Part shown: in pieces, positions 1-47,988 of the stretch
How positions within the stretch are numbered: position 1 is the stretch's first letter
How the letters are laid out: every line of letters begins with the position of its first letter
Assembly (NCBI RefSeq): GCF_003946885.1
Contig: NZ_RWKQ01000037.1
Location: 1-47,988 of the forward strand
Source: Specibacter cremeus
GTDB taxonomy: Bacteria; Actinomycetota; Actinomycetes; Actinomycetales; Micrococcaceae
Direction: 5' to 3'
DNA length: 47,988 bases
The notes under the pieces: generated by a model
The model's database searches: none
What the model saw: only the letters and a program-made list of their open reading frames with translations
Told to the model about the DNA's origin: nothing
Position numbers and translations under genes: made by a program

Positions 1-559
1 CGTCACCATGACGACCAAACCCACCAATCCCATCGGCATCCAAGGCGACGCCGCCATCGTCAAATAACGCGACGGTCAACACCTCGGCGGCGACGAACGC
101 GTGGGTACCGCACTCGGCCATCGCCACCACCCGCGCCTTGGGAAACGCCGACCGGTTCGCCCCGGACCCGGCATACCCGAACTCGGCCGCGTTGGCCGGC
201 GTGTCGGGCACCTCCACCTCGAACCCGTCGATCGCCAACAGCCGCCACCGGCGCAGGAACGATCCCCGCGCCGCGCCCAAGGCCGCCAGCTCCGCGACCG
301 GCGACGCGTCCCCGGCCACCGGCCCGCAGATGCGTTCGAACAGCTCGGGAAACACGTCTGGCCCCAGCCGTTTCCGGGCCTGCGTGATCGCGCTCGAGGT
401 CGGCACGCTCCAGGTCGCGTCCCAGCAGCCGAACCGGTCCAGCGACCCGGTCACCTTCGCCGCGACCTCCTCGTAGTCGTCCTCGGCGAACAAGCACAAC
501 CCCAACGTCAGGTACGTGATCACATGCGCCGGCAGCTTGCCATCTGGAGCGTACCCGGT
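1..559 (-). pseudogene. IS4-family transposase, 3' part (interrupted, runs off the window)
   Basis: Reading the minus strand from about 559 down to 1 gives one open frame with no stop. It starts near GYAPDGKLPAHVITYL and continues through FAEDDYEEVAAKVTG, SSAITQARKRLG, LLAIDGFEVEVPDTPAN and KARVVAMAECGTHAF. This order is that of actinobacterial IS4-type DDE transposases: an N-terminal domain, then the first catalytic Asp in AIDG. There is no start codon at the right end because the gene is cut by the IS3-family element at 561-1802. Its N-terminus lies beyond that element (1803-1938). The C-terminal catalytic part is outside the window. Family recognition is by motif only. Confidence 0.7.
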
Positions 560-613
560 TTGGTGGACACGGTTGGGGTTGGTCCGGGTTCCCGACTGTA
601 GGAGACTACTTTT

Positions 614-907
614 ATGGGTTCCACTCGCAGGAGCTTCACCGATGAGTACAAGCGCGACGCGGTGGCGTTGATTACCGACGGCGGTTATACCGTGGCGGCC
701 GTTGCGAAGAAGCTTGAGATTAGCGAAACAACGATGAGGAAGTGGATGAAGAAGGTCCAACCGGATCCGGCCAAGACTCTTGAAAAGCCGTTGACCGAGT
801 CCGAGAGGACGGAGCTGCAGCGTTTGCGCCAGGAAAACGCGAAACTTGCAATGCAGCTTGACTTTGCAAAAAAAGTATCGACCTGGTTCGCGAAAGGCCA
901 GCAGTGA
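614..907 (+). CDS. IS3-family transposase OrfA (HTH protein)
   Basis: This 97-residue protein opens with RRSFTDEYKRDAVALI, the usual start of the IS3 OrfA helix-turn-helix domain. The HTH covers about residues 8-50 (VAAVAKKLEISETTMRKWMKK) and a leucine-zipper-like stretch follows (LQRLRQENAKLAMQLDFAKK, about 68-87). It binds the IS ends and helps dimerise the transposase. The start ATG follows GTAGGAGAC. The stop overlaps the orfB start (GTGA), and orfB lies in the -1 frame. A run of seven A at 868-874 near the end of the gene is the typical slippery site for making the OrfAB fusion. Confidence 0.9.
   Translation: MGSTRRSFTDEYKRDAVALITDGGYTVAAVAKKLEISETTMRKWMKKVQPDPAKTLEKPLTESERTELQRLRQENAKLAMQLDFAKKVSTWFAKGQQ
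868..874 (+). promoter_or_regulatory. Programmed -1 frameshift site (A7) of the IS3 element
   Basis: The OrfA codons GCA AAA AAA GTA form the heptamer A AAA AAA followed by G, the classic IS3-family -1 slippery sequence. The -1 frame is open from here through 904 and joins orfB, giving KKSIDLVRERPAV ahead of the orfB start. That segment matches the linker expected at the head of the OrfAB transposase. The seen facts are the heptamer and the open -1 frame; frameshifting itself is inferred. Confidence 0.75.
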
Positions 908-1788
908 TCTTTGCTGCCATCGCGGGCTGGGCTGATTCCGATGAGTACGACGTCTCCTTCATGTGCGCGGAGCTGGGCGTGTCGACCTCCGGCTACCATG
1001 CCTGGCGGGGCCGGGGGCCCAGTGCCCGCCAGGTCGAGGACGAGCAGATCCTCGCCGAGATCCGCACCGCGCACGAGGAGCTGGACGGCAACCCCGGGGT
1101 GCGGCGCACCTGGGCCCACCTGACGGCCGCCGGCCGGCGCATCTCGCCCAAGCGCGTGCACCGGCTGATGCGTGCCGCCGGGCTGGAGGGCCGGCACCCG
1201 AAGGCGTGGAAGGCCACCACGGTGGCCGGCGAGGACCCGGTGAACGCCCCGGACCTGATCGGGCGCCACTTCACCGCCGCCGAGCCCAACACGGCCTGGT
1301 GCGGGGACATCACCTACATCAAGACGTGGGAGGGGTGGGCCTACCTGGCCACCGTCATCGACCTGCACTCCCGGGCCCTGGTGGGCTGGGCCCTGGATAC
1401 GCACATGCGCACCTCGCTGGTCACCGACGCCCTGGACCTGGCCCTGGCCCGGCGGGCGCCGACCGCGCCGGTCATCTTCCATTCCGACCGCGGCACGCAA
1501 TACACCTCGGGAGAATTCGCCGACTATTGCGTGAACAACAAGATCATCCGCTCCCTCGGAAAGACGGGAATCTGTTACGACAACGCGGTGTCCGAGTCAT
1601 TCTTCGCGACCTACAAGAAAGAACTCATCCACACCAAGCCCTGGCCCGACATGAAACGCCTCCGCCGAGAGACATTCCTCTGGATCGAAGGCTACTACAA
1701 CACAAAACGACGTCATTCAACGCTCGGCTATTTGACACCCGCGGAATATGAGCTAGGCTATAAAACAATACACGAACTCGCGGCCTAA
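904..1788 (+). CDS. IS3-family transposase OrfB (DDE integrase core)
   Basis: The 294-residue catalytic part has an HTH_21-like segment (LGVSTSGYHAWRGR, then EILAEIRTAHEE and RVHRLMRAAGL). An rve integrase core follows from about residue 125: WCGDITYI holds the first catalytic Asp, FHSDRGTQYTS the second, and DNAVSESFFATYKKE the Glu. The C-terminal YNTKRRHSTLGYLTPAEYE is the usual IS3 signature. The GTG start overlaps the orfA stop. In this family the active enzyme is normally the OrfAB frameshift fusion, while OrfB alone is a minor or regulatory product. Confidence 0.92.
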   Translation: MIFAAIAGWADSDEYDVSFMCAELGVSTSGYHAWRGRGPSARQVEDEQILAEIRTAHEELDGNPGVRRTWAHLTAAGRRISPKRVHRLMRAAGLEGRHPKAWKATTVAGEDPVNAPDLIGRHFTAAEPNTAWCGDITYIKTWEGWAYLATVIDLHSRALVGWALDTHMRTSLVTDALDLALARRAPTAPVIFHSDRGTQYTSGEFADYCVNNKIIRSLGKTGICYDNAVSESFFATYKKELIHTKPWPDMKRLRRETFLWIEGYYNTKRRHSTLGYLTPAEYELGYKTIHELAA

Positions 1789-1802
1789 CCCCGAGTCCAC
1801 AA

Positions 1803-1938
1803 AAGCGGGAACACTCCAATCCGACCTGCGCTCCTTACGCCCACACACCGAGACGGCCTCATCCACTACGTCCCGCGGCACCGCGTCGACCAACACACCC
1901 AACGTCACCTGATCCGGACACACCACTGTTGAACCCAT
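1803..1938 (-). pseudogene. IS4-family transposase, 5' part (split off by the IS3 element)
   Basis: On the minus strand an ATG at 1938 opens MGSTVVCPDQVTLGVLVDAV, then continues through RDVVDEAVSVCGRKERRSDWSVP up to the IS3 end. This is the expected N-terminus of the IS4-type transposase whose remainder is at 1-559: VDEAV followed by a CGRKERRS-type stretch normally leads into LPAHVITYL. Both pieces are on the same strand in the right order, so this is one gene broken by a single insertion. The junction residues do not rejoin perfectly, which suggests small changes at the insertion site. Confidence 0.7.
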
Positions 1939-1989
1939 GACCGACCATCCCAGCACACCCGCCAGCCCCACCCCTCACGACACGCCGGA

Positions 1990-2328
1990 CACCCCACCGA
2001 TTACGCTACGTGGCATTGGGCCTGCGCCCAGCCCGGAACACGGCCGGCATGTCCTGCGCCCAGCGGGCGATCGCGGCTAGCGACCGTGCACCGGCGGCCA
2101 TCGGAAGCCACCGCCACCGTCAGCACGGTCGCCAGCGGGTGCCGCGCACCCCGCCGATCCCGCGGATCCGAAAGCGTACGAGAGCACCTGCCAGAGATCG
2201 ATCCGGCCCAGCAGGCCGGTCCCCAGGTCGGACGAGACGGATTGGCCATCGGGGGCAGAAATGACGGATGATACGGGTGCTGGCACGGCAGACTCCAGGA
2301 CGCGTGAACAGCTTGGAACACCTCCCAC
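1990..2328 (-). pseudogene. Decayed ISAs1-type (H-repeat-like) transposase N-terminus
   Basis: Three overlapping minus-strand frames, each open only in part, give pieces of one protein. VSSDLGTGLLGRIDLWQVLSYA in one frame leads to SDPRDRRGARHPLATVLTVAVA in the next, then GARSLAAIARWAQDMPAVFRAG. DPRDRRGxRHPLxxVLxVAV followed by GARSLAAIxxWA is the characteristic N-terminal signature of ISAs1-family DDE transposases. At least two frameshifts are needed to read it, and only about the first third of the gene is present. The left end of the IS4-type element seems to have cut the rest away. Confidence 0.65.
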
Positions 2329-2583
2329 GATCCGACCGGATGCCGTGCCCGTGCCGCTTTACACCCCCACCCGGAGTGTCGTCACCCCGCCACACCGACA
2401 GACCGATTTTGAACAGGCCTTGAAGCCCTGGCCCTGATGAAACCCCGCTTCATGAAAGATCGAGGTTAATACGTCAGCTCCTCGCCGAAGACTTTGCAGA
2501 CGTCCCGGGGTCGGGTTGGCGACGGTCTCAACAAGTCGACCTACTTACGTAGTCCTTAGCACGTAATCCAAGTGGTTTTCAAA
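2329..2583. other. Intergenic stretch, no gene seen
   Basis: Base composition falls from GC-rich to clearly AT-richer across this stretch, toward the small secreted-protein gene at 2584. No open frame with recognisable protein character is visible on either strand. It is probably a scar between mobile-element debris and the following gene. No transcription terminator hairpin stands out. Confidence 0.4.
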
Positions 2584-3054
2584 TCAAATCGGCACTGTAT
2601 TGAATAACACCGAAGGTTCAATTGAAGCACCACTAATCTGCACCAGAAGCGTCGAGGCCATCGGCACCATGCTCGTCCAGGCGGGAGACGTACCAGTGCC
2701 ATTCCATCCAGTGTAATCTAGCGTGTAAGTCGCAATCAAATCGCAACAACCTTGGTTATTCGGCTTTATCTGATAGATTTTGAATACATACTCCAGAGCC
2801 CCAATATATCCATTTCCACCCCGATACCAGACTGCTTGACACGCCCGAGAGTATCGAACATCGCCGCCAGCATAGTATCCAATGGTAACGCCATCAGCAG
2901 AGCACCCTGACGCCTGAGGGTCCACCCCCCTGCAGGCATTCCCCGAGCACGTAGCTGCCTGCGCTGGAGATATTTGCATGGAGAGCGCCATCCACGCAAC
3001 CACACCAATCGATAAAACAGCACGAATAAGCTTCCCAAAACGCAATCTATTCAT
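2584..3054 (-). CDS. Secreted DUF2690-like small protein
   Basis: This 156-residue protein has a classical signal peptide: basic start (NRLRFGKLIR), hydrophobic core, and an AQA-type cleavage motif near residue 33. The mature start ATCSGNACRGVDPQASGCSAD has the Cys spacing and CxGxxCxGxDPQxxGCxxD pattern of DUF2690 proteins of Actinobacteria, whose function is unknown. Six cysteines (about residues 36, 41, 50, 72, 101, 102) suggest disulfides outside the cell. Codon use and GC are lower than in the flanks, and the gene lies between two dead transposases, so it may have arrived by transfer. About 150 bp of AT-rich DNA upstream probably holds its promoter. Confidence 0.7.
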   Translation of the reverse strand: MNRLRFGKLIRAVLSIGVVAWMALSMQISPAQAATCSGNACRGVDPQASGCSADGVTIGYYAGGDVRYSRACQAVWYRGGNGYIGALEYVFKIYQIKPNNQGCCDLIATYTLDYTGWNGTGTSPAWTSMVPMASTLLVQISGASIEPSVLFNTVPI

Positions 3055-3205
3055 TATTCGATTCCCTATTCTTTAATTTAGTGATTGAGGTTTATTCAAA
3101 AACCGTCGAAATCAATCAAGGCGACGAGCGCGTTCTAAGTGTCAAATGATGACTTTCTTGAAAGAATGGATTTAGCGGAACCTACCTCCAAGAAGTCCGC
3201 CACAA

Positions 3206-3977
3206 ATGTATCATACAACAGAGTTCAGCAAGGCCGCCATCACCGAGATTTGCGCACGGGTCACGGAATTGTTTCCGGTAAAGGTAACGCGTGACCGGCC
3301 GGAAACCCGTCTTCGGTCTGTTCCGGTCCGTGACCGCCACCCTGAGGTACTTGCGCCGCAATCATGTGCAACAAGAACTGGCCAAATTCCACGACGCCTC
3401 GCAATCGAAGATCTCGCGCACCATTGCAGCCTTCGTGCCGATGCTCAAGGCCGTGTTCGCGGACTGGGTCCCGACCGCTGACGACCTCGGCCCGCAGGCG
3501 CAGTACATCATCGGCGGCACGCTCCTGCCCTGCTGGTCCTGGCATGGCCATGCCCGAGCTCCACTCGGACAAGCACCACACCACCGGCGTCAGCGTCCAA
3601 CTCGCCTGCACCCTGGCCGGCCACCTAGCCCGGGTCTCGAATCCGCTGCCCGGCTCAGTCCACGATGTGAAGGCCCTCCGAGAGTCCGGACTGCTAGACG
3701 TGCCGCCGACGGAAACGCGCCACAGCACCTGGGCGATAAGGGCTATATCGGCGTGGGCATGATCACCCCGACACGCAAACCCGTCTACCGGTCGCTCGCG
3801 GACGAGGAAAAATACTTCAACCGCCAGGTCAATCAAGTTCTTTACCAGATAGAGCGGACGATCGCGAATCTCAAGACCTGGCGGATCCTCCACACCGGCT
3901 ACCGCCGCCGTTACGAAACATTCACCGACACCATCGCCGCAATCATCGGCCTAGAATTCCATCGCCAGGCGTTTTGA
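3206..3977 (+). pseudogene. IS5-type (DDE_4) transposase, frameshifted
   Basis: The reading frame changes three times. MYHTTEFSKAAITEICARV begins the HTH part. A second frame from about 3291 gives PVFGLFRSVTATLRYLRRN, SQSKISRTIAAFVPML and IIGGTLLPCWSW. A third frame gives DKHHTTGVSVQLACTLAGHLA and SNPLPGSVHDVKALRESG. The last frame gives DKGYIGVGMITPTRKP and NLKTWRILHTGYRRRYETF. Together these follow an actinobacterial IS5-type transposase from start to end. With at least three frameshifts it cannot be functional. I did not find its terminal inverted repeats. Confidence 0.8.
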
Positions 3978-4057
3978 ATAAGCCTCATAGGGTCAGTGGT
4001 GTCCGAGTAGTCCGTCTGGCCTTGACCATTGTCGACTCGGATCGTATCCCAAGTCGA

Positions 4058-4393
4058 CTATTTCCCATGAAGCCAAGGACCAGGGTCCATCGAGTCAACA
4101 GGCAATCCCTGTTTGCGACGCTTACGCTCTTCGCCAACAGCTCGGAAGAATGGAATCGCGAACAAAATGGCCAGGACCACAAAGCAGATCACCGATGCGC
4201 CGAGTACGCTAATCGGAATGATGAAGAAGAGACTGGAAGGTTGAGGCCTGGTCGTAAGGACGATTGATATGATAGCGACGGCTTCTATAATTCCAATGCC
4301 CCAACTAAGGAGCATGAAATTCTGGTAACGGTTGAAGTAGTACCGACTCTTATTCCCCAGTTTATTAGGTCCCAGGGGGCCCGCTGGTCTCAT
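4058..4393 (-). CDS. Two-TM membrane protein, candidate immunity protein of the RHS toxin
   Basis: This 111-residue protein has two hydrophobic segments: about residues 27-47 (FMLLSWGIGIIEAVAIISIVL) and about 54-80 (SSLFFIIPISVLGASVICFVVLAILFAIPFF). A basic tail follows (RAVGEERKRRKQG). I recognise no family. Its ATG overlaps the stop of the giant RHS gene (ATGA at 4390-4393), so the two are translationally coupled. In polymorphic toxin systems the gene immediately after the toxin tip encodes its immunity protein, and a membrane protein fits protection against a membrane-acting tip. Function is inferred from position; the composition is less GC-rich than the RHS body, as expected for exchangeable toxin/immunity cassettes. 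Confidence 0.7.
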   Translation of the reverse strand: MRPAGPLGPNKLGNKSRYYFNRYQNFMLLSWGIGIIEAVAIISIVLTTRPQPSSLFFIIPISVLGASVICFVVLAILFAIPFFRAVGEERKRRKQGLPVDSMDPGPWLHGK

Positions 4394-7300
4394 CTCTTAC
4401 CGCACCCTTCGGAAGTCTCTTGCCCACCGCTCTGCCCCTCAGCAGAACGAGTTGTCGCCCCTGCACCCAATCCTCCACCGAAGACATCAATGCCAGGGCC
4501 CATGTCGTCTATAATTTTAGCCGCTGTGTCGAAGGTTTCTACAAATTTCGGAATCTTTGCGACAAATCCGATGCCTCCAGTTGCAACCCCGAGTCCGTCC
4601 AACGCCAGCGAGGTCGCATCCCATTGACCGGAAATGCTTTCTGCTGCGATGTCTGAGCCCAAAGTTACCAACGAGGCGGTCTCTGCCACACCCTCGGCAA
4701 CGACAGCGCAGGCACCTCCGACCACTGTTTCGAAGGCGGCGGCACAACCGACCGCCACTAGCGACGCAGCCACAGCGACTATTCCAGCGCCGATGGCCAC
4801 ATTTGACCAAAAGTTCGAGTCGTTCCACCAGTCGAGTCCTGTGGGGTCGCTACGGTTGATCGGGTTGTTGCCGGTGTAGGCGTAGCGTTGGCCGGTTCGT
4901 TGGTAGGCGGGGTCGGTGCTGGTGAAGGCGGCGGTGGCGGGGTCGTAGTAGCGGGCGCGGAGGTAGTCGAATCCGGTGATGAGGTCGTGGTAGGCGCCGG
5001 TGAATCCGAGGGGTGTGGTGGTGGTTCCGGTGTGTCCGGTGAGGATGCCGTAGGCGTCGTAGGTGAAGGCGGCGACCAGGGCGCCGGTGGCGTTGGTGAT
5101 GGCGCGGATGGTGTCCAGGGCGTCGGTGAGCAGGAAGTTCACCGTGCTGCCGGTGATTTGTTCGAGGGGTTTGCCGCCGGGTCCGTAGATCCATTGGTTG
5201 GTGCCGTCGCCGAGCAGGTTCGGGGTGGGGTTGTCGTCCCAGGTGAATTGGGTGGTGGTCCCGCTGGTCTCGGAGGTGCGGAGCCCGGTCGCGTCGTAGG
5301 TGTAGCTGGCGGTCCCGGTGCTGGTGGTAGCGGCGGTAAGTTCGTCGGCGCCGTTGTAGGTGTAGGTGGATGCGGTCCCGGTGGCGGGGGTGGTTTTGGT
5401 GCGGTTGCCGTCGGCGTCGTAGCCGTAGGTGGTCGCCCCGGAGGGTGTGCCGGCGCAGGTGGGGCTGCCGACGGTCGTGGTCGTGGACCAGCAGGGCTGG
5501 TTCGCGGGGTCGTAGGCCAGGGTTCCGCTGCGCAGGGTGGTCGCGTCGGCGGCCCCGTCGTAGGCGTAGGTGCTGGTTGCCCCGCCGGCGACGGAGGTCG
5601 CGAGTTGCTCATTGGCCGTGTACGCGTAGGCTTGCACGCCGCCGGGGAGCCCGGCCGGGGTTTGCGCGGTGACCTGGTTGGCGTTGTCCCGGGCGTAGGC
5701 CAGGGAGGCGAGGGTCGTGGTGGCGGTGGCGAGGGTTTGGGTGGTGAGGGTGTCGGCGGTGCTGAACGTGTTGGTCACGGTGGTGCCGTTGGGGTAGGTG
5801 ATGGTGCCCAGTTGCCCGTCGGGGGTGTAGCCGAGGCTGGTTTTGTTGCCGGCGAAGTCGGTGACCGTGGCCAGCCGGCCGTCGGTGTCGAAGGTTTGTG
5901 CCACGGGGGTGGGTTGCCCCGGGTAGGTGATGGAGGTTTGGTGGCCGTCGGCGTCGTAGCCGTAGGCGACGGTTGCCCCGGCCCCGTTGGTGTGGGAGAG
6001 GATGTCGCCGAAGTCGTCATAGGTCATGGTGCTGGTGCCGGAGGCGTCGGTCATGGTCAGTTGGCGCCCGTCGGGATCGTAGCTGATGTTGCTGATCGCC
6101 GGGGTGGTGTCGGAGTAGGTGGCCGAGGTTTTCTGCCCGTCCGGGGTGTAGGTGAAGGTCGTGGTGACGCCCTTGGCGGTTTGCAGGCTGGTTTCCAGCC
6201 CGGCCGGATCGTAGGTGATGGTGGTGGTGCGGTTGTTCGGGTCGGTCGAGGTGATGCGGCGGCCCTGCCCGTCGTAGGTGGACGAAGTCGTGTGGCCGGT
6301 CCCGTCGATGGTGTCGGCCACGTGCCCGTCCGGGGTGTAGTCGGTTGTCGTGGTGGACCCGTCCGGGGCCTTGGCGGTGGTTGGCTGGTCGGCGGCGTTG
6401 TAACCGGTTGTCGTGGTGTTGTTGTTCGCGTCGGTGCTGCTGGTCTGGTTCCCGTCCGCGTCGAAGACGGCCCGGGTGGTGTGCCCGAGCGGGTCGGTGC
6501 TGGCGGTGACGTGGCCGTGAACATCGCGGGTGTAGCTGATGGTCCCGGGCGCCGGCGGGGTGAGGGTGTTGCGAATCGAGGAGCCTTGGGTCAGCCACAG
6601 GCTGCCGTCGCTGCGCACGTCAAGGATGTCGGGGACCTTGTCCCCGTCGAAGTCCCCGAGGCCGAGCAGGGTGTCCGTGGCCGTGTAGGCCAGGGCCGGG
6701 ATCGCGACGGCGGTCTTGACCATCGGGGAGGTGCCCCCGTTCCCGGCGTAGAACAGGGTGGATCCGTCGGCCTTGACACCGATCAGGTCCGGGTGGCCGT
6801 CGCCGGTGATGTCGCCGGCGGCGATGATCTTACTGAAGATGTTCCAACCGGTCCCTACCTGGACCGGGGCGGAGAACGTGGGCGTGGCGCCGGAGTGGAT
6901 GGGATACAGCCAGAGTTTGCCGGTTGAATCGACGGCCAGGAGGTCCGGGACGCCGTCGCCGTTCATGTCCCCGGCGGCGATGATCTTGGTGAAGCCTCCC
7001 CAGCCGGTCCCCACCTGGACCCGGGCGGAGAACGTGGGCGTGGCGCCGGCGTGGGCGGCGTAAAACCACAGCTTGCCCGTGGAGTCCAGGGCGAGCAGAT
7101 CGGAAACCTTGTCGCCGTTGATGTCCCCGACGCCGAACACCTGCGGGTAGATGCTCCACCCGCCACCGACGGTGACCGGGGCCTTGAACGCCGATTGCGG
7201 GGTCAGTGTTCCGGTGCCGACGTTGAGCAGCAGGTTGCTGTTGGATGTCTTGTCCACCGTGAGCAGGTCCGGGTGGCCGCCGCCGGTGAGGTCCCCGGCG

Positions 7301-10300
7301 GCCAGGACCTGCGCATAGTTCTGCCACCCGGTGGCGCCCACTTGGACGGAGGTTGGGGTCAGCGGCCCTGTCGCCGCTGGTGAGGATGTGCAGGGCGGGG
7401 TGACGCCCTTGGCCGTGCTGGCCGGCGGGACCGTGCAGTTGAGCTGCCCGCGCCCGGTGTCGTACCCCATCAGGGTCTTGTCCCCGGTCGGGGTGGTGGT
7501 GGAGATTTTGTCACCGAAGGCGTCGTAGGTGTAGGTGGTCGTGTTCCCGTTCGGGTCCTTCACCGCGGTCAGCTCGCCCGGGTGGGCCGGATCCGCGTAA
7601 CTGTAGGAGGTTTGGCGGACCACGGTCGCCGGCGGTGGGGTGCCGGCCTGGTTCCCGTCGGCGTTCTGGCTGACGTGGAACTGCTGCGTCACCGACGGCG
7701 TCCCGGCGCCCGTGTAGGTGGTGGTGGTTTCCAGCCCGGTCGGGGAGACGCTTTGAAGGAGGTGCCCGGCCGTGTCGTAGAGGGCGCTGGTCGTGTTCCC
7801 CTCCGGGTCCGAGGAGGCGATCTTGTTCCCGTACTGGTCGTAGGAGCTGGTGGAGGTGTTCCCGTCGGGATCGGTCACCGTGGCGATACCCAGGGTGACC
7901 GGGTCGTAGCTGTACGTCCAGGTGCCGGCCTGCGCCGTCCCGGCGCCCCGGGTTTCGGAGGTCAGCAGCGCATTCGCATCATAAGTGTCGATGGTCTTGT
8001 GCCCGGCCGGGTCGGTGGTCAGTGTTTGCCCGGCCGCCAAGCCCGCCGCGGCGTTGGGACCGTAGGTGAACGTGGTGGTTTGGCCTGTCGGGGTGGTCTG
8101 GGAGGTGACCCGGTCGGCGCTGTCATAGACCATGGACGTCACCGGCGCCGGCGTGAGCGTTTTGCCGTAGTTGTCCGGGCTGCGCATCGAGGACATCAAG
8201 TGCGCGGCGGTGTAGCCGTACTGGGTCCGGTCGCTGTTGTCCGGGCTGCCGGCGGTGCGGATGCTGCCAACCCCGTACACGTCGGTCAAGTTGCCGTTGC
8301 CGTCGTAGCCGTAATCGACCTCACGGCCGCTCTGGTCCTTCACACCGGTGATGTGGGTGCCCGTCCAGGCGAAGGTGTAGGTGCGTCCGCCCGGGTCGCT
8401 CACGGTGGTCAGGTGCCCGTTCGCATCGTAGGCAAGGGTCGTCCAGTACGGGGGTGACGCTTTGACCCCGGCCAGATCGGTTTCCGCGCTCAGCCGGCCC
8501 GTGCCCGTATCAAAGGTGAAGAATTGGGTGCCGCGACGCACATACGAATACGTCGACCCGGTCTTCGTCAGCGTCGCGTCGTAGCGTGGCGCCGACGGGG
8601 TGTACGTGGTTCCGGTGAGGGTGAAGGGCACCACGGAGCCGTCTTCTTGATGGATGGCCACGTTCCCGGCGCCGTCGGTGACCGCGGAGAGCGCATAATT
8701 ATCCGTCCACCCCCACCCGAACGGCCCGTTGACCGCATTCGCCCCGTTGGGGCCGGCCGCGTCGGCCTGCGCGGAGGCGTAGGAACGGGTGACGGCCAAC
8801 GGGTCGCCCAGGCCGGGGGTGGACAGGTCGGTGAAGGAATCACCGAAATAGCCGGTCGCGGTGTTCACCGGGTCTCCCGCGGTGCGTTGCACACAGCCAC
8901 AGTTCACCCACGCGGGGTTGGACCCCTTCGGTTCGTCTTGGACACCGACGGGCCCGCCGATCGGTGCGCCGGGCGTGCCGCCCATGGGAATGAACGCGAT
9001 CGCGTCATAGGCGACATCGTACCCGCCCGGCGTCATGTTGCTGGCATTGCTCAGCGTGACATTCCCGCCCGGGGACATCGCGATCGTCGCGATCGTCGCC
9101 CACTGCTCGGATCCCCAGTCCTGGTTCACCCGGAACTTCCACGGCGCCGCGCCGCCGCCCGGGTTGACCGTGTAGACGACGTCGGTCGCCGACGCACCGG
9201 TGGCCGGGAAGTGGATCTTGATCGTGTAGTACTGCAGGCTGGGCAGGTTCGGCGTCCACACGCCGGTGTCGATGACCTGCGGCTGGCTGGCCGGTTGGGT
9301 GTGCGTGAAGAGAATACGGCCGCCGAATCCGACCCCCAACTGGTGTGTGTCGATCTGGCCCACCGTGACCCCGGTGGGGTCCTTCCCATAGGTCATGGCG
9401 AAGGAGCCGTTGCTGGCCCAATTCCCGGACCCGCAGCCGGCAAGATTCAGCGGCGGGGAGGACTCGTCGTCCACGATGATCGGGGGCCCGCCCGGGCCGC
9501 TCGGGACGGTGGCATCAAGGGTGCACGTCGGCGGGTGCGGATCCGGGTAAGACGGCTCGGTGGATCCCGCCCCGTATTCGTACGCCGAGGTCGCACACGT
9601 GCTCGAACAGGTGCCAATCCAGGTCACGGGCTGGTGCCACCAGCACTCATAATCACCCAGGGCGCAGTACGCCCCGGACGAATCACTCGGATTGCAATGG
9701 TTCGTGCTGTCACACATCGAGTTCACGCCCGGGATTTGCGGCCAACTTGCCCCGTGGTAGTCCGGCGTCGCGTAGCCGTAGTAGCCGTAGCGGATGATCG
9801 GGCTCGCCATCCACCCGAGCACCCGTTCCTGGTACGGCCAATCACCCGGGTGCGCGGCGTCCGCGTACGTGCTCTGCAAGAACGGCGCCCGGTTCGGCGG
9901 ATAGGACGGGTTGCGCGGGTTGTTCGACCAACCCAGCCCCCACGTCCCGTCCGGCCCCGTGCACGTGGGCCCCGGGGTGCACCCGGTCGTGTTCCCGAAC
10001 GCCGCCGTCGGCTGGATGCCGCTGTTGTACGCCCACAGGGCGAAGTACCAGTTCTCCAACTTCGCCGGGTCCGCGTTGTTCGCCGTGACCCCGGCCTCGT
10101 AGAGCTGATTCCACGTCGCCTCAAGGATCTGCAACCCGGCGGCAATGTTCTCCTGGTAGTCGGCGGCGATCTTCATCTGCCCATGGGCGGAAATCGTGGT
10201 ATCCCCGGCATGCATGCCACTGGTGACCTGGGCCAGGCCGTACCCGCAATCCGCGTTCGGGTAATCGATCCGGTCAATGCTGCCCGGGACGCCATAATAG

Positions 10301-12015
10301 TCGGCGATCAACGGGTCCGCCGCGATGCCCGGCAGGGCATGCCACGACGCCTGGTCGAAATTGGACTCCTGCGCCAGGACGCCCAGCATCACCGACCGCG
10401 GAACCGTGGACGCCGCTGTCGTGGAGGGATGCTCCAAAGGAATCGGTGCGAAGTCATCACTGGGCGAGTAACTCGCCAGGCCCATGTTCGCGAAATTGGC
10501 CGGCCGCGCATACGGGGCCCCGGACAGCAGACCCTGCTCGGCCATCTGCACCGCCCAATTGACCTGCGCGTTCGAAGGCTGCATGACCTGCATGGTCGGA
10601 TCCAACCGCCCGACCGCACACGTCGGCGTATCAGTCGTACCGGCCAGACGAACCGACGAACCCTTCCCCAAAGCCCCCGACGTGGTCAGTTCCACCGATG
10701 TCTTGATGACCGGCTTCCCGCCCGAGCCCCCGGCCGCCTTCTCCCGGGGTGCGATCGTGTTGTGTTCACTGGCCGCACCGCCGGTCCCGGCGGCACCCGC
10801 CGGAACGAACGACGCCACCGCCGTGCTCACCGACCCGACCGTGGGATCGAAGGGCCGATCAACACGGGATCCCGTTGCCGTGGCAACCGCCTCACCCGCC
10901 GTGACGGCACCCGTCTGGCCGGTACCCGCCTTCTGCGCCGCCGTGGTGCTGGGTGGGGGCGCCTGCTGGGAACCGAAGATCGCATCCCCGTTCAACGACG
11001 CCCCGTCGGCCGCCCCACTCAACCCGGAGGAATCGACACTCTTCACCAAAGCGGATGAGGGAGCCGCGCCCAGGCCCGTGACCGTGTTCGTCCCGGCCCG
11101 GCCGCCGAAAAGCGCCACCTTGCCCACCGGGCCCTGGCCCAGAACGCCCAGATGCCGGCCGTCAAAATGCAACAGCTGGGAGGCGCCCCTGCCGGCCGTG
11201 ACGCTGAGGAGATCAACGCCACCGTCACCGGAAGGCCGGAGATTGAACGGCGTCCCCGCCACCCGTGCCAGCGTTATCGGTTTGACCGGCCGAGAACCCG
11301 CTCCCCGTCCCGGGATCTTGACAAGGGCCGACCCCAGCACGCCCACCACACCATTATCGGTCGGCACCGCCGAGGTCACCTGACCGGCCACCACGGTCGA
11401 GGACGCGACCTTGCCCGCCGCCAGGTCAACGGAAACCAGCCCCGTCGTCTGCTCGTCAGCGCCCAGGCTCAACGAGAACACGGCCGTATCCGCCGCCCCG
11501 CACCCCGGGGAGTAGTATTTCAGCCCCACCCCGCTCACCACCGGCGTGACCTTGCCCGTGGCCAGCGCCACCACATAGCCGAACGCACCATGGTCACGCG
11601 CCGCCGATAGATTCACGGCCGGGGCCGCGAGAACCGCCACCGCCGCGTACTTCCCATCCCCCGACAGGCACTGATAGCCCGTCCACGACGACGCATCAAC
11701 ACCCTGAGGCTTGATGACCGCCAACGACCTCCACGCAAAACCCCCAGATTCCCGGCCGACCTGCACATGGTAGCCGGCCGAATCACCAAACCCCGAGACC
11801 GCCACGTCCGGGGACGACGCGGCCCCCGCACCGAAATCCCGGGCCACAACCGAGGCCGCCGCCACGGTCCCCTGACTCTGCCGGGCCGGGGACGGCTGGG
11901 TCGGCACCGCGGCCTGCACCATGGAGGCACTCAGCAAGGTGCTCAGAACCGAGCAACCAAGGACCAACGCAAGAACGGCAGTAACCCGTGGCATCCGGGA
12001 CAGAAACCTGAACAT
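4390..12015 (-). CDS. Giant secreted RHS/YD-repeat polymorphic toxin with lytic transglycosylase domain
   Basis: The 2541-residue protein has these parts in order. Residues 1-36 are a signal peptide (core VLALVLGCSVLSTLL, then VQA). About 60-330 is a beta-rich region, perhaps a propeller. A Ser/Thr/Gly linker follows. About 475-750 is a lysozyme-like lytic transglycosylase with catalytic Glu550 in LAQESNF, then YGLAQVT and ALWAYNSG. About 865-1010 is a golvesin-like beta domain. About 1042 onward is a DUF6531-type segment (AGDPVNTATGYF), followed by YD repeats. About 1560-1805 are FG-GAP repeats (GDMNGDGVPDLL), then more YD repeats. About 2272-2392 is the RHS core ending in YLRARYYDP and NPINRSDPTGLD. 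The last ~150 residues are a hydrophobic, Gly/Ala-rich tip of unknown type. The YD shell normally encloses the tip, and the transglycosylase could help it cross peptidoglycan. Stop overlaps the next gene. Confidence 0.9.
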   Translation of the reverse strand: MFRFLSRMPRVTAVLALVLGCSVLSTLLSASMVQAAVPTQPSPARQSQGTVAAASVVARDFGAGAASSPDVAVSGFGDSAGYHVQVGRESGGFAWRSLAVIKPQGVDASSWTGYQCLSGDGKYAAVAVLAAPAVNLSAARDHGAFGYVVALATGKVTPVVSGVGLKYYSPGCGAADTAVFSLSLGADEQTTGLVSVDLAAGKVASSTVVAGQVTSAVPTDNGVVGVLGSALVKIPGRGAGSRPVKPITLARVAGTPFNLRPSGDGGVDLLSVTAGRGASQLLHFDGRHLGVLGQGPVGKVALFGGRAGTNTVTGLGAAPSSALVKSVDSSGLSGAADGASLNGDAIFGSQQAPPPSTTAAQKAGTGQTGAVTAGEAVATATGSRVDRPFDPTVGSVSTAVASFVPAGAAGTGGAASEHNTIAPREKAAGGSGGKPVIKTSVELTTSGALGKGSSVRLAGTTDTPTCAVGRLDPTMQVMQPSNAQVNWAVQMAEQGLLSGAPYARPANFANMGLASYSPSDDFAPIPLEHPSTTAASTVPRSVMLGVLAQESNFDQASWHALPGIAADPLIADYYGVPGSIDRIDYPNADCGYGLAQVTSGMHAGDTTISAHGQMKIAADYQENIAAGLQILEATWNQLYEAGVTANNADPAKLENWYFALWAYNSGIQPTAAFGNTTGCTPGPTCTGPDGTWGLGWSNNPRNPSYPPNRAPFLQSTYADAAHPGDWPYQERVLGWMASPIIRYGYYGYATPDYHGASWPQIPGVNSMCDSTNHCNPSDSSGAYCALGDYECWWHQPVTWIGTCSSTCATSAYEYGAGSTEPSYPDPHPPTCTLDATVPSGPGGPPIIVDDESSPPLNLAGCGSGNWASNGSFAMTYGKDPTGVTVGQIDTHQLGVGFGGRILFTHTQPASQPQVIDTGVWTPNLPSLQYYTIKIHFPATGASATDVVYTVNPGGGAAPWKFRVNQDWGSEQWATIATIAMSPGGNVTLSNASNMTPGGYDVAYDAIAFIPMGGTPGAPIGGPVGVQDEPKGSNPAWVNCGCVQRTAGDPVNTATGYFGDSFTDLSTPGLGDPLAVTRSYASAQADAAGPNGANAVNGPFGWGWTDNYALSAVTDGAGNVAIHQEDGSVVPFTLTGTTYTPSAPRYDATLTKTGSTYSYVRRGTQFFTFDTGTGRLSAETDLAGVKASPPYWTTLAYDANGHLTTVSDPGGRTYTFAWTGTHITGVKDQSGREVDYGYDGNGNLTDVYGVGSIRTAGSPDNSDRTQYGYTAAHLMSSMRSPDNYGKTLTPAPVTSMVYDSADRVTSQTTPTGQTTTFTYGPNAAAGLAAGQTLTTDPAGHKTIDTYDANALLTSETRGAGTAQAGTWTYSYDPVTLGIATVTDPDGNTSTSSYDQYGNKIASSDPEGNTTSALYDTAGHLLQSVSPTGLETTTTYTGAGTPSVTQQFHVSQNADGNQAGTPPPATVVRQTSYSYADPAHPGELTAVKDPNGNTTTYTYDAFGDKISTTTPTGDKTLMGYDTGRGQLNCTVPPASTAKGVTPPCTSSPAATGPLTPTSVQVGATGWQNYAQVLAAGDLTGGGHPDLLTVDKTSNSNLLLNVGTGTLTPQSAFKAPVTVGGGWSIYPQVFGVGDINGDKVSDLLALDSTGKLWFYAAHAGATPTFSARVQVGTGWGGFTKIIAAGDMNGDGVPDLLAVDSTGKLWLYPIHSGATPTFSAPVQVGTGWNIFSKIIAAGDITGDGHPDLIGVKADGSTLFYAGNGGTSPMVKTAVAIPALAYTATDTLLGLGDFDGDKVPDILDVRSDGSLWLTQGSSIRNTLTPPAPGTISYTRDVHGHVTASTDPLGHTTRAVFDADGNQTSSTDANNNTTTTGYNAADQPTTAKAPDGSTTTTDYTPDGHVADTIDGTGHTTSSTYDGQGRRITSTDPNNRTTTITYDPAGLETSLQTAKGVTTTFTYTPDGQKTSATYSDTTPAISNISYDPDGRQLTMTDASGTSTMTYDDFGDILSHTNGAGATVAYGYDADGHQTSITYPGQPTPVAQTFDTDGRLATVTDFAGNKTSLGYTPDGQLGTITYPNGTTVTNTFSTADTLTTQTLATATTTLASLAYARDNANQVTAQTPAGLPGGVQAYAYTANEQLATSVAGGATSTYAYDGAADATTLRSGTLAYDPANQPCWSTTTTVGSPTCAGTPSGATTYGYDADGNRTKTTPATGTASTYTYNGADELTAATTSTGTASYTYDATGLRTSETSGTTTQFTWDDNPTPNLLGDGTNQWIYGPGGKPLEQITGSTVNFLLTDALDTIRAITNATGALVAAFTYDAYGILTGHTGTTTTPLGFTGAYHDLITGFDYLRARYYDPATAAFTSTDPAYQRTGQRYAYTGNNPINRSDPTGLDWWNDSNFWSNVAIGAGIVAVAASLVAVGCAAAFETVVGGACAVVAEGVAETASLVTLGSDIAAESISGQWDATSLALDGLGVATGGIGFVAKIPKFVETFDTAAKIIDDMGPGIDVFGGGLGAGATTRSAEGQSGGQETSEGCGKR

Positions 12016-12404
12016 GGCAGACTTTCGGTACGTGGTAAAGATAGGGAATGGCTACGTCCAGCCCCGAAGAACAAGCCAACGAAGGCGGATGTGTATAGCG
12101 CCTCCCACATGGGATCACGCCAACACCACGGATCCGCGCAACCGGACCCAAATAATTCAGCGTGTCCACGCCCGCGACGAATCACGTGAACGTTAAGACA
12201 CCCGCCCCTGGCCCCTCCCAACTGGTGGACAGTAGATGCTCGTTTCGAGTGGATTTCGAGCATCTACTGTCCATCCCTTCGCCCTCCCAACGCTCGCAAG
12301 CTCGCGTCGGGACCCTCGGGCGAGTGGGCCCAAGTTGGGTGGTGGCGGGCACGCAACGGACCCCGAACGTGGAATAGTGTCGTGGGGTAACAAAGTGAGG
12401 CGGC
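12016..12404. other. Divergent intergenic region between RHS gene and ABC exporter
   Basis: This 389-bp gap separates the minus-strand RHS gene from the plus-strand exporter operon, so it must hold both promoters. No protein-coding frame looks real. The clear structure is a 17-bp inverted repeat at 12226-12273. A TTATTC-free, moderately AT-rich patch lies at 12030-12060 near the RHS start. GTGAGGCGGC just before 12405 is a weak ribosome site for the exporter gene. Confidence 0.5.
12226..12273. repeat. Perfect 17-bp inverted repeat
   Basis: TGGACAGTAGATGCTCG (12226-12242) is exactly complementary to CGAGCATCTACTGTCCA (12257-12273), with a 14-nt loop. It is not followed by a T-run on either strand and lies between divergent promoters, so it is not an ordinary terminator. 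It could be an operator, a dispersed palindromic element, or an end scar of a mobile element. Confidence 0.85.
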
Positions 12405-14264
12405 ATGGCGAATACTTCCAACACGACATTCCTTGACTCGATCCGCAGGGTGGCGCCACACGTGCGCCCCATTCTCCCCCGGCTGCTGCTGGGCATGTTC
12501 TCGGCACTCGCCGCCAGCATCGTGGCCCTGGCCATCCCGCAGGTGTACCGGATCCTGATCAACACGGCCCTGCAGCCGGGAACCGGCAGCGAGGGCCTGT
12601 GGGCGGCAGCCGCCGTCGTCCTTGTCCTGGGCATGCTGGAGGCGGCGTTCATCGCCATGCGCCGCCAGTTCGTCATCGTGCCGGCCACCACGGTCGAGAA
12701 GACCATGCGCACCGCGTTCTACCGGCACCTGCAGGACTTGGCCGTCGAATTCCACGACCGGTGGGCGTCCGGGCAACTGCTCAGCCGCGCCATGAGCGAC
12801 CTGAACTTCATGCGCCGCTGGATGGCGTTCGGGGCGATCATGCTCGTGGCCACCACATTGACCGTCACGATCGGCGTGGTGCTGATGTTCACGCTGAGCT
12901 GGCAGCTGGGGCTGATCTTCCTGGCCGCGGCCGTGCCGATCATGGTCGTCGGGTTCCGCTTCCGCCGCACCTACGGGCTGGTCAGCCGGCGCAGCCAGGA
13001 CCAGGCCGGCGACCTGGCCACGGCCGTCGAGGAGTCCGTGCACGGCATCCGCGTGCTCAAGGCGTTCGGGCGCGGCCGCGAGGCCCTGGACGCGTTCGCC
13101 GGGCAGGCCGCCGAACTGCGCGAGACCGAGATCCACAAGGCGAAGTCCCTCGCGGTCTTCTCCCTGGTCGTGACGCTGCTGCCGGAGCTGGCACTGGGCA
13201 CCGGGCTGGTCGTGGGCGTCCTGCTCGTGGCGCACGACGGGCTGAGCGTCGGCGCGCTGGTCGCGTTCTTCGCCACGGCCGCCGTCGTCGCCGGTCCCGT
13301 GGAGGCGATGGGCCCGCTGATGGCCATGACCCTCACGGCCAAGACCGCCATCGACCGGCACTACGAGGTCATGGACGCGCCCAACACCATCACCGATCCG
13401 GCCGTTCCGCTTGAGCCCACGGGCGTGCGCGGGGAGCTGCGCTTCAACGGCGTGCGCTTCCGCTACCCGGGCACGCCGGCGGACCGGCCGGACGTGCTCG
13501 ACGGCGTCGACCTGGCCCTGCGCGCGGGTGAGACGATGGCGCTGGTCGGGGTCACCGGCTGCGGCAAAACGACCCTGCTGTCCCTGGTGCCGCGCCTGTA
13601 CGACGTCACCGCCGGCTCCATCACGCTGGACGGCACGGACCTGCGCGACCTCCCGCTGGACGCGCTGCGCACGCACGTGTCCGTCGCGTTCGAGGACACG
13701 ACGCTGTTCTCCGACTCGGTGCGCGAGAATGTGCTGCTCGGCGCCGCCACGCAGCCCGGCATGTCCGACGACGACGTGCTGGCCCGGGCATTGGAGGTCG
13801 CCCAGGCGGGGTTCGCGTATACGCTGCCGGACGGGGTGGACACGCTGATCGGCGAGGAGGGACTGAGCCTGTCCGGTGGGCAGCGCCAGCGCATCGCCCT
13901 GGCCCGGGCCATCGCGGCCGCGCCGCGGGTGCTGGTGCTCGACGACCCGCTCTCGGCCCTGGACGTGAACACCGAGGAGCGCGTGGAGGCGCGGTTGCGC
14001 GCGGTGTTGGAGGGCACGACGACGTTGATCGTCGCCCACCGCCCGTCGACGGTGGCGCTGGCCGACCGGGTGGCGTTGCTGCGCGACGGCCGGATCGACG
14101 CCGTCGGCACGCACTCCGAGCTGCTCGCCTCCAACGCGCACTACCGGTATGTGCTGGCCAGCCTGAGCGAGGAGCCGCGCGACCTGGACACCGAGCTGGA
14201 GGACAAGGACGACGAGTTGATCCGGGACTGGGAAGCGGACGAGGAACAGGAGGCCCGCGCGTGA
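12405..14264 (+). CDS. ABC exporter half-transporter, degenerate-site subunit
   Basis: This 619-residue protein has an N-terminal six-helix exporter domain (about 20-320) and a C-terminal ATPase. The ATPase has Walker [10 protein letters not shown] near 382, an intact signature [10 protein letters not shown] near 488, Walker B VLVLDD near 508 and H-loop AHRPS. Two catalytic positions are changed: the Glu after Walker B is Asp (LDDPLSALD), and the Q-loop reads FEDTTLF with Glu in place of Gln. These are marks of the non-hydrolysing site of heterodimeric exporters such as TM287/288 or BmrCD. The next gene starts 4 nt before this one ends and supplies the matching degenerate signature. The substrate is unknown; drugs, lipids or peptides are all possible. 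Confidence 0.92.
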
Positions 14265-16090
14265 GCCCGGGTACAGCCGATGAGGACAACGTCCACCTGT
14301 CCAGGGAGGACAGCAAGGCCGTGCGGCGGCGCTCCGTGCAGTTGCTTGGCTCGCTGCTGCGCCCGGTCCGGGGCAGGTTCCTCGTCACGGTCGCCCTGGT
14401 GGTGCTGTCCCAGGCGGCGCGCGCGGCCGGGCCGCTGCTGATCGCGTACGGGATCGACCATGGCCTGCCGGCGCTGACGGGGTCCCGGGATCCGTGGCCC
14501 CTCGCCCTCACCGGCGGCGGCTACATCGTGGCGGCGATCGCGGCGGGCTGGCTGACGGCCGGCTACCTGACGGCCACGGCCCGGCTGAGCCAGGCCATGC
14601 TGTTGGACCTGCGCATCCGGGTGTTCCGGCACACGCAGCGGCTGAGCCTGGAGTTCCACGAGAACTACACGTCGGGGCGCATCATCTCCCGGCAGACCTC
14701 GGACCTGGAGGCGTTACGCGAGCTGCTGGACTCCGGCGTCTCGTCGCTGGCCTCCGGGGCCATGTTCATGCTGTTCACGGCCGTGAGCATCTTCACGCTT
14801 GACTGGCGCACCGGCATCATCGTGCTGTTGGCCGGGATCCCCATGTACTTCCTGGCCCGCTGGTACCAGATCCGCTCACAGATCGCCTACCGGGCCTCCC
14901 GGGTCGTCTCGGCGCGCCTGATCGTGCACTTCATCGAGACCATGACGGGCATCCGGGCCGTGAAGGCGTTCCGCCGCGAGCAGGCGAACGCGGCCACGTA
15001 CGACGACCTGGCCGAGGACTACCGCAAGGTGACGGTTCGTTCGATCAACCTCAACGGCGTGTTCCAGCCCGGCCTGGTGCTGATCGGCAACCTGACGGTG
15101 ACGGCCGTGCTGCTCGAGGGCGGGTTCCGCGTGCTCGGCGGCGGCATGGCCGTCGGCACGCTGCTGGCGCTGTTGCTGGCCACGAAGCGGTTCTTCCAGC
15201 CGGTGGCGGACATGGCCATGTTCTACAACTCGTTCCAGTCGGCGCAGGCGGCGCTGGAGAAGGTGTCCGGCCTGCTGGCCGAGACGCCCACGGTCCGCCC
15301 ACCGAAGACACCGGTCCCGCTCCCCCACCCGCGCGGGGAAATCGACTTCACGGACGTCGAGTTCGGCTACGGCGACGGCCCCGTGATCCTGCCCCGAATG
15401 TCCCTGCACATCCCCGCGGGCCAGACGGTCGCCGTCGTCGGCCAAACCGGTGCGGGCAAGTCGACGCTGGCGAAGCTGATCGCCAGGTTCTACGACGTCA
15501 GCGCGGGCTCGCTCACGCTGGACGGGGTGGCGCTACGCGACCTGTCCCCGACGGACCTGCGCCGCGCCATCGTCATGGTCACGCAGGAGGCGTTCCTGTT
15601 CTCCGGCTCCGTGGCGGACAACATCGCCCTGGGCAACCCGCGGGCCGGCAGGGCGCAGATCGAGGCGGCGGCGCGGGCAGTCGGCGCGCACGAGTTCATC
15701 GCGTCGCTGCCGGAGGGGTACGACACCGATGTGAACAAGCGCGGCGGCCGTGTCTCCGCCGGGCAGCGGCAGCTGATCTCGTTCGCCCGGGCGTTCCTGG
15801 CGAACCCGGCCGTGCTGATCCTGGACGAGGCGACGTCATCGCTGGACATCCCATCGGAGCGCGCGGTGCAGCACGGTTTGCGGCAGCTGCTGGGAGCCGG
15901 GAATGGCGCCCCCTCCGCGGGCCGGACAGCGTTGATCATCGCGCACCGCTTGTCCACGGTCGAAATCGCGGACCGCGTCCTGGTGGTGCACGACGGCCGG
16001 ATCGTGGAGGACGGCACCCCGGCGGAACTGATCTCCGGCGGTGGCCGGTTCGCGGCCCTGCACGGTGCCTGGCGGGATTCGCTGGTGTGA
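14261..16090 (+). CDS. ABC exporter half-transporter, partner subunit
   Basis: This 609-residue protein has exporter TM helices (about 30-310) and an ATPase with Walker [10 protein letters not shown] near 395, Q-loop VTQEAFLF, Walker [12 protein letters not shown] near 518 with the catalytic Glu, and H-loop AHRLS. Its signature motif is altered to VSAGQRQ instead of LSGGQ. So the hydrolysing site is built from this subunit's Walker motifs and the partner's good signature, while the other composite site is degenerate. The GTG start overlaps the upstream stop (GTGA), giving coupled translation. The pair is a typical actinobacterial heterodimeric exporter of unknown substrate. Confidence 0.93.
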
Positions 16091-16189
16091 GGGCACCTGC
16101 AGTCGGCACGATTTCGCGTTCCGGGGGGTCGTCCGTTATCCTTGAGAGGTTGCTTTTGCGGTCCTTGACGGGACGGCGGAGTGGCGAAT

Positions 16190-16263
16190 CGGGGTGTGGC
16201 GCAGCTTGGTAGCGCGCGTCGTTCGGGACGACGAGGCCGCAGGTTCAAATCCTGTCACCCCGA
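16190..16263 (+). tRNA. tRNA-Pro (CGG)
   Basis: The 74-nt cloverleaf has acceptor arms CGGGGTG (16190-16196) and CACCCCG (16256-16262) with discriminator A. The anticodon stem CGTCG/CGACG encloses the loop TTCGGGA, which places anticodon CGG at 16224-16226. The T-arm contains GGTTCAAATCC. The 3' CCA is not encoded, as is usual in Actinobacteria. A strong terminator hairpin follows 7 nt downstream. Confidence 0.97.
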
Positions 16264-16270
16264 CCCACAC

Positions 16271-16304
16271 GGAAAAGGGTCCTCCTTCGGGAGGGCCCTT
16301 TTCC
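16271..16304 (+). terminator. Hairpin terminator after tRNA-Pro
   Basis: The 15-nt arms GGAAAAGGGTCCTCC and GGAGGGCCCTTTTCC pair with one G-T wobble around a TTCG tetraloop. The T-rich 3' arm and following GTTGTT suit rho-independent termination of the tRNA transcript. Confidence 0.85.
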
Positions 16305-16391
16305 GTTGTTCGAGCCCCGACGGCGGAGCGGGTTTCGCCGTCGGGTCAGCGTGCGCGGGGAACGGGGTGGGGCGGAAGTGTCTCTCCTCGG

Positions 16392-16439
16392 TGACTTCGA
16401 TAACCACGTCAAGTGCGTTGACTTCGATACTGTAGTCAA
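16392..16439. promoter_or_regulatory. Paired candidate HipB operators
   Basis: Two sites share the pattern TGAC-N12-GTCA: 16392-16411 and 16419-16438. The second extends to TTGACT...AGTCAA (16418-16439). Both contain the same TTCGATA core after TGAC. A third partial site (TGAAGTC...GACGTCGAA) lies at 16446-16466. TTGACT at 16418 could also serve as a -35 box. Evenly repeated palindromes directly ahead of hipB fit autoregulation by the HipBA complex; this is inferred. Confidence 0.6.
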
Positions 16440-16472
16440 ATAGCCTGAAGTCATTATTGACGTCGAAAGGGC

Positions 16473-16757
16473 GTGTGTGTCGTGATTGTCCGTGGCGAGG
16501 TCCGCAACGCGGAAGCGCTTGGCCGCATGCTTGCGCAAGGCCGGATGTTGGAGGGGCTCACACAGCGGCAACTGGCAGAGCAGCTTGGCATCACACAGAA
16601 GTATGTGTGGGAGGTAGAACAGGGGAAGCCCGGAATCTTCACTGACCGCCTGTTTCAGATCCTGCGTACAACCGGCGTAAAGCTGTACGCGGAGCTGGAG
16701 GCGGACCGCGCGCGGCAACCCGCCGAGAACGAGTCGGAAGAATCAGCCAATGGTTAG
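16473..16757 (+). CDS. hipB: HipB-like antitoxin / HTH repressor
   Basis: This 94-residue protein carries an HTH_3 domain at about residues 16-70: LGRMLAQGRMLEGLTQRQLAEQLGITQKYVWEVEQGK. A short acidic tail rich in Glu and Ser follows. It lies just upstream of hipA and overlaps it by 8 nt, the standard hipBA layout in which HipB binds DNA and neutralises the HipA kinase. The GTG start is preceded by GAAAGG; a second GTG at 16482 is also possible. Paired palindromes at 16392-16439 are probable binding sites. Confidence 0.88.
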   Translation: MCVVIVRGEVRNAEALGRMLAQGRMLEGLTQRQLAEQLGITQKYVWEVEQGKPGIFTDRLFQILRTTGVKLYAELEADRARQPAENESEESANG

Positions 16758-17994
16758 GTTGCGGGTCGAGCTCTACGGGCACTTGATCGGGTGGTTGACC
16801 GGCACGGGCTCGCGGACCTTTGACTTCGAAACGGACCGTGCGGCGTTTGAGCACTATGAACTGGGCAGTACCGTCCTGTCCGAATCCGTTCCCTTGGAAT
16901 TGCGGCCGGTCAGGGCCAAGGCGGGCCGACGTCGCAACTACTTCGCTGAGCTCCTGCCGGAGGGTCGCAATCTGGCCAATCTGGCCCGGCAAGCCGGCAC
17001 ACGCGAGGGCGATGTATTGGGACTTCTCACCCACTACGGTCGTGACGTTGCCGGCGCGGTGCAGATCCATGACCCGGAACAGCCAGGCGAACCTCGAACA
17101 CCGCGGGCAACTCCGATTTCGGATGCCGGAATCGCCGAGCTGTTACGCGATACGGCCGCGTCCCCGTTGGGCAATGAACGTTTGTTCGGAAAGACGTCCC
17201 TGGCCGGGGTCCAGGAAAAGATCGTCCTGGCCAGGATCGACGGCGCTTGGCACCGCGCCTTGGACGGCTTCCCCTCAACTCACATATTGAAGCCTGTTTC
17301 CCGGGATTATCCGACCATCATTTTCGACGAGGAATACGGGGCACGTGCTGCCCGGCGACTTGGCCTGGTCGAGACGCGGAGCTGGTTGGAGGATTTTTCC
17401 GGACGGCCGGCGCTGGTCATCGAACGGTACGACAGGTCCCCGGCCGCACCGCTCGGTCGGATCCACCAAGAGGACATGAGCCAAGCCTTGGGGGCAGGAG
17501 GGGATGAGAAGTACCAGGAGTATGGCGGCAAGGTCAGCTTTCAGCGGGTCGCCGGGCTACTCCGGAAGAACGGCATGGCGGAGTCCACAGATCGACTGTT
17601 CCGCCAAATGGTTTTGTCGGTCGCCCTGGGGAACCTCGACATGCATACCAAGAACCTGGGACTCCTGCATTTCCCCGACACGACGACCACGCTGGCGCCG
17701 GCCTATGACATGGTTCCCATGCGGCACTTCCGCAACGATGGCCGGATGGCGCTTGCGGTCAACAGCGTCTACGCACACCAGATGATAACTCGCGACGACC
17801 TCATCGCCGAAGGCCAATCGTGGGGGCTGAACCATGTGGCGGCGAAAGTCGACGAGGCGTTGAACCTCATTGCGATGGTCGTATCCGACGAGGCGCCCGA
17901 CCCACGCGCTCACGACGGGCTACAAGCCGACATCCTTGGTTTCGCGCGGAATCTGCTGGCTGGAAAGCCGACCGGCGACCTGAGCTCCCAGTGA
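16750..17994 (+). CDS. hipA: HipA-type Ser/Thr kinase toxin
   Basis: This 414-residue protein has both HipA domains. The N-terminal couple domain contains LLPEGRNLANLARQAG. The kinase core shows the flexible loop TSLAGVQEKIVLA, the ATP-lysine segment THILKP, RYDR, HQEDMSQALG, the catalytic loop GNLDMHTKNLGLL (Asp297, Asn302) and the metal-binding LAPAYDMVPM. All key residues are present, so the kinase should be active. E. coli HipA phosphorylates glutamyl-tRNA synthetase and causes dormancy; other HipA proteins use other targets, so the substrate here is open. It is coupled to hipB by an 8-nt overlap. Dispersed repeats follow downstream. Confidence 0.93.
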   Translation: MVRLRVELYGHLIGWLTGTGSRTFDFETDRAAFEHYELGSTVLSESVPLELRPVRAKAGRRRNYFAELLPEGRNLANLARQAGTREGDVLGLLTHYGRDVAGAVQIHDPEQPGEPRTPRATPISDAGIAELLRDTAASPLGNERLFGKTSLAGVQEKIVLARIDGAWHRALDGFPSTHILKPVSRDYPTIIFDEEYGARAARRLGLVETRSWLEDFSGRPALVIERYDRSPAAPLGRIHQEDMSQALGAGGDEKYQEYGGKVSFQRVAGLLRKNGMAESTDRLFRQMVLSVALGNLDMHTKNLGLLHFPDTTTTLAPAYDMVPMRHFRNDGRMALAVNSVYAHQMITRDDLIAEGQSWGLNHVAAKVDEALNLIAMVVSDEAPDPRAHDGLQADILGFARNLLAGKPTGDLSSQ

Positions 17995-18048
17995 TCGGAT
18001 CGGCTCAGCGGCACGGCCAGCGGTCGAGCGGCCCCGTCGGGGTCCAAG

Positions 18049-18112
18049 ATCTCGACAAGCTCGATCACCGGCGACAGCACAAGCTCGATCACCGACAGCC
18101 CGTCCACCCGAG
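18049..18112. repeat. Dispersed TCGACAAGCTCGATCACCG repeat, cluster A
   Basis: GATCTCGACAAGCTCGATCACCG and a second, partial CACAAGCTCGATCACCG copy lie between hipA and the next gene. They belong to the same family as clusters at 22704, 25332, 31283 and 36271. Confidence 0.85.
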
Positions 18113-18158
18113 CCGGTAGAGTTGGACAGACCCGCCCGCCCCCTCTCAGGACAAAAGT

Positions 18159-20141
18159 GTGACCTCTTGGCTTGACGCGCTGCCGGCATTCCTGGCGGCC
18201 CTGCTGATGCTCGGTGCGCCCGGCGCGGTGGTCCTGGCCGTGCTGCGCGTGCGGGGGCTGGTGGCGGTGTGCGCCGCCCCGGCCGTCTCGGTGTCCATCA
18301 TCGGCGTCAGCGCCATCGTGGCGCCCTGGATCCACCTGCGGTGGGGTGCGCCCGTCGTCGTGCTTGGCACGGCGATCACGGCGGCAGCGGCGTTCACCGT
18401 GAAACGCCTCGTCCCGGCCCTGCGCCCCGCCCAGCCGCGCGACCGGCGCTGGACGGTGCCCACCGCCGTCGTCGGCACGCTGGTGGCGCTGGGAATCACG
18501 ACGGCAGTGCTCGCCAATGTGACGACGTCGCCGGAGTCGTTCACGCAGGGCTATGACACCGTGTTCCACCTCAATGCGACGGAAAACGTGCTGCGCACCG
18601 GCAACGCGTCCTCGTTCGCGATCTCGTCGTTCATCCTGCCCAGCGGCAGCAGCGTGTTCTACCCGGCGGCGTGGCATGGGCTCGCCAGCCTGCTCATCAT
18701 CCTGACCGGCATCAGCGTTCCGGCCGCCACGAACATCCTGTGGCTGGCGGTGGCCGGGGTGGTGTGGCCGCTGGCCTGCGTGTTCCTGGTGCGCGTGCTG
18801 GCCGGACCGAACCGGACCGTGCTGGCCGCAACGGCCGTGCTGGCGGCCGTCTTCCCGGCGTTCCCCTACCTCTTGCTGTTCTACGGCAGCGCGTACCCGA
18901 ACGCACTGTCCAACGCCGTGCTGCCGGTCGGGATCGGGCTCGTGCTGCTGACCCTGCGCCCGGACAGGCACGCACCCATCTCCCCGGCCATGGCCATGAC
19001 GCTCGTGGTGCTGTTCCTGCCCGGCGCCGGGCTGGCCCAGCCGAACGGCGTGTTCAGCATCCTATTGGTGCTCACCCCGCTGCTGGCGGCCATGCTCGTC
19101 GGCTGGCTGCGGCGCGGATTTGGCCTCTCGCGCCGGCTCGGCTGGCTGCGCCTGGGCATCGCCGTTGCCGTCGCCGGCGGCGGAATCGGCGGGCTTTTCC
19201 TGCTCCCCCAGTTCCGCGGCCTGTTCATCTACACGAGCCCGGCGTTCCTGCCGTTCCCGCTCGCCGCGCTGCGCAACCTGACCCAGGCGCCGGATCCCGT
19301 CTGGTTCCCGTCGATCGTCCTGACGCTGCTGGTGCTGCTCGGCCTGTGGGTGTGCGTGAAGACGCACAAGCGGCGCTGGCTGGTGGCCACGCTTGCGCTG
19401 TTGGTGCTCACGTACCCGCTGACCACCGCCACCAACCTGCCGCTGGCCAACATGCTCATGGCGCCCTGGTGGGACAACCCGGAACGGGTCGCCGCCGTCA
19501 TGCCGTTGGTCGCGGTGCCGCTGGCCGGCATGGGCCTGGGCGCCGTGGTCGCCTGGCTGGGCGGCAAGGTGCGTGGACGACGACGGGCACTCGCGTTGCG
19601 CTTCGGTGAGCCGGCGACGGCGGCCGTGCTCGCCGTCGTGCTCGGATTGGCGAACCCCGGTCTCGGGCAGATGCGTGACGCCCTGGCCACCATGTTCGAC
19701 GTGCCGCCGGGACCGAACAACCTGGCCCAGGTGGACGCCGACGAGTTGGCGCTCATCCACCGGCTGGACTCGTTGACGACGCCCGACGATGTGCTCGCGA
19801 ACAACCCGTACAACGGATCGGCGCTGGCCATGGCGCTGGCCGGGCGCACCATGCTGTTCCCGTACAGCTCGCAGAACGACCTGGACCAGGACCTGTACAA
19901 CCTGCGGTTCTGGCTGAACCTGGTGGGCACCGACCCGGCGATCTGCGCGGCCGCCAAGCGCAAGGGCGTCACGTATCTGCTGGATTTCGGCACCAGCTAC
20001 ATCCCGGCGTTCGACAATCCCCGTTCGCTGTACCCGGGGGTGACGCTGGCGCCGGATTCGGACGCGTTCACGCTGGTCGCCCGGGAAGGGCACGCGAAAC
20101 TGTACAAGTTGACCAGGTGCGGCGGCGAACCGCTGCACTGA
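18159..20141 (+). CDS. Polytopic membrane protein, DUF6541-like
   Basis: This 660-residue protein is dominated by about a dozen or more hydrophobic helices from residue 5 to about 510 (for example LLMLGAPGAVVLAVL, ATAVLAAVFPAFPYLLLFYG, LGIAVAVAGGGIGGLFLLP). A soluble C-terminal part of about 150 residues follows, with PPGPNNLAQVDADELALIHRL, NNPYNGSALAMALAGRTML and GVTYLLDFG. This layout matches actinobacterial DUF6541 proteins, which resemble GT-C type glycosyltransferases and are thought to act in envelope glycan assembly. That function is not proven. GTG was chosen as start because it begins the first TM segment and follows CAGGACA. A long hairpin terminator follows at 20170. Confidence 0.8.
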   Translation: MTSWLDALPAFLAALLMLGAPGAVVLAVLRVRGLVAVCAAPAVSVSIIGVSAIVAPWIHLRWGAPVVVLGTAITAAAAFTVKRLVPALRPAQPRDRRWTVPTAVVGTLVALGITTAVLANVTTSPESFTQGYDTVFHLNATENVLRTGNASSFAISSFILPSGSSVFYPAAWHGLASLLIILTGISVPAATNILWLAVAGVVWPLACVFLVRVLAGPNRTVLAATAVLAAVFPAFPYLLLFYGSAYPNALSNAVLPVGIGLVLLTLRPDRHAPISPAMAMTLVVLFLPGAGLAQPNGVFSILLVLTPLLAAMLVGWLRRGFGLSRRLGWLRLGIAVAVAGGGIGGLFLLPQFRGLFIYTSPAFLPFPLAALRNLTQAPDPVWFPSIVLTLLVLLGLWVCVKTHKRRWLVATLALLVLTYPLTTATNLPLANMLMAPWWDNPERVAAVMPLVAVPLAGMGLGAVVAWLGGKVRGRRRALALRFGEPATAAVLAVVLGLANPGLGQMRDALATMFDVPPGPNNLAQVDADELALIHRLDSLTTPDDVLANNPYNGSALAMALAGRTMLFPYSSQNDLDQDLYNLRFWLNLVGTDPAICAAAKRKGVTYLLDFGTSYIPAFDNPRSLYPGVTLAPDSDAFTLVAREGHAKLYKLTRCGGEPLH

Positions 20142-20169
20142 CGGCCCTTAAGCACGACCAGCCGTTAAG

Positions 20170-20213
20170 CACGACGCTGCCCGGTCGCCTTGTTGCGACC
20201 GGGCAGCGTTGTG
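20170..20213. terminator. Long hairpin, probable bidirectional terminator
   Basis: The arms CACGACGCTGCCCGGTCGC (20170-20188) and GCGACCGGGCAGCGTTGTG (20195-20213) pair over 19 bp with a single G-T wobble and a 6-nt loop. It lies between the convergent ends of the DUF6541 gene and the small peptide gene, so it can serve both. No long T-run follows. Confidence 0.8.
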
Positions 20214-20255
20214 AGACCTGGCTGTGGTGCGACGGCACGTAAGCCGCCGCCCGCA

Positions 20256-20402
20256 CTATAGAAGATTACGCATCGCGTCCGGCCAGATCCACACGGCAGC
20301 CTGCACGGAGTCGGGCCAAATCCAGACCTTGGCGAACATGCCAACGAGGAGTACGCCGGCCACGAGACCAAACAGACACAGGGACAGGGCGAGCTTTTTC
20401 AT
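20256..20402 (-). CDS. Small secreted peptide with duplicated VWIWPD motif (candidate pheromone precursor)
   Basis: This 48-residue ORF starts at ATG 20402, with ribosome site AAGGTGG on the minus strand (20407-20413), 4 nt before the start. The product opens MKKLALSLCLFGLVAGVLLV, a textbook signal peptide core. The rest holds VWIWPD twice, at residues 26-31 and 37-42, 11 residues apart, and ends AMRNLL. The two copies differ at three codon third positions and at no amino acid, which points to protein-level selection. VQA at 33-35 could be a signal-peptidase site releasing a 13-residue Trp-rich tail. The gene is divergent from an HTH-TPR regulator (20543). This matches the arrangement of RRNPP peptide pheromones. 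The role is inferred; export alone would also be consistent with a membrane microprotein. Confidence 0.75.
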   Translation of the reverse strand: MKKLALSLCLFGLVAGVLLVGMFAKVWIWPDSVQAAVWIWPDAMRNLL

Positions 20403-20438
20403 GCAACCACCTTAGATGAGTGAGGAGTCCACAAGCGC

Positions 20439-20474
20439 TTGTTGGCCTGTTGACAACAATTGTAAAGTTATACT
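20439..20474. promoter_or_regulatory. Divergent promoter/operator region of peptide gene and HTH-TPR regulator
   Basis: The 140-bp gap contains nested palindromes: TTGTTG-N9-CAACAA (20439-20459), TGTTGACAACA (20449-20459) and ACAATTGT (20456-20463). TTGACA (20450-20455) and TATACT (20469-20474) are good boxes for the rightward gene, but their 13-bp spacing is too short for one standard promoter; a repressor or activator may be needed. On the other strand TTGTCA overlaps the same palindrome. These are seen directly; binding by the HTH-TPR protein is inferred. Confidence 0.5.
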
Positions 20475-20542
20475 TGGCGGAAGTGTCAAGGGGATCCGAC
20501 CTTCGACCGATCATGACGGTGTTCGACAAAGGACGTGGCACA

Positions 20543-21817
20543 GTGGGAAACAGCTTCGGCGACAGGCTTCGGCACGAGCGGCTGGCCCGCAGCCTGACGC
20601 AGGCGGAACTGGGCGGCCAGCTGTACTCGGCCAGCTATATCTCGCTGCTCGAGAACGGCCGCAGGGAGCCGACCGTGGATGTCATCAAGCAGCTGGCCAA
20701 GCAGTTGCAGCTCGCCCCGCACTCGATCGAGGAATGGGCCCTGCCGATCTCGCCGGAGGAGACCCAATACCTGCTCGCGTCGCTCTACGCACGCCAGGCC
20801 TGGGACACGCGCGACTACCTGGCCGCCCAGCGGTACGCCGCCGACGCCGCCCGGAAGGCCTCCGACAACCGCGACCCGGTGTCCTGGTGGAACATGGTGT
20901 ACCTGCAGGCCAATGCCCTGGTGAAGAGCGGCGCCTACGCCGAATGCATCGAGGTGCTCGGGGCCCTGCTGGCGCACCCCCTCTCCACCGAGAGCGCGGG
21001 CCTGTCGGTCCGGGCGCGCCAGGTCCTTTCCACGGCCTTGATGGGCGAGGGCCGGCTGCCCGACGCCATCCGCGAGGCCACAATCGCCGTCGAGATGGGC
21101 GCCGGGAACCCGGACGAGTTCGACGCGTACACGACGGCGCTGCGCACCCTGATCGGCGCCCTGGCCGAGTCGGGGAAACTGGAGGAGGCCTGGCAGCACT
21201 GCCTGCGGCTGGCCGACGCCGTGACAAAGTCGACGCCGGCGCAGCTGGCCGGTGAAATCCACTGGGTGATCGGCAACGTGGCGTTCATGCGCCACGACGT
21301 GGCCGCCGGGCTGACGCACCATGCCCAGGCCGGCAACCTGCTCTCGCCCGCCACCGACCTGGCCCAGTGGGCGCATTTCAACAAGGCGACGGCCTGGGTG
21401 CGGCTGACCGCCGGCATCGTCGAGCCGGCCACGCTCGAGGCCATCGAACGGTGCGAGCTGGCGCAATCCGTGATCGGCGCCACCATCGCCGACCAGCTGG
21501 AGGTGAAGCTGCTGCGCGCCCGCTGGTACTACCTCAACGGCGCCCTGGACGACGCCCTCGCGCTATTGGAGGAAATCGGCGGGCAGCAGGAGCACCTGGC
21601 CAGCAACATCGCCGGCGACGCGGCGCTGCTGCTGGGCAAGACGTACAAGGCCCGCGGCCGGCTGGAGGAGGCCATGGACGCGTTCACCGCGGCGAGGGAG
21701 CACTTCACGACGGCGGGCGCCACGGACCGTGTGGCACTGGCCCTGGACAACATCCTGGAACTGCGCGCCTCCGGCCTCTCGCGAAGCCACGGCAGCGCAC
21801 CCGGCACGCCCGCCTAG
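20543..21817 (+). CDS. HTH-TPR transcription regulator (RRNPP-like)
   Basis: The protein has 424 residues from the chosen GTG. Residues about 4-62 form an XRE-type HTH: FGDRLRHERLARSLTQAELGG, then YISLLENGRREPTVDVIKQLAKQL. The rest is alpha-helical TPR-like repeats, for example WWNMVYLQANALVKSGAYAECIEVL, TALMGEGRLPDAIREA, IGALAESGKLEEAWQHC, ALLLGKTYKARGRLEEAMDAFTAA. This is the architecture of Rgg/PlcR/NprR-type regulators that bind secreted oligopeptides in the TPR groove. GTG 20543 was chosen because AAAGGA lies 9 nt before it and the HTH begins there; an upstream ATG at 20420 would lie inside the promoter palindromes. It is divergent from the VWIWPD peptide gene, its likely ligand source. 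Confidence 0.85.
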   Translation: MGNSFGDRLRHERLARSLTQAELGGQLYSASYISLLENGRREPTVDVIKQLAKQLQLAPHSIEEWALPISPEETQYLLASLYARQAWDTRDYLAAQRYAADAARKASDNRDPVSWWNMVYLQANALVKSGAYAECIEVLGALLAHPLSTESAGLSVRARQVLSTALMGEGRLPDAIREATIAVEMGAGNPDEFDAYTTALRTLIGALAESGKLEEAWQHCLRLADAVTKSTPAQLAGEIHWVIGNVAFMRHDVAAGLTHHAQAGNLLSPATDLAQWAHFNKATAWVRLTAGIVEPATLEAIERCELAQSVIGATIADQLEVKLLRARWYYLNGALDDALALLEEIGGQQEHLASNIAGDAALLLGKTYKARGRLEEAMDAFTAAREHFTTAGATDRVALALDNILELRASGLSRSHGSAPGTPA

Positions 21818-21874
21818 GGCGTACCGGCTTCGGCGGACGGGCGTCAGCGCAGGGGCGTGGGGTGCGCCGGCGGG

Positions 21875-22888
21875 CTACACGAAGTGGCGCCCGGTCAACC
21901 GCTCGTACGCCTCGACATAGCGGGCCCGGGTCCGCGCGACGACATCCGCGGGCAGCGCCGGGGCCGGTGCGTTGGATGCCCGGTCCCACCCGGAGGCGGG
22001 ACCGGCCAGCCAGTCCCGTACGTACTGCTTGTCGAAGCTGGCCTGGGCGTGCCCCGGCGCCCACAGCGTCGCGTCCCAGAACCGGGACGAATCGGGCGTG
22101 AGGACCTCGTCGCCGAGCGTGATCACGCCCTCGGGGTCCACGCCGAACTCCACCTTCGTGTCGGCCAGGATGATGCCGCGCTCACGGGCGATCTGCTCGG
22201 CCCGCGCGTACACCTCGAGCGTCAACGCGCGCAGCTGCTCCGCCGGCGTCTGGCCGATCGTGTCGGCCATCGCCGCGAACGTGATGTTCTCGTCATGCTC
22301 GCCCACCTCAGCCTTCGCCGACGGGGTGAAGATGGCCTCGCCGAGCCGGGAGCCGTCCTCCAGCCCGTCCGGCAACGGCAGGCCGCACACCGTCCTGGAC
22401 TGCCGGTACTCGGCGAGCCCGGACCCGGTCAGGTAGCCGCGGGCGATGCACTCGATGGGGAACATGTCGAGCCGCCGGCACACCATGGCGCGGCCGGCGA
22501 CGGCGGCCGGGACACCGTCCTCGACCGTCGTGGCGACCACGTGGTTGGCCACGTGCAGCTGGTCGAACCACCACAGGCTCAGCTGGGTCAGGATGCGGCC
22601 CTTGTCCGGGATCTCGCTGGCGAGGATCTGGTCGAAGGCGCTGATACGGTCGCTGGCCACGACCAGCACCACGTCCTCGCGCCCGGCGAACGGGGTCACC
22701 GAGGTCTCCGGGGTCTCGACAGGCTCGACCACCGAACCGCTGATCGAGCCCGTCGAGACCACCGAACCGCTGGTCGAGCCCGTCGAGACCACCGAACCGC
22801 TGGTCGAGACCACCGGAACATACAAATCCCGGACCTTGCCGGAGTAGACGTGCTGCCAGCCGGGCAGTTCCTGGGCGGTGGGGGCCAC
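21875..22888 (-). CDS. purC: SAICAR synthetase PurC with a repeat-derived insert
   Basis: It joins CAIR and aspartate to SAICAR in purine synthesis. Conserved blocks are present: YSGKVRDLY at the ATP-binding N-terminus, VVASDRISAFDQIL, IPDKGRILTQLSLWWF, ECIARGYLTGSGLAEY, VEFGVDPEGVITLGDEVLTPDSSRFWD and YEAYERLTG-like end. The length of 337 is some 35-40 above the usual ~300. The extra residues, about 25-64, are low-complexity Ser/Gly/Val/Thr (GSVVSTGSTS-type decapeptides) sitting between strands that normally join in a short loop. They are encoded by the dispersed repeat at 22704-22812, in frame. The rest of the enzyme is complete, so activity is probably retained. The start lies 2 nt after the purD stop, so both form one operon. 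Confidence 0.95.
   Translation of the reverse strand: MAPTAQELPGWQHVYSGKVRDLYVPVVSTSGSVVSTGSTSGSVVSTGSISGSVVEPVETPETSVTPFAGREDVVLVVASDRISAFDQILASEIPDKGRILTQLSLWWFDQLHVANHVVATTVEDGVPAAVAGRAMVCRRLDMFPIECIARGYLTGSGLAEYRQSRTVCGLPLPDGLEDGSRLGEAIFTPSAKAEVGEHDENITFAAMADTIGQTPAEQLRALTLEVYARAEQIARERGIILADTKVEFGVDPEGVITLGDEVLTPDSSRFWDATLWAPGHAQASFDKQYVRDWLAGPASGWDRASNAPAPALPADVVARTRARYVEAYERLTGRHFV
22704..22812. repeat. Dispersed repeat expanded in frame inside purC, cluster B
   Basis: A ~30-bp unit (GAGCCCGTCGAGACCACCGA followed by ACCGCTGGTC) occurs in about three head-to-tail copies with a partial copy, GTCTCGACAGGCTCGACCACCG, at the left. The same words form the intergenic clusters elsewhere in the window. 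30 bp is ten codons, so copy-number change keeps the purC frame. Confidence 0.9.
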
Positions 22889-22890
22889 GG

Positions 22891-24192
22891 TCAGTTCCCC
22901 TTCGCCTCGGCGCGCACGCCCGGCACGGTGATCTCCCCGCGCGCGGCCTTCGCGGCAATGTCGGTGCGGTACTGCCCGCCGTCCAGCGCGATCTCCTCGA
23001 TCCCGGCGTAGGCGCGCTCGCGCGCGTCCTCCAGGTCGTCGCCCAGGGCCACCACGGCGAGCACGCGACCACCGGCACTGACGACGTAGCCGTCGTCGTC
23101 CATGGCCGTGCCGGCGTGCAGGACGTGCACGCCGTCAAGCCGGTTGGCCTTCTTCAGCCCGCGGATGCGGTCGCCGGTGCGCGGGGTGCCGGGGTAGTTC
23201 TCGCTGGCAAGCACGACGGCGACGGCCGGCTCGGGTGCCCAGCGCAGCTCCTCGACGGTGTCGAGCTGGCCGCGCGCGGCGGCCAGCAGCACGCCGCCGA
23301 GCGGTGTCTTCAGCCGGGCGAGCACGGCCTGCGTCTCCGGGTCGCCGAAGCGGGCGTTGAACTCGATGACGCGGGTGCCACGGCTGGTCAGTGCCAGGCC
23401 GCAGTACAGGACGCCGACGAACGGGGTGCCGCGGCGGGCCATCTCGTCGATGGTCGGCTGGGCGACCCGGTCGATGACCTCCTGGACCAGGCCGGCCGGG
23501 GCCCAGTCGAGCGGCGAGTACGCGCCCATGCCGCCGGTGTTGGGGCCCTCATCGGCGTCGAAGATGCGCTTGAAGTCCTGGGCCGGGGCCAGCGGGACCA
23601 CCGTGCGGCCGTCGGCCAGCACAAACAGGGAGACCTCGGGTCCGTCGAGGAATTCCTCGATGACCACGGAGCCGCCCGCGTCGAAGCAGGACTGCGCGTG
23701 GGCCAGGGCCTCGCCGCGGTCGGCCGTGACGACGACGCCCTTGCCGGCGGCCAGGCCGTCGTCCTTGACGACGTAGGGGGCGCCGAAGACGTCCAGGGCG
23801 TCGGCGGCCTCGGCGGCGTTGCCGGCCACCCGGGCCATGGCGGTGGGCACCTGGGCCTCCGCCATGACGGCCTTCGCGAACGCCTTGGACGCCTCGAGCC
23901 GCGCGGCCGCCTTGTCCGGGCCGAAGACCGGGATGCCGGCCGCGCGGACGGCGTCGGCCACCCCGGCGGCCAGCGGCGCCTCGGGCCCGACGACGACCAA
24001 GTCGGAATCGAGTTTCACGGCCAGCGCCGCCACGGCCGCCGGATCGTTGGCGTCGATCGGGTGCGTGGGGACGATCTCGGCGATCCCGGCATTGCCCGGT
24101 GCCGCATGCACCTCGGTCACGTTCGGGTCGCGAAGCAGGGATCGGACAAGGGCATGTTCGCGGCCGCCGGGGCCAATCACGAGTACCTTCAC
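22891..24192 (-). CDS. purD: Phosphoribosylamine-glycine ligase PurD
   Basis: It converts phosphoribosylamine and glycine to GAR with ATP, the second step of purine synthesis. The 433-residue length is normal. The N-terminal Rossmann-like start is VLVIGPGGREHALV. The ATP-grasp part shows VVKDDGLAAGKGVVV, VIEEFLDGPEVSLFVLADG, PNTGGMGAYSP, VLYCGLALT and EFNARFGDPETQAVL. GTG is the start; on the minus strand TACCCT (24200-24205) lies 7 nt before it with no ribosome site between, so the mRNA is probably leaderless. purC follows 2 nt after the stop. The asparaginase gene is divergent. Confidence 0.97.
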   Translation of the reverse strand: MKVLVIGPGGREHALVRSLLRDPNVTEVHAAPGNAGIAEIVPTHPIDANDPAAVAALAVKLDSDLVVVGPEAPLAAGVADAVRAAGIPVFGPDKAAARLEASKAFAKAVMAEAQVPTAMARVAGNAAEAADALDVFGAPYVVKDDGLAAGKGVVVTADRGEALAHAQSCFDAGGSVVIEEFLDGPEVSLFVLADGRTVVPLAPAQDFKRIFDADEGPNTGGMGAYSPLDWAPAGLVQEVIDRVAQPTIDEMARRGTPFVGVLYCGLALTSRGTRVIEFNARFGDPETQAVLARLKTPLGGVLLAAARGQLDTVEELRWAPEPAVAVVLASENYPGTPRTGDRIRGLKKANRLDGVHVLHAGTAMDDDGYVVSAGGRVLAVVALGDDLEDARERAYAGIEEIALDGGQYRTDIAAKAARGEITVPGVRAEAKGN

Positions 24193-24199
24193 GCTTTAA

Positions 24200-24205
24200 A
24201 GGGTA
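24200..24205 (-). promoter_or_regulatory. -10 box of a leaderless purD promoter
   Basis: TACCCT on the minus strand ends 7 nt before the purD GTG at 24192, which would place transcription start at or beside the start codon. Confidence 0.55.
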
Positions 24206-24249
24206 CTTGGCCCGGCCGAACGGCGCCGACGTGCCGGATCCGCCCCGCA

Positions 24250-24255
24250 TAGAAT
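24250..24255 (+). promoter_or_regulatory. -10 box of a leaderless asparaginase promoter
   Basis: TAGAAT lies 6 nt before the ATG at 24262 and no Shine-Dalgarno is present, as in leaderless actinobacterial genes. Confidence 0.6.
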
Positions 24256-24261
24256 GAGCGC

Positions 24262-25293
24262 ATGCACCAGACCTTCCGGGCGGCCGACGCCGTCGAACTT
24301 GCCGTCGTCGAACGCAGCGGGTTCGTCGAATCACGCCACCTGGGCGCCGCAGTCGTGCTGGCCGCGGACGGTTCCGTGGTGACCCGGCTGGGCGCCGTCG
24401 ACGCCCCCGTGTTCGCCCGCTCGGCACTCAAGCCCTTCCAGGCCATGGCCGCCATGGCCGCCGGCGTCCCACTGCGCGGCGTGCAGGTGGCACTGGCGGC
24501 CGGCAGCCACGGCGGGTCGCTCGAGCAGATGGACGGTGTGACCGGCATGCTGCGCGCCGCCGGGCTGGCCGAACAGGACCTGCGATGCCCGCCAGCCTGG
24601 CCGTCCGACCCGGAGGCGCCAGCCTGGCCGTCCGACCCGGAGGCCCGTGCCTGGCTGGTGCGCACCGACCGGGGCAAGAGCCGGCTGGCCATGAATTGCT
24701 CCGGCAAGCATGCCGCGTTCCTGTGGGCGTGCGTGGAGAACGGCTGGGACCGGGACAGCTACCTGGACCCGCAACACCCCATGCAGCGGGCCGTGCGCGC
24801 GGTCGTGGAGGAGTACACGGGGGCGCAGGTGTTCCACACGGGTGTGGACGGCTGCGGCGCCCCGGTGTTCGCCGTCACGCTCGAGGGCCTGGCCCGGGCG
24901 TACACGAGGCTGGCACTGGCGCCGTCGGACCGGAACGCGAACGCCCGCGCCGCCACGGTTGCCACGTCCATGCTCGACTACCCGACGGCCGTGGAAGGCC
25001 GCGGGCGGCCCAATACCGTGGTGATGGAGGACCTGGGCGTGATCGCCAAGCACGGCGCCGAGGGCGTGCTGGCCATGGCCACGGCGACCGGCGCCAGTGT
25101 GGCGTTGAAAATGCTCGACGGCAACGGCCGCGCCGGCACGCTCGTGGGGCTGACCATGCTGGCGGCCGCGGGCGCGTTGGACGTCCCCGCGGTGGCGGCG
25201 GTCCTGGCGAAGGTCGTCCCGGCCGTGAACGGCGGCGGGCGCAGCGCCGGCAGCCTGCGCCTGGGTGCCGCCGTGAGCGCCCTGCTGGACTGA
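24262..25293 (+). CDS. L-asparaginase II family protein (PF06089 type)
   Basis: This 343-residue protein belongs to the asparaginase family first seen in Rhizobium and common in Actinobacteria. Recognisable parts are SGFVESRHLGAAVVL, the FARSALKPFQAMAAM block, LAAGSHGGSLEQM, MNCSGKHAAFLW, DGCGAPVFAVTLEGLARAY and GRPNTVVMEDLGVIAKHGAEGV. It is expected to hydrolyse asparagine to aspartate and ammonia in the cytosol; aspartate is the substrate of PurC, encoded next door. A 27-bp tandem duplication adds nine residues (PAWPSDPEA twice, about 111-128), in a loop just before the RAWLVRTDRGKSRLAMNCSGKH block. The start is leaderless. Confidence 0.9.
   Translation: MHQTFRAADAVELAVVERSGFVESRHLGAAVVLAADGSVVTRLGAVDAPVFARSALKPFQAMAAMAAGVPLRGVQVALAAGSHGGSLEQMDGVTGMLRAAGLAEQDLRCPPAWPSDPEAPAWPSDPEARAWLVRTDRGKSRLAMNCSGKHAAFLWACVENGWDRDSYLDPQHPMQRAVRAVVEEYTGAQVFHTGVDGCGAPVFAVTLEGLARAYTRLALAPSDRNANARAATVATSMLDYPTAVEGRGRPNTVVMEDLGVIAKHGAEGVLAMATATGASVALKMLDGNGRAGTLVGLTMLAAAGALDVPAVAAVLAKVVPAVNGGGRSAGSLRLGAAVSALLD
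24592..24645 (+). repeat. 27-bp in-frame tandem duplication inside the asparaginase gene
   Basis: 24592-24618 and 24619-24645 are identical except for the last base and both encode PAWPSDPEA. Near identity of the copies suggests a recent event. Confidence 0.9.
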
Positions 25294-25331
25294 GGGCAGG
25301 CCGGTGATGGAGCGGATGGGGAGCGAAATCA

Positions 25332-25491
25332 CCGGGTCTTGACAAGCTCGACCACCGGTTCGGTGATTGAGCCCGTCGAAATCACCCCGGGTCTCGACAA
25401 GCTCGACCACCGGTTCGGTGATTGAGCCTGTCGAAATCACCCCGGGTCTCGACAAGCTCGACCACCGAATAGGTTCGACCACCGAATAGCG
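25332..25491. repeat. Dispersed repeat, cluster C (55-bp period)
   Basis: Copies begin with GGGTCTYGACAAGCTCGACC at 25334, 25389 and 25444, an exact 55-bp period. Each full unit holds two opposed half-sites: TCTCGACAAGCTCGACCACCG and GGTGATTGAGCCTGTCGAAA. The third unit is shortened and ends with two CGACCACCGAATAG copies. It fills most of the gap between the asparaginase and sterol-carrier-like genes. Confidence 0.9.
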
Positions 25492-25503
25492 AGGACGGAA
25501 CAC

Positions 25504-25857
25504 ATGGTTGCACGCCGCCGCGTCGACATCGAGGAGGGCCGGGCCGCGGTTGCCGCATGGGTGGCCGGCGAACGCGCCAGGCCGGTCGTGGCCACGGCCG
25601 TGCGGTACACGCTGGAGGAGGCCGCGGCCCGGGCGCCGGGCAATTCCGTGGAGGTCCGCGTGCCGCCGTTCGGCGTCGCCCAGTGCATCCCGGGCCCCCG
25701 GCACACGCGCGGGACGCCGCCCAACGTGGTCGAGTGCAACGCGGACACATGGCTGGAACTGGTGACGGGCGCGCTCGGCTGGGCCGACGCCGTCGGACAA
25801 TCCCGCGTCGCCGCCTCCGGCCTGCGCGCCGACCTGTCCGCCATCCTGCCGCTGTAG
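25504..25857 (+). CDS. Sterol-carrier-like family small protein
   Basis: This 117-residue protein has the pattern of the actinobacterial 'sterol carrier family protein': [79 protein letters not shown] and ADLSAILPL. The last part resembles the SCP2 lipid-binding fold, where NVVE(C/M)xADTW is typical. The biochemical role is unknown. It commonly lies between purD and purF in Micrococcaceae, which supports orthology. GAGGACGGAAC precedes the ATG as a ribosome site. Confidence 0.85.
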
Positions 25858-26041
25858 GCGCCGAACCGGATCCTGCGCCGTGGGAACCCTCGGGGCGGTG
25901 GCGTCCGGAGCAGGCACTGCCTGGTCAAGTGTCCCTGGTCAAGGCTCTCTGGCCACGGGCAGCACCGGACTCCTACACTTTAAATACGTCGCCGCGGCCC
26001 ACTGGGGTCCCCCGGCGGCGGGCGCGAACGGAAGTGCTGCG

Positions 26042-26908
26042 ATGACCGTGGACTTGGATATGCCCGGCTTCTTCAAGGACGCGGACACGGCATCCTTGAA
26101 TGGCCAGCGGTCGTACCTCAGGTTGAACCGCATCAGGCTGACCAGCGCGGTCGTGGGCACCGCCGGTGGCGTAGTCACGCTCTCCGACGGCCGGGTGGAC
26201 TACTCGGCGATCGTGGCGCTTGCCGGATTTCTCGTGGCTTTGGTGGCGGAACTGGTTCTGTCCTACCTGCAGCCAGAGAGGGACTGGTACGCGGGGCGCG
26301 CCATGGCCGAGTCAATGAAGACCATGGCCTGGCGTTACGCCGTCCACGGCGAGCCCTTCACGGACGGGCTGAGCGAAACGGAGCTACGGGGGCTCCTGCG
26401 ATCCCGGGTGCGACAGCTCACGATCAAGGGAGCCGATCGGGTGGCGATCGGCACCGACACCCCCCTCGTGACCGCGTCCATGCTGGCGCTCAGACGCAGC
26501 GACTTTGAGATGCGCCGGTCCAGCTACATCGAGCACAGGACCGCGGCCCAGCGCCACTGGTACGCGGGAAAGGCGGTATTCAACAAACGCCGCGCCCAGT
26601 TCTGGCGGATCGTGCTTGTGTCGGCGGAAATTCTTGCCGTGGCCCTGGCAACACTGCGGATCACCGGACGTCTTCAGGTGGATCTTGCCGGCGTCTGCGG
26701 GTCGGTGATTGCGGCCAGTGCGGCTTGGCTGGTGCTCAAACAGCACGCTCAGCTGGCCTCCGCATACAACACGACCAGCCGCGAGCTGGCGCTCCAGGAA
26801 GACATCCTGATTGGTACAGCCGAGGCGGACTGGCCCCGCGCTGTCGCTGATGCAGAAAAGGCCATCAGCCGGGAGCACACAATGTGGCTGGCCGGCCATG
26901 GAGGATGA
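26042..26908 (+). CDS. DUF4231 / SLATT-like four-TM membrane protein
   Basis: This 288-residue protein has two TM segments near its start (about 33-50 and 55-76), a long soluble middle region with DWYAGRAMAESMKTMAWRYAVHGEPF and a SYIEHRTAAQRHWYAGKAVFNKR segment, then two TM segments (about 195-214 and 220-238) and a short tail. WYxGRAxAES(L/M)K followed by WRY is the hallmark of DUF4231 / SLATT proteins. In other bacteria these are linked to nucleotide-signalling defence systems and proposed to form membrane pores. ATG 26042 was chosen over an upstream in-frame start because GGAAG lies 10 nt before it and the domain starts there. A TIR-CD225 protein follows 71 bp downstream. Confidence 0.85.
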   Translation: MTVDLDMPGFFKDADTASLNGQRSYLRLNRIRLTSAVVGTAGGVVTLSDGRVDYSAIVALAGFLVALVAELVLSYLQPERDWYAGRAMAESMKTMAWRYAVHGEPFTDGLSETELRGLLRSRVRQLTIKGADRVAIGTDTPLVTASMLALRRSDFEMRRSSYIEHRTAAQRHWYAGKAVFNKRRAQFWRIVLVSAEILAVALATLRITGRLQVDLAGVCGSVIAASAAWLVLKQHAQLASAYNTTSRELALQEDILIGTAEADWPRAVADAEKAISREHTMWLAGHGG

Positions 26909-26979
26909 CGACATGCCCTCCGCGCGGGACCCGGGTACCTCCGGCGATTTACGCAACTTCGACCTCACAGGGACATGAA

Positions 26980-28071
26980 ATGACCACGCCAACTGAATTT
27001 CCCCCGCCACCGACTGCCAACCGCAAGGTATTCATCTCCTATGCCCGCGAAGACAGGGGATCACTCGAGGAGATCCGGGAAGGCATCTCCGCGTTGCACC
27101 ACGAGTCATGGATCGACAGCAACCTCGACGGCGGGCAGGCGTGGTGGGATGTCATCCTTGAGCAGATCCGGCGGTGCGACGCGATGGTATTGGTGGTGTC
27201 CCCAAGCCTGCTGGAGTCGGAGGCGGCTGCGCGGGAGCGGGACTACGCCCGCCAGTTGGGCAAGCCGCTCATTCCGCTGGTCGTGGCCGCCGTCCGAAGT
27301 GACCTCCTGCCACCAGACATCGCCACACTCCAGTTAATCGACTACACCCGACACACTCCCCTCACCGGCGTGCAGTTCGCCAATGCCCTCTCTTCCGTCC
27401 GGACGGGTGTCCCCCTTCCGGAACCGCTGCCCGAACCACCCGCGGTCCCCGTTTCGTATCTTGGCGAAGTGTCCAATGTAGTTTTGCTGAAGCGCACCTT
27501 GTCGGCCGATGAGCAGTTCTCCATAGCGGCCAAACTCGCCGCGTCGTTGGCTCGTCCCAGGGAACACGACGCCGCCGCCGAATTGTTGCGACGACTCGAG
27601 GACAGGCCTGATCTATTCCACCAGACCGCCAAGGAAATTGAGAGGATCTGGCAGGAGGAGGCACAGCGTAAGGGGGCACGGGCGCCATCGCCTGAAACAG
27701 CCCGCGAAGCTGTAGTTGGCAGGGCGCAGGGCACGCCCCGCCCGGAGCCGCCGCTCACTCCGCCGCGGAATACCGGCGCCGCGTCCGGGCACCAGCAGGA
27801 GCAGGCTCCGCAGTTGGTACAGAGTGGCCCGTACCCGGGGGTGCCGGCCCAGCACTGGGGTTTGTCAATTGTCGCCCTGCTCCTGTTCCTGCCCTTGGGT
27901 GCCGCTGCCCTGTACTTCGCCTCGCAGGTCGCCAAACGCTGGGGTGCCGGCAATCCCGCGGGCGCGCTGGACGCCTCGAAGAAGGCCCGACTATGGGGGT
28001 GGGTCGGCATAGTCATCGGTGCATTCTGGTACCTTGTGCTCTACGGCTCGACGCATACGACTCCGTATTGA
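26980..28071 (+). CDS. TIR domain - CD225/dispanin membrane fusion protein
   Basis: This 363-residue protein begins with a TIR domain (about 15-135): RKVFISYAREDRGSLEEI, QAWWDVILEQIRRCDAMVLVVSPSLLESEAAARERDYARQLGKPLIPLVV. Glu86 sits where the catalytic Glu of bacterial TIR NADases lies (SxWxxxE; here SEAAARE, so the Trp is Ala). A helical middle (about 185-230) and a Pro-rich linker follow. Residues about 293-360 are a CD225/dispanin-type double TM segment: HWGLSIVALLLFLPLGAAALYFASQV, then ALDASKKARLWGWVGIVIGAFWYLV. TIR with CD225 at the C-terminus is unusual. ATG 26980 follows AGGGA. With the SLATT gene upstream it suggests a two-part membrane effector module, perhaps anti-phage. NADase activity is not certain. 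Confidence 0.85.
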   Translation: MTTPTEFPPPPTANRKVFISYAREDRGSLEEIREGISALHHESWIDSNLDGGQAWWDVILEQIRRCDAMVLVVSPSLLESEAAARERDYARQLGKPLIPLVVAAVRSDLLPPDIATLQLIDYTRHTPLTGVQFANALSSVRTGVPLPEPLPEPPAVPVSYLGEVSNVVLLKRTLSADEQFSIAAKLAASLARPREHDAAAELLRRLEDRPDLFHQTAKEIERIWQEEAQRKGARAPSPETAREAVVGRAQGTPRPEPPLTPPRNTGAASGHQQEQAPQLVQSGPYPGVPAQHWGLSIVALLLFLPLGAAALYFASQVAKRWGAGNPAGALDASKKARLWGWVGIVIGAFWYLVLYGSTHTTPY

Positions 28072-28149
28072 TAACCGTTTGGATCCCGCAACGACGGTGC
28101 GGCCAGGGCCCGGAAGGGACTCCCAGCAAAGCCCGGTACCCTTGATGGA

Positions 28150-28506
28150 ATGAGTGAGACGCCCCAAGTCCAGCCCGCCGGAGCCGATTCCGGAACCCCG
28201 GAAGTGCGCCAGATCAGCGTCCGGCGCGCGCCGAAGTTCGTCCCGTTCATGGTCGCCGGCGCCGTGCTGGGCATTCTGGCGGCCACCGTCGCGGCGGTTG
28301 CCGCACCGGGCAGCGAGGACTACAGCCGGGGCGCCGCGTTCGGCCTGTTCGCCGTCATGTTCGGGATCATCGGGCTCGGTCTGGGCTCCGCCGTGGCGCT
28401 GGTCATCGACCGGGTCAGCCTGCGCCGCAGCCAGCGCGCCATCGTCGAGCCGGTGCCGGATGCGGTGCCTGATTCCGGGCCGGAATCGGACGACGACGGA
28501 CGGTAG
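28150..28506 (+). CDS. Small two-TM membrane protein, unknown function
   Basis: This 118-residue protein has an N-terminal soluble part (residues 1-28), two TM helices (about 29-51, FVPFMVAGAVLGILAATVAAVAA, and about 62-85, AFGLFAVMFGIIGLGLGSAVALVI) and an acidic C-terminal tail (PDSGPESDDDGR). I recognise it as a type often found just ahead of purF in Micrococcaceae, but no function is known. TACCCT (28137-28142) lies 7 nt before the ATG, suggesting a leaderless transcript. Its stop is 44 nt before the purF start. Confidence 0.75.
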   Translation: MSETPQVQPAGADSGTPEVRQISVRRAPKFVPFMVAGAVLGILAATVAAVAAPGSEDYSRGAAFGLFAVMFGIIGLGLGSAVALVIDRVSLRRSQRAIVEPVPDAVPDSGPESDDDGR

Positions 28507-28550
28507 CGACTGCTTTCAACGCGCCCCTGCGGGCATGAGACAATTGTCGG

Positions 28551-30134
28551 GTGGCACGCGGAGACGGAAAACTATCCCATGACCTTCTACCCGGCGAAAA
28601 AGGACCCCAGGATGCCTGCGGCGTCCTCGGCGTCTGGGCCCCCGGTGAAGAGGTCGCAAAACTAACCTATTACGGGCTGTACGCGCTGCAGCACCGCGGA
28701 CAGGAATCGGCCGGCATCGCCACGAGCGACGGCAAGCGGATCAACGTCTACAAGGACATGGGCCTGGTGTCCCAGGTCTTTGACGAACCCACCCTGAACG
28801 CGATGACCGGGCACATCGCCATCGGGCACTGCCGGTACTCGACCACGGGGTCTTCCAACTGGGCCAACGCCCAGCCGACACTCGGCGCCACGTCCGCCGG
28901 CACGGTCGCGCTGGCGCACAACGGCAACCTGACGAACACGGCCGAGCTGCTGGAGATGGTGCTGTCCGACGGCGGCATGCCCACCGCGGGTGAGATGGCG
29001 CAGGGCAACACGTCGGACACGGCGCTCGTCACCACGCTGTTGAAGGGCGACGACGGGCGTTCGCTGGAAGAAACGGCCATGACGCTGCTGCCAAAGATCC
29101 ACGGCGCGTTCTCCTTCGTGTTCATGGACGAGGGCACGCTGTACGCCGCCCGCGACCCGCACGGCGTCCGCCCGCTGGTCCTGGGCCGGTTGCAGCGCGG
29201 CTGGGTCGTCGCCTCCGAGGGCGCCGCGCTGGCAACCGTCGGGGCCAGCTTCATCCGCGAGATCGAACCGGGCGAGTTCATCGCCATCGACGAGGACGGG
29301 GTGCGCACCCAGCGCTTCGCCGCGGCCACACCCGCGGGCTGTGTGTTCGAGTACGTGTACCTGGCCCGCCCCGACGCGACCATTGCCGGCCGCTCCGTGT
29401 ACGAGTCCCGCGTCGAGATGGGCCGCCAGCTGGCCCGCGAGAACCAGGCCGAGGCCGACCTGGTCATCCCGGTGCCCGAGTCCGGCACGCCGGCCGCCAT
29501 CGGCTACGCCGAGGAATCCGGCATCCCGTTCGCGCACGGCTTCGTCAAGAACGCCTACGTTGGCCGCACCTTCATCCAGCCCAGCGAAACCCTGCGCAAG
29601 CTCGGCATCCGGCTCAAACTCAACGCGCTGGAATCCGTCATCCGGGGCAAGCGGATCGTCGTGGTGGACGACTCGATCGTGCGCGGCAACACGCAGCGCG
29701 CCGTGGTGCGCATGCTGCGCGAGGCCGGGGCGGCCGCGGTGCACGTGAAGATCTCCTCGCCGCCGGTGCGCTGGCCATGCTTCTACGGCATCGACTTCGC
29801 CTCCCGCGCCGAGCTGATCGCCAACGGGGCGGCCATCGACGAGATCGCCGCGTCGATCGGCGCCGATTCGCTCGCGTACATCACCGAGGACGGCATGATC
29901 GACGCCACGAGGCAGCCGCGTGAACGCCTGTGCACGGCCTGCTTCACCGGCGTGTACCCCATCGAATTGCCGTCCAGCGACCGGCTGGGCAAGAACCTGC
30001 TCGAACGCACGCAGCCGGGCAACGCCACAACCTCCACGGGCTGCGACCCGGGTCCGGACGCCGAATTGGAAACGATGCTCACCGACGAGGACCGGGCGGC
30101 CGTTTCCGGCGCCCAGACGAAGGAGACCCCATGA
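28551..30134 (+). CDS. purF: Amidophosphoribosyltransferase PurF
   Basis: It makes phosphoribosylamine from PRPP and glutamine, the first committed step of purine synthesis. The 527-residue protein has a 22-residue propeptide ending before Cys23 (DACGVLGVW), the Ntn-glutaminase nucleophile. Glutaminase blocks are LQHRGQESAGIA and HCRYSTTGSSNWANAQPT; the PRPP-binding loop is RIVVVDDSIVRGNT near 369. Four cysteines in AGCVFEY, RWPCFYG and RLCTACFTG match the [4Fe-4S] cluster ligands of the Bacillus-type enzyme. The GTG start has GACAAT 6 nt ahead and no Shine-Dalgarno, so it is probably leaderless. The stop overlaps purM (ATGA). Confidence 0.98.
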   Translation: MARGDGKLSHDLLPGEKGPQDACGVLGVWAPGEEVAKLTYYGLYALQHRGQESAGIATSDGKRINVYKDMGLVSQVFDEPTLNAMTGHIAIGHCRYSTTGSSNWANAQPTLGATSAGTVALAHNGNLTNTAELLEMVLSDGGMPTAGEMAQGNTSDTALVTTLLKGDDGRSLEETAMTLLPKIHGAFSFVFMDEGTLYAARDPHGVRPLVLGRLQRGWVVASEGAALATVGASFIREIEPGEFIAIDEDGVRTQRFAAATPAGCVFEYVYLARPDATIAGRSVYESRVEMGRQLARENQAEADLVIPVPESGTPAAIGYAEESGIPFAHGFVKNAYVGRTFIQPSETLRKLGIRLKLNALESVIRGKRIVVVDDSIVRGNTQRAVVRMLREAGAAAVHVKISSPPVRWPCFYGIDFASRAELIANGAAIDEIAASIGADSLAYITEDGMIDATRQPRERLCTACFTGVYPIELPSSDRLGKNLLERTQPGNATTSTGCDPGPDAELETMLTDEDRAAVSGAQTKETP

Positions 30135-31279
30135 CCGCCACCGGTGCCCCGGAGCCGGCCGCAGGAATCACGTACGCCAGCGCCGGTGTTGACACCGAGG
30201 CCGGCGACCGCGCCGTCGAGCTGATGAAGGAGGCCGTCAAGGCCACCCACGGCCCATCGGTGATCGGCGGGTTCGGCGGGTTCGCCGGGCTGTATGACGT
30301 CTCCCGGCTGCTCACCTACAAGAGGCCGCTGCTGGCCACGTCCACGGACGGCGTCGGCACGAAGGTCGCCATCGCCCAGGCCATGGACATCCACGACACG
30401 ATCGGCTTCGACCTGGTCGGCATGGTGGTCGATGACATCGTCGTGGTCGGCGCCGAGCCGCTGTTCATGACGGACTACATCGCCACGGGCAAGGTTGTCC
30501 CGCAGCGGGTGGCGGACATCGTGCGCGGCATCGCGGCGGCCTGCAAAGTTGCCGGGACCGCCTTGGTGGGCGGCGAAACCGCCGAGCATCCCGGTCTGCT
30601 GGCCGCCGACGAGTACGACGTCGCCGGCGCCTGCACCGGCGTCGTCGAGGCCGAGGCGCTGCTGGGCCCGGAGCGCGTGCGTGCCGGCGACGTGGTCATC
30701 GCCATGGCGTCCTCCGGCCTGCACTCCAACGGCTACTCGCTGGTGCGCCGCGTCGTCAACCACGCCGGCTGGGCCCTCGACCGGCAGGTGTCCGAGCTGG
30801 GCCGCACGCTCGGCGAGGAGCTGCTGGAACCGACACGCGTGTACGCGGCCGACTGCCTGGACTTGGCCCGCTTCCTGCCCGTCACGGCCGACGCCGCCGT
30901 GCACGGCTTCAGCCACGTGACCGGCGGCGGCCTGGCCGCGAACCTGGCCCGCGTGCTGCCGCAGGGCCTGGTCGCCACCGTGGACCGTTCCACGTGGAGC
31001 CTGCCCGCCATCTTCAACCTCGTCGCCCAGCTGGGCAACGTGCCGCTGGCAGACCTGGAACGCACCCTGAACCTGGGCGTCGGCATGGTCGCGGTCGTGT
31101 CCGCAGACGCCGCCGACGCCGCCCTGGAGCGCCTGAACGGCCGTGGCCTGCCGGCCTGGGTCATGGGCACCGTCACCTCCGACGACGGCACGTTCGACAA
31201 GTCCGGACCGGACTACGTGCAGGGCGCCAAGGGTGTTGACGGCGGTGCCGTCCGCCTGGTCGGGAATTACGCCGCATAG
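30131..31279 (+). CDS. purM: AIR synthetase PurM
   Basis: It closes the imidazole ring, converting FGAM to AIR with ATP. The 382-residue protein starts at the ATG overlapping the purF stop, after AAGGAGA. Family blocks present are SAGVDTEAGDRAVELMKEAVK, GGFGGFAGLYDV, LLATSTDGVGTKVAIAQAM, DLVGMVVDDIVVVGAEPLFMTDYI, LVGGETAEHPGLL, SSGLHSNGYSLVRRV, GFSHVTGGGLAANLARVLP and FNLGVGMV-like NLGVGMVAVV. An upstream in-frame extension lies inside purF and was not used. Dispersed repeats begin 4 nt after the stop. Confidence 0.97.
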   Translation: MTATGAPEPAAGITYASAGVDTEAGDRAVELMKEAVKATHGPSVIGGFGGFAGLYDVSRLLTYKRPLLATSTDGVGTKVAIAQAMDIHDTIGFDLVGMVVDDIVVVGAEPLFMTDYIATGKVVPQRVADIVRGIAAACKVAGTALVGGETAEHPGLLAADEYDVAGACTGVVEAEALLGPERVRAGDVVIAMASSGLHSNGYSLVRRVVNHAGWALDRQVSELGRTLGEELLEPTRVYAADCLDLARFLPVTADAAVHGFSHVTGGGLAANLARVLPQGLVATVDRSTWSLPAIFNLVAQLGNVPLADLERTLNLGVGMVAVVSADAADAALERLNGRGLPAWVMGTVTSDDGTFDKSGPDYVQGAKGVDGGAVRLVGNYAA

Positions 31280-31282
31280 CGC

Positions 31283-31413
31283 CGGTGGTCGAGCCTGTCC
31301 TCGGTGGTTGAGCCTGTCGAAACCACCGGTGGTTGAGCTTGTCGAAACCACCGGATCTCGACAAGCTCGATCACCGGCCCCCGACTCCGGGTTTCGACAG
31401 GCTCAACCACCGC
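31283..31413. repeat. Dispersed repeat, cluster D
   Basis: Four forward half-sites of the type GGTGGTTGAGCCTGTCGAAA or GGTGGTCGAGCCTGTC, and two in reverse (ATCTCGACAAGCTCGATCACCG, GTTTCGACAGGCTCAACCACCG), lie just after purM. Opposed copies can fold into long stems, so the cluster could end the purFM transcript. Confidence 0.9.
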
Positions 31414-31480
31414 CGGGGAACAACAAAATCCCCGCGCGTCGCGCAGGGTGATTTCGTTGCGTTTGGAACGACGGGCGGAC

Positions 31481-31711
31481 CTAGCCTATGCGGCGGTTGT
31501 CCACTTCGTCGTCGTCGTCAAACTGATCGCCATACTTGTCTTCGTAGGCCGAGTAGTCCGGCTCCGCCGGAATCTCGGTGTGATGGCTCGGCGCACGCCT
31601 CGATGATGCACCGAGCTCGCGCTGCAGTGCTGAATAGTCAGTGTTCGGGGAGTAGTACTTGATATCCCGAGCCTGCTTGGTTGCCTTCGCCTTTTGACGG
31701 CCGCGCCCCAT
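31481..31711 (-). CDS. DUF3073 small protein
   Basis: This 76-residue protein starts MGRGRQKAKATKQARDIKYYSPNTDYSALQREL, the conserved N-terminus of DUF3073, a family found throughout Actinobacteria and usually near purM. The tail is acidic (EDKYGDQFDDDDEVDN). Function is unknown; the basic N-terminus and acidic C-terminus suggest binding to nucleic acid or a protein partner. ATG 31711 is chosen because the family always starts MGRGR and AAAGGGGGT precedes it on the minus strand. Convergent with purM. Confidence 0.93.
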   Translation of the reverse strand: MGRGRQKAKATKQARDIKYYSPNTDYSALQRELGASSRRAPSHHTEIPAEPDYSAYEDKYGDQFDDDDEVDNRRIG

Positions 31712-31976
31712 GGCGTGACCCCCTTTTACACTTGGACCGGAGGTGGTCGCCCAGGCTGTGGGCGAGGCTCCGGAATATTCGGTCAATTTGTCGTACCTAC
31801 AGGTTACATGGTTTCGGTCCGATTCGCCCGTTGGGCGCCGTAGATGGGCTGCAGGCCGGGACGCCGATTCCGGTGCCCCCGTCCCGGATATTCGGTAGAG
31901 TCAATTGGGTGGGGACGCGGACTTTCCGCGACCGCCAATCCCGGGCCCACGCGGCTTGCAGGAAAGGACGTCCGGC

Positions 31977-32734
31977 ATGAGCGACAATGAGAGCGCCCGG
32001 GACGCAGAACCCGGCCGGGACGCCGCCGGCCCGCCCCCTGATGAGTCCCTGCCGGACGCTGAGCCGGAGTTCAAGGAGCCGACCCTGGGCGCGGCGGAAA
32101 TCAGCGGCGACGTTGCCGAGGCCGTCGAGCTTGACGCTGTGGAGGCGGAAGCGGCACGGGTCGCACGAGAGGCGGAATCGTCCGCCGAAATGCCCGGGGT
32201 CGTGGCCGCCCAGCAAGAGCCGACCCCGGCGGAACCCGCCGCCGCACCCTCGGCGCCCGGCACGCATGTCAGCAAGGACGGCATCGGCTGGCACCGGCCC
32301 GAAACACCGTGGCAGCAGTCGGCCAGCGCGTGGCAGCCACGACCCACGACGTGGCAGTCGCCCGGCGAGAAGGCATCGGCGCCGCGCGCGGACCAACAGC
32401 CACCGGAGGGTGTGCCGCCGGCCGAGGGTCGTCCGGCGGCGGATCGCCCGGCAGCCGGGGCGCCGTCACCGGTGACACAGCAGCAGCCCGCGGGCAACCG
32501 GACGGCCATCATCGCGATCAGCGTCGTGGTCGGCGCCGTCGTCGTCCTTGGGCTGCTCGTGTGGCTGCTGATCACCGTCGTAGGGGGTCTGCTGTCGGGT
32601 GGCGGCGCGGCGGCCGGCGACGCCCCCGCGAAAACGTCCGCCGCCTACGTCTTCCAGGACGACGCTCCCCGCTGAAATGGCAAGCCGGCGACTGCCTGCG
32701 CGGCGAGAACATCACGACGTCCCTGCTGAACTAG
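31977..32734 (+). pseudogene. Septum-formation-type membrane protein, frameshifted and truncated
   Basis: The open frame runs to 32675 and encodes 232 residues: a long Glu/Ala/Pro-rich cytoplasmic part, one TM helix (AIIAISVVVGAVVVLGLLVWLLITVV, about 182-207), then GDAPAKTSAAYVFQDDAPR and a stop. In the next frame the sequence continues as LKWQAGDCLRGENITTSLLN to a stop at 32732-32734. LKxGDC is the start of the extracellular septum-formation domain of actinobacterial proteins of this build, and the rest of that domain is missing. So a frameshift near 32670 plus loss of the 3' end, right against the clpB stop, has disabled it. AGGAAAGGA precedes the ATG, and the N-terminal part may still be made. 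Confidence 0.6.
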
Positions 32735-35317
32735 CTACTTCCGGCCGACAGTCAGCCCGTCGAGGTCCTCTGCGGTGTCAACGACGACGGTGTCGCCGTC
32801 GCTGACCTGGCCGGCCAGCAACTCGCGGGCCAGCCGGTCCCCGATCTGCCGCTGTACCAGCCGGCGCAGCGGGCGGGCGCCGTAGGCCGGATCGTATCCG
32901 GCCATGGCCAGCCAGGCGCGGGCCCCGTCGCTGACGTCCAGCACGAGCCGGCGATCCTGCAGGCGACGCGCCAGTCCCTGGACCTGCAGGTCCACGATGC
33001 GGGACAGCTCGTCCACGCTCAGCGCGTCGAACATGACGATCTCGTCCAGCCGGTTCAGGAACTCCGGCTTGAACGAGGCGTTCACCACATCCATGACGGC
33101 CCGGTGCTTCGCCTCGTCGGTCAGCGTGGGATCCACCAGGAACTGCGAACCCAGGTTCGAGGTCAGCACCAGGATGGTGTTGCGGAAGTCGACGGTGCGG
33201 CCCTGCCCGTCGGTGAGGCGGCCGTCGTCGAACACCTGCAACAGTATGTCGAACACCTCGGGGTGGGCCTTCTCCACCTCGTCGAGCAGCACCACCGAGT
33301 AGGGGCGGCGGCGGACGGCCTCCGTCAGCTGCCCGCCCTCGTCGTAGCCGACATAGCCTGGAGGGGCGCCGACCAGTCGGGCCACGGAGTGTTTCTCCGA
33401 GTATTCGCTCATGTCGATGCGCACCATGGCGCGCTCGTCGTCGAACAGGAAGTCCGCCAACGCCTTCGCCAGCTCCGTCTTGCCGACGCCGGTCGGGCCG
33501 AGGAACAGGAACGAGCCGGTGGGCCGGTCCGGGTCGCTGATGCCGGCCCGGGCCCGGCGAACGGCGTCGGACACTACCGAGACGGCCTTGGCCTGGCCGA
33601 TCAGCCGGGACCCGAGCACCTGCTCCATCTGCAGCAGCTTCTGGCTTTCGGCCTGCAGCATGCGCCCGGCCGGGATGCCAGTCCAGGCGGAGATGACCTC
33701 GGCAATGTCATCCGCGGTGACCTCCTCGGCCACCATCAGGTCCTTCTTTTCCGACTCCTCCTCCGCGGCGGCCGCGTCCAGTTCGTGCTGCAGCGCCGGG
33801 ATTTCCCCGTACAGGATGCGCGAGGCCTGCTCCAGGTCGCCGTCGCGCTGGGCCTTGTCGGCCACGGAGCGCAGCTCGTCCAGCTTGGCCTTGAGCTCGC
33901 CGACCCGGTTCAGGCCGGCCTTCTCGGCCTCCCACCGGGCGTTGAGTGCGGCCAGTTCCTCCTTCTTGTCCGCCATGTCGGCCCGCAGCGCCTCGAGGCG
34001 CTCCACCGACGCCTCGTCCGTTTCGCCCTCGAGCGCCAGTTCCTCCATGGTCAGGCGGTCGACGGCGCGGCGCAGCTGGTCGATCTCCTCCGGCGCGGAA
34101 TCGATCTCCATGCGCAGCCGCGAGGCGGCCTCGTCGACCAGGTCGATGGCCTTGTCGGGCAGCTGGCGGCCGCTGATGTAGCGGTTGGACAGCGACGCGG
34201 CGGCCACCAGCGCCGAGTCGGCGATGGCGACCTTGTGGTGCGCCTCGTAGCGTTCCTTCAGCCCGCGCAGGATGCCGATCGTGTCATCCACGCTGGGTTC
34301 GCCGACGTAGACCTGGGCGAAGCGGCGCTCCAGGGCCGGATCCTTTTCAATGTTTTCGCGGTATTCGTCCAAGGTGGTGGCGCCGATGAGCCGCAGCTCG
34401 CCACGGGCCAGCATGGGCTTGAGCATGTTGCCGGCATCCATGGAACCCTCGGAGGCGCCGGCGCCGACCACCGTGTGGATCTCGTCGATGAACGTCACGA
34501 TCTGCCCGTCGGAGGCCTTGATCTCCTCCAGCACGGCCTTGAGCCGTTCCTCGAACTCGCCACGGTACTTGGCCCCGGCCACCATGGCCCCGAGGTCCAG
34601 GCTGATCAGCGACTTGCCGCGCAGGGATTCCGGCACGTCGCCGGCGACCATGCGCTGGGCCAGGCCTTCGACGACGGCGGTCTTGCCGACGCCGGGCTCG
34701 CCGATGAGCACCGGGTTGTTCTTCGTGCGGCGGGAAAGCACCTGGATGACCCGGCGGATCTCCGCGTCGCGCCCGATCACGGGGTCCAGCTTGCCGGAGC
34801 GGGCGATGGCGGTCATGTCGGTGCCGAACTTCTCCAACGCCTGGAACGTGTTCTCCGGGTCGGGTGTGGTGACCTTGCCGTCGCCGCGCACCGCGGGAAG
34901 CGAGGCCTCCAGGGCCTGCCGGGTGGCACCCGCGCCGCGCAGGGCACGTCCCGTCGCACCGGCGTCGTCCGCCAGCCCCAGCAGCAGGTGCTCGGTGGAG
35001 ACGTAGCTGTCCCCCATGCGCTCGGCCGCCTGCTGGGCCGACTGGACCACGAGCAGGGTGTTGCGGCCCAGCTGGGCCTGCGCCACCGACGTCCCGGACG
35101 ACGACGGCAGGTCGCGGATGGCGGTGCTGGCCGCGACGGAGACGACGTCGGGGTCGATTCCGGCCGCCTTGAGCAGCGCGACGGCGACGCCCTCGCGATG
35201 GTCCATGAGGGCCTTGAGCAGGTGGGCCGGCTCGACGGTCGGGTTGCCGGCGGTCGAGGCGTTCATGGCTGCCGCGGAGAGAGCCTCCTGGCTCTTCGTG
35301 GTGAATTTGGTGTCCAT
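32735..35317 (-). CDS. clpB: ClpB disaggregase chaperone
   Basis: This 860-residue AAA+ hexamer subunit works with DnaK to rescue aggregated proteins. Parts in order: Clp N-domain ([18 protein letters not shown] start), first AAA+ with [15 protein letters not shown] and the [18 protein letters not shown] segment, the coiled-coil middle domain rich in Glu and Leu (about 405-530), second AAA+ with [57 protein letters not shown], and a C-terminal small domain. ATG 35317 was chosen over one 11 codons upstream because AAAGGAGCGC precedes it and ClpB proteins start [12 protein letters not shown]. An inverted repeat at 35363-35387 looks like a HAIR element bound by HspR. Confidence 0.98.
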
Positions 35318-35362
35318 GAGCGCTCCTTTCCGAGCATTCGGGTCGTGCATGCATAGATGACG

Positions 35363-35387
35363 AAGTTGAGTCTACTACGCTCAACTT
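35363..35387. promoter_or_regulatory. HAIR-like operator upstream of clpB
   Basis: AAGTTGAG-N9-CTCAACTT is a perfect 8-bp inverted repeat, 46 nt before the clpB start. Its core TTGAG-N9-CTCAA equals the HspR-associated inverted repeat (CTTGAGT-N7-ACTCAAG). HspR repression of clpB is known in Streptomyces and mycobacteria; here it is inferred. Confidence 0.75.
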
Positions 35388-35460
35388 TAGTTTCCGCCGT
35401 CACCCCGGCGTGTTTTTGCCGACGGCGAAAGCCGCCGGTGCGGTGGTCTTGACCGGGCCC

Positions 35461-35491
35461 TTGACCTTGACGCAGCGTCAACCTTTAACGT
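35461..35491 (+). promoter_or_regulatory. MerR-type promoter of the TipA-like gene
   Basis: TTGACC (35461-35466) and TAACGT (35486-35491) are 19 bp apart, the long spacing typical of MerR-controlled promoters. The spacer holds the palindrome TTGACG-CAG-CGTCAA (35467-35481). The -10 box ends 7 nt before the ATG at 35499, so the transcript is probably leaderless. Autoactivation is expected by analogy. Confidence 0.7.
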
Positions 35492-35498
35492 GGATGGC

Positions 35499-36281
35499 AT
35501 GGAGACGAAAACCGGAGCGGACTGGCCGATCCACGAGATCGCGCGGCTGGCAGGCACCACGAGCCGGACGCTGCGCCACTACGACGACGTCGGCCTGCTG
35601 GCGCCGAGCCGGATCGGCCACAACGGATACCGGTACTACGACCGGGGCTCCCTGGTGCGGTTGCAGCGCATCCTGCTGCTGCGCGACCTGGGCCTCGGCC
35701 TGCCGGCCATCGGCGAGGTGCTGGCCAACGAACGTGACGTCGCCGCCGCACTCCGGGCCCATGTGGCCTGGTTGCGGCAGGAGCGGGACCGGCTGGCACG
35801 GCAGATCGCGTCGGTCGAACGAACCATTGAATCGGTGAACGAAGGAGGAGATCCCATGGCGGAAAACATGTTTGACGGGTTCGACCACACCCAATACAAG
35901 GATGAGGTCGAGGAACGGTGGGGTAAGGACGCCTACACCCGCTCGGACGCCTGGTGGCGCGGGCTCGGGCCGGCCGGGCAGGCGGAGTGGAAGGAGCGCT
36001 CCGCGGCCCTGATCCGCGACTGGAACAAGGCCTTCGAGGCGGGCGAAACCGCGGACGGCGAGGCCGCGCAGGAACTGGCCCGGCGACAGGTCGAGTGGCT
36101 CACGACCGTGCCGGGCACCCCGGCCGCCACCCCGGGGCAGGACGTGAAGGCGTACGTCACGGGACTGGGCGAGATGTATGTGGCGGACGCGCGGTTCGGC
36201 GCCAACTACGGCGGGCCCGGGGGCGCCGCGTTCGTCCGGGACGCACTGGCCGTGTACGCGCAGCGGAACCTCGGTGGTTGA
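35499..36281 (+). CDS. TipAL-like MerR regulator with TipAS drug-sensing domain
   Basis: This 260-residue protein has a MerR HTH (about 8-75: IHEIARLAGTTSRTLRHYDDVGLLAPSRIGHNGYRYYDRGSLVRLQRILLLRDLG), a helical linker, and a TipAS domain from about residue 120 (FDGFDHTQYKDEVEERWGKDAY, WKERSAALIRDWNKAFEAG, YVTGLGEMYVADARFGANYGGPGGAAFVRDALAVYA). In Streptomyces TipAL binds thiopeptides and activates its own promoter; the ligand here is unknown. ATG 35499 is preferred over GTG 35490 because it fits the leaderless promoter. A strong internal ribosome site gives a second in-frame start at 35856. The stop TGA at 36279-36281 is supplied by a dispersed repeat copy. Confidence 0.93.
   Translation: METKTGADWPIHEIARLAGTTSRTLRHYDDVGLLAPSRIGHNGYRYYDRGSLVRLQRILLLRDLGLGLPAIGEVLANERDVAAALRAHVAWLRQERDRLARQIASVERTIESVNEGGDPMAENMFDGFDHTQYKDEVEERWGKDAYTRSDAWWRGLGPAGQAEWKERSAALIRDWNKAFEAGETADGEAAQELARRQVEWLTTVPGTPAATPGQDVKAYVTGLGEMYVADARFGANYGGPGGAAFVRDALAVYAQRNLGG
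35842..36281 (+). promoter_or_regulatory. Internal ribosome site and start for a TipAS-only product
   Basis: AAGGAGGAG (35842-35850) lies 5 nt before an in-frame ATG at 35856. Initiation there gives 141 residues starting MAENMFDGFDH, exactly the drug-sensing domain without the HTH. Streptomyces tipA makes TipAL and TipAS in the same way, and TipAS is the more abundant, drug-sequestering form. The ribosome site is stronger than anything before the upstream start. Confidence 0.75.
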
Positions 36282-36373
36282 GCCCGCCGAAACCGTCGGT
36301 GGTTGAGCCCGTCGAAACCCGGATCTCGACAGGCTCGATCACCGACAGGCTCGATCACCGCCTCGACCACCGG
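36271..36373. repeat. Dispersed repeat, cluster E
   Basis: TCGGTGGTTGAGCCCGCCGAAA, then GGTGGTTGAGCCCGTCGAAA, then reverse copies (GATCTCGACAGGCTCGATCACCG, GACAGGCTCGATCACCG, CTCGACCACCGG). The first copy overlaps the end of the TipA-like gene and provides its stop codon. Confidence 0.9.
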
Positions 36374-36380
36374 CGGCCAC

Positions 36381-36386
36381 TAGGCT
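36381..36386 (+). promoter_or_regulatory. -10 box of a leaderless promoter (DUF4031-HD gene)
   Basis: TAGGCT lies 7 nt before the ATG at 36394, with no Shine-Dalgarno sequence between them. Confidence 0.55.
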
Positions 36387-36393
36387 TGGCCGC

Positions 36394-37278
36394 ATGATCT
36401 ACATCGATCCGCCGTTCTGGCCGGCGCACGGGACGGTGTTCTCGCATCTGGTCTCGGACGCCTCGATCGATGAATTGCACGCCTTCGCGGACGCGGCCGG
36501 GATCACGCGGCGGGCGTTCGACCTGGACCACTACGACGTGCCGGAGCGCCGCTACCGGGATCTGGTCGCGGCCGGCGCAATCCCGGTCCCGGGCAAGGAT
36601 CTGGTACGCATCCTGGCCGCCTCGGGGTTGCGCGTGAAGGCCCGGCATCGCGGCGGGTCGTTGCAGACCGGGCTGCAATACCGGTGGGACACACTGCTGC
36701 CGGGCACCGAGGACCTGGGCGCCGCGCTGATCGGCCGCTGGAACGAGCCGCACCGGCACTACCACTCGGCCACCCACCTGCTGGCTGTGCTCGAGGCCCT
36801 GGATGTGCTTGCGGACGGGGCGCCGCCACGCGCGGTGGGCCTGGCAGCGTGGTTCCATGACGCGGTGTACAACGGCGTCCCGGGAGCCGACGAGGAGGCC
36901 TCGGCGGCGCTCGCCGAGACGTCGCTGGCCGGGTTGGTGCCGGCCGCGGAGGTTGCCGAGGCGGCGCGGCTGGTGCGGCTCACCGTCACGCATGCGCCGG
37001 CAGGGACGGACGACGGCGGCGCCCTCCTGTGCGATGCTGACCTCGCCATCCTCGGTGGCCAGACCCCGGACTATGCGCGATATGTGGAAGGTGTCCGTGC
37101 CGACTACGCGCACATACCGGCGGCCGACTTCGCCAGGGGACGGGCCGCCGTCGTCCGTCAACTGCTGACGCTGGACCCGCTGTTCCACACCGCGCGGGGC
37201 GCCGAGCTGTGGGCGGCTGCCGCACAACGCAACCTGCGGCAGGAATTGGCACGGCTGGGCCAAAACGTGACGGGGTAG
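36394..37278 (+). CDS. DUF4031 - HD phosphohydrolase fusion protein
   Basis: This 294-residue protein joins two units. Residues 1-85 are DUF4031 (IYIDPPFWPAHGTVFSHLVSD, AGITRRAFDLDHYDVPERRYRDLVAAGA), a small domain of unknown function. From about 105 to the end is an HD-type metal-dependent hydrolase like those annotated as predicted HD-superfamily hydrolases: RWNEPHRHYHSATHLLAVLEAL, LAAWFHDAVYNG with the HD pair, LVRLTVTH, LLCDADLAILGG, VRADYAHIP. Histidines and aspartates for metal binding are present. The substrate is unknown; nucleotides are typical for the superfamily. The ASCH gene follows 9 nt later and may be co-transcribed, though it also has its own -10 box. Confidence 0.85.
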   Translation: MIYIDPPFWPAHGTVFSHLVSDASIDELHAFADAAGITRRAFDLDHYDVPERRYRDLVAAGAIPVPGKDLVRILAASGLRVKARHRGGSLQTGLQYRWDTLLPGTEDLGAALIGRWNEPHRHYHSATHLLAVLEALDVLADGAPPRAVGLAAWFHDAVYNGVPGADEEASAALAETSLAGLVPAAEVAEAARLVRLTVTHAPAGTDDGGALLCDADLAILGGQTPDYARYVEGVRADYAHIPAADFARGRAAVVRQLLTLDPLFHTARGAELWAAAAQRNLRQELARLGQNVTG

Positions 37279-37281
37279 ACT
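37276..37281 (+). promoter_or_regulatory. -10 box of a leaderless promoter (ASCH gene)
   Basis: TAGACT overlaps the stop of the preceding gene and lies 6 nt before the ATG at 37288. Confidence 0.5.
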
Positions 37282-37287
37282 CCGCGC

Positions 37288-37713
37288 ATGGCCGATTCCA
37301 GTTCCCTCCCCGTGGCCGAATTCGCGTTTCCGGGCCCGTTGCGCGACCAACTGGTTGCCGCCATCCTGGCCGGGACGAAGACGTCCACCACCAGCACGCT
37401 GGTCGAGTACGCGGTGGAAAACGAGCCGCTTCCCGAGGTCGGGGCACGGCAGGTGGTCGTCGACTCGGCTGGCGAGCCGGTGGCCGTCATCGAGATCACC
37501 GAGGTACGGCAGGCCCGGTTGGCCGACGTCGACCTGCACCATGCGGTCGATGAGGGCGAGGGGTACACGACCGTGGCCCAGTGGCGGCGCGGCCACGAGG
37601 AGTTCTGGCACTCGGCCGAGATGCGCCAGGCCGTGGGCGACCCCGCCTTCACCGTCGGCGACGACACGATGCTGGTGCTGGAGCGGTTCCGGTTGGTGGA
37701 GGTGCTGGCGTGA
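37288..37713 (+). CDS. ASCH-domain protein
   Basis: This 141-residue protein shows the ASCH pattern: FPGPLRDQLVAAILAGTKTSTTSTLVEY, ARQVVVDSAGEPVAVIEITEVRQARLADVDLHHAVDEGEGYTTVAQWRRGHEEFW and LVLERFRLVEVL. GxKT(S/T)T near the start and the final strand with ERFRL are typical of ASCH proteins, which bind RNA or act on modified nucleosides (E. coli YqfB is an N4-acetylcytidine amidohydrolase). Length is normal. Its last codons overlap the GTG of a cold-shock gene remnant. Confidence 0.88.
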   Translation: MADSSSLPVAEFAFPGPLRDQLVAAILAGTKTSTTSTLVEYAVENEPLPEVGARQVVVDSAGEPVAVIEITEVRQARLADVDLHHAVDEGEGYTTVAQWRRGHEEFWHSAEMRQAVGDPAFTVGDDTMLVLERFRLVEVLA

Positions 37714-37799
37714 CGGGCCGGGGAATCGTCCGCGATTGGGACGACGGGGAGGGCTGGGGCGTGATCGAGTCCGGCCAAACGCCTACCGGAGCATGCTGA
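37710..37799 (+). pseudogene. Cold-shock-domain protein remnant
   Basis: GTG at 37710 overlaps the ASCH stop and opens TGRGIVRDWDDGEGWGVIESGQTPTGAC before a stop. GxVRDWDDxEGWGVIxSPxTPGGCW is the start of a family of divergent cold-shock proteins in Actinobacteria. In a second frame AYRSMLTIALDDPPTS reads like pieces of the following part, so a deletion and frameshift near 37780-37795 removed the RNA-binding core and the rest. Without it no function is expected. Confidence 0.5.
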
Positions 37800-38125
37800 C
37801 GATCGCCCTCGATGATCCGCCCACGTCTTGACCACCGCCGGCGATTAGCGTGGACCGCGCGATCTTGATCGAGTATTTATCCGCCCCCCACGCTCAGTCG
37901 GCCCATGTTGCAGCCCGCACTACGGTGCGGGCCAGCTTGCCTGCCTGTTGAATTGGGACGGCTCGTCCGGATATCGTCGAGTGCGCAGGATGCATCTAAT
38001 GTCTCCCGCCCATCCGAAGCCCCGCACGGCGGGGCTTCGCGTTTTAATATCACTGGTGTACGGACGCCACACATACTTGAACCGGATTGCTGCGCCCAGC
38101 CGTCCCACAATGTATGCCATCGCTT
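37800..38125. other. Intergenic region with two strong hairpins
   Basis: No convincing protein gene is present on either strand; a 69-codon minus-strand frame runs straight through the terminator hairpin and lacks family features. The region holds a perfect hairpin at 37913-37932 (GCCCGCAC-TACG-GTGCGGGC) and a terminator at 38015-38045, so a small plus-strand RNA ending near 38045 is possible. Confidence 0.4.
38015..38045 (+). terminator. Rho-independent terminator
   Basis: CGAAGCCCCGC-ACG-GCGGGGCTTCG is a perfect 11-bp stem (38015-38039), followed by CGTTTTAA. The T-run is on the plus strand, so it ends a rightward transcript. The nearest plus-strand gene is more than 200 bp upstream. Confidence 0.85.
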
Positions 38126-38287
38126 TCACAGCTGCGGGATGCGTCTCCGCGCGTTATTCGTCACCGTGGCCGTTTTAAATCCGTTCTGGCTATACCATGT
38201 GTCAATCAGCAGCCTGAAGCTGCGTCGCAGGTTCGCCTCGGTCGCAACAGGCATCTTCTGCTCCTGGTCGGCGTCTTTGACCTGCAT
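38126..38287 (-). CDS. Possible 53-residue protein after the zeta-toxin gene
   Basis: The ATG at 38287 lies 4 nt after the zeta frame stop, with AGGG just before it. The product begins MQVKDADQEQKMPVATEANL and continues RRSFRLLIDTWYSQNGFKTATVTNNARRRIPQL. It is charged, with no TM or signal. I recognise no family. Its tight spacing suggests operon membership, possibly a third component of the module, but such a short frame may be chance. Confidence 0.4.
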   Translation of the reverse strand: MQVKDADQEQKMPVATEANLRRSFRLLIDTWYSQNGFKTATVTNNARRRIPQL

Positions 38288-38291
38288 TGCC

Positions 38292-39225
38292 CTATCGTCC
38301 AAAGTCTCGGTTGGTGGACGGCTTTGTCCGGCCCTGCCTGGATTCCAGCTCAGGAGCTGATTCGTTGCCCTTGACCCGATATACAACGTACTCACTGACG
38401 CATCCGAAGTCTTTCGCCACGGCGGCCGCGTTGACTGCGCATACGGATTCCTTGGCCTCCGGGGTGATGAACAACGCGGCGGGATAAGACGGGAGCACCC
38501 AGCGCCCACCCATTTCAGCGTCAAGACTGGCCGCAGTTCCGTTCACAGCGGCCAGGTAGCCGCGTTCCCAGCGCCCCATGGTGCGGGCCTCGCTAACGGC
38601 CTGGGTTGTTTCGACGTCGACCACCATGACGTCATAGCCGGCCCCTTGCAAGGCGTCCAGCTGCATGCGCGCGTTCTTCTCACCAGACAACGTGCCGTCG
38701 ATAACGATATTGTCCCCACGCTGGAGCGCGTCCTTGATGGCCTTCCTGGCCAGGATCGCTGATTCGCCGTGAACCAAGGTTGCCAGCTCACGCGGATAGA
38801 ATCTCTCCCCGCAGCTTCGCGCGGACTTCATCAGGCATGAGATAGCTGTCATAGCTGCCGTCCAGGCGTGCCTGCTGCAGAAGCGCGTCCTTGAAGTCGT
38901 CCGGATCAATTGTCAGCCAGTGTTCTGGACGGGACTTGGAGTCCGCAATGAGCGAGTCCACCACAGTGGACTTGCCGGCCCCCGGCGGACCGGCAAGGAC
39001 AATCGCCTTGCGGTCACTCCTCACGGCTGCATGTGCGGCTACGAAACTCGAGAGCATTTCATTATGCAGCGCCCTGCGTGCCGGACGCGGTTGCTGGCGC
39101 TTGACGTTGAACCACTCAGGATTTTGGGTCGTCGCGTGCCTCGACTGGGCGGTCAACGAGCCACCCTCGGCACAGAGCCGCTCCAGATGCACACGGTGGC
39201 CCGCTGCCCGATCTTCGGTAGCCAC
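38292..39225 (-). pseudogene. Zeta-type toxin kinase, frameshifted
   Basis: The N-terminal half (39225 down to about 38800) reads through LAGPPGAGKSTVVDSLIADS (Walker A) and WLTIDPDDFKDALLQQA, a zeta-toxin signature, to RAKLRGEILSA and a stop. The next frame continues FYPRELATLVHGESAILARKAIKDALQRGDNIVIDGTLSGEKNARMQLDALQGAGYDVMVVDVET down to 38292. So one base is gained or two lost near 38800-38810, inside GGAGAGATTC. Zeta kinases phosphorylate UDP-sugars or other small molecules and poison the cell. The cognate antitoxin gene is intact upstream. The break could be inactivation, a sequencing error, or regulated frameshifting; both halves otherwise look undamaged. Confidence 0.75.
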
Positions 39226-39239
39226 GCCTTACAGCGCAG

Positions 39240-39731
39240 TCATGGAGCATCCAGAACGTCGTCCGACGCATCCAAAATACGGTCATAAGCCTCCGCGTCG
39301 ATCAGACCCTTATCGAACGCCTCCCCGACTTCCTCAAACGTCCCTGGCGGATCGGGCGGAAGTATGGCCTTCCATTCCGTTGCCAGCTGTTCCGTGGGGT
39401 CTTGCCTCTTGACGTAGGGCCATACCGAAAGCTGCCGGATCATCTCATTGCGGTCGATGTCGCCGGCGGCGTACCGTTCGGCAATTTCATAGGGGCTGGC
39501 GCCGCTGAATCCCGCGGGGATCGCACCCACTCCCTTGGACGCCGCCTTCTTCAACGCCTGGCTGATAGCAGACTGGGTGACGTTAAGGGCCCGGGCAATG
39601 TCTCGCTGCGGGAGCCCGTCGCGGACAGCCGCTTGAAGTGCCCTGAAGTAGTCAAGGCGGCCCAGGTCCGCGCGCGCCAAAGCGGAACGGGCCCGGTCAA
39701 GTACATGGTCGGGACTGGAAGTGACCGTCAT
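39240..39731 (-). CDS. HTH antitoxin of the zeta-toxin operon
   Basis: This 163-residue protein has an HTH in the first half: LGRLDYFRALQAAVRDGLPQRDIARALNVTQSAISQALKKAASK. The C-terminal part is rich in acidic residues (RYAAGDIDRNEMIRQLSVWPYVK, FEEVGEAFDKGLIDAEAYDRILDASDDVLDAP) and probably contacts the toxin. ATG 39731 was chosen because GGGAGG lies 7 nt before it; a TTG two codons earlier is less likely. The toxin gene starts 14 nt after the stop. A palindrome overlapping the promoter suggests autoregulation. The DNA-binding and neutralising roles are inferred from layout. Confidence 0.8.
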   Translation of the reverse strand: MTVTSSPDHVLDRARSALARADLGRLDYFRALQAAVRDGLPQRDIARALNVTQSAISQALKKAASKGVGAIPAGFSGASPYEIAERYAAGDIDRNEMIRQLSVWPYVKRQDPTEQLATEWKAILPPDPPGTFEEVGEAFDKGLIDAEAYDRILDASDDVLDAP

Positions 39732-39739
39732 CTCCAAAC

Positions 39740-39768
39740 CTCCCTTTATTAGTAAGCTTATAAGGGAG
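39740..39768. promoter_or_regulatory. Palindromic operator of the zeta-toxin operon
   Basis: CTCCCTT (39740-39746) and AAGGGAG (39762-39768) form an inverted repeat around an AT-rich centre (TATTAGTAAGCTTAT). It includes the antitoxin gene's ribosome site, so binding would block both transcription and translation. Binding is inferred. Confidence 0.6.
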
Positions 39769-39927
39769 ACTTTGACCTGTCACCACTCCGTTCCAGGACA
39801 GGCGGCACGGGCGCCCATGGATGGCTGATCCTGCTGAAGAACACGGCCTGAACGGGCGTTCCTGCATTCACAAGGCCCCGCCCTTGGATCTATCGTCCTC
39901 GGTCCGCGGCATCTCTCGCGGCCTGCT

Positions 39928-40125
39928 TCATTGTCGGTCGCGCCGTCGCTTGGCTTTCCGGTTGTATGGACGCCGCTCCCCTGCCCTTGGTTCCGGGGCA
40001 TGGGGGAAGCCGGACGCCCTTTGGGCCTTGAATGCTTCCAGTTCCGGGTCCAGCGACGTATCCGGGACGCCCGGAGTGACGTTGGTGTTTGTCTCCTCTG
40101 CGGATTCGATCTTTGGTGGAACCAT
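39928..40125 (-). CDS. Possible small charged protein
   Basis: This 65-residue frame from ATG 40125 reads MVPPKIESAEETNTNVTPGV, then PDTSLDPELEAFKAQRASGFPHAPEPRAGERRPYNRKAKRRRDRQ. It is acidic at the start and strongly basic at the end, without TM segments. The amino acid pattern looks protein-like, but I recognise no family and the ribosome site is weak. The frame is open further upstream, so the start is uncertain. Confidence 0.4.
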   Translation of the reverse strand: MVPPKIESAEETNTNVTPGVPDTSLDPELEAFKAQRASGFPHAPEPRAGERRPYNRKAKRRRDRQ

Positions 40126-40217
40126 GAGGCTGATTCGTCCAAGAATGCGAGCATCATGGCAAGACCGTATACACGGCGCCTGACACCCGGGACGCATCCG
40201 CCGTCGTCCCGCCCCGA

Positions 40218-40223
40218 TAGGCT
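40218..40223 (+). promoter_or_regulatory. -10 box of a leaderless promoter (pentapeptide gene)
   Basis: TAGGCT lies 6 nt before the ATG at 40230. GGAGG also lies between them, too close to act as an ordinary ribosome site. Confidence 0.5.
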
Positions 40224-40229
40224 GGAGGC

Positions 40230-40889
40230 ATGCCCGCCCGCCCCACGCCCCGCCCCCCACGGCTGACCCCGGTCCGGCCCGCCAATCTGGCGGAGAACGA
40301 GGACCGGTTCTTCAGCGCCGGCCGCACCTACGACGGGCAGCGCTTCACGCGCACGGATTTCGGCGCCACGGACCTGTCCTCGACCGACTTCCTTGAATGC
40401 GAACTGTTGGCCCCGACGCTGCACGAGACGGAGCTGCGCGGCACCCGATTCCGCGACTCCATCGTGGCGGACAGCTTCGCTCCGGTGCTCAAAGCGGCGC
40501 GCACGAGCTGGCGCCACGTGGAGATCAAGTCCCCGCGGTGGGGGTCGGCGGAACTGTTCGACAGCCGGTGGCAGTCGGTGCGGATCGACGGCGGCAAGCT
40601 CGACTTCGTCAACCTGCGCGCCGCGAAGATCACCGACATGCTCATCAGCGACTGCATCATCGACGAACTCGACCTGTCCGGCGCCACGGTGACCCGGCTG
40701 GCGCTGGCGAACTGCCGGATCGGCACGCTGGACCTCCGGCAGGCCACGCTGGCCGACGTCGACCTGCGCACCACGGCATTCCGGACCTTGAACGGCATTG
40801 GCTCGATTTCCGGCGTCATCATCGACGACTACCAGCTGGGCCTGTTGGCGCCGTTGCTGGCCGGGCACCTGGGCATCACGGTCGCGTAG
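40230..40889 (+). CDS. Pentapeptide-repeat protein
   Basis: This 219-residue protein is built mostly of pentapeptide repeats with centre Leu/Phe: TRTDFGATDLSSTDFLECEL, ETELRGTRFRDSIV, VRIDGGKLDFVNLRAAKITD, ELDLSGATVTRLALANCRIGTLDLRQATLADVDLRTTAF. These form a right-handed square beta-helix. Some relatives mimic DNA and protect gyrase from quinolones, but many have no known role; nothing here decides. It overlaps tail-to-tail by 14 bp with the molybdenum subunit gene on the other strand. Confidence 0.88.
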   Translation: MPARPTPRPPRLTPVRPANLAENEDRFFSAGRTYDGQRFTRTDFGATDLSSTDFLECELLAPTLHETELRGTRFRDSIVADSFAPVLKAARTSWRHVEIKSPRWGSAELFDSRWQSVRIDGGKLDFVNLRAAKITDMLISDCIIDELDLSGATVTRLALANCRIGTLDLRQATLADVDLRTTAFRTLNGIGSISGVIIDDYQLGLLAPLLAGHLGITVA

Positions 40890-43017
40890 TCGGCGTGGGA
40901 GCGTCCCAGACGGGATTCAGCAACCGTTCGATCGAAATCGGGAGGTCACGGACCCGGATGCCGGTGGCGTGGAAGACCGCATTGGCGATGGCCGCCGACA
41001 CCCCGACGGCGCCGAGTTCGCCGATGCCCTTGGCCCCCAGCGGGCTGGCATCCGTGTCGGGATCCTCGATGAACGACACATCGATGTCGCCGATGTCGGC
41101 GCAGACCGGCACCAGGTACCCGGCCATGTTCTTCGACAGGAACCGGCCCAATTGCGGTTCGAGAATCGACTCCTCCAACATCGCCTGGCCGTAGCCCCAC
41201 GCGATGCCGCCGATCATCTGGCTGCGCGCGGTGAGCGGGTTGATGATCCGGCCCGCGGCGTAGGTGGCGGTGCAGCGCGGCATCCGGACCAACCCGAGGT
41301 CGGGGTCCACACGCACCTCGACGAATATAGCGCCGTAGGTGTGGATCGAGCGGCCCTCGCCCCGCTCGGCCGGATCCCAGCGGGCCTCGGCGTCGAGCGA
41401 ATCGAGCCCGGCGTCGGCCAGCCGGCGCGGGTATGCGCCCGTGCCGGCGAGCGCGTCGAGCTTGTCGCGCAGCTCGGTTGCGGCGGCGGCCACCGCGGAG
41501 CCCACCCCCATGGTCGCCGAGGACCCGAACGTGCCGGAGGTCTCCGGCAGGTCTGTGTCGCCGTGGTGCACCTCGACCGAGCCGGGGTCCACGCCGAGGG
41601 TCTGGGCGGCGATCGTCGTCAGGACCCCGGGCAGGCCGGTGCCGATCTCCTGCGTTCCGGCCTCCACGATCGTCCGGCCGTCGGCCTGCAGCCGGACCCG
41701 AGCCGACGACGGCAGCCGGAAGGTGTCCATCGTGACCGAGGCCATCCCCCAGCCGACGAGCTCGTCGCCGTCACGCATAGAACGCGGTTCGGCCGGGCGG
41801 CCGGACCAGCCGAACCGTTGCGCGGCCGCCCGCAAGCAGTCCGGCAGCGGCCGGGACGAGAACGGCTGCCCGGTCATCGGGTCCACCGCCGGTTCATTGC
41901 GCAGCCGCAGCTCGACCGGGTCCATGCGGAGAGCGTAGGCGAGTTCGTCCATGGCCGACTCGAGTGCGAACATGCCCAACCCCTCGGCGGGGGCGCGCAT
42001 CGGGGTCGGCGTCTGCCTGCTGGTGTGTTCAACCAGGACGGCGACGTCGATCGCCGGGCTGGCGTACATCCACCGGGTCCCGCCGGTGGCATTTTCGGCA
42101 TAGTCGTCGAAGGTCGAGGTCGGGTTGACGCTGTGGTGGCGGACGGCGGTGAGCCGGCCGTCGTCGTCGGTCCCCAAGGTGAGGGTCTGTGTGGTCGCCG
42201 GCTGGTGTCCGCAGGAGGTGAACATCTGGGCCCGGGTCAGCACCAGCTTCACTGGGCGGCCGGTCACGCGCGCCGCCGCCGCGGCGAGGAGCGTGTGCGG
42301 CCAGACGAAGCCCTTGCAGCCGAAGCCGCCGCCGATGAAGGGGCAGACCACCCGCACGTGGTCGGCCGGCAGGTCGAAGGCCGCCGCCAGGGCCATCTGC
42401 GTTCCGAAGACCCATTGGGTGCTCTCGTGCACGGTGAGCTGGTCGCCGTGCCAGGAGGCCACGGTGGCCGAGGGCTCCATCGGGCTGTGGTGACGGTTCG
42501 GGGTGGTGTAGGTGGCGGTGACCACGGTGGTCGCCGCGGCCAGCCCGGCCTCGACGTCACCGACCCGCCCCGCGGGGTTGCCGGAGATCAGACCAGGCCT
42601 GGGCGTCACCGATTCACCGTCGCCGAACGCGCGGGGAACGGCGACGTCCGCATAGGTTGCCCGGACGAGTTCGGCGCCGCGGCGGGCCTGCTCGAAGGTT
42701 TCCGCCAGTACCATCGCCACCGGCTGGCCCTCGTAGCGCACCGTGTCGTCCTGGAGCGGGAGCACCGACTGGCCCAGCGGCGGCGACCCGATCGTTTTCA
42801 GCCGGGGCATGTCGGTGTGGGTGAGCACGGCCAGCACGCCGGGCGCCCGGACGGCCGCGGCGGTGTCGATGTGGGCGATCCGGCCGGTCGCCACGGTGGC
42901 CGGCACGAGCGCCGCGTGGGTGACGCCGTCCACCGGGGTGTCCGCGGCATAGTCGGCGGCGCCGGTGAGCTTGGCCGCCCCATCCGGTCGGCGCAGCCCC
43001 CCGATCGCGGCGATCAC
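40876..43017 (-). CDS. PaoC-like molybdenum subunit of aldehyde oxidoreductase
   Basis: This 713-residue protein is the large Moco-binding subunit of the xanthine oxidase family. Family blocks are GGLRRPDGAAKLTGAADYAAD, APGVLAVLTHTDMP, YEGQPVAMVLAET, FIGGGFGCKGFVWPHTLLAA, MRAPAEGLGMFALESAMDELAY, GTGLPGVLTTIAAQTLG and GAKGIGELGAVGVSAAIANAVFHATG, whose Glu667 is the catalytic base. The sequence resembles E. coli PaoC/YagR more than true xanthine dehydrogenase. No Tat signal is seen on any subunit, so the complex seems cytoplasmic. GTG 43017 overlaps the stop of the FAD-subunit gene and is the right length; a longer frame upstream lies within that gene. Confidence 0.93.
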   Translation of the reverse strand: MIAAIGGLRRPDGAAKLTGAADYAADTPVDGVTHAALVPATVATGRIAHIDTAAAVRAPGVLAVLTHTDMPRLKTIGSPPLGQSVLPLQDDTVRYEGQPVAMVLAETFEQARRGAELVRATYADVAVPRAFGDGESVTPRPGLISGNPAGRVGDVEAGLAAATTVVTATYTTPNRHHSPMEPSATVASWHGDQLTVHESTQWVFGTQMALAAAFDLPADHVRVVCPFIGGGFGCKGFVWPHTLLAAAAARVTGRPVKLVLTRAQMFTSCGHQPATTQTLTLGTDDDGRLTAVRHHSVNPTSTFDDYAENATGGTRWMYASPAIDVAVLVEHTSRQTPTPMRAPAEGLGMFALESAMDELAYALRMDPVELRLRNEPAVDPMTGQPFSSRPLPDCLRAAAQRFGWSGRPAEPRSMRDGDELVGWGMASVTMDTFRLPSSARVRLQADGRTIVEAGTQEIGTGLPGVLTTIAAQTLGVDPGSVEVHHGDTDLPETSGTFGSSATMGVGSAVAAAATELRDKLDALAGTGAYPRRLADAGLDSLDAEARWDPAERGEGRSIHTYGAIFVEVRVDPDLGLVRMPRCTATYAAGRIINPLTARSQMIGGIAWGYGQAMLEESILEPQLGRFLSKNMAGYLVPVCADIGDIDVSFIEDPDTDASPLGAKGIGELGAVGVSAAIANAVFHATGIRVRDLPISIERLLNPVWDAPTPTTRP

Positions 43018-44006
43018 GACGCCACCATTCCTCTCGACCCGGCCGTGGTCAGGGCCCGTAGCGTCGCCCGCTGCGCGAGCTTGACCTTGAACGCGTTGCC
43101 GGCCAGCGGACGGGCCTCGGCGAACGAGGCCGCCACCGCGGCGCGCAGCGCTTCGGTGTCGTCCAGCGAAACGCCCCGGAGCGCGGCTTCGGTCCGGTCG
43201 AGCCGCCACGGCCTGGCCGCCACCCCGCCCAGCGCCAGACGCGCATCGGTGACCACCCCGCCGTCGTGGGCAAGCGCGGCGGCGACGGCGACCATCGCGA
43301 ACTCATACGAGGCACGTTCGCGCACCTTCAAGTAATGCGACGCCCGGGTGTGCGGGCCGGCCGGAACGTCGATCGCGGTGACCAGCTCATCGGGGGCGAG
43401 CACCGTCTCGACCGTTGGATCATCGCCCGGCAGCCGATAGAACCCGGTCACCGGCACTGTCCGCTCGCCCCGAGGGCCGACGATTATCACCGTGGCGTCC
43501 AACGCGGCCAGCGCGACCGCGAAGTCGGACGGGTGGGTCGCCACACAGGCATCGCTCCATCCGAAGATCGCCTGGGTGCGGGTCTCGCCGTGGCGCGCCG
43601 CGCAGCCCGATCCCGGAGCGCGCTTGTTGCACGGCAGCAGAACCTCGGCACGGAAGTACGGGCATCGCGTGCGCTGCAACAGGTTGCCACCGAGACTGGC
43701 CATGTTCCGCAGCTGCGGCGAGGCGGCACACAGCAGCGACTCGGCCAGCACCGGATACTCGGCCGCCACCACCGGGGCCGCGTCGCTCATCCGGGCCAGC
43801 GCGCCCAGCCGCAGCCCTTCCGGACGGGCGTCAATGCCGTCCAGCGGCAGGCCATTGATGTCGACCAGCCGTTCCGGCGTCGCGATGCCCTCCTTGAGCC
43901 AGTTGACCATCTCGGTGCCGCCGGCGATCACGCTGGTACCGGGGTCCTCGATCGCGGCCAGCGCGGCGGCCAGGTCCGGTGCCTTCGCGTAGGCGAACGC
44001 CTTCAT
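43014..44006 (-). CDS. PaoB-like FAD and [4Fe-4S] subunit of aldehyde oxidoreductase
   Basis: This 330-residue protein is the FAD-binding medium subunit: MKAFAYAKAPDLAAALAAI, VIAGGTEMVNWLKEGIATPERLVDINGL, NMASLGGNLLQRTRCPYF. The stretch CPYFRAEVLLPCNKRAPGSGCAARHG carries three of the cysteines that bind the extra [4Fe-4S] cluster known from E. coli PaoB and 4-hydroxybenzoyl-CoA reductase-like subunits. Electrons pass from Moco through the 2Fe-2S clusters to FAD. The ATG overlaps the previous stop (ATGA) and the stop overlaps the next start (GTGA), so the three genes are translated as a unit. Confidence 0.92.
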   Translation of the reverse strand: MKAFAYAKAPDLAAALAAIEDPGTSVIAGGTEMVNWLKEGIATPERLVDINGLPLDGIDARPEGLRLGALARMSDAAPVVAAEYPVLAESLLCAASPQLRNMASLGGNLLQRTRCPYFRAEVLLPCNKRAPGSGCAARHGETRTQAIFGWSDACVATHPSDFAVALAALDATVIIVGPRGERTVPVTGFYRLPGDDPTVETVLAPDELVTAIDVPAGPHTRASHYLKVRERASYEFAMVAVAAALAHDGGVVTDARLALGGVAARPWRLDRTEAALRGVSLDDTEALRAAVAASFAEARPLAGNAFKVKLAQRATLRALTTAGSRGMVAS

Positions 44007-44512
44007 GGGGCCGGCTCCGTGACGTTGACGGTCCGGCCCAATGCCCCGGCCGCCTCCGCCACGGCGGCCACAATCTGGGGGTAGGCGGCGCAGCGGCAGA
44101 TGTTGCCGCTCATCCACTCCCTGATCTCCCGGGCGGACCCGGCGTGCCCCTCGGCGATGAGAGCCGCGGCGGACATCACCTGACCGGGCGTGCAGTAGCC
44201 GCATTGAAACGCGTCATTGTCCAGGAAGGCGCGCTGGATCGGGCCCAAACCACCATCGACGGCCATTCCCTCGATCGTGGCGATGTCCGCGTCGGCCAGC
44301 GACACGGCAAGTGTCATGCACGCCAGAACGCGCCGGCCGCCCACATGGACCGTGCAGGCGCCGCACTCGCCTCCATCACAGCCCTTCTTTGTCCCGGTCA
44401 GCCCGAGCCGGTCCCGCAGCGCGTCCAGAAGGGTCATCCGTGATTCGAGGTGGATGACGTGGTCCTCGCCGTTTACCCGCAACGTGACCTCGGATTCCTC
44501 GTCGAATCTCAT
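44003..44512 (-). CDS. PaoA-like [2Fe-2S] subunit of aldehyde oxidoreductase
   Basis: This 169-residue protein binds two [2Fe-2S] clusters. The plant-type cluster uses Cys45, 50, 53 and 65 (KKGCDGGECGACTVHVGGRRVLAC). The second uses Cys104, 107, 139 and 141 (FQCGYCTPGQ and NICRCAAYP). It is the first gene of the operon, in the order Fe-S, FAD, Moco usual for PaoABC and CO-dehydrogenase-like enzymes. It lacks a twin-arginine signal, unlike periplasmic E. coli PaoA. No Moco-insertion chaperone (XdhC/PaoD) gene is present in the window. Confidence 0.94.
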   Translation of the reverse strand: MRFDEESEVTLRVNGEDHVIHLESRMTLLDALRDRLGLTGTKKGCDGGECGACTVHVGGRRVLACMTLAVSLADADIATIEGMAVDGGLGPIQRAFLDNDAFQCGYCTPGQVMSAAALIAEGHAGSAREIREWMSGNICRCAAYPQIVAAVAEAAGALGRTVNVTEPAP

Positions 44513-44573
44513 GCGTGGAGTCTAACCCCGGGCTCATGGTCGCTGACAAGGGTGCGCCCCTGACGGCGATCGC

Positions 44574-44579
44574 CTAGGC
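44574..44579 (+). promoter_or_regulatory. -10 box of a leaderless promoter (sialidase-fold gene)
   Basis: TAGGCT lies 7 nt before the GTG at 44587, with no Shine-Dalgarno sequence. Confidence 0.5.
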
Positions 44580-44586
44580 TGGTCAA

Positions 44587-46206
44587 GTGACCCCACGTCC
44601 TACCTCATTCGAGCGGGTGCTGGCCCGCCGCGGTGTCGGCGGCTACCGCCAGTACCGCATCCCCGCCCTGGCCGTCTCCACGCGCGGTACGGTGCTGGCG
44701 GCCTACGACGGCCGGCCCAACCTGGACGACCTGCCGAATCCGATCGACCTGCTGCTGCGCCGCAGCACCGACAACGGCCGCACCTGGGGGCCGCAGCAGG
44801 TGGTCCGCACCGGCACCGGCCTGGCCGGGTACGGCGACCCGAGCCTGCTGGTGGACACGGACACCGGCCGGATCACCATGTTCCACGCGGCCGGCACGCA
44901 TGCCGGGTTCTTTGAGGCCGCCGAAGGCCTGGAACCCGAGGACGCCGTGCAGCACACCGACCTGAGCTTCTCCGACGACGACGGCGTCACCTGGCGGCAC
45001 CGCCGGCTCACCGGGATGCTCAAACGGCCCGGCATCACGGGGATCTTCGCCGCGGCCGGTGCGGGCATCCGCATCCACACCGGCCCCTACGAAGGCCGCC
45101 TGGTACAGCAGTTCGTGGTCCTGTTCCGCGGCGACATCATGGCCGCCAGCGCGTACAGCGACGACCACGGCGAGACGTGGACCCTGGGCGAACTGGTCCC
45201 TGGCGGCAATGAAAACAAGGTGGCATGCCGCGCCGATGGCAGCCTGCTGTTGCATTCGCGCGCCACCCCGCATCGGCTGACGGCCGTCTCCACCGACGGC
45301 GGGCACAGCTACTCCGCCGCCGAACCGCACCAGGACCTGCCCGATCCCGGTGACAACGGCTCGCTGGCCCGGTTTGACGGCCTGCCGAACGTGACCACGC
45401 TGGCCGTCCCGGAAACGGTTGAGTGGCTCATCGCCACGCACAACCACGACACCGCGCTGCGCCGCAACACCGTCCTGAAACTCTCCCGCGACAACGGCGC
45501 CACCTGGCCGCAGGCCCTCGTGCTGTGCCCGGGAAGCTCCGAATACTCCACGGCCGCCCGCCTCCCCGACGGCCGCATCGGCGTCCTCCATGAACGCCAG
45601 GGCTACCAGGAAATCGTGTTCACCGCCGTTGACCCGCAGGCCCTGATCGACTCCCCCGCCGATGCATTGACGCATGACGGCGGCACCTGCTTTGCCGGCG
45701 ACCTCGCCTTCGACGTGGTGCTGCGGTCCATCACGCCCGGCCGGCCCGCCCGCTGGCGGAGCGTGGGCGAGACCGTCACGCTCGCCCAGGCCGACGGCGG
45801 TTGGAGCCCCTCGGTCTGGAAGGAGGTGGGCCAGGGCTACACGCCGGACGCCCCGCAGGTGCTGTCCAACCGTGAGTCGCAGGACCTGAACTACGGCCCC
45901 GTCACCGCAGGCTACAAGGCGGGCGACGTCCTCGCCTTCGGCGCCCGGGTGGTGAACCGCGGTGCCCACGCGGCCCACGACGTCGTCGTCCGCAACGGCG
46001 TCGAAAACGGCACCGGCACCGCCCTGTTGGCACCCGGCGAGGACCTGCTGTTCAATCCGACGTACGTGATCACCGAGTCGGACGTCGCGGCGGGCCGGGC
46101 CGTGGTGCGGTTTGCCCTCGCCGCGGCGGTCGACGGGGCCGTGAGGGTCGAGAAGACGTTCGTCTTCGACATCACGACCGGCGACGTCGCCGAATCCCAG
46201 CGCTGA
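44587..46206 (+). CDS. Sialidase-fold (exo-alpha-sialidase type) protein
   Basis: This 539-residue protein has a sialidase six-bladed propeller at about 1-370. It shows the RIP motif (YRQYRIPALAV) and five Asp-box sequences: STDNGRTW, SDDDGVTW, SDDHGETW, STDGGHSY, SRDNGATW. ETVEWLIATHN and SSEYSTAARLPDGRIGVLHER match the Glu and Arg/Tyr regions. The last ~110 residues (from about 425) form a beta-sandwich-like addition with VLAFGARVVNRGAHAAHDVVVRNGVENGTG, an NEW3/CARDB-like pattern. There is no signal peptide, so it would act inside the cell or be released by lysis. It should cleave terminal sialic acids, but no sialic-acid uptake or catabolic genes are nearby. GTG start, leaderless. Confidence 0.88.
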   Translation: MTPRPTSFERVLARRGVGGYRQYRIPALAVSTRGTVLAAYDGRPNLDDLPNPIDLLLRRSTDNGRTWGPQQVVRTGTGLAGYGDPSLLVDTDTGRITMFHAAGTHAGFFEAAEGLEPEDAVQHTDLSFSDDDGVTWRHRRLTGMLKRPGITGIFAAAGAGIRIHTGPYEGRLVQQFVVLFRGDIMAASAYSDDHGETWTLGELVPGGNENKVACRADGSLLLHSRATPHRLTAVSTDGGHSYSAAEPHQDLPDPGDNGSLARFDGLPNVTTLAVPETVEWLIATHNHDTALRRNTVLKLSRDNGATWPQALVLCPGSSEYSTAARLPDGRIGVLHERQGYQEIVFTAVDPQALIDSPADALTHDGGTCFAGDLAFDVVLRSITPGRPARWRSVGETVTLAQADGGWSPSVWKEVGQGYTPDAPQVLSNRESQDLNYGPVTAGYKAGDVLAFGARVVNRGAHAAHDVVVRNGVENGTGTALLAPGEDLLFNPTYVITESDVAAGRAVVRFALAAAVDGAVRVEKTFVFDITTGDVAESQR

Positions 46207-46213
46207 GGGCAGG

Positions 46214-46666
46214 TCAGTCGGGGCCGTCGGCGAGGTCCCGCAGGGACTCCCCGATCCGCCGGTGGGCGTCGGCCGCCTGCCGGCGGGCCGCCAGCGTCTG
46301 GGCGGTCACACCGAACCCGTCGACCCGCGTCTGGAGCTGGGCCAGCTCGGCCTTCAGCATCGTTTCCTGGTCCACCAGGGCGTCGCGCTGGGCGGTGATG
46401 TCGGCCAGCTGGTCCGTCATGACGGCGGCCCGCGATCGCGCCGCGCGAGCCAGGCCGTCGTCCTCTGCCGCGGTGGCTGCCTGGTCCTTGAGTTCAGCGA
46501 TCAGCCGTTCGAGTTCGGTCGCCTGCAGGTCCAGGCGCTGCCGGCTGGTCGCCACGTCGGCCACACCCCGGCGCATCTTCGCCAGGGCCGCCAGCTGCTT
46601 GTCGAGCGACTCCGCCACGCCCAGCCCTTCCGGCTCCTTTTTAGCACGCTTGCGCCAGATGCTCAT
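46214..46666 (-). CDS. Coiled-coil cytoplasmic protein, unknown
   Basis: This 150-residue protein is almost wholly helical, with heptad-like stretches (SLDKQLAALAKMRRGVADVATSRQRLDLQATELERLIAELKDQ and MTDQLADITAQRDALVDQETMLKAELAQLQTRV). It starts MSIWRKRAKKEPEG. It resembles short PspA/IM30-like coiled-coil proteins in composition, but I cannot assign it. The start overlaps the stop of the membrane protein gene upstream (ATGA), so the two are coupled and may form a membrane-associated complex. Confidence 0.75.
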   Translation of the reverse strand: MSIWRKRAKKEPEGLGVAESLDKQLAALAKMRRGVADVATSRQRLDLQATELERLIAELKDQAATAAEDDGLARAARSRAAVMTDQLADITAQRDALVDQETMLKAELAQLQTRVDGFGVTAQTLAARRQAADAHRRIGESLRDLADGPD

Positions 46667-47250
46667 GCCGGCGGGCCGTCGTTCCCCAGTTCGGTGTAGG
46701 TCTGCGACCAGTTCCGCAACATCTGCGCCTCGATGTCCAGCTTGCGGGTCACGGCGGCGAGGTCGACGTCGGTGAGCGGGCGCGCGGTCGCGGCCAGTGC
46801 GTTGCGCACGCCGGCCGCCGTCGTCATGATCTGCTTGACGTGGGCGCCGAGCGTCTGTGCGTACATCGTCTGGATGGCGGGGTCCGGGTCCTTCTGCGCC
46901 ACGACGAGTTGCTGCTCAATCGCGGCCCCGGCCTGCTGCAGCGTGCGCACGATCGGTTCGAGGTTGCCGGTGTACTGTTGCGCGGAATTGGCCACGTCGA
47001 GGCTGCGCGCGGTGGCCTCCAACGCCTCGCGCAGGTGGATGCGCAGTCCCATCAGCGCGCTTGACGGGCCCGTGCCGGATTGGGCCCGCACCTTCAGGGC
47101 CTCGAACTTGGCCCGTTCCAGGCCCGGCTTGGACCATCGCACCAACCCCACCACGCCGCGGGACACCAGGACGGCCACGGTGACGATGCCACCCACCACG
47201 AGGGCGATGATGACCAGCGCGATGACCAGGATGACTGTTCCGGAATCCAT
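46663..47250 (-). CDS. Single-TM protein with helical cytoplasmic domain, unknown
   Basis: The 195-residue protein begins with one TM helix (about 4-34, VILVIALVIIALVVGGIVTVAVLV), then a basic turn (SRGVVGLVRWSKPGLERAKFEALK) and a long helical region (LMGLRIHLREALEATARSLDVANSAQQY, EPIVRTLQQAGAAIEQQLVVAQKD, LTDVDLAAVTRKLDIEAQML). ATG 47250 is chosen because the TM helix follows at once; an upstream in-frame ATG would add an unlikely Pro-rich stretch. No family is recognised. It is coupled to the coiled-coil gene by a 4-nt overlap and is likely its membrane anchor. Confidence 0.75.
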   Translation of the reverse strand: MDSGTVILVIALVIIALVVGGIVTVAVLVSRGVVGLVRWSKPGLERAKFEALKVRAQSGTGPSSALMGLRIHLREALEATARSLDVANSAQQYTGNLEPIVRTLQQAGAAIEQQLVVAQKDPDPAIQTMYAQTLGAHVKQIMTTAAGVRNALAATARPLTDVDLAAVTRKLDIEAQMLRNWSQTYTELGNDGPPA

Positions 47251-47380
47251 GCGTTCGCCGCCTCCGATCGGGCCTATTCCTGGCTCATCAGCGTAGCACC
47301 GCACCCTTGGCGGCGAATGGGGCCCGTGAATCAGGGTCCGCTCCGGGACGTCCCCGATGGCCGGCGCCGGCGCGGCGGGA

Positions 47381-47386
47381 CAGAAT
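47381..47386 (+). promoter_or_regulatory. -10 box of a leaderless promoter (YccF gene)
   Basis: CAGAAT lies 6 nt before the ATG at 47393. Confidence 0.45.
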
Positions 47387-47392
47387 GGGACC

Positions 47393-47794
47393 ATGAAGAC
47401 GATTCTCAACATCATCTGGCTCGTGTTCGGCGGCATCTGGCTGGCCCTGGGCTACTTCCTGGCCGGCATCGTCTGCTGCCTGCTGATCATCACGATCCCG
47501 TGGGGCATCGCCGCTTTCCGCATCGCCGGCTACGCGCTGTGGCCGTTCGGCCGCACGGTGGTCGACAAGCCGGGCGGACCGTCCGTCGCCAGCACCATCG
47601 GCAACGTCATCTGGCTGCTCGTCGCCGGGATCTGGATCGTCATCGGCCACCTCACGACCGCCGTTGCCATGGCCATCACCATCATCGGCATCCCGCTGGC
47701 CATCGCCAACCTGAAGATGATCCCCATCTCCCTCATGCCGCTGGGCAAGGAAATCGTCCCCACGAACAGCCCGTTCGTGGGCCAATACCGGTAA
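47393..47794 (+). CDS. YccF-domain membrane protein
   Basis: This 133-residue protein contains two copies of the YccF motif. The first is MKTILNIIWLVFGGIWLALGYFLAGIVCCLLIITIPWGIAAFRIAGYALWPFGRTVV. The second is STIGNVIWLLVAGIWIVIGHLTTAVAMAITIIGIPLAIANLKMIPISLMPLGKEIV. Each copy has two TM segments and the (N/G)xIW...GI(W)...TIxGIPxxxAxxxhxxxxxxPxG pattern. E. coli YccF is an inner-membrane protein of unknown function. Length and motifs are complete. Confidence 0.93.
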   Translation: MKTILNIIWLVFGGIWLALGYFLAGIVCCLLIITIPWGIAAFRIAGYALWPFGRTVVDKPGGPSVASTIGNVIWLLVAGIWIVIGHLTTAVAMAITIIGIPLAIANLKMIPISLMPLGKEIVPTNSPFVGQYR

Positions 47795-47824
47795 CCAATC
47801 CTCGCAGCGGCCTTGCGTGGGGCG

Positions 47825-47830
47825 TACGCT
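47825..47830 (+). promoter_or_regulatory. -10 box ahead of the methyltransferase remnant
   Basis: TACGCT lies 6 nt before the ATG at 47837, the same leaderless geometry as in neighbouring genes. Confidence 0.45.
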
Positions 47831-47836
47831 GGCCCC

Positions 47837-47905
47837 ATGCCCGCAACCACACCGCCCGAAACCACACCGCCCAAAGCCATACTGCTCGGTGACAACCTGG
47901 AAGTC
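47837..47905 (+). pseudogene. Adenine-type DNA methyltransferase N-terminus, cut short
   Basis: ATG 47837 opens MPATTPPETTPPKAILLGDN, then LEV. ILLGDNLEVL is the standard start of site-specific DNA methyltransferases of the N6-adenine/N4-cytosine class, where a DPPY-type motif soon follows. Here the frame turns to RARIEIRSVLP and stops at 47941, which does not fit the family. The break falls near 47905, where AT-richer sequence begins. Beyond the window the rest may continue after an inserted element. Confidence 0.5.
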
Positions 47906-47988
47906 AGGGCTCGCATAGAAATTAGGTCTGTTTTGCCGTGAATTTTCGGTAGTCTCGTGCTATGGAAGAGATTTCGGAACCGGTGGTG
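47906..47988. mobile_element. Probable left end of an insertion element (runs off the window)
   Basis: GC content drops abruptly after 47905, starting AGGGCTCGCATAGAAATTAG. A new frame starts at ATG 47962 and reads MEEISEPVV to the window edge. An AT-richer end followed by a short leader and an ORF start, interrupting a conserved gene, is typical of an insertion sequence. I cannot name the family from 83 bp. Confidence 0.4.

Follow-up and report, generated by a model that had tools for sequence, protein, structure and literature searches.

The question raised by this locus is whether a 48-codon ORF and the HTH-TPR gene divergent from it form a two-gene, RRNPP-like peptide-pheromone system in Actinomycetota. 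We conclude that they likely do; secretion, binding and signalling are inferred. The whole stretch of DNA that was analysed (47,988 nucleotides), which comes from a soil bacterium related to Arthrobacter, is referred to below as the window. The two genes have the following features, with the evidence in brackets.

20256 to 20402, minus strand: 48-residue precursor, MKKLALSLCLFGLVAGVLLVGMFAKVWIWPDSVQAAVWIWPDAMRNLL (sequence, genome-wide hexamer search, codon comparison)
20310 to 20327, minus strand: first VWIWPD copy, GTCTGGATTTGGCCCGAC (degenerate hexamer search)
20277 to 20294, minus strand: second VWIWPD copy, GTGTGGATCTGGCCGGAC (degenerate hexamer search, codon comparison)
20407 to 20413, minus strand: AAGGTGG, the peptide gene's ribosome site, separated from the ATG by 4 nt (sequence)
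20543 to 21817, plus strand: HTH-TPR receptor/regulator, 424 residues, GTG start (Pfam-type domain matches, AlphaFold2, fold search)
20555 to 20737, plus strand: HTH_31 domain, residues 5-65 (E 1.6e-11)

The precursor combines a Sec-type signal sequence with two VWIWPD copies. The signal sequence was called with a hydrophobicity rule rather than with SignalP, and export itself is inferred. When the 4.31-Mb genome was searched with degenerate DNA for VWIWPD, two matches were found, both within the 48-residue ORF, and the reversed control pattern gave no match in the same genome. The two copies differ at 3 of their 6 codons, with three synonymous and no non-synonymous changes; in their flanks, 13 of 14 residue pairs differ, the sole match being an Ala five residues before WP. 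Seven residues follow the last WP. The candidate ligands of interest for the receptor are VWIWPD, AVWIWPDAMRNLL and GNWPDPM. An earlier note, made from the sequence alone, had claimed a 48-residue ORF with a good ribosome site, two hexamer copies with only synonymous differences and a divergent HTH-TPR gene (confirmed by HTH_31 and TPR matches), and these three claims held. Its signal peptide is supported by the hydrophobicity rule only.

The N terminus of the receptor is an XRE-type HTH, matched above cut-off by both HTH_31 and HTH_3 (E 9.9e-9). Among the TPR models, TPR_14 alone passed its curated cut-off, the others remaining below theirs. No second homologue was found in the window's genome at E 0.001. 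An AlphaFold2 model built with 54 homologues (mean pLDDT 92.3, pTM 0.78) shows the HTH, then paired helices from residue 71 to 416. The receptor meets the RRNPP(A) criterion of an N-terminal XRE-type HTH, which applies to all members but Rap, and, as far as the fold predicted by the model goes, that of a TPR superhelix of about 5-9 repeats. In a profile search of the PDB, PlcR came second (2qfc, E 4.3e-11, positions 4-207), outranked by a designed repeat protein. This match lies partly in the HTH, and ComR HTH chains were weaker; no chain named NprR, Rap or AimR was present among the best 60 of 68 profile matches. In a Foldseek search of the PDB (best 50 of 104 rows at E 0.001), the list was headed by TPR proteins, eukaryotic ones (LGN) and others, the PlcR-PapR-DNA complex (3u3w) ranked 3, NprR (5dbk) 32, RapF 34 and PrgX 49; the TM-score to PlcR was modest (TMq 0.39). 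Among known regulators the receptor is thus most like PlcR, by profile and by fold.

Alignment of peptide-bearing receptors, including a related branch that has TPRs and no HTH (TPR-only), revealed 32 columns conserved across both kinds. Twelve polar or aromatic residues are invariant (W217, W241, N245, H260, D272, W276, F279, N280, R287, T297, E305 and W328). W241/N245 and W276/N280 are 35 residues apart, in corresponding positions of consecutive A helices. In known RRNPP structures, the backbone of the peptide is held by Asn residues in such positions. The two pairs may therefore lead to the binding site; they are not a test of it, and there are no binding data.

To establish how general the pairing is, 197 genomes from 32 genera of the family were searched, and matches were obtained in 148 genomes, many of them to the HTH alone. 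The receptor set comprised 30 loci from this search, 59 more that were fetched (scores of about 213 bits and higher; all weaker hits, and at least one stronger, were omitted) and 80 named loci, the best 80 of 290 candidates. Removal of identical receptors and of one duplicate contig (L146, the same contig as L011; 148 to 147) left 147 distinct receptors. A precursor had to be 28-160 residues long, with positive charge at the N terminus, then a hydrophobic stretch, and with a WP after residue 20, and to start within 350 nt on the divergent strand. This filter found a precursor for 108 receptors (89 of 127 with an HTH, 19 of 20 TPR-only), at 70-241 nt from the receptor (median 132). Inspection of the 39 misses added 11 precursors, accepted by eye: ten leaderless ones and one that exceeds the length limit and has eight repeats. 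A divergent short ORF of the xxWPx type is thus present at 119 of the 147 receptors. By source, this was 69 of 91 receptors (60 of 73 genomes) in the family sample and 50 of 56 further named loci. The pairing was seen in 15 of 15 genera with fetched receptors, the window's genus being represented there by the window alone. Of the 28 receptors without a recognised peptide, 16 come from the window's own clade (orphans). The RRNPP(A) criterion of an adjacent short propeptide gene is met in the window and at these 119 receptors, export again being inferred. Both the gene pair and its association across the family are shown. The nearest peptide-bearing relative is Arthrobacter sp. 35W (L133), with 69% receptor identity and three GIWPD copies; three GNWPD copies are found in L011 and eight copies, in frame, in L121.

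A first alternative is that the HTH-TPR gene is an ordinary one and has a short ORF next to it by chance. All that speaks for this is that the ORF is small. As a control, we applied the same filter to 575 kb of DNA flanking these loci, which yielded 17 ORFs; four of these were precursors belonging to a receptor nearby. The remaining 13 predict about 0.65 matches in the divergent position per 147 receptors; 108 were observed. The counts are not independent, because similarity was the basis for choosing the receptors, many of which are closely related. This family-wide association far above the control rate, the codon pattern and the location of both genome-wide VWIWPD matches inside the 48-residue ORF make the chance explanation very unlikely.

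Several loci of the set had peculiarities. L097 and L103 carry two receptor-peptide pairs in tandem, with unlike peptides (GNWPG and DDWPH; GNWPD and DNWPN). At L122 (G009:C12, about 297.5 kb) there is an ORF with four IGNWPDPM copies, without a signal sequence by eye, and no receptor was present in the 4.1-kb stretch retrieved; the same genome also carries a usual pair. L150 comes from a record labelled Sporosarcina, its receptor being Arthrobacter-like, and the record of L146 is labelled Acidobacteria, yet its contig was placed in the window's family.

The most frequent motif in the filtered set (L146 included) was GNWPD (231 copies), followed by GDWPH (20), GWWPN (8), GNWPN (6) and GIWPD (6); rarer forms include GSWPF and GLWPY, and the window's own form is WIWPD. 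Trp and Pro are constant in xxWPx, but WP was also the search criterion. In the same set, precursors had one to eight copies (18 had a single one), mostly spaced by 10-14 residues, and in 83 of 108 the last WP was followed by at most three residues. The ten leaderless ORFs have 16-32 residues from the ATG and no signal sequence by the hydrophobicity rule; they end at, or at most two residues past, the motif (GDWPD, GNWPD, GDWPHAA, GDWPHAD, VNWPF).

Comparison of 193 adjacent copy pairs from 91 precursors showed 331 synonymous versus 9 non-synonymous codon differences in the (V/I)GNWPD-type hexamer ending in the D of WPD. The corresponding numbers were 86 versus 359 for the three codons before it and 108 versus 213 for the four codons after it. 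The pairs are not independent, the hexamer span was chosen after seeing the table, and the Trp codon is uninformative; with a span fixed beforehand (two codons on each side of the Trp), there were 246 synonymous and 8 non-synonymous differences, and the flanks had 279 and 573. Purifying selection on the hexamer is strong. The earlier note had proposed to check whether a short ORF with a W-x-W motif always accompanies the regulator. The ORF does so mostly (119 of 147), not always, and W-x-W failed as a family rule: the family motif is xxWPx, and the W-x-W of the window is unusual. Non-synonymous drift of the motif had been named as a refuting result. The motif does change between clades (VWIWPD, GIWPD, GNWPD, GDWPH, GWWPN); within precursors the differences are almost all synonymous.

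The intergenic stretch contains three further elements:

20461 to 20489, minus strand: predicted promoter of the peptide gene, TTGACA-17-TTTACA, ending 58 nt before the ATG (loose pattern scan)
20447 to 20466, plus strand: conserved box CTGTTGACAACAATTGTAAA, a proposed operator overlapping the predicted -10 (alignments, genome search; no binding data)
20450 to 20489, no strand: inverted repeat TTGACA / TGTCAA, arms 20450-20455 and 20484-20489, 28 nt apart (repeat search)

The nested palindromes claimed for this region are real but short: there are six 6-bp inverted repeats in the 140 bp, counted without a shuffled control. Of the 89 HTH loci whose precursor has a signal peptide, 79 carried the loose promoter form, where shuffles predict 0.16; it was absent from all 16 orphan loci, from the 11 other HTH loci that lack a peptide and from the 11 whose precursor is leaderless or over-long. 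A stricter generic scan, in which the -10 had to have A as its second and T as its last base, detected no promoter. The box core, TTGTTGACA-(2-3 nt)-CATTGTAAAAT or a near form, was present at 71 of the 89 loci with signal-peptide precursors and absent from all 16 orphans and all 22 other HTH loci; a remnant such as TTGACAACATTTGT was detected in three orphans (L004, L005 and L135). Both patterns were written after seeing the alignment, and the counts cover HTH loci, not TPR-only loci. Conservation of promoter and box is shown. This layout belongs to part of the family only, since the 11 leaderless or over-long loci have a peptide and neither pattern. The full box had one match within three mismatches in the window's genome and one in each of six relatives (6/6). 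Because it matched only its own promoter in 7 of 7 genomes, no regulon targets were found.

In the reading that we favour, the precursor would be exported (through Sec, in the window's case) and processed extracellularly into a short peptide around VWIWPD. This peptide would re-enter the cell and occupy the groove of the TPR superhelix, and the bound peptide would alter the action of the HTH protein at the shared divergent promoter. As the HTH protein would act at that promoter, we propose that the peptide gene responds to its own product. We lean slightly towards the receptor repressing the peptide gene and the peptide relieving this repression, given that the predicted -10 of that gene is overlapped by the box; there are no expression data. 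Export, processing, uptake, binding, DNA binding, the sign of the feedback and the output are all inferred. The RRNPP-type pheromone circuit proposed earlier is supported by the family pairing, the purifying selection and the PlcR match, signalling itself being inferred.

A second alternative is that the precursor is a secreted effector (antimicrobial or RiPP-like, with several cores) and the HTH-TPR protein only its local regulator. Multi-copy cores behind a leader are also known in RiPP precursors, and the only box found is that of the own promoter. Against this, no modification enzyme or peptide transporter was present among 13 scanned proteins (12 neighbours; not a full survey), and 128 of 169 loci have a purC homologue. 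Two observations do not fit a mere local regulator: the leaderless ORFs of 16-32 residues, in which the motif is C-terminal, and the pairing of peptides with HTH-less receptors (19 of 20). We consider the effector explanation unlikely.

The peptide-less receptors of the window's genus raise another objection. The receptor was found in 23 of 23 species examined, but clustered GIWPD/WIWPD codons were present at it only in the window and in G947, whose precursor is that of Arthrobacter sp. 35W. In 21 of 23 species the receptor therefore stands without such a peptide, and no WP-type ORF was found within 520 nt upstream of it in any of these 21 (10 + 11 inspected). The eleven species inspected later are within L292-L302; L303 repeats G024. 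Promoter and box patterns were absent from 16 of 16 orphan receptors and from 12 of 12 loci L292-L303; the orphan sets overlap, some named loci being the same species. We also looked for a displaced peptide. No G(N/I)WP(D/N) codon cluster was found in 10 orphan genomes, and in 10 genomes the WP ORFs within about 5-12 kb of the receptor were stray single ones, none of them repeated. A displaced peptide that carries a different motif remains possible. The aligned orphan receptors (16 of 16) keep all 12 polar or aromatic invariants, and all 16 have Ser in place of the otherwise invariant A304. In the tree, the window branches beside the orphan clade and 35W outside, so that a single loss after the window had branched off accounts for the pattern. 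Orphan receptors may sense foreign peptides or act without a peptide. Seven paralogues from the genus Sinomonas also lack a peptide, and three of the seven have Lys for N245.

A third alternative would thus be that the pair is real but decaying in the window's lineage, the genus having become peptide-independent and VWIWPD being a drifting remnant. In its favour, the receptor is accompanied by the peptide in just 2 of the genus's 23 species examined, and the window's motif departs from GNWPD at two positions and is present in only two copies. Against it, promoter and box are intact in the window, its two copies differ only synonymously, and the nearest peptide-bearing relative (L133) has three GIWPD copies. 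Decay appears unlikely. Absence of the small ORF beside orthologues, which the earlier note would have taken as a refutation, is partly met (21 of 23 species of the genus). Since the pair is retained in the wider family, our preferred reading remains a functional pair, with loss in one clade and signal types that have diverged.

The pair was compared with known systems. PlcR-PapR of the Bacillus cereus group likewise combines an HTH-TPR receptor with a neighbouring propeptide gene, and is the best RRNPP match by profile and fold; it differs by its phylum and by its shorter receptor (280-293 residues in PlcR PDB chains versus 424), and the window's family has the xxWPx motif, mostly in several copies. 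In Bacillales systems the peptide gene is downstream of the receptor (PMC9765709), whereas it is divergent in the window. NprR is an HTH-TPR receptor of a size similar to that of the window's receptor. It resembles the window's system by its architecture and by its repeated propeptides, which are usual for NprR-NprX (17 of 17 in the set of PMC9765709); unlike PlcR, it was a fold match only, being absent from the best 60 of 68 profile matches. The very short leaderless precursors of ten relatives recall the streptococcal Rgg-SHP and ComR-XIP systems, and several Rgg-shp pairs are divergently arranged, as in the window. The window's precursor does not fit the Rgg-SHP criterion of a very short leaderless precursor, having a signal-type N terminus and two copies, and propeptide repeats are not observed for Rgg (0/658) or ComR (0/394) (PMC9765709). 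By analogy of mechanism, we regard the window's receptor as a separate branch that would work like PlcR, NprR, Rgg and Rap and is a member of none.

RRNPP systems are placed in Firmicutes, with repeated propeptides reported there (PMC9765709, PMC10075063, PMC4748050, PMC11343458). Intracellular TPR peptide receptors are treated in Firmicutes only in PMC9765709 and PMC10075063, one of which describes small molecules as the typical signals of Actinobacteria. The review PMC4748050 includes TPR proteins in the bioinformatic quorum-sensing hits that it gives for some actinobacterial genera, and discusses cyclic or modified peptides and butyrolactones; its Arthrobacter entries are AAA, LuxR-like and REC proteins, and its relevant passages name no pair of TPR receptor and peptide in actinobacteria. 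We found no actinobacterial RRNPP system in the open-access literature (preprints and most subscription journals were outside the scope), in agreement with the earlier statement that no characterised case with this peptide was known in Micrococcaceae. The GNWPDP motif gave no match there either, and the NWPD matches that were inspected, part of the total, were unrelated. Within the literature searched, this is an RRNPP-like peptide-signalling pair new to its phylum, its mechanism being assigned by analogy.

The HTH-less clade comprises 19 receptors with peptides (tree support 0.98), mostly of 342-384 residues. Although classed as TPR-only, L085 looks like a truncated copy that lies outside this clade; it was excluded from the neighbourhood counts. 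A GGDEF-EAL homologue was present within the fetched stretch at 13 of 17 TPR-only loci, and in L107 (1983-4609) the GGDEF-EAL and receptor genes overlap by 4 nt. A GAF-HisKA-HATPase kinase gene was found at 6 of 17 loci and a chitinase-like GH18/CBM5/12 gene at 4 of 17. The proximity of GGDEF-EAL genes suggests, as a possibility, a direct link from a peptide signal to c-di-GMP.

Like Rap-Phr, this branch has receptors without HTH that come with their own (WP) peptides (19 of 20) and, at 6 of 17 loci, a nearby kinase gene. Rap proteins are defined by an N-terminal three-helix bundle acting on response regulators. The TPR-only model (pLDDT 93.5) has a disordered start followed by TPR-like helix pairs, without a separate N-terminal bundle, and its best fold match was LGN. 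No Rap appeared in the best 50 fold-search rows or in the profile search of the TPR-only receptor. Membership of Rap is therefore not supported, and the likeness is limited to the absence of an HTH.

Outside the family, 13 of 396 genomes of a phylum sample matched the receptor profile at E 1e-15 or better, and 30 of 396 genomes of an order sample at 1e-20, 22 of these from the window's family; at most four candidates were scored per genome. Of 18 loci outside the family (L215-L225 and L245-L251), seven had a nearby signal-type ORF bearing WP: GGSWPT repeats in L245 and L246, DTWPA in L247, GNWPFFDD in L218, PTWPHC in L219, GYPWPK in L220 and AAKWPWG in L222. Six more had a signal-type ORF without WP. 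These peptide ORFs are single cases without a control. The distant matches L215, L216, L217, L221 and L225 were set aside, as they had no convincing peptide. No mobile versions were found in the phages searched, and the plasmids searched gave only four weak Streptomyces/Kitasatospora matches. L248-L251, from other families, have HTH-TPR genes near signal-type ORFs with GCC- or CC-type tails, the GCC-type ones (L249-L251) being on the same strand as the receptor.

A bolder reading is that Actinomycetota have their own old and diversified peptide-pheromone world. It would comprise xxWPx signals, HTH-TPR receptors and HTH-less ones tied to c-di-GMP enzymes, three kinds of precursor (Sec single-copy, Sec with up to eight copies, leaderless) and other signal types elsewhere (GGSWPT repeats, GCC-type tails), as well as a 21-species clade that kept an intact receptor, dropped its own signal and may listen to its neighbours. 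Taken jointly, these statements seem to us as likely to be wrong as right. Independently of this bolder reading, a conserved system whose signal sequences can be read in no fewer than 15 genera of a single actinobacterial family would provide a testable peptide language, with signal sequence, receptor groove and operator all nameable from the genome, and the orphan-receptor clade makes eavesdropping directly testable.

Elsewhere in the window, a HipA-type gene (Couple_hipA, HipA_C) is located at 16750-17994, upstream of a DUF6541 gene. Repeats of the GGTCTCGACAAGCTCGACCACCG type are found at 22709-22793 and 25332-25474, in and near coding sequence, one set being inside a purC-like ORF, near its N terminus.
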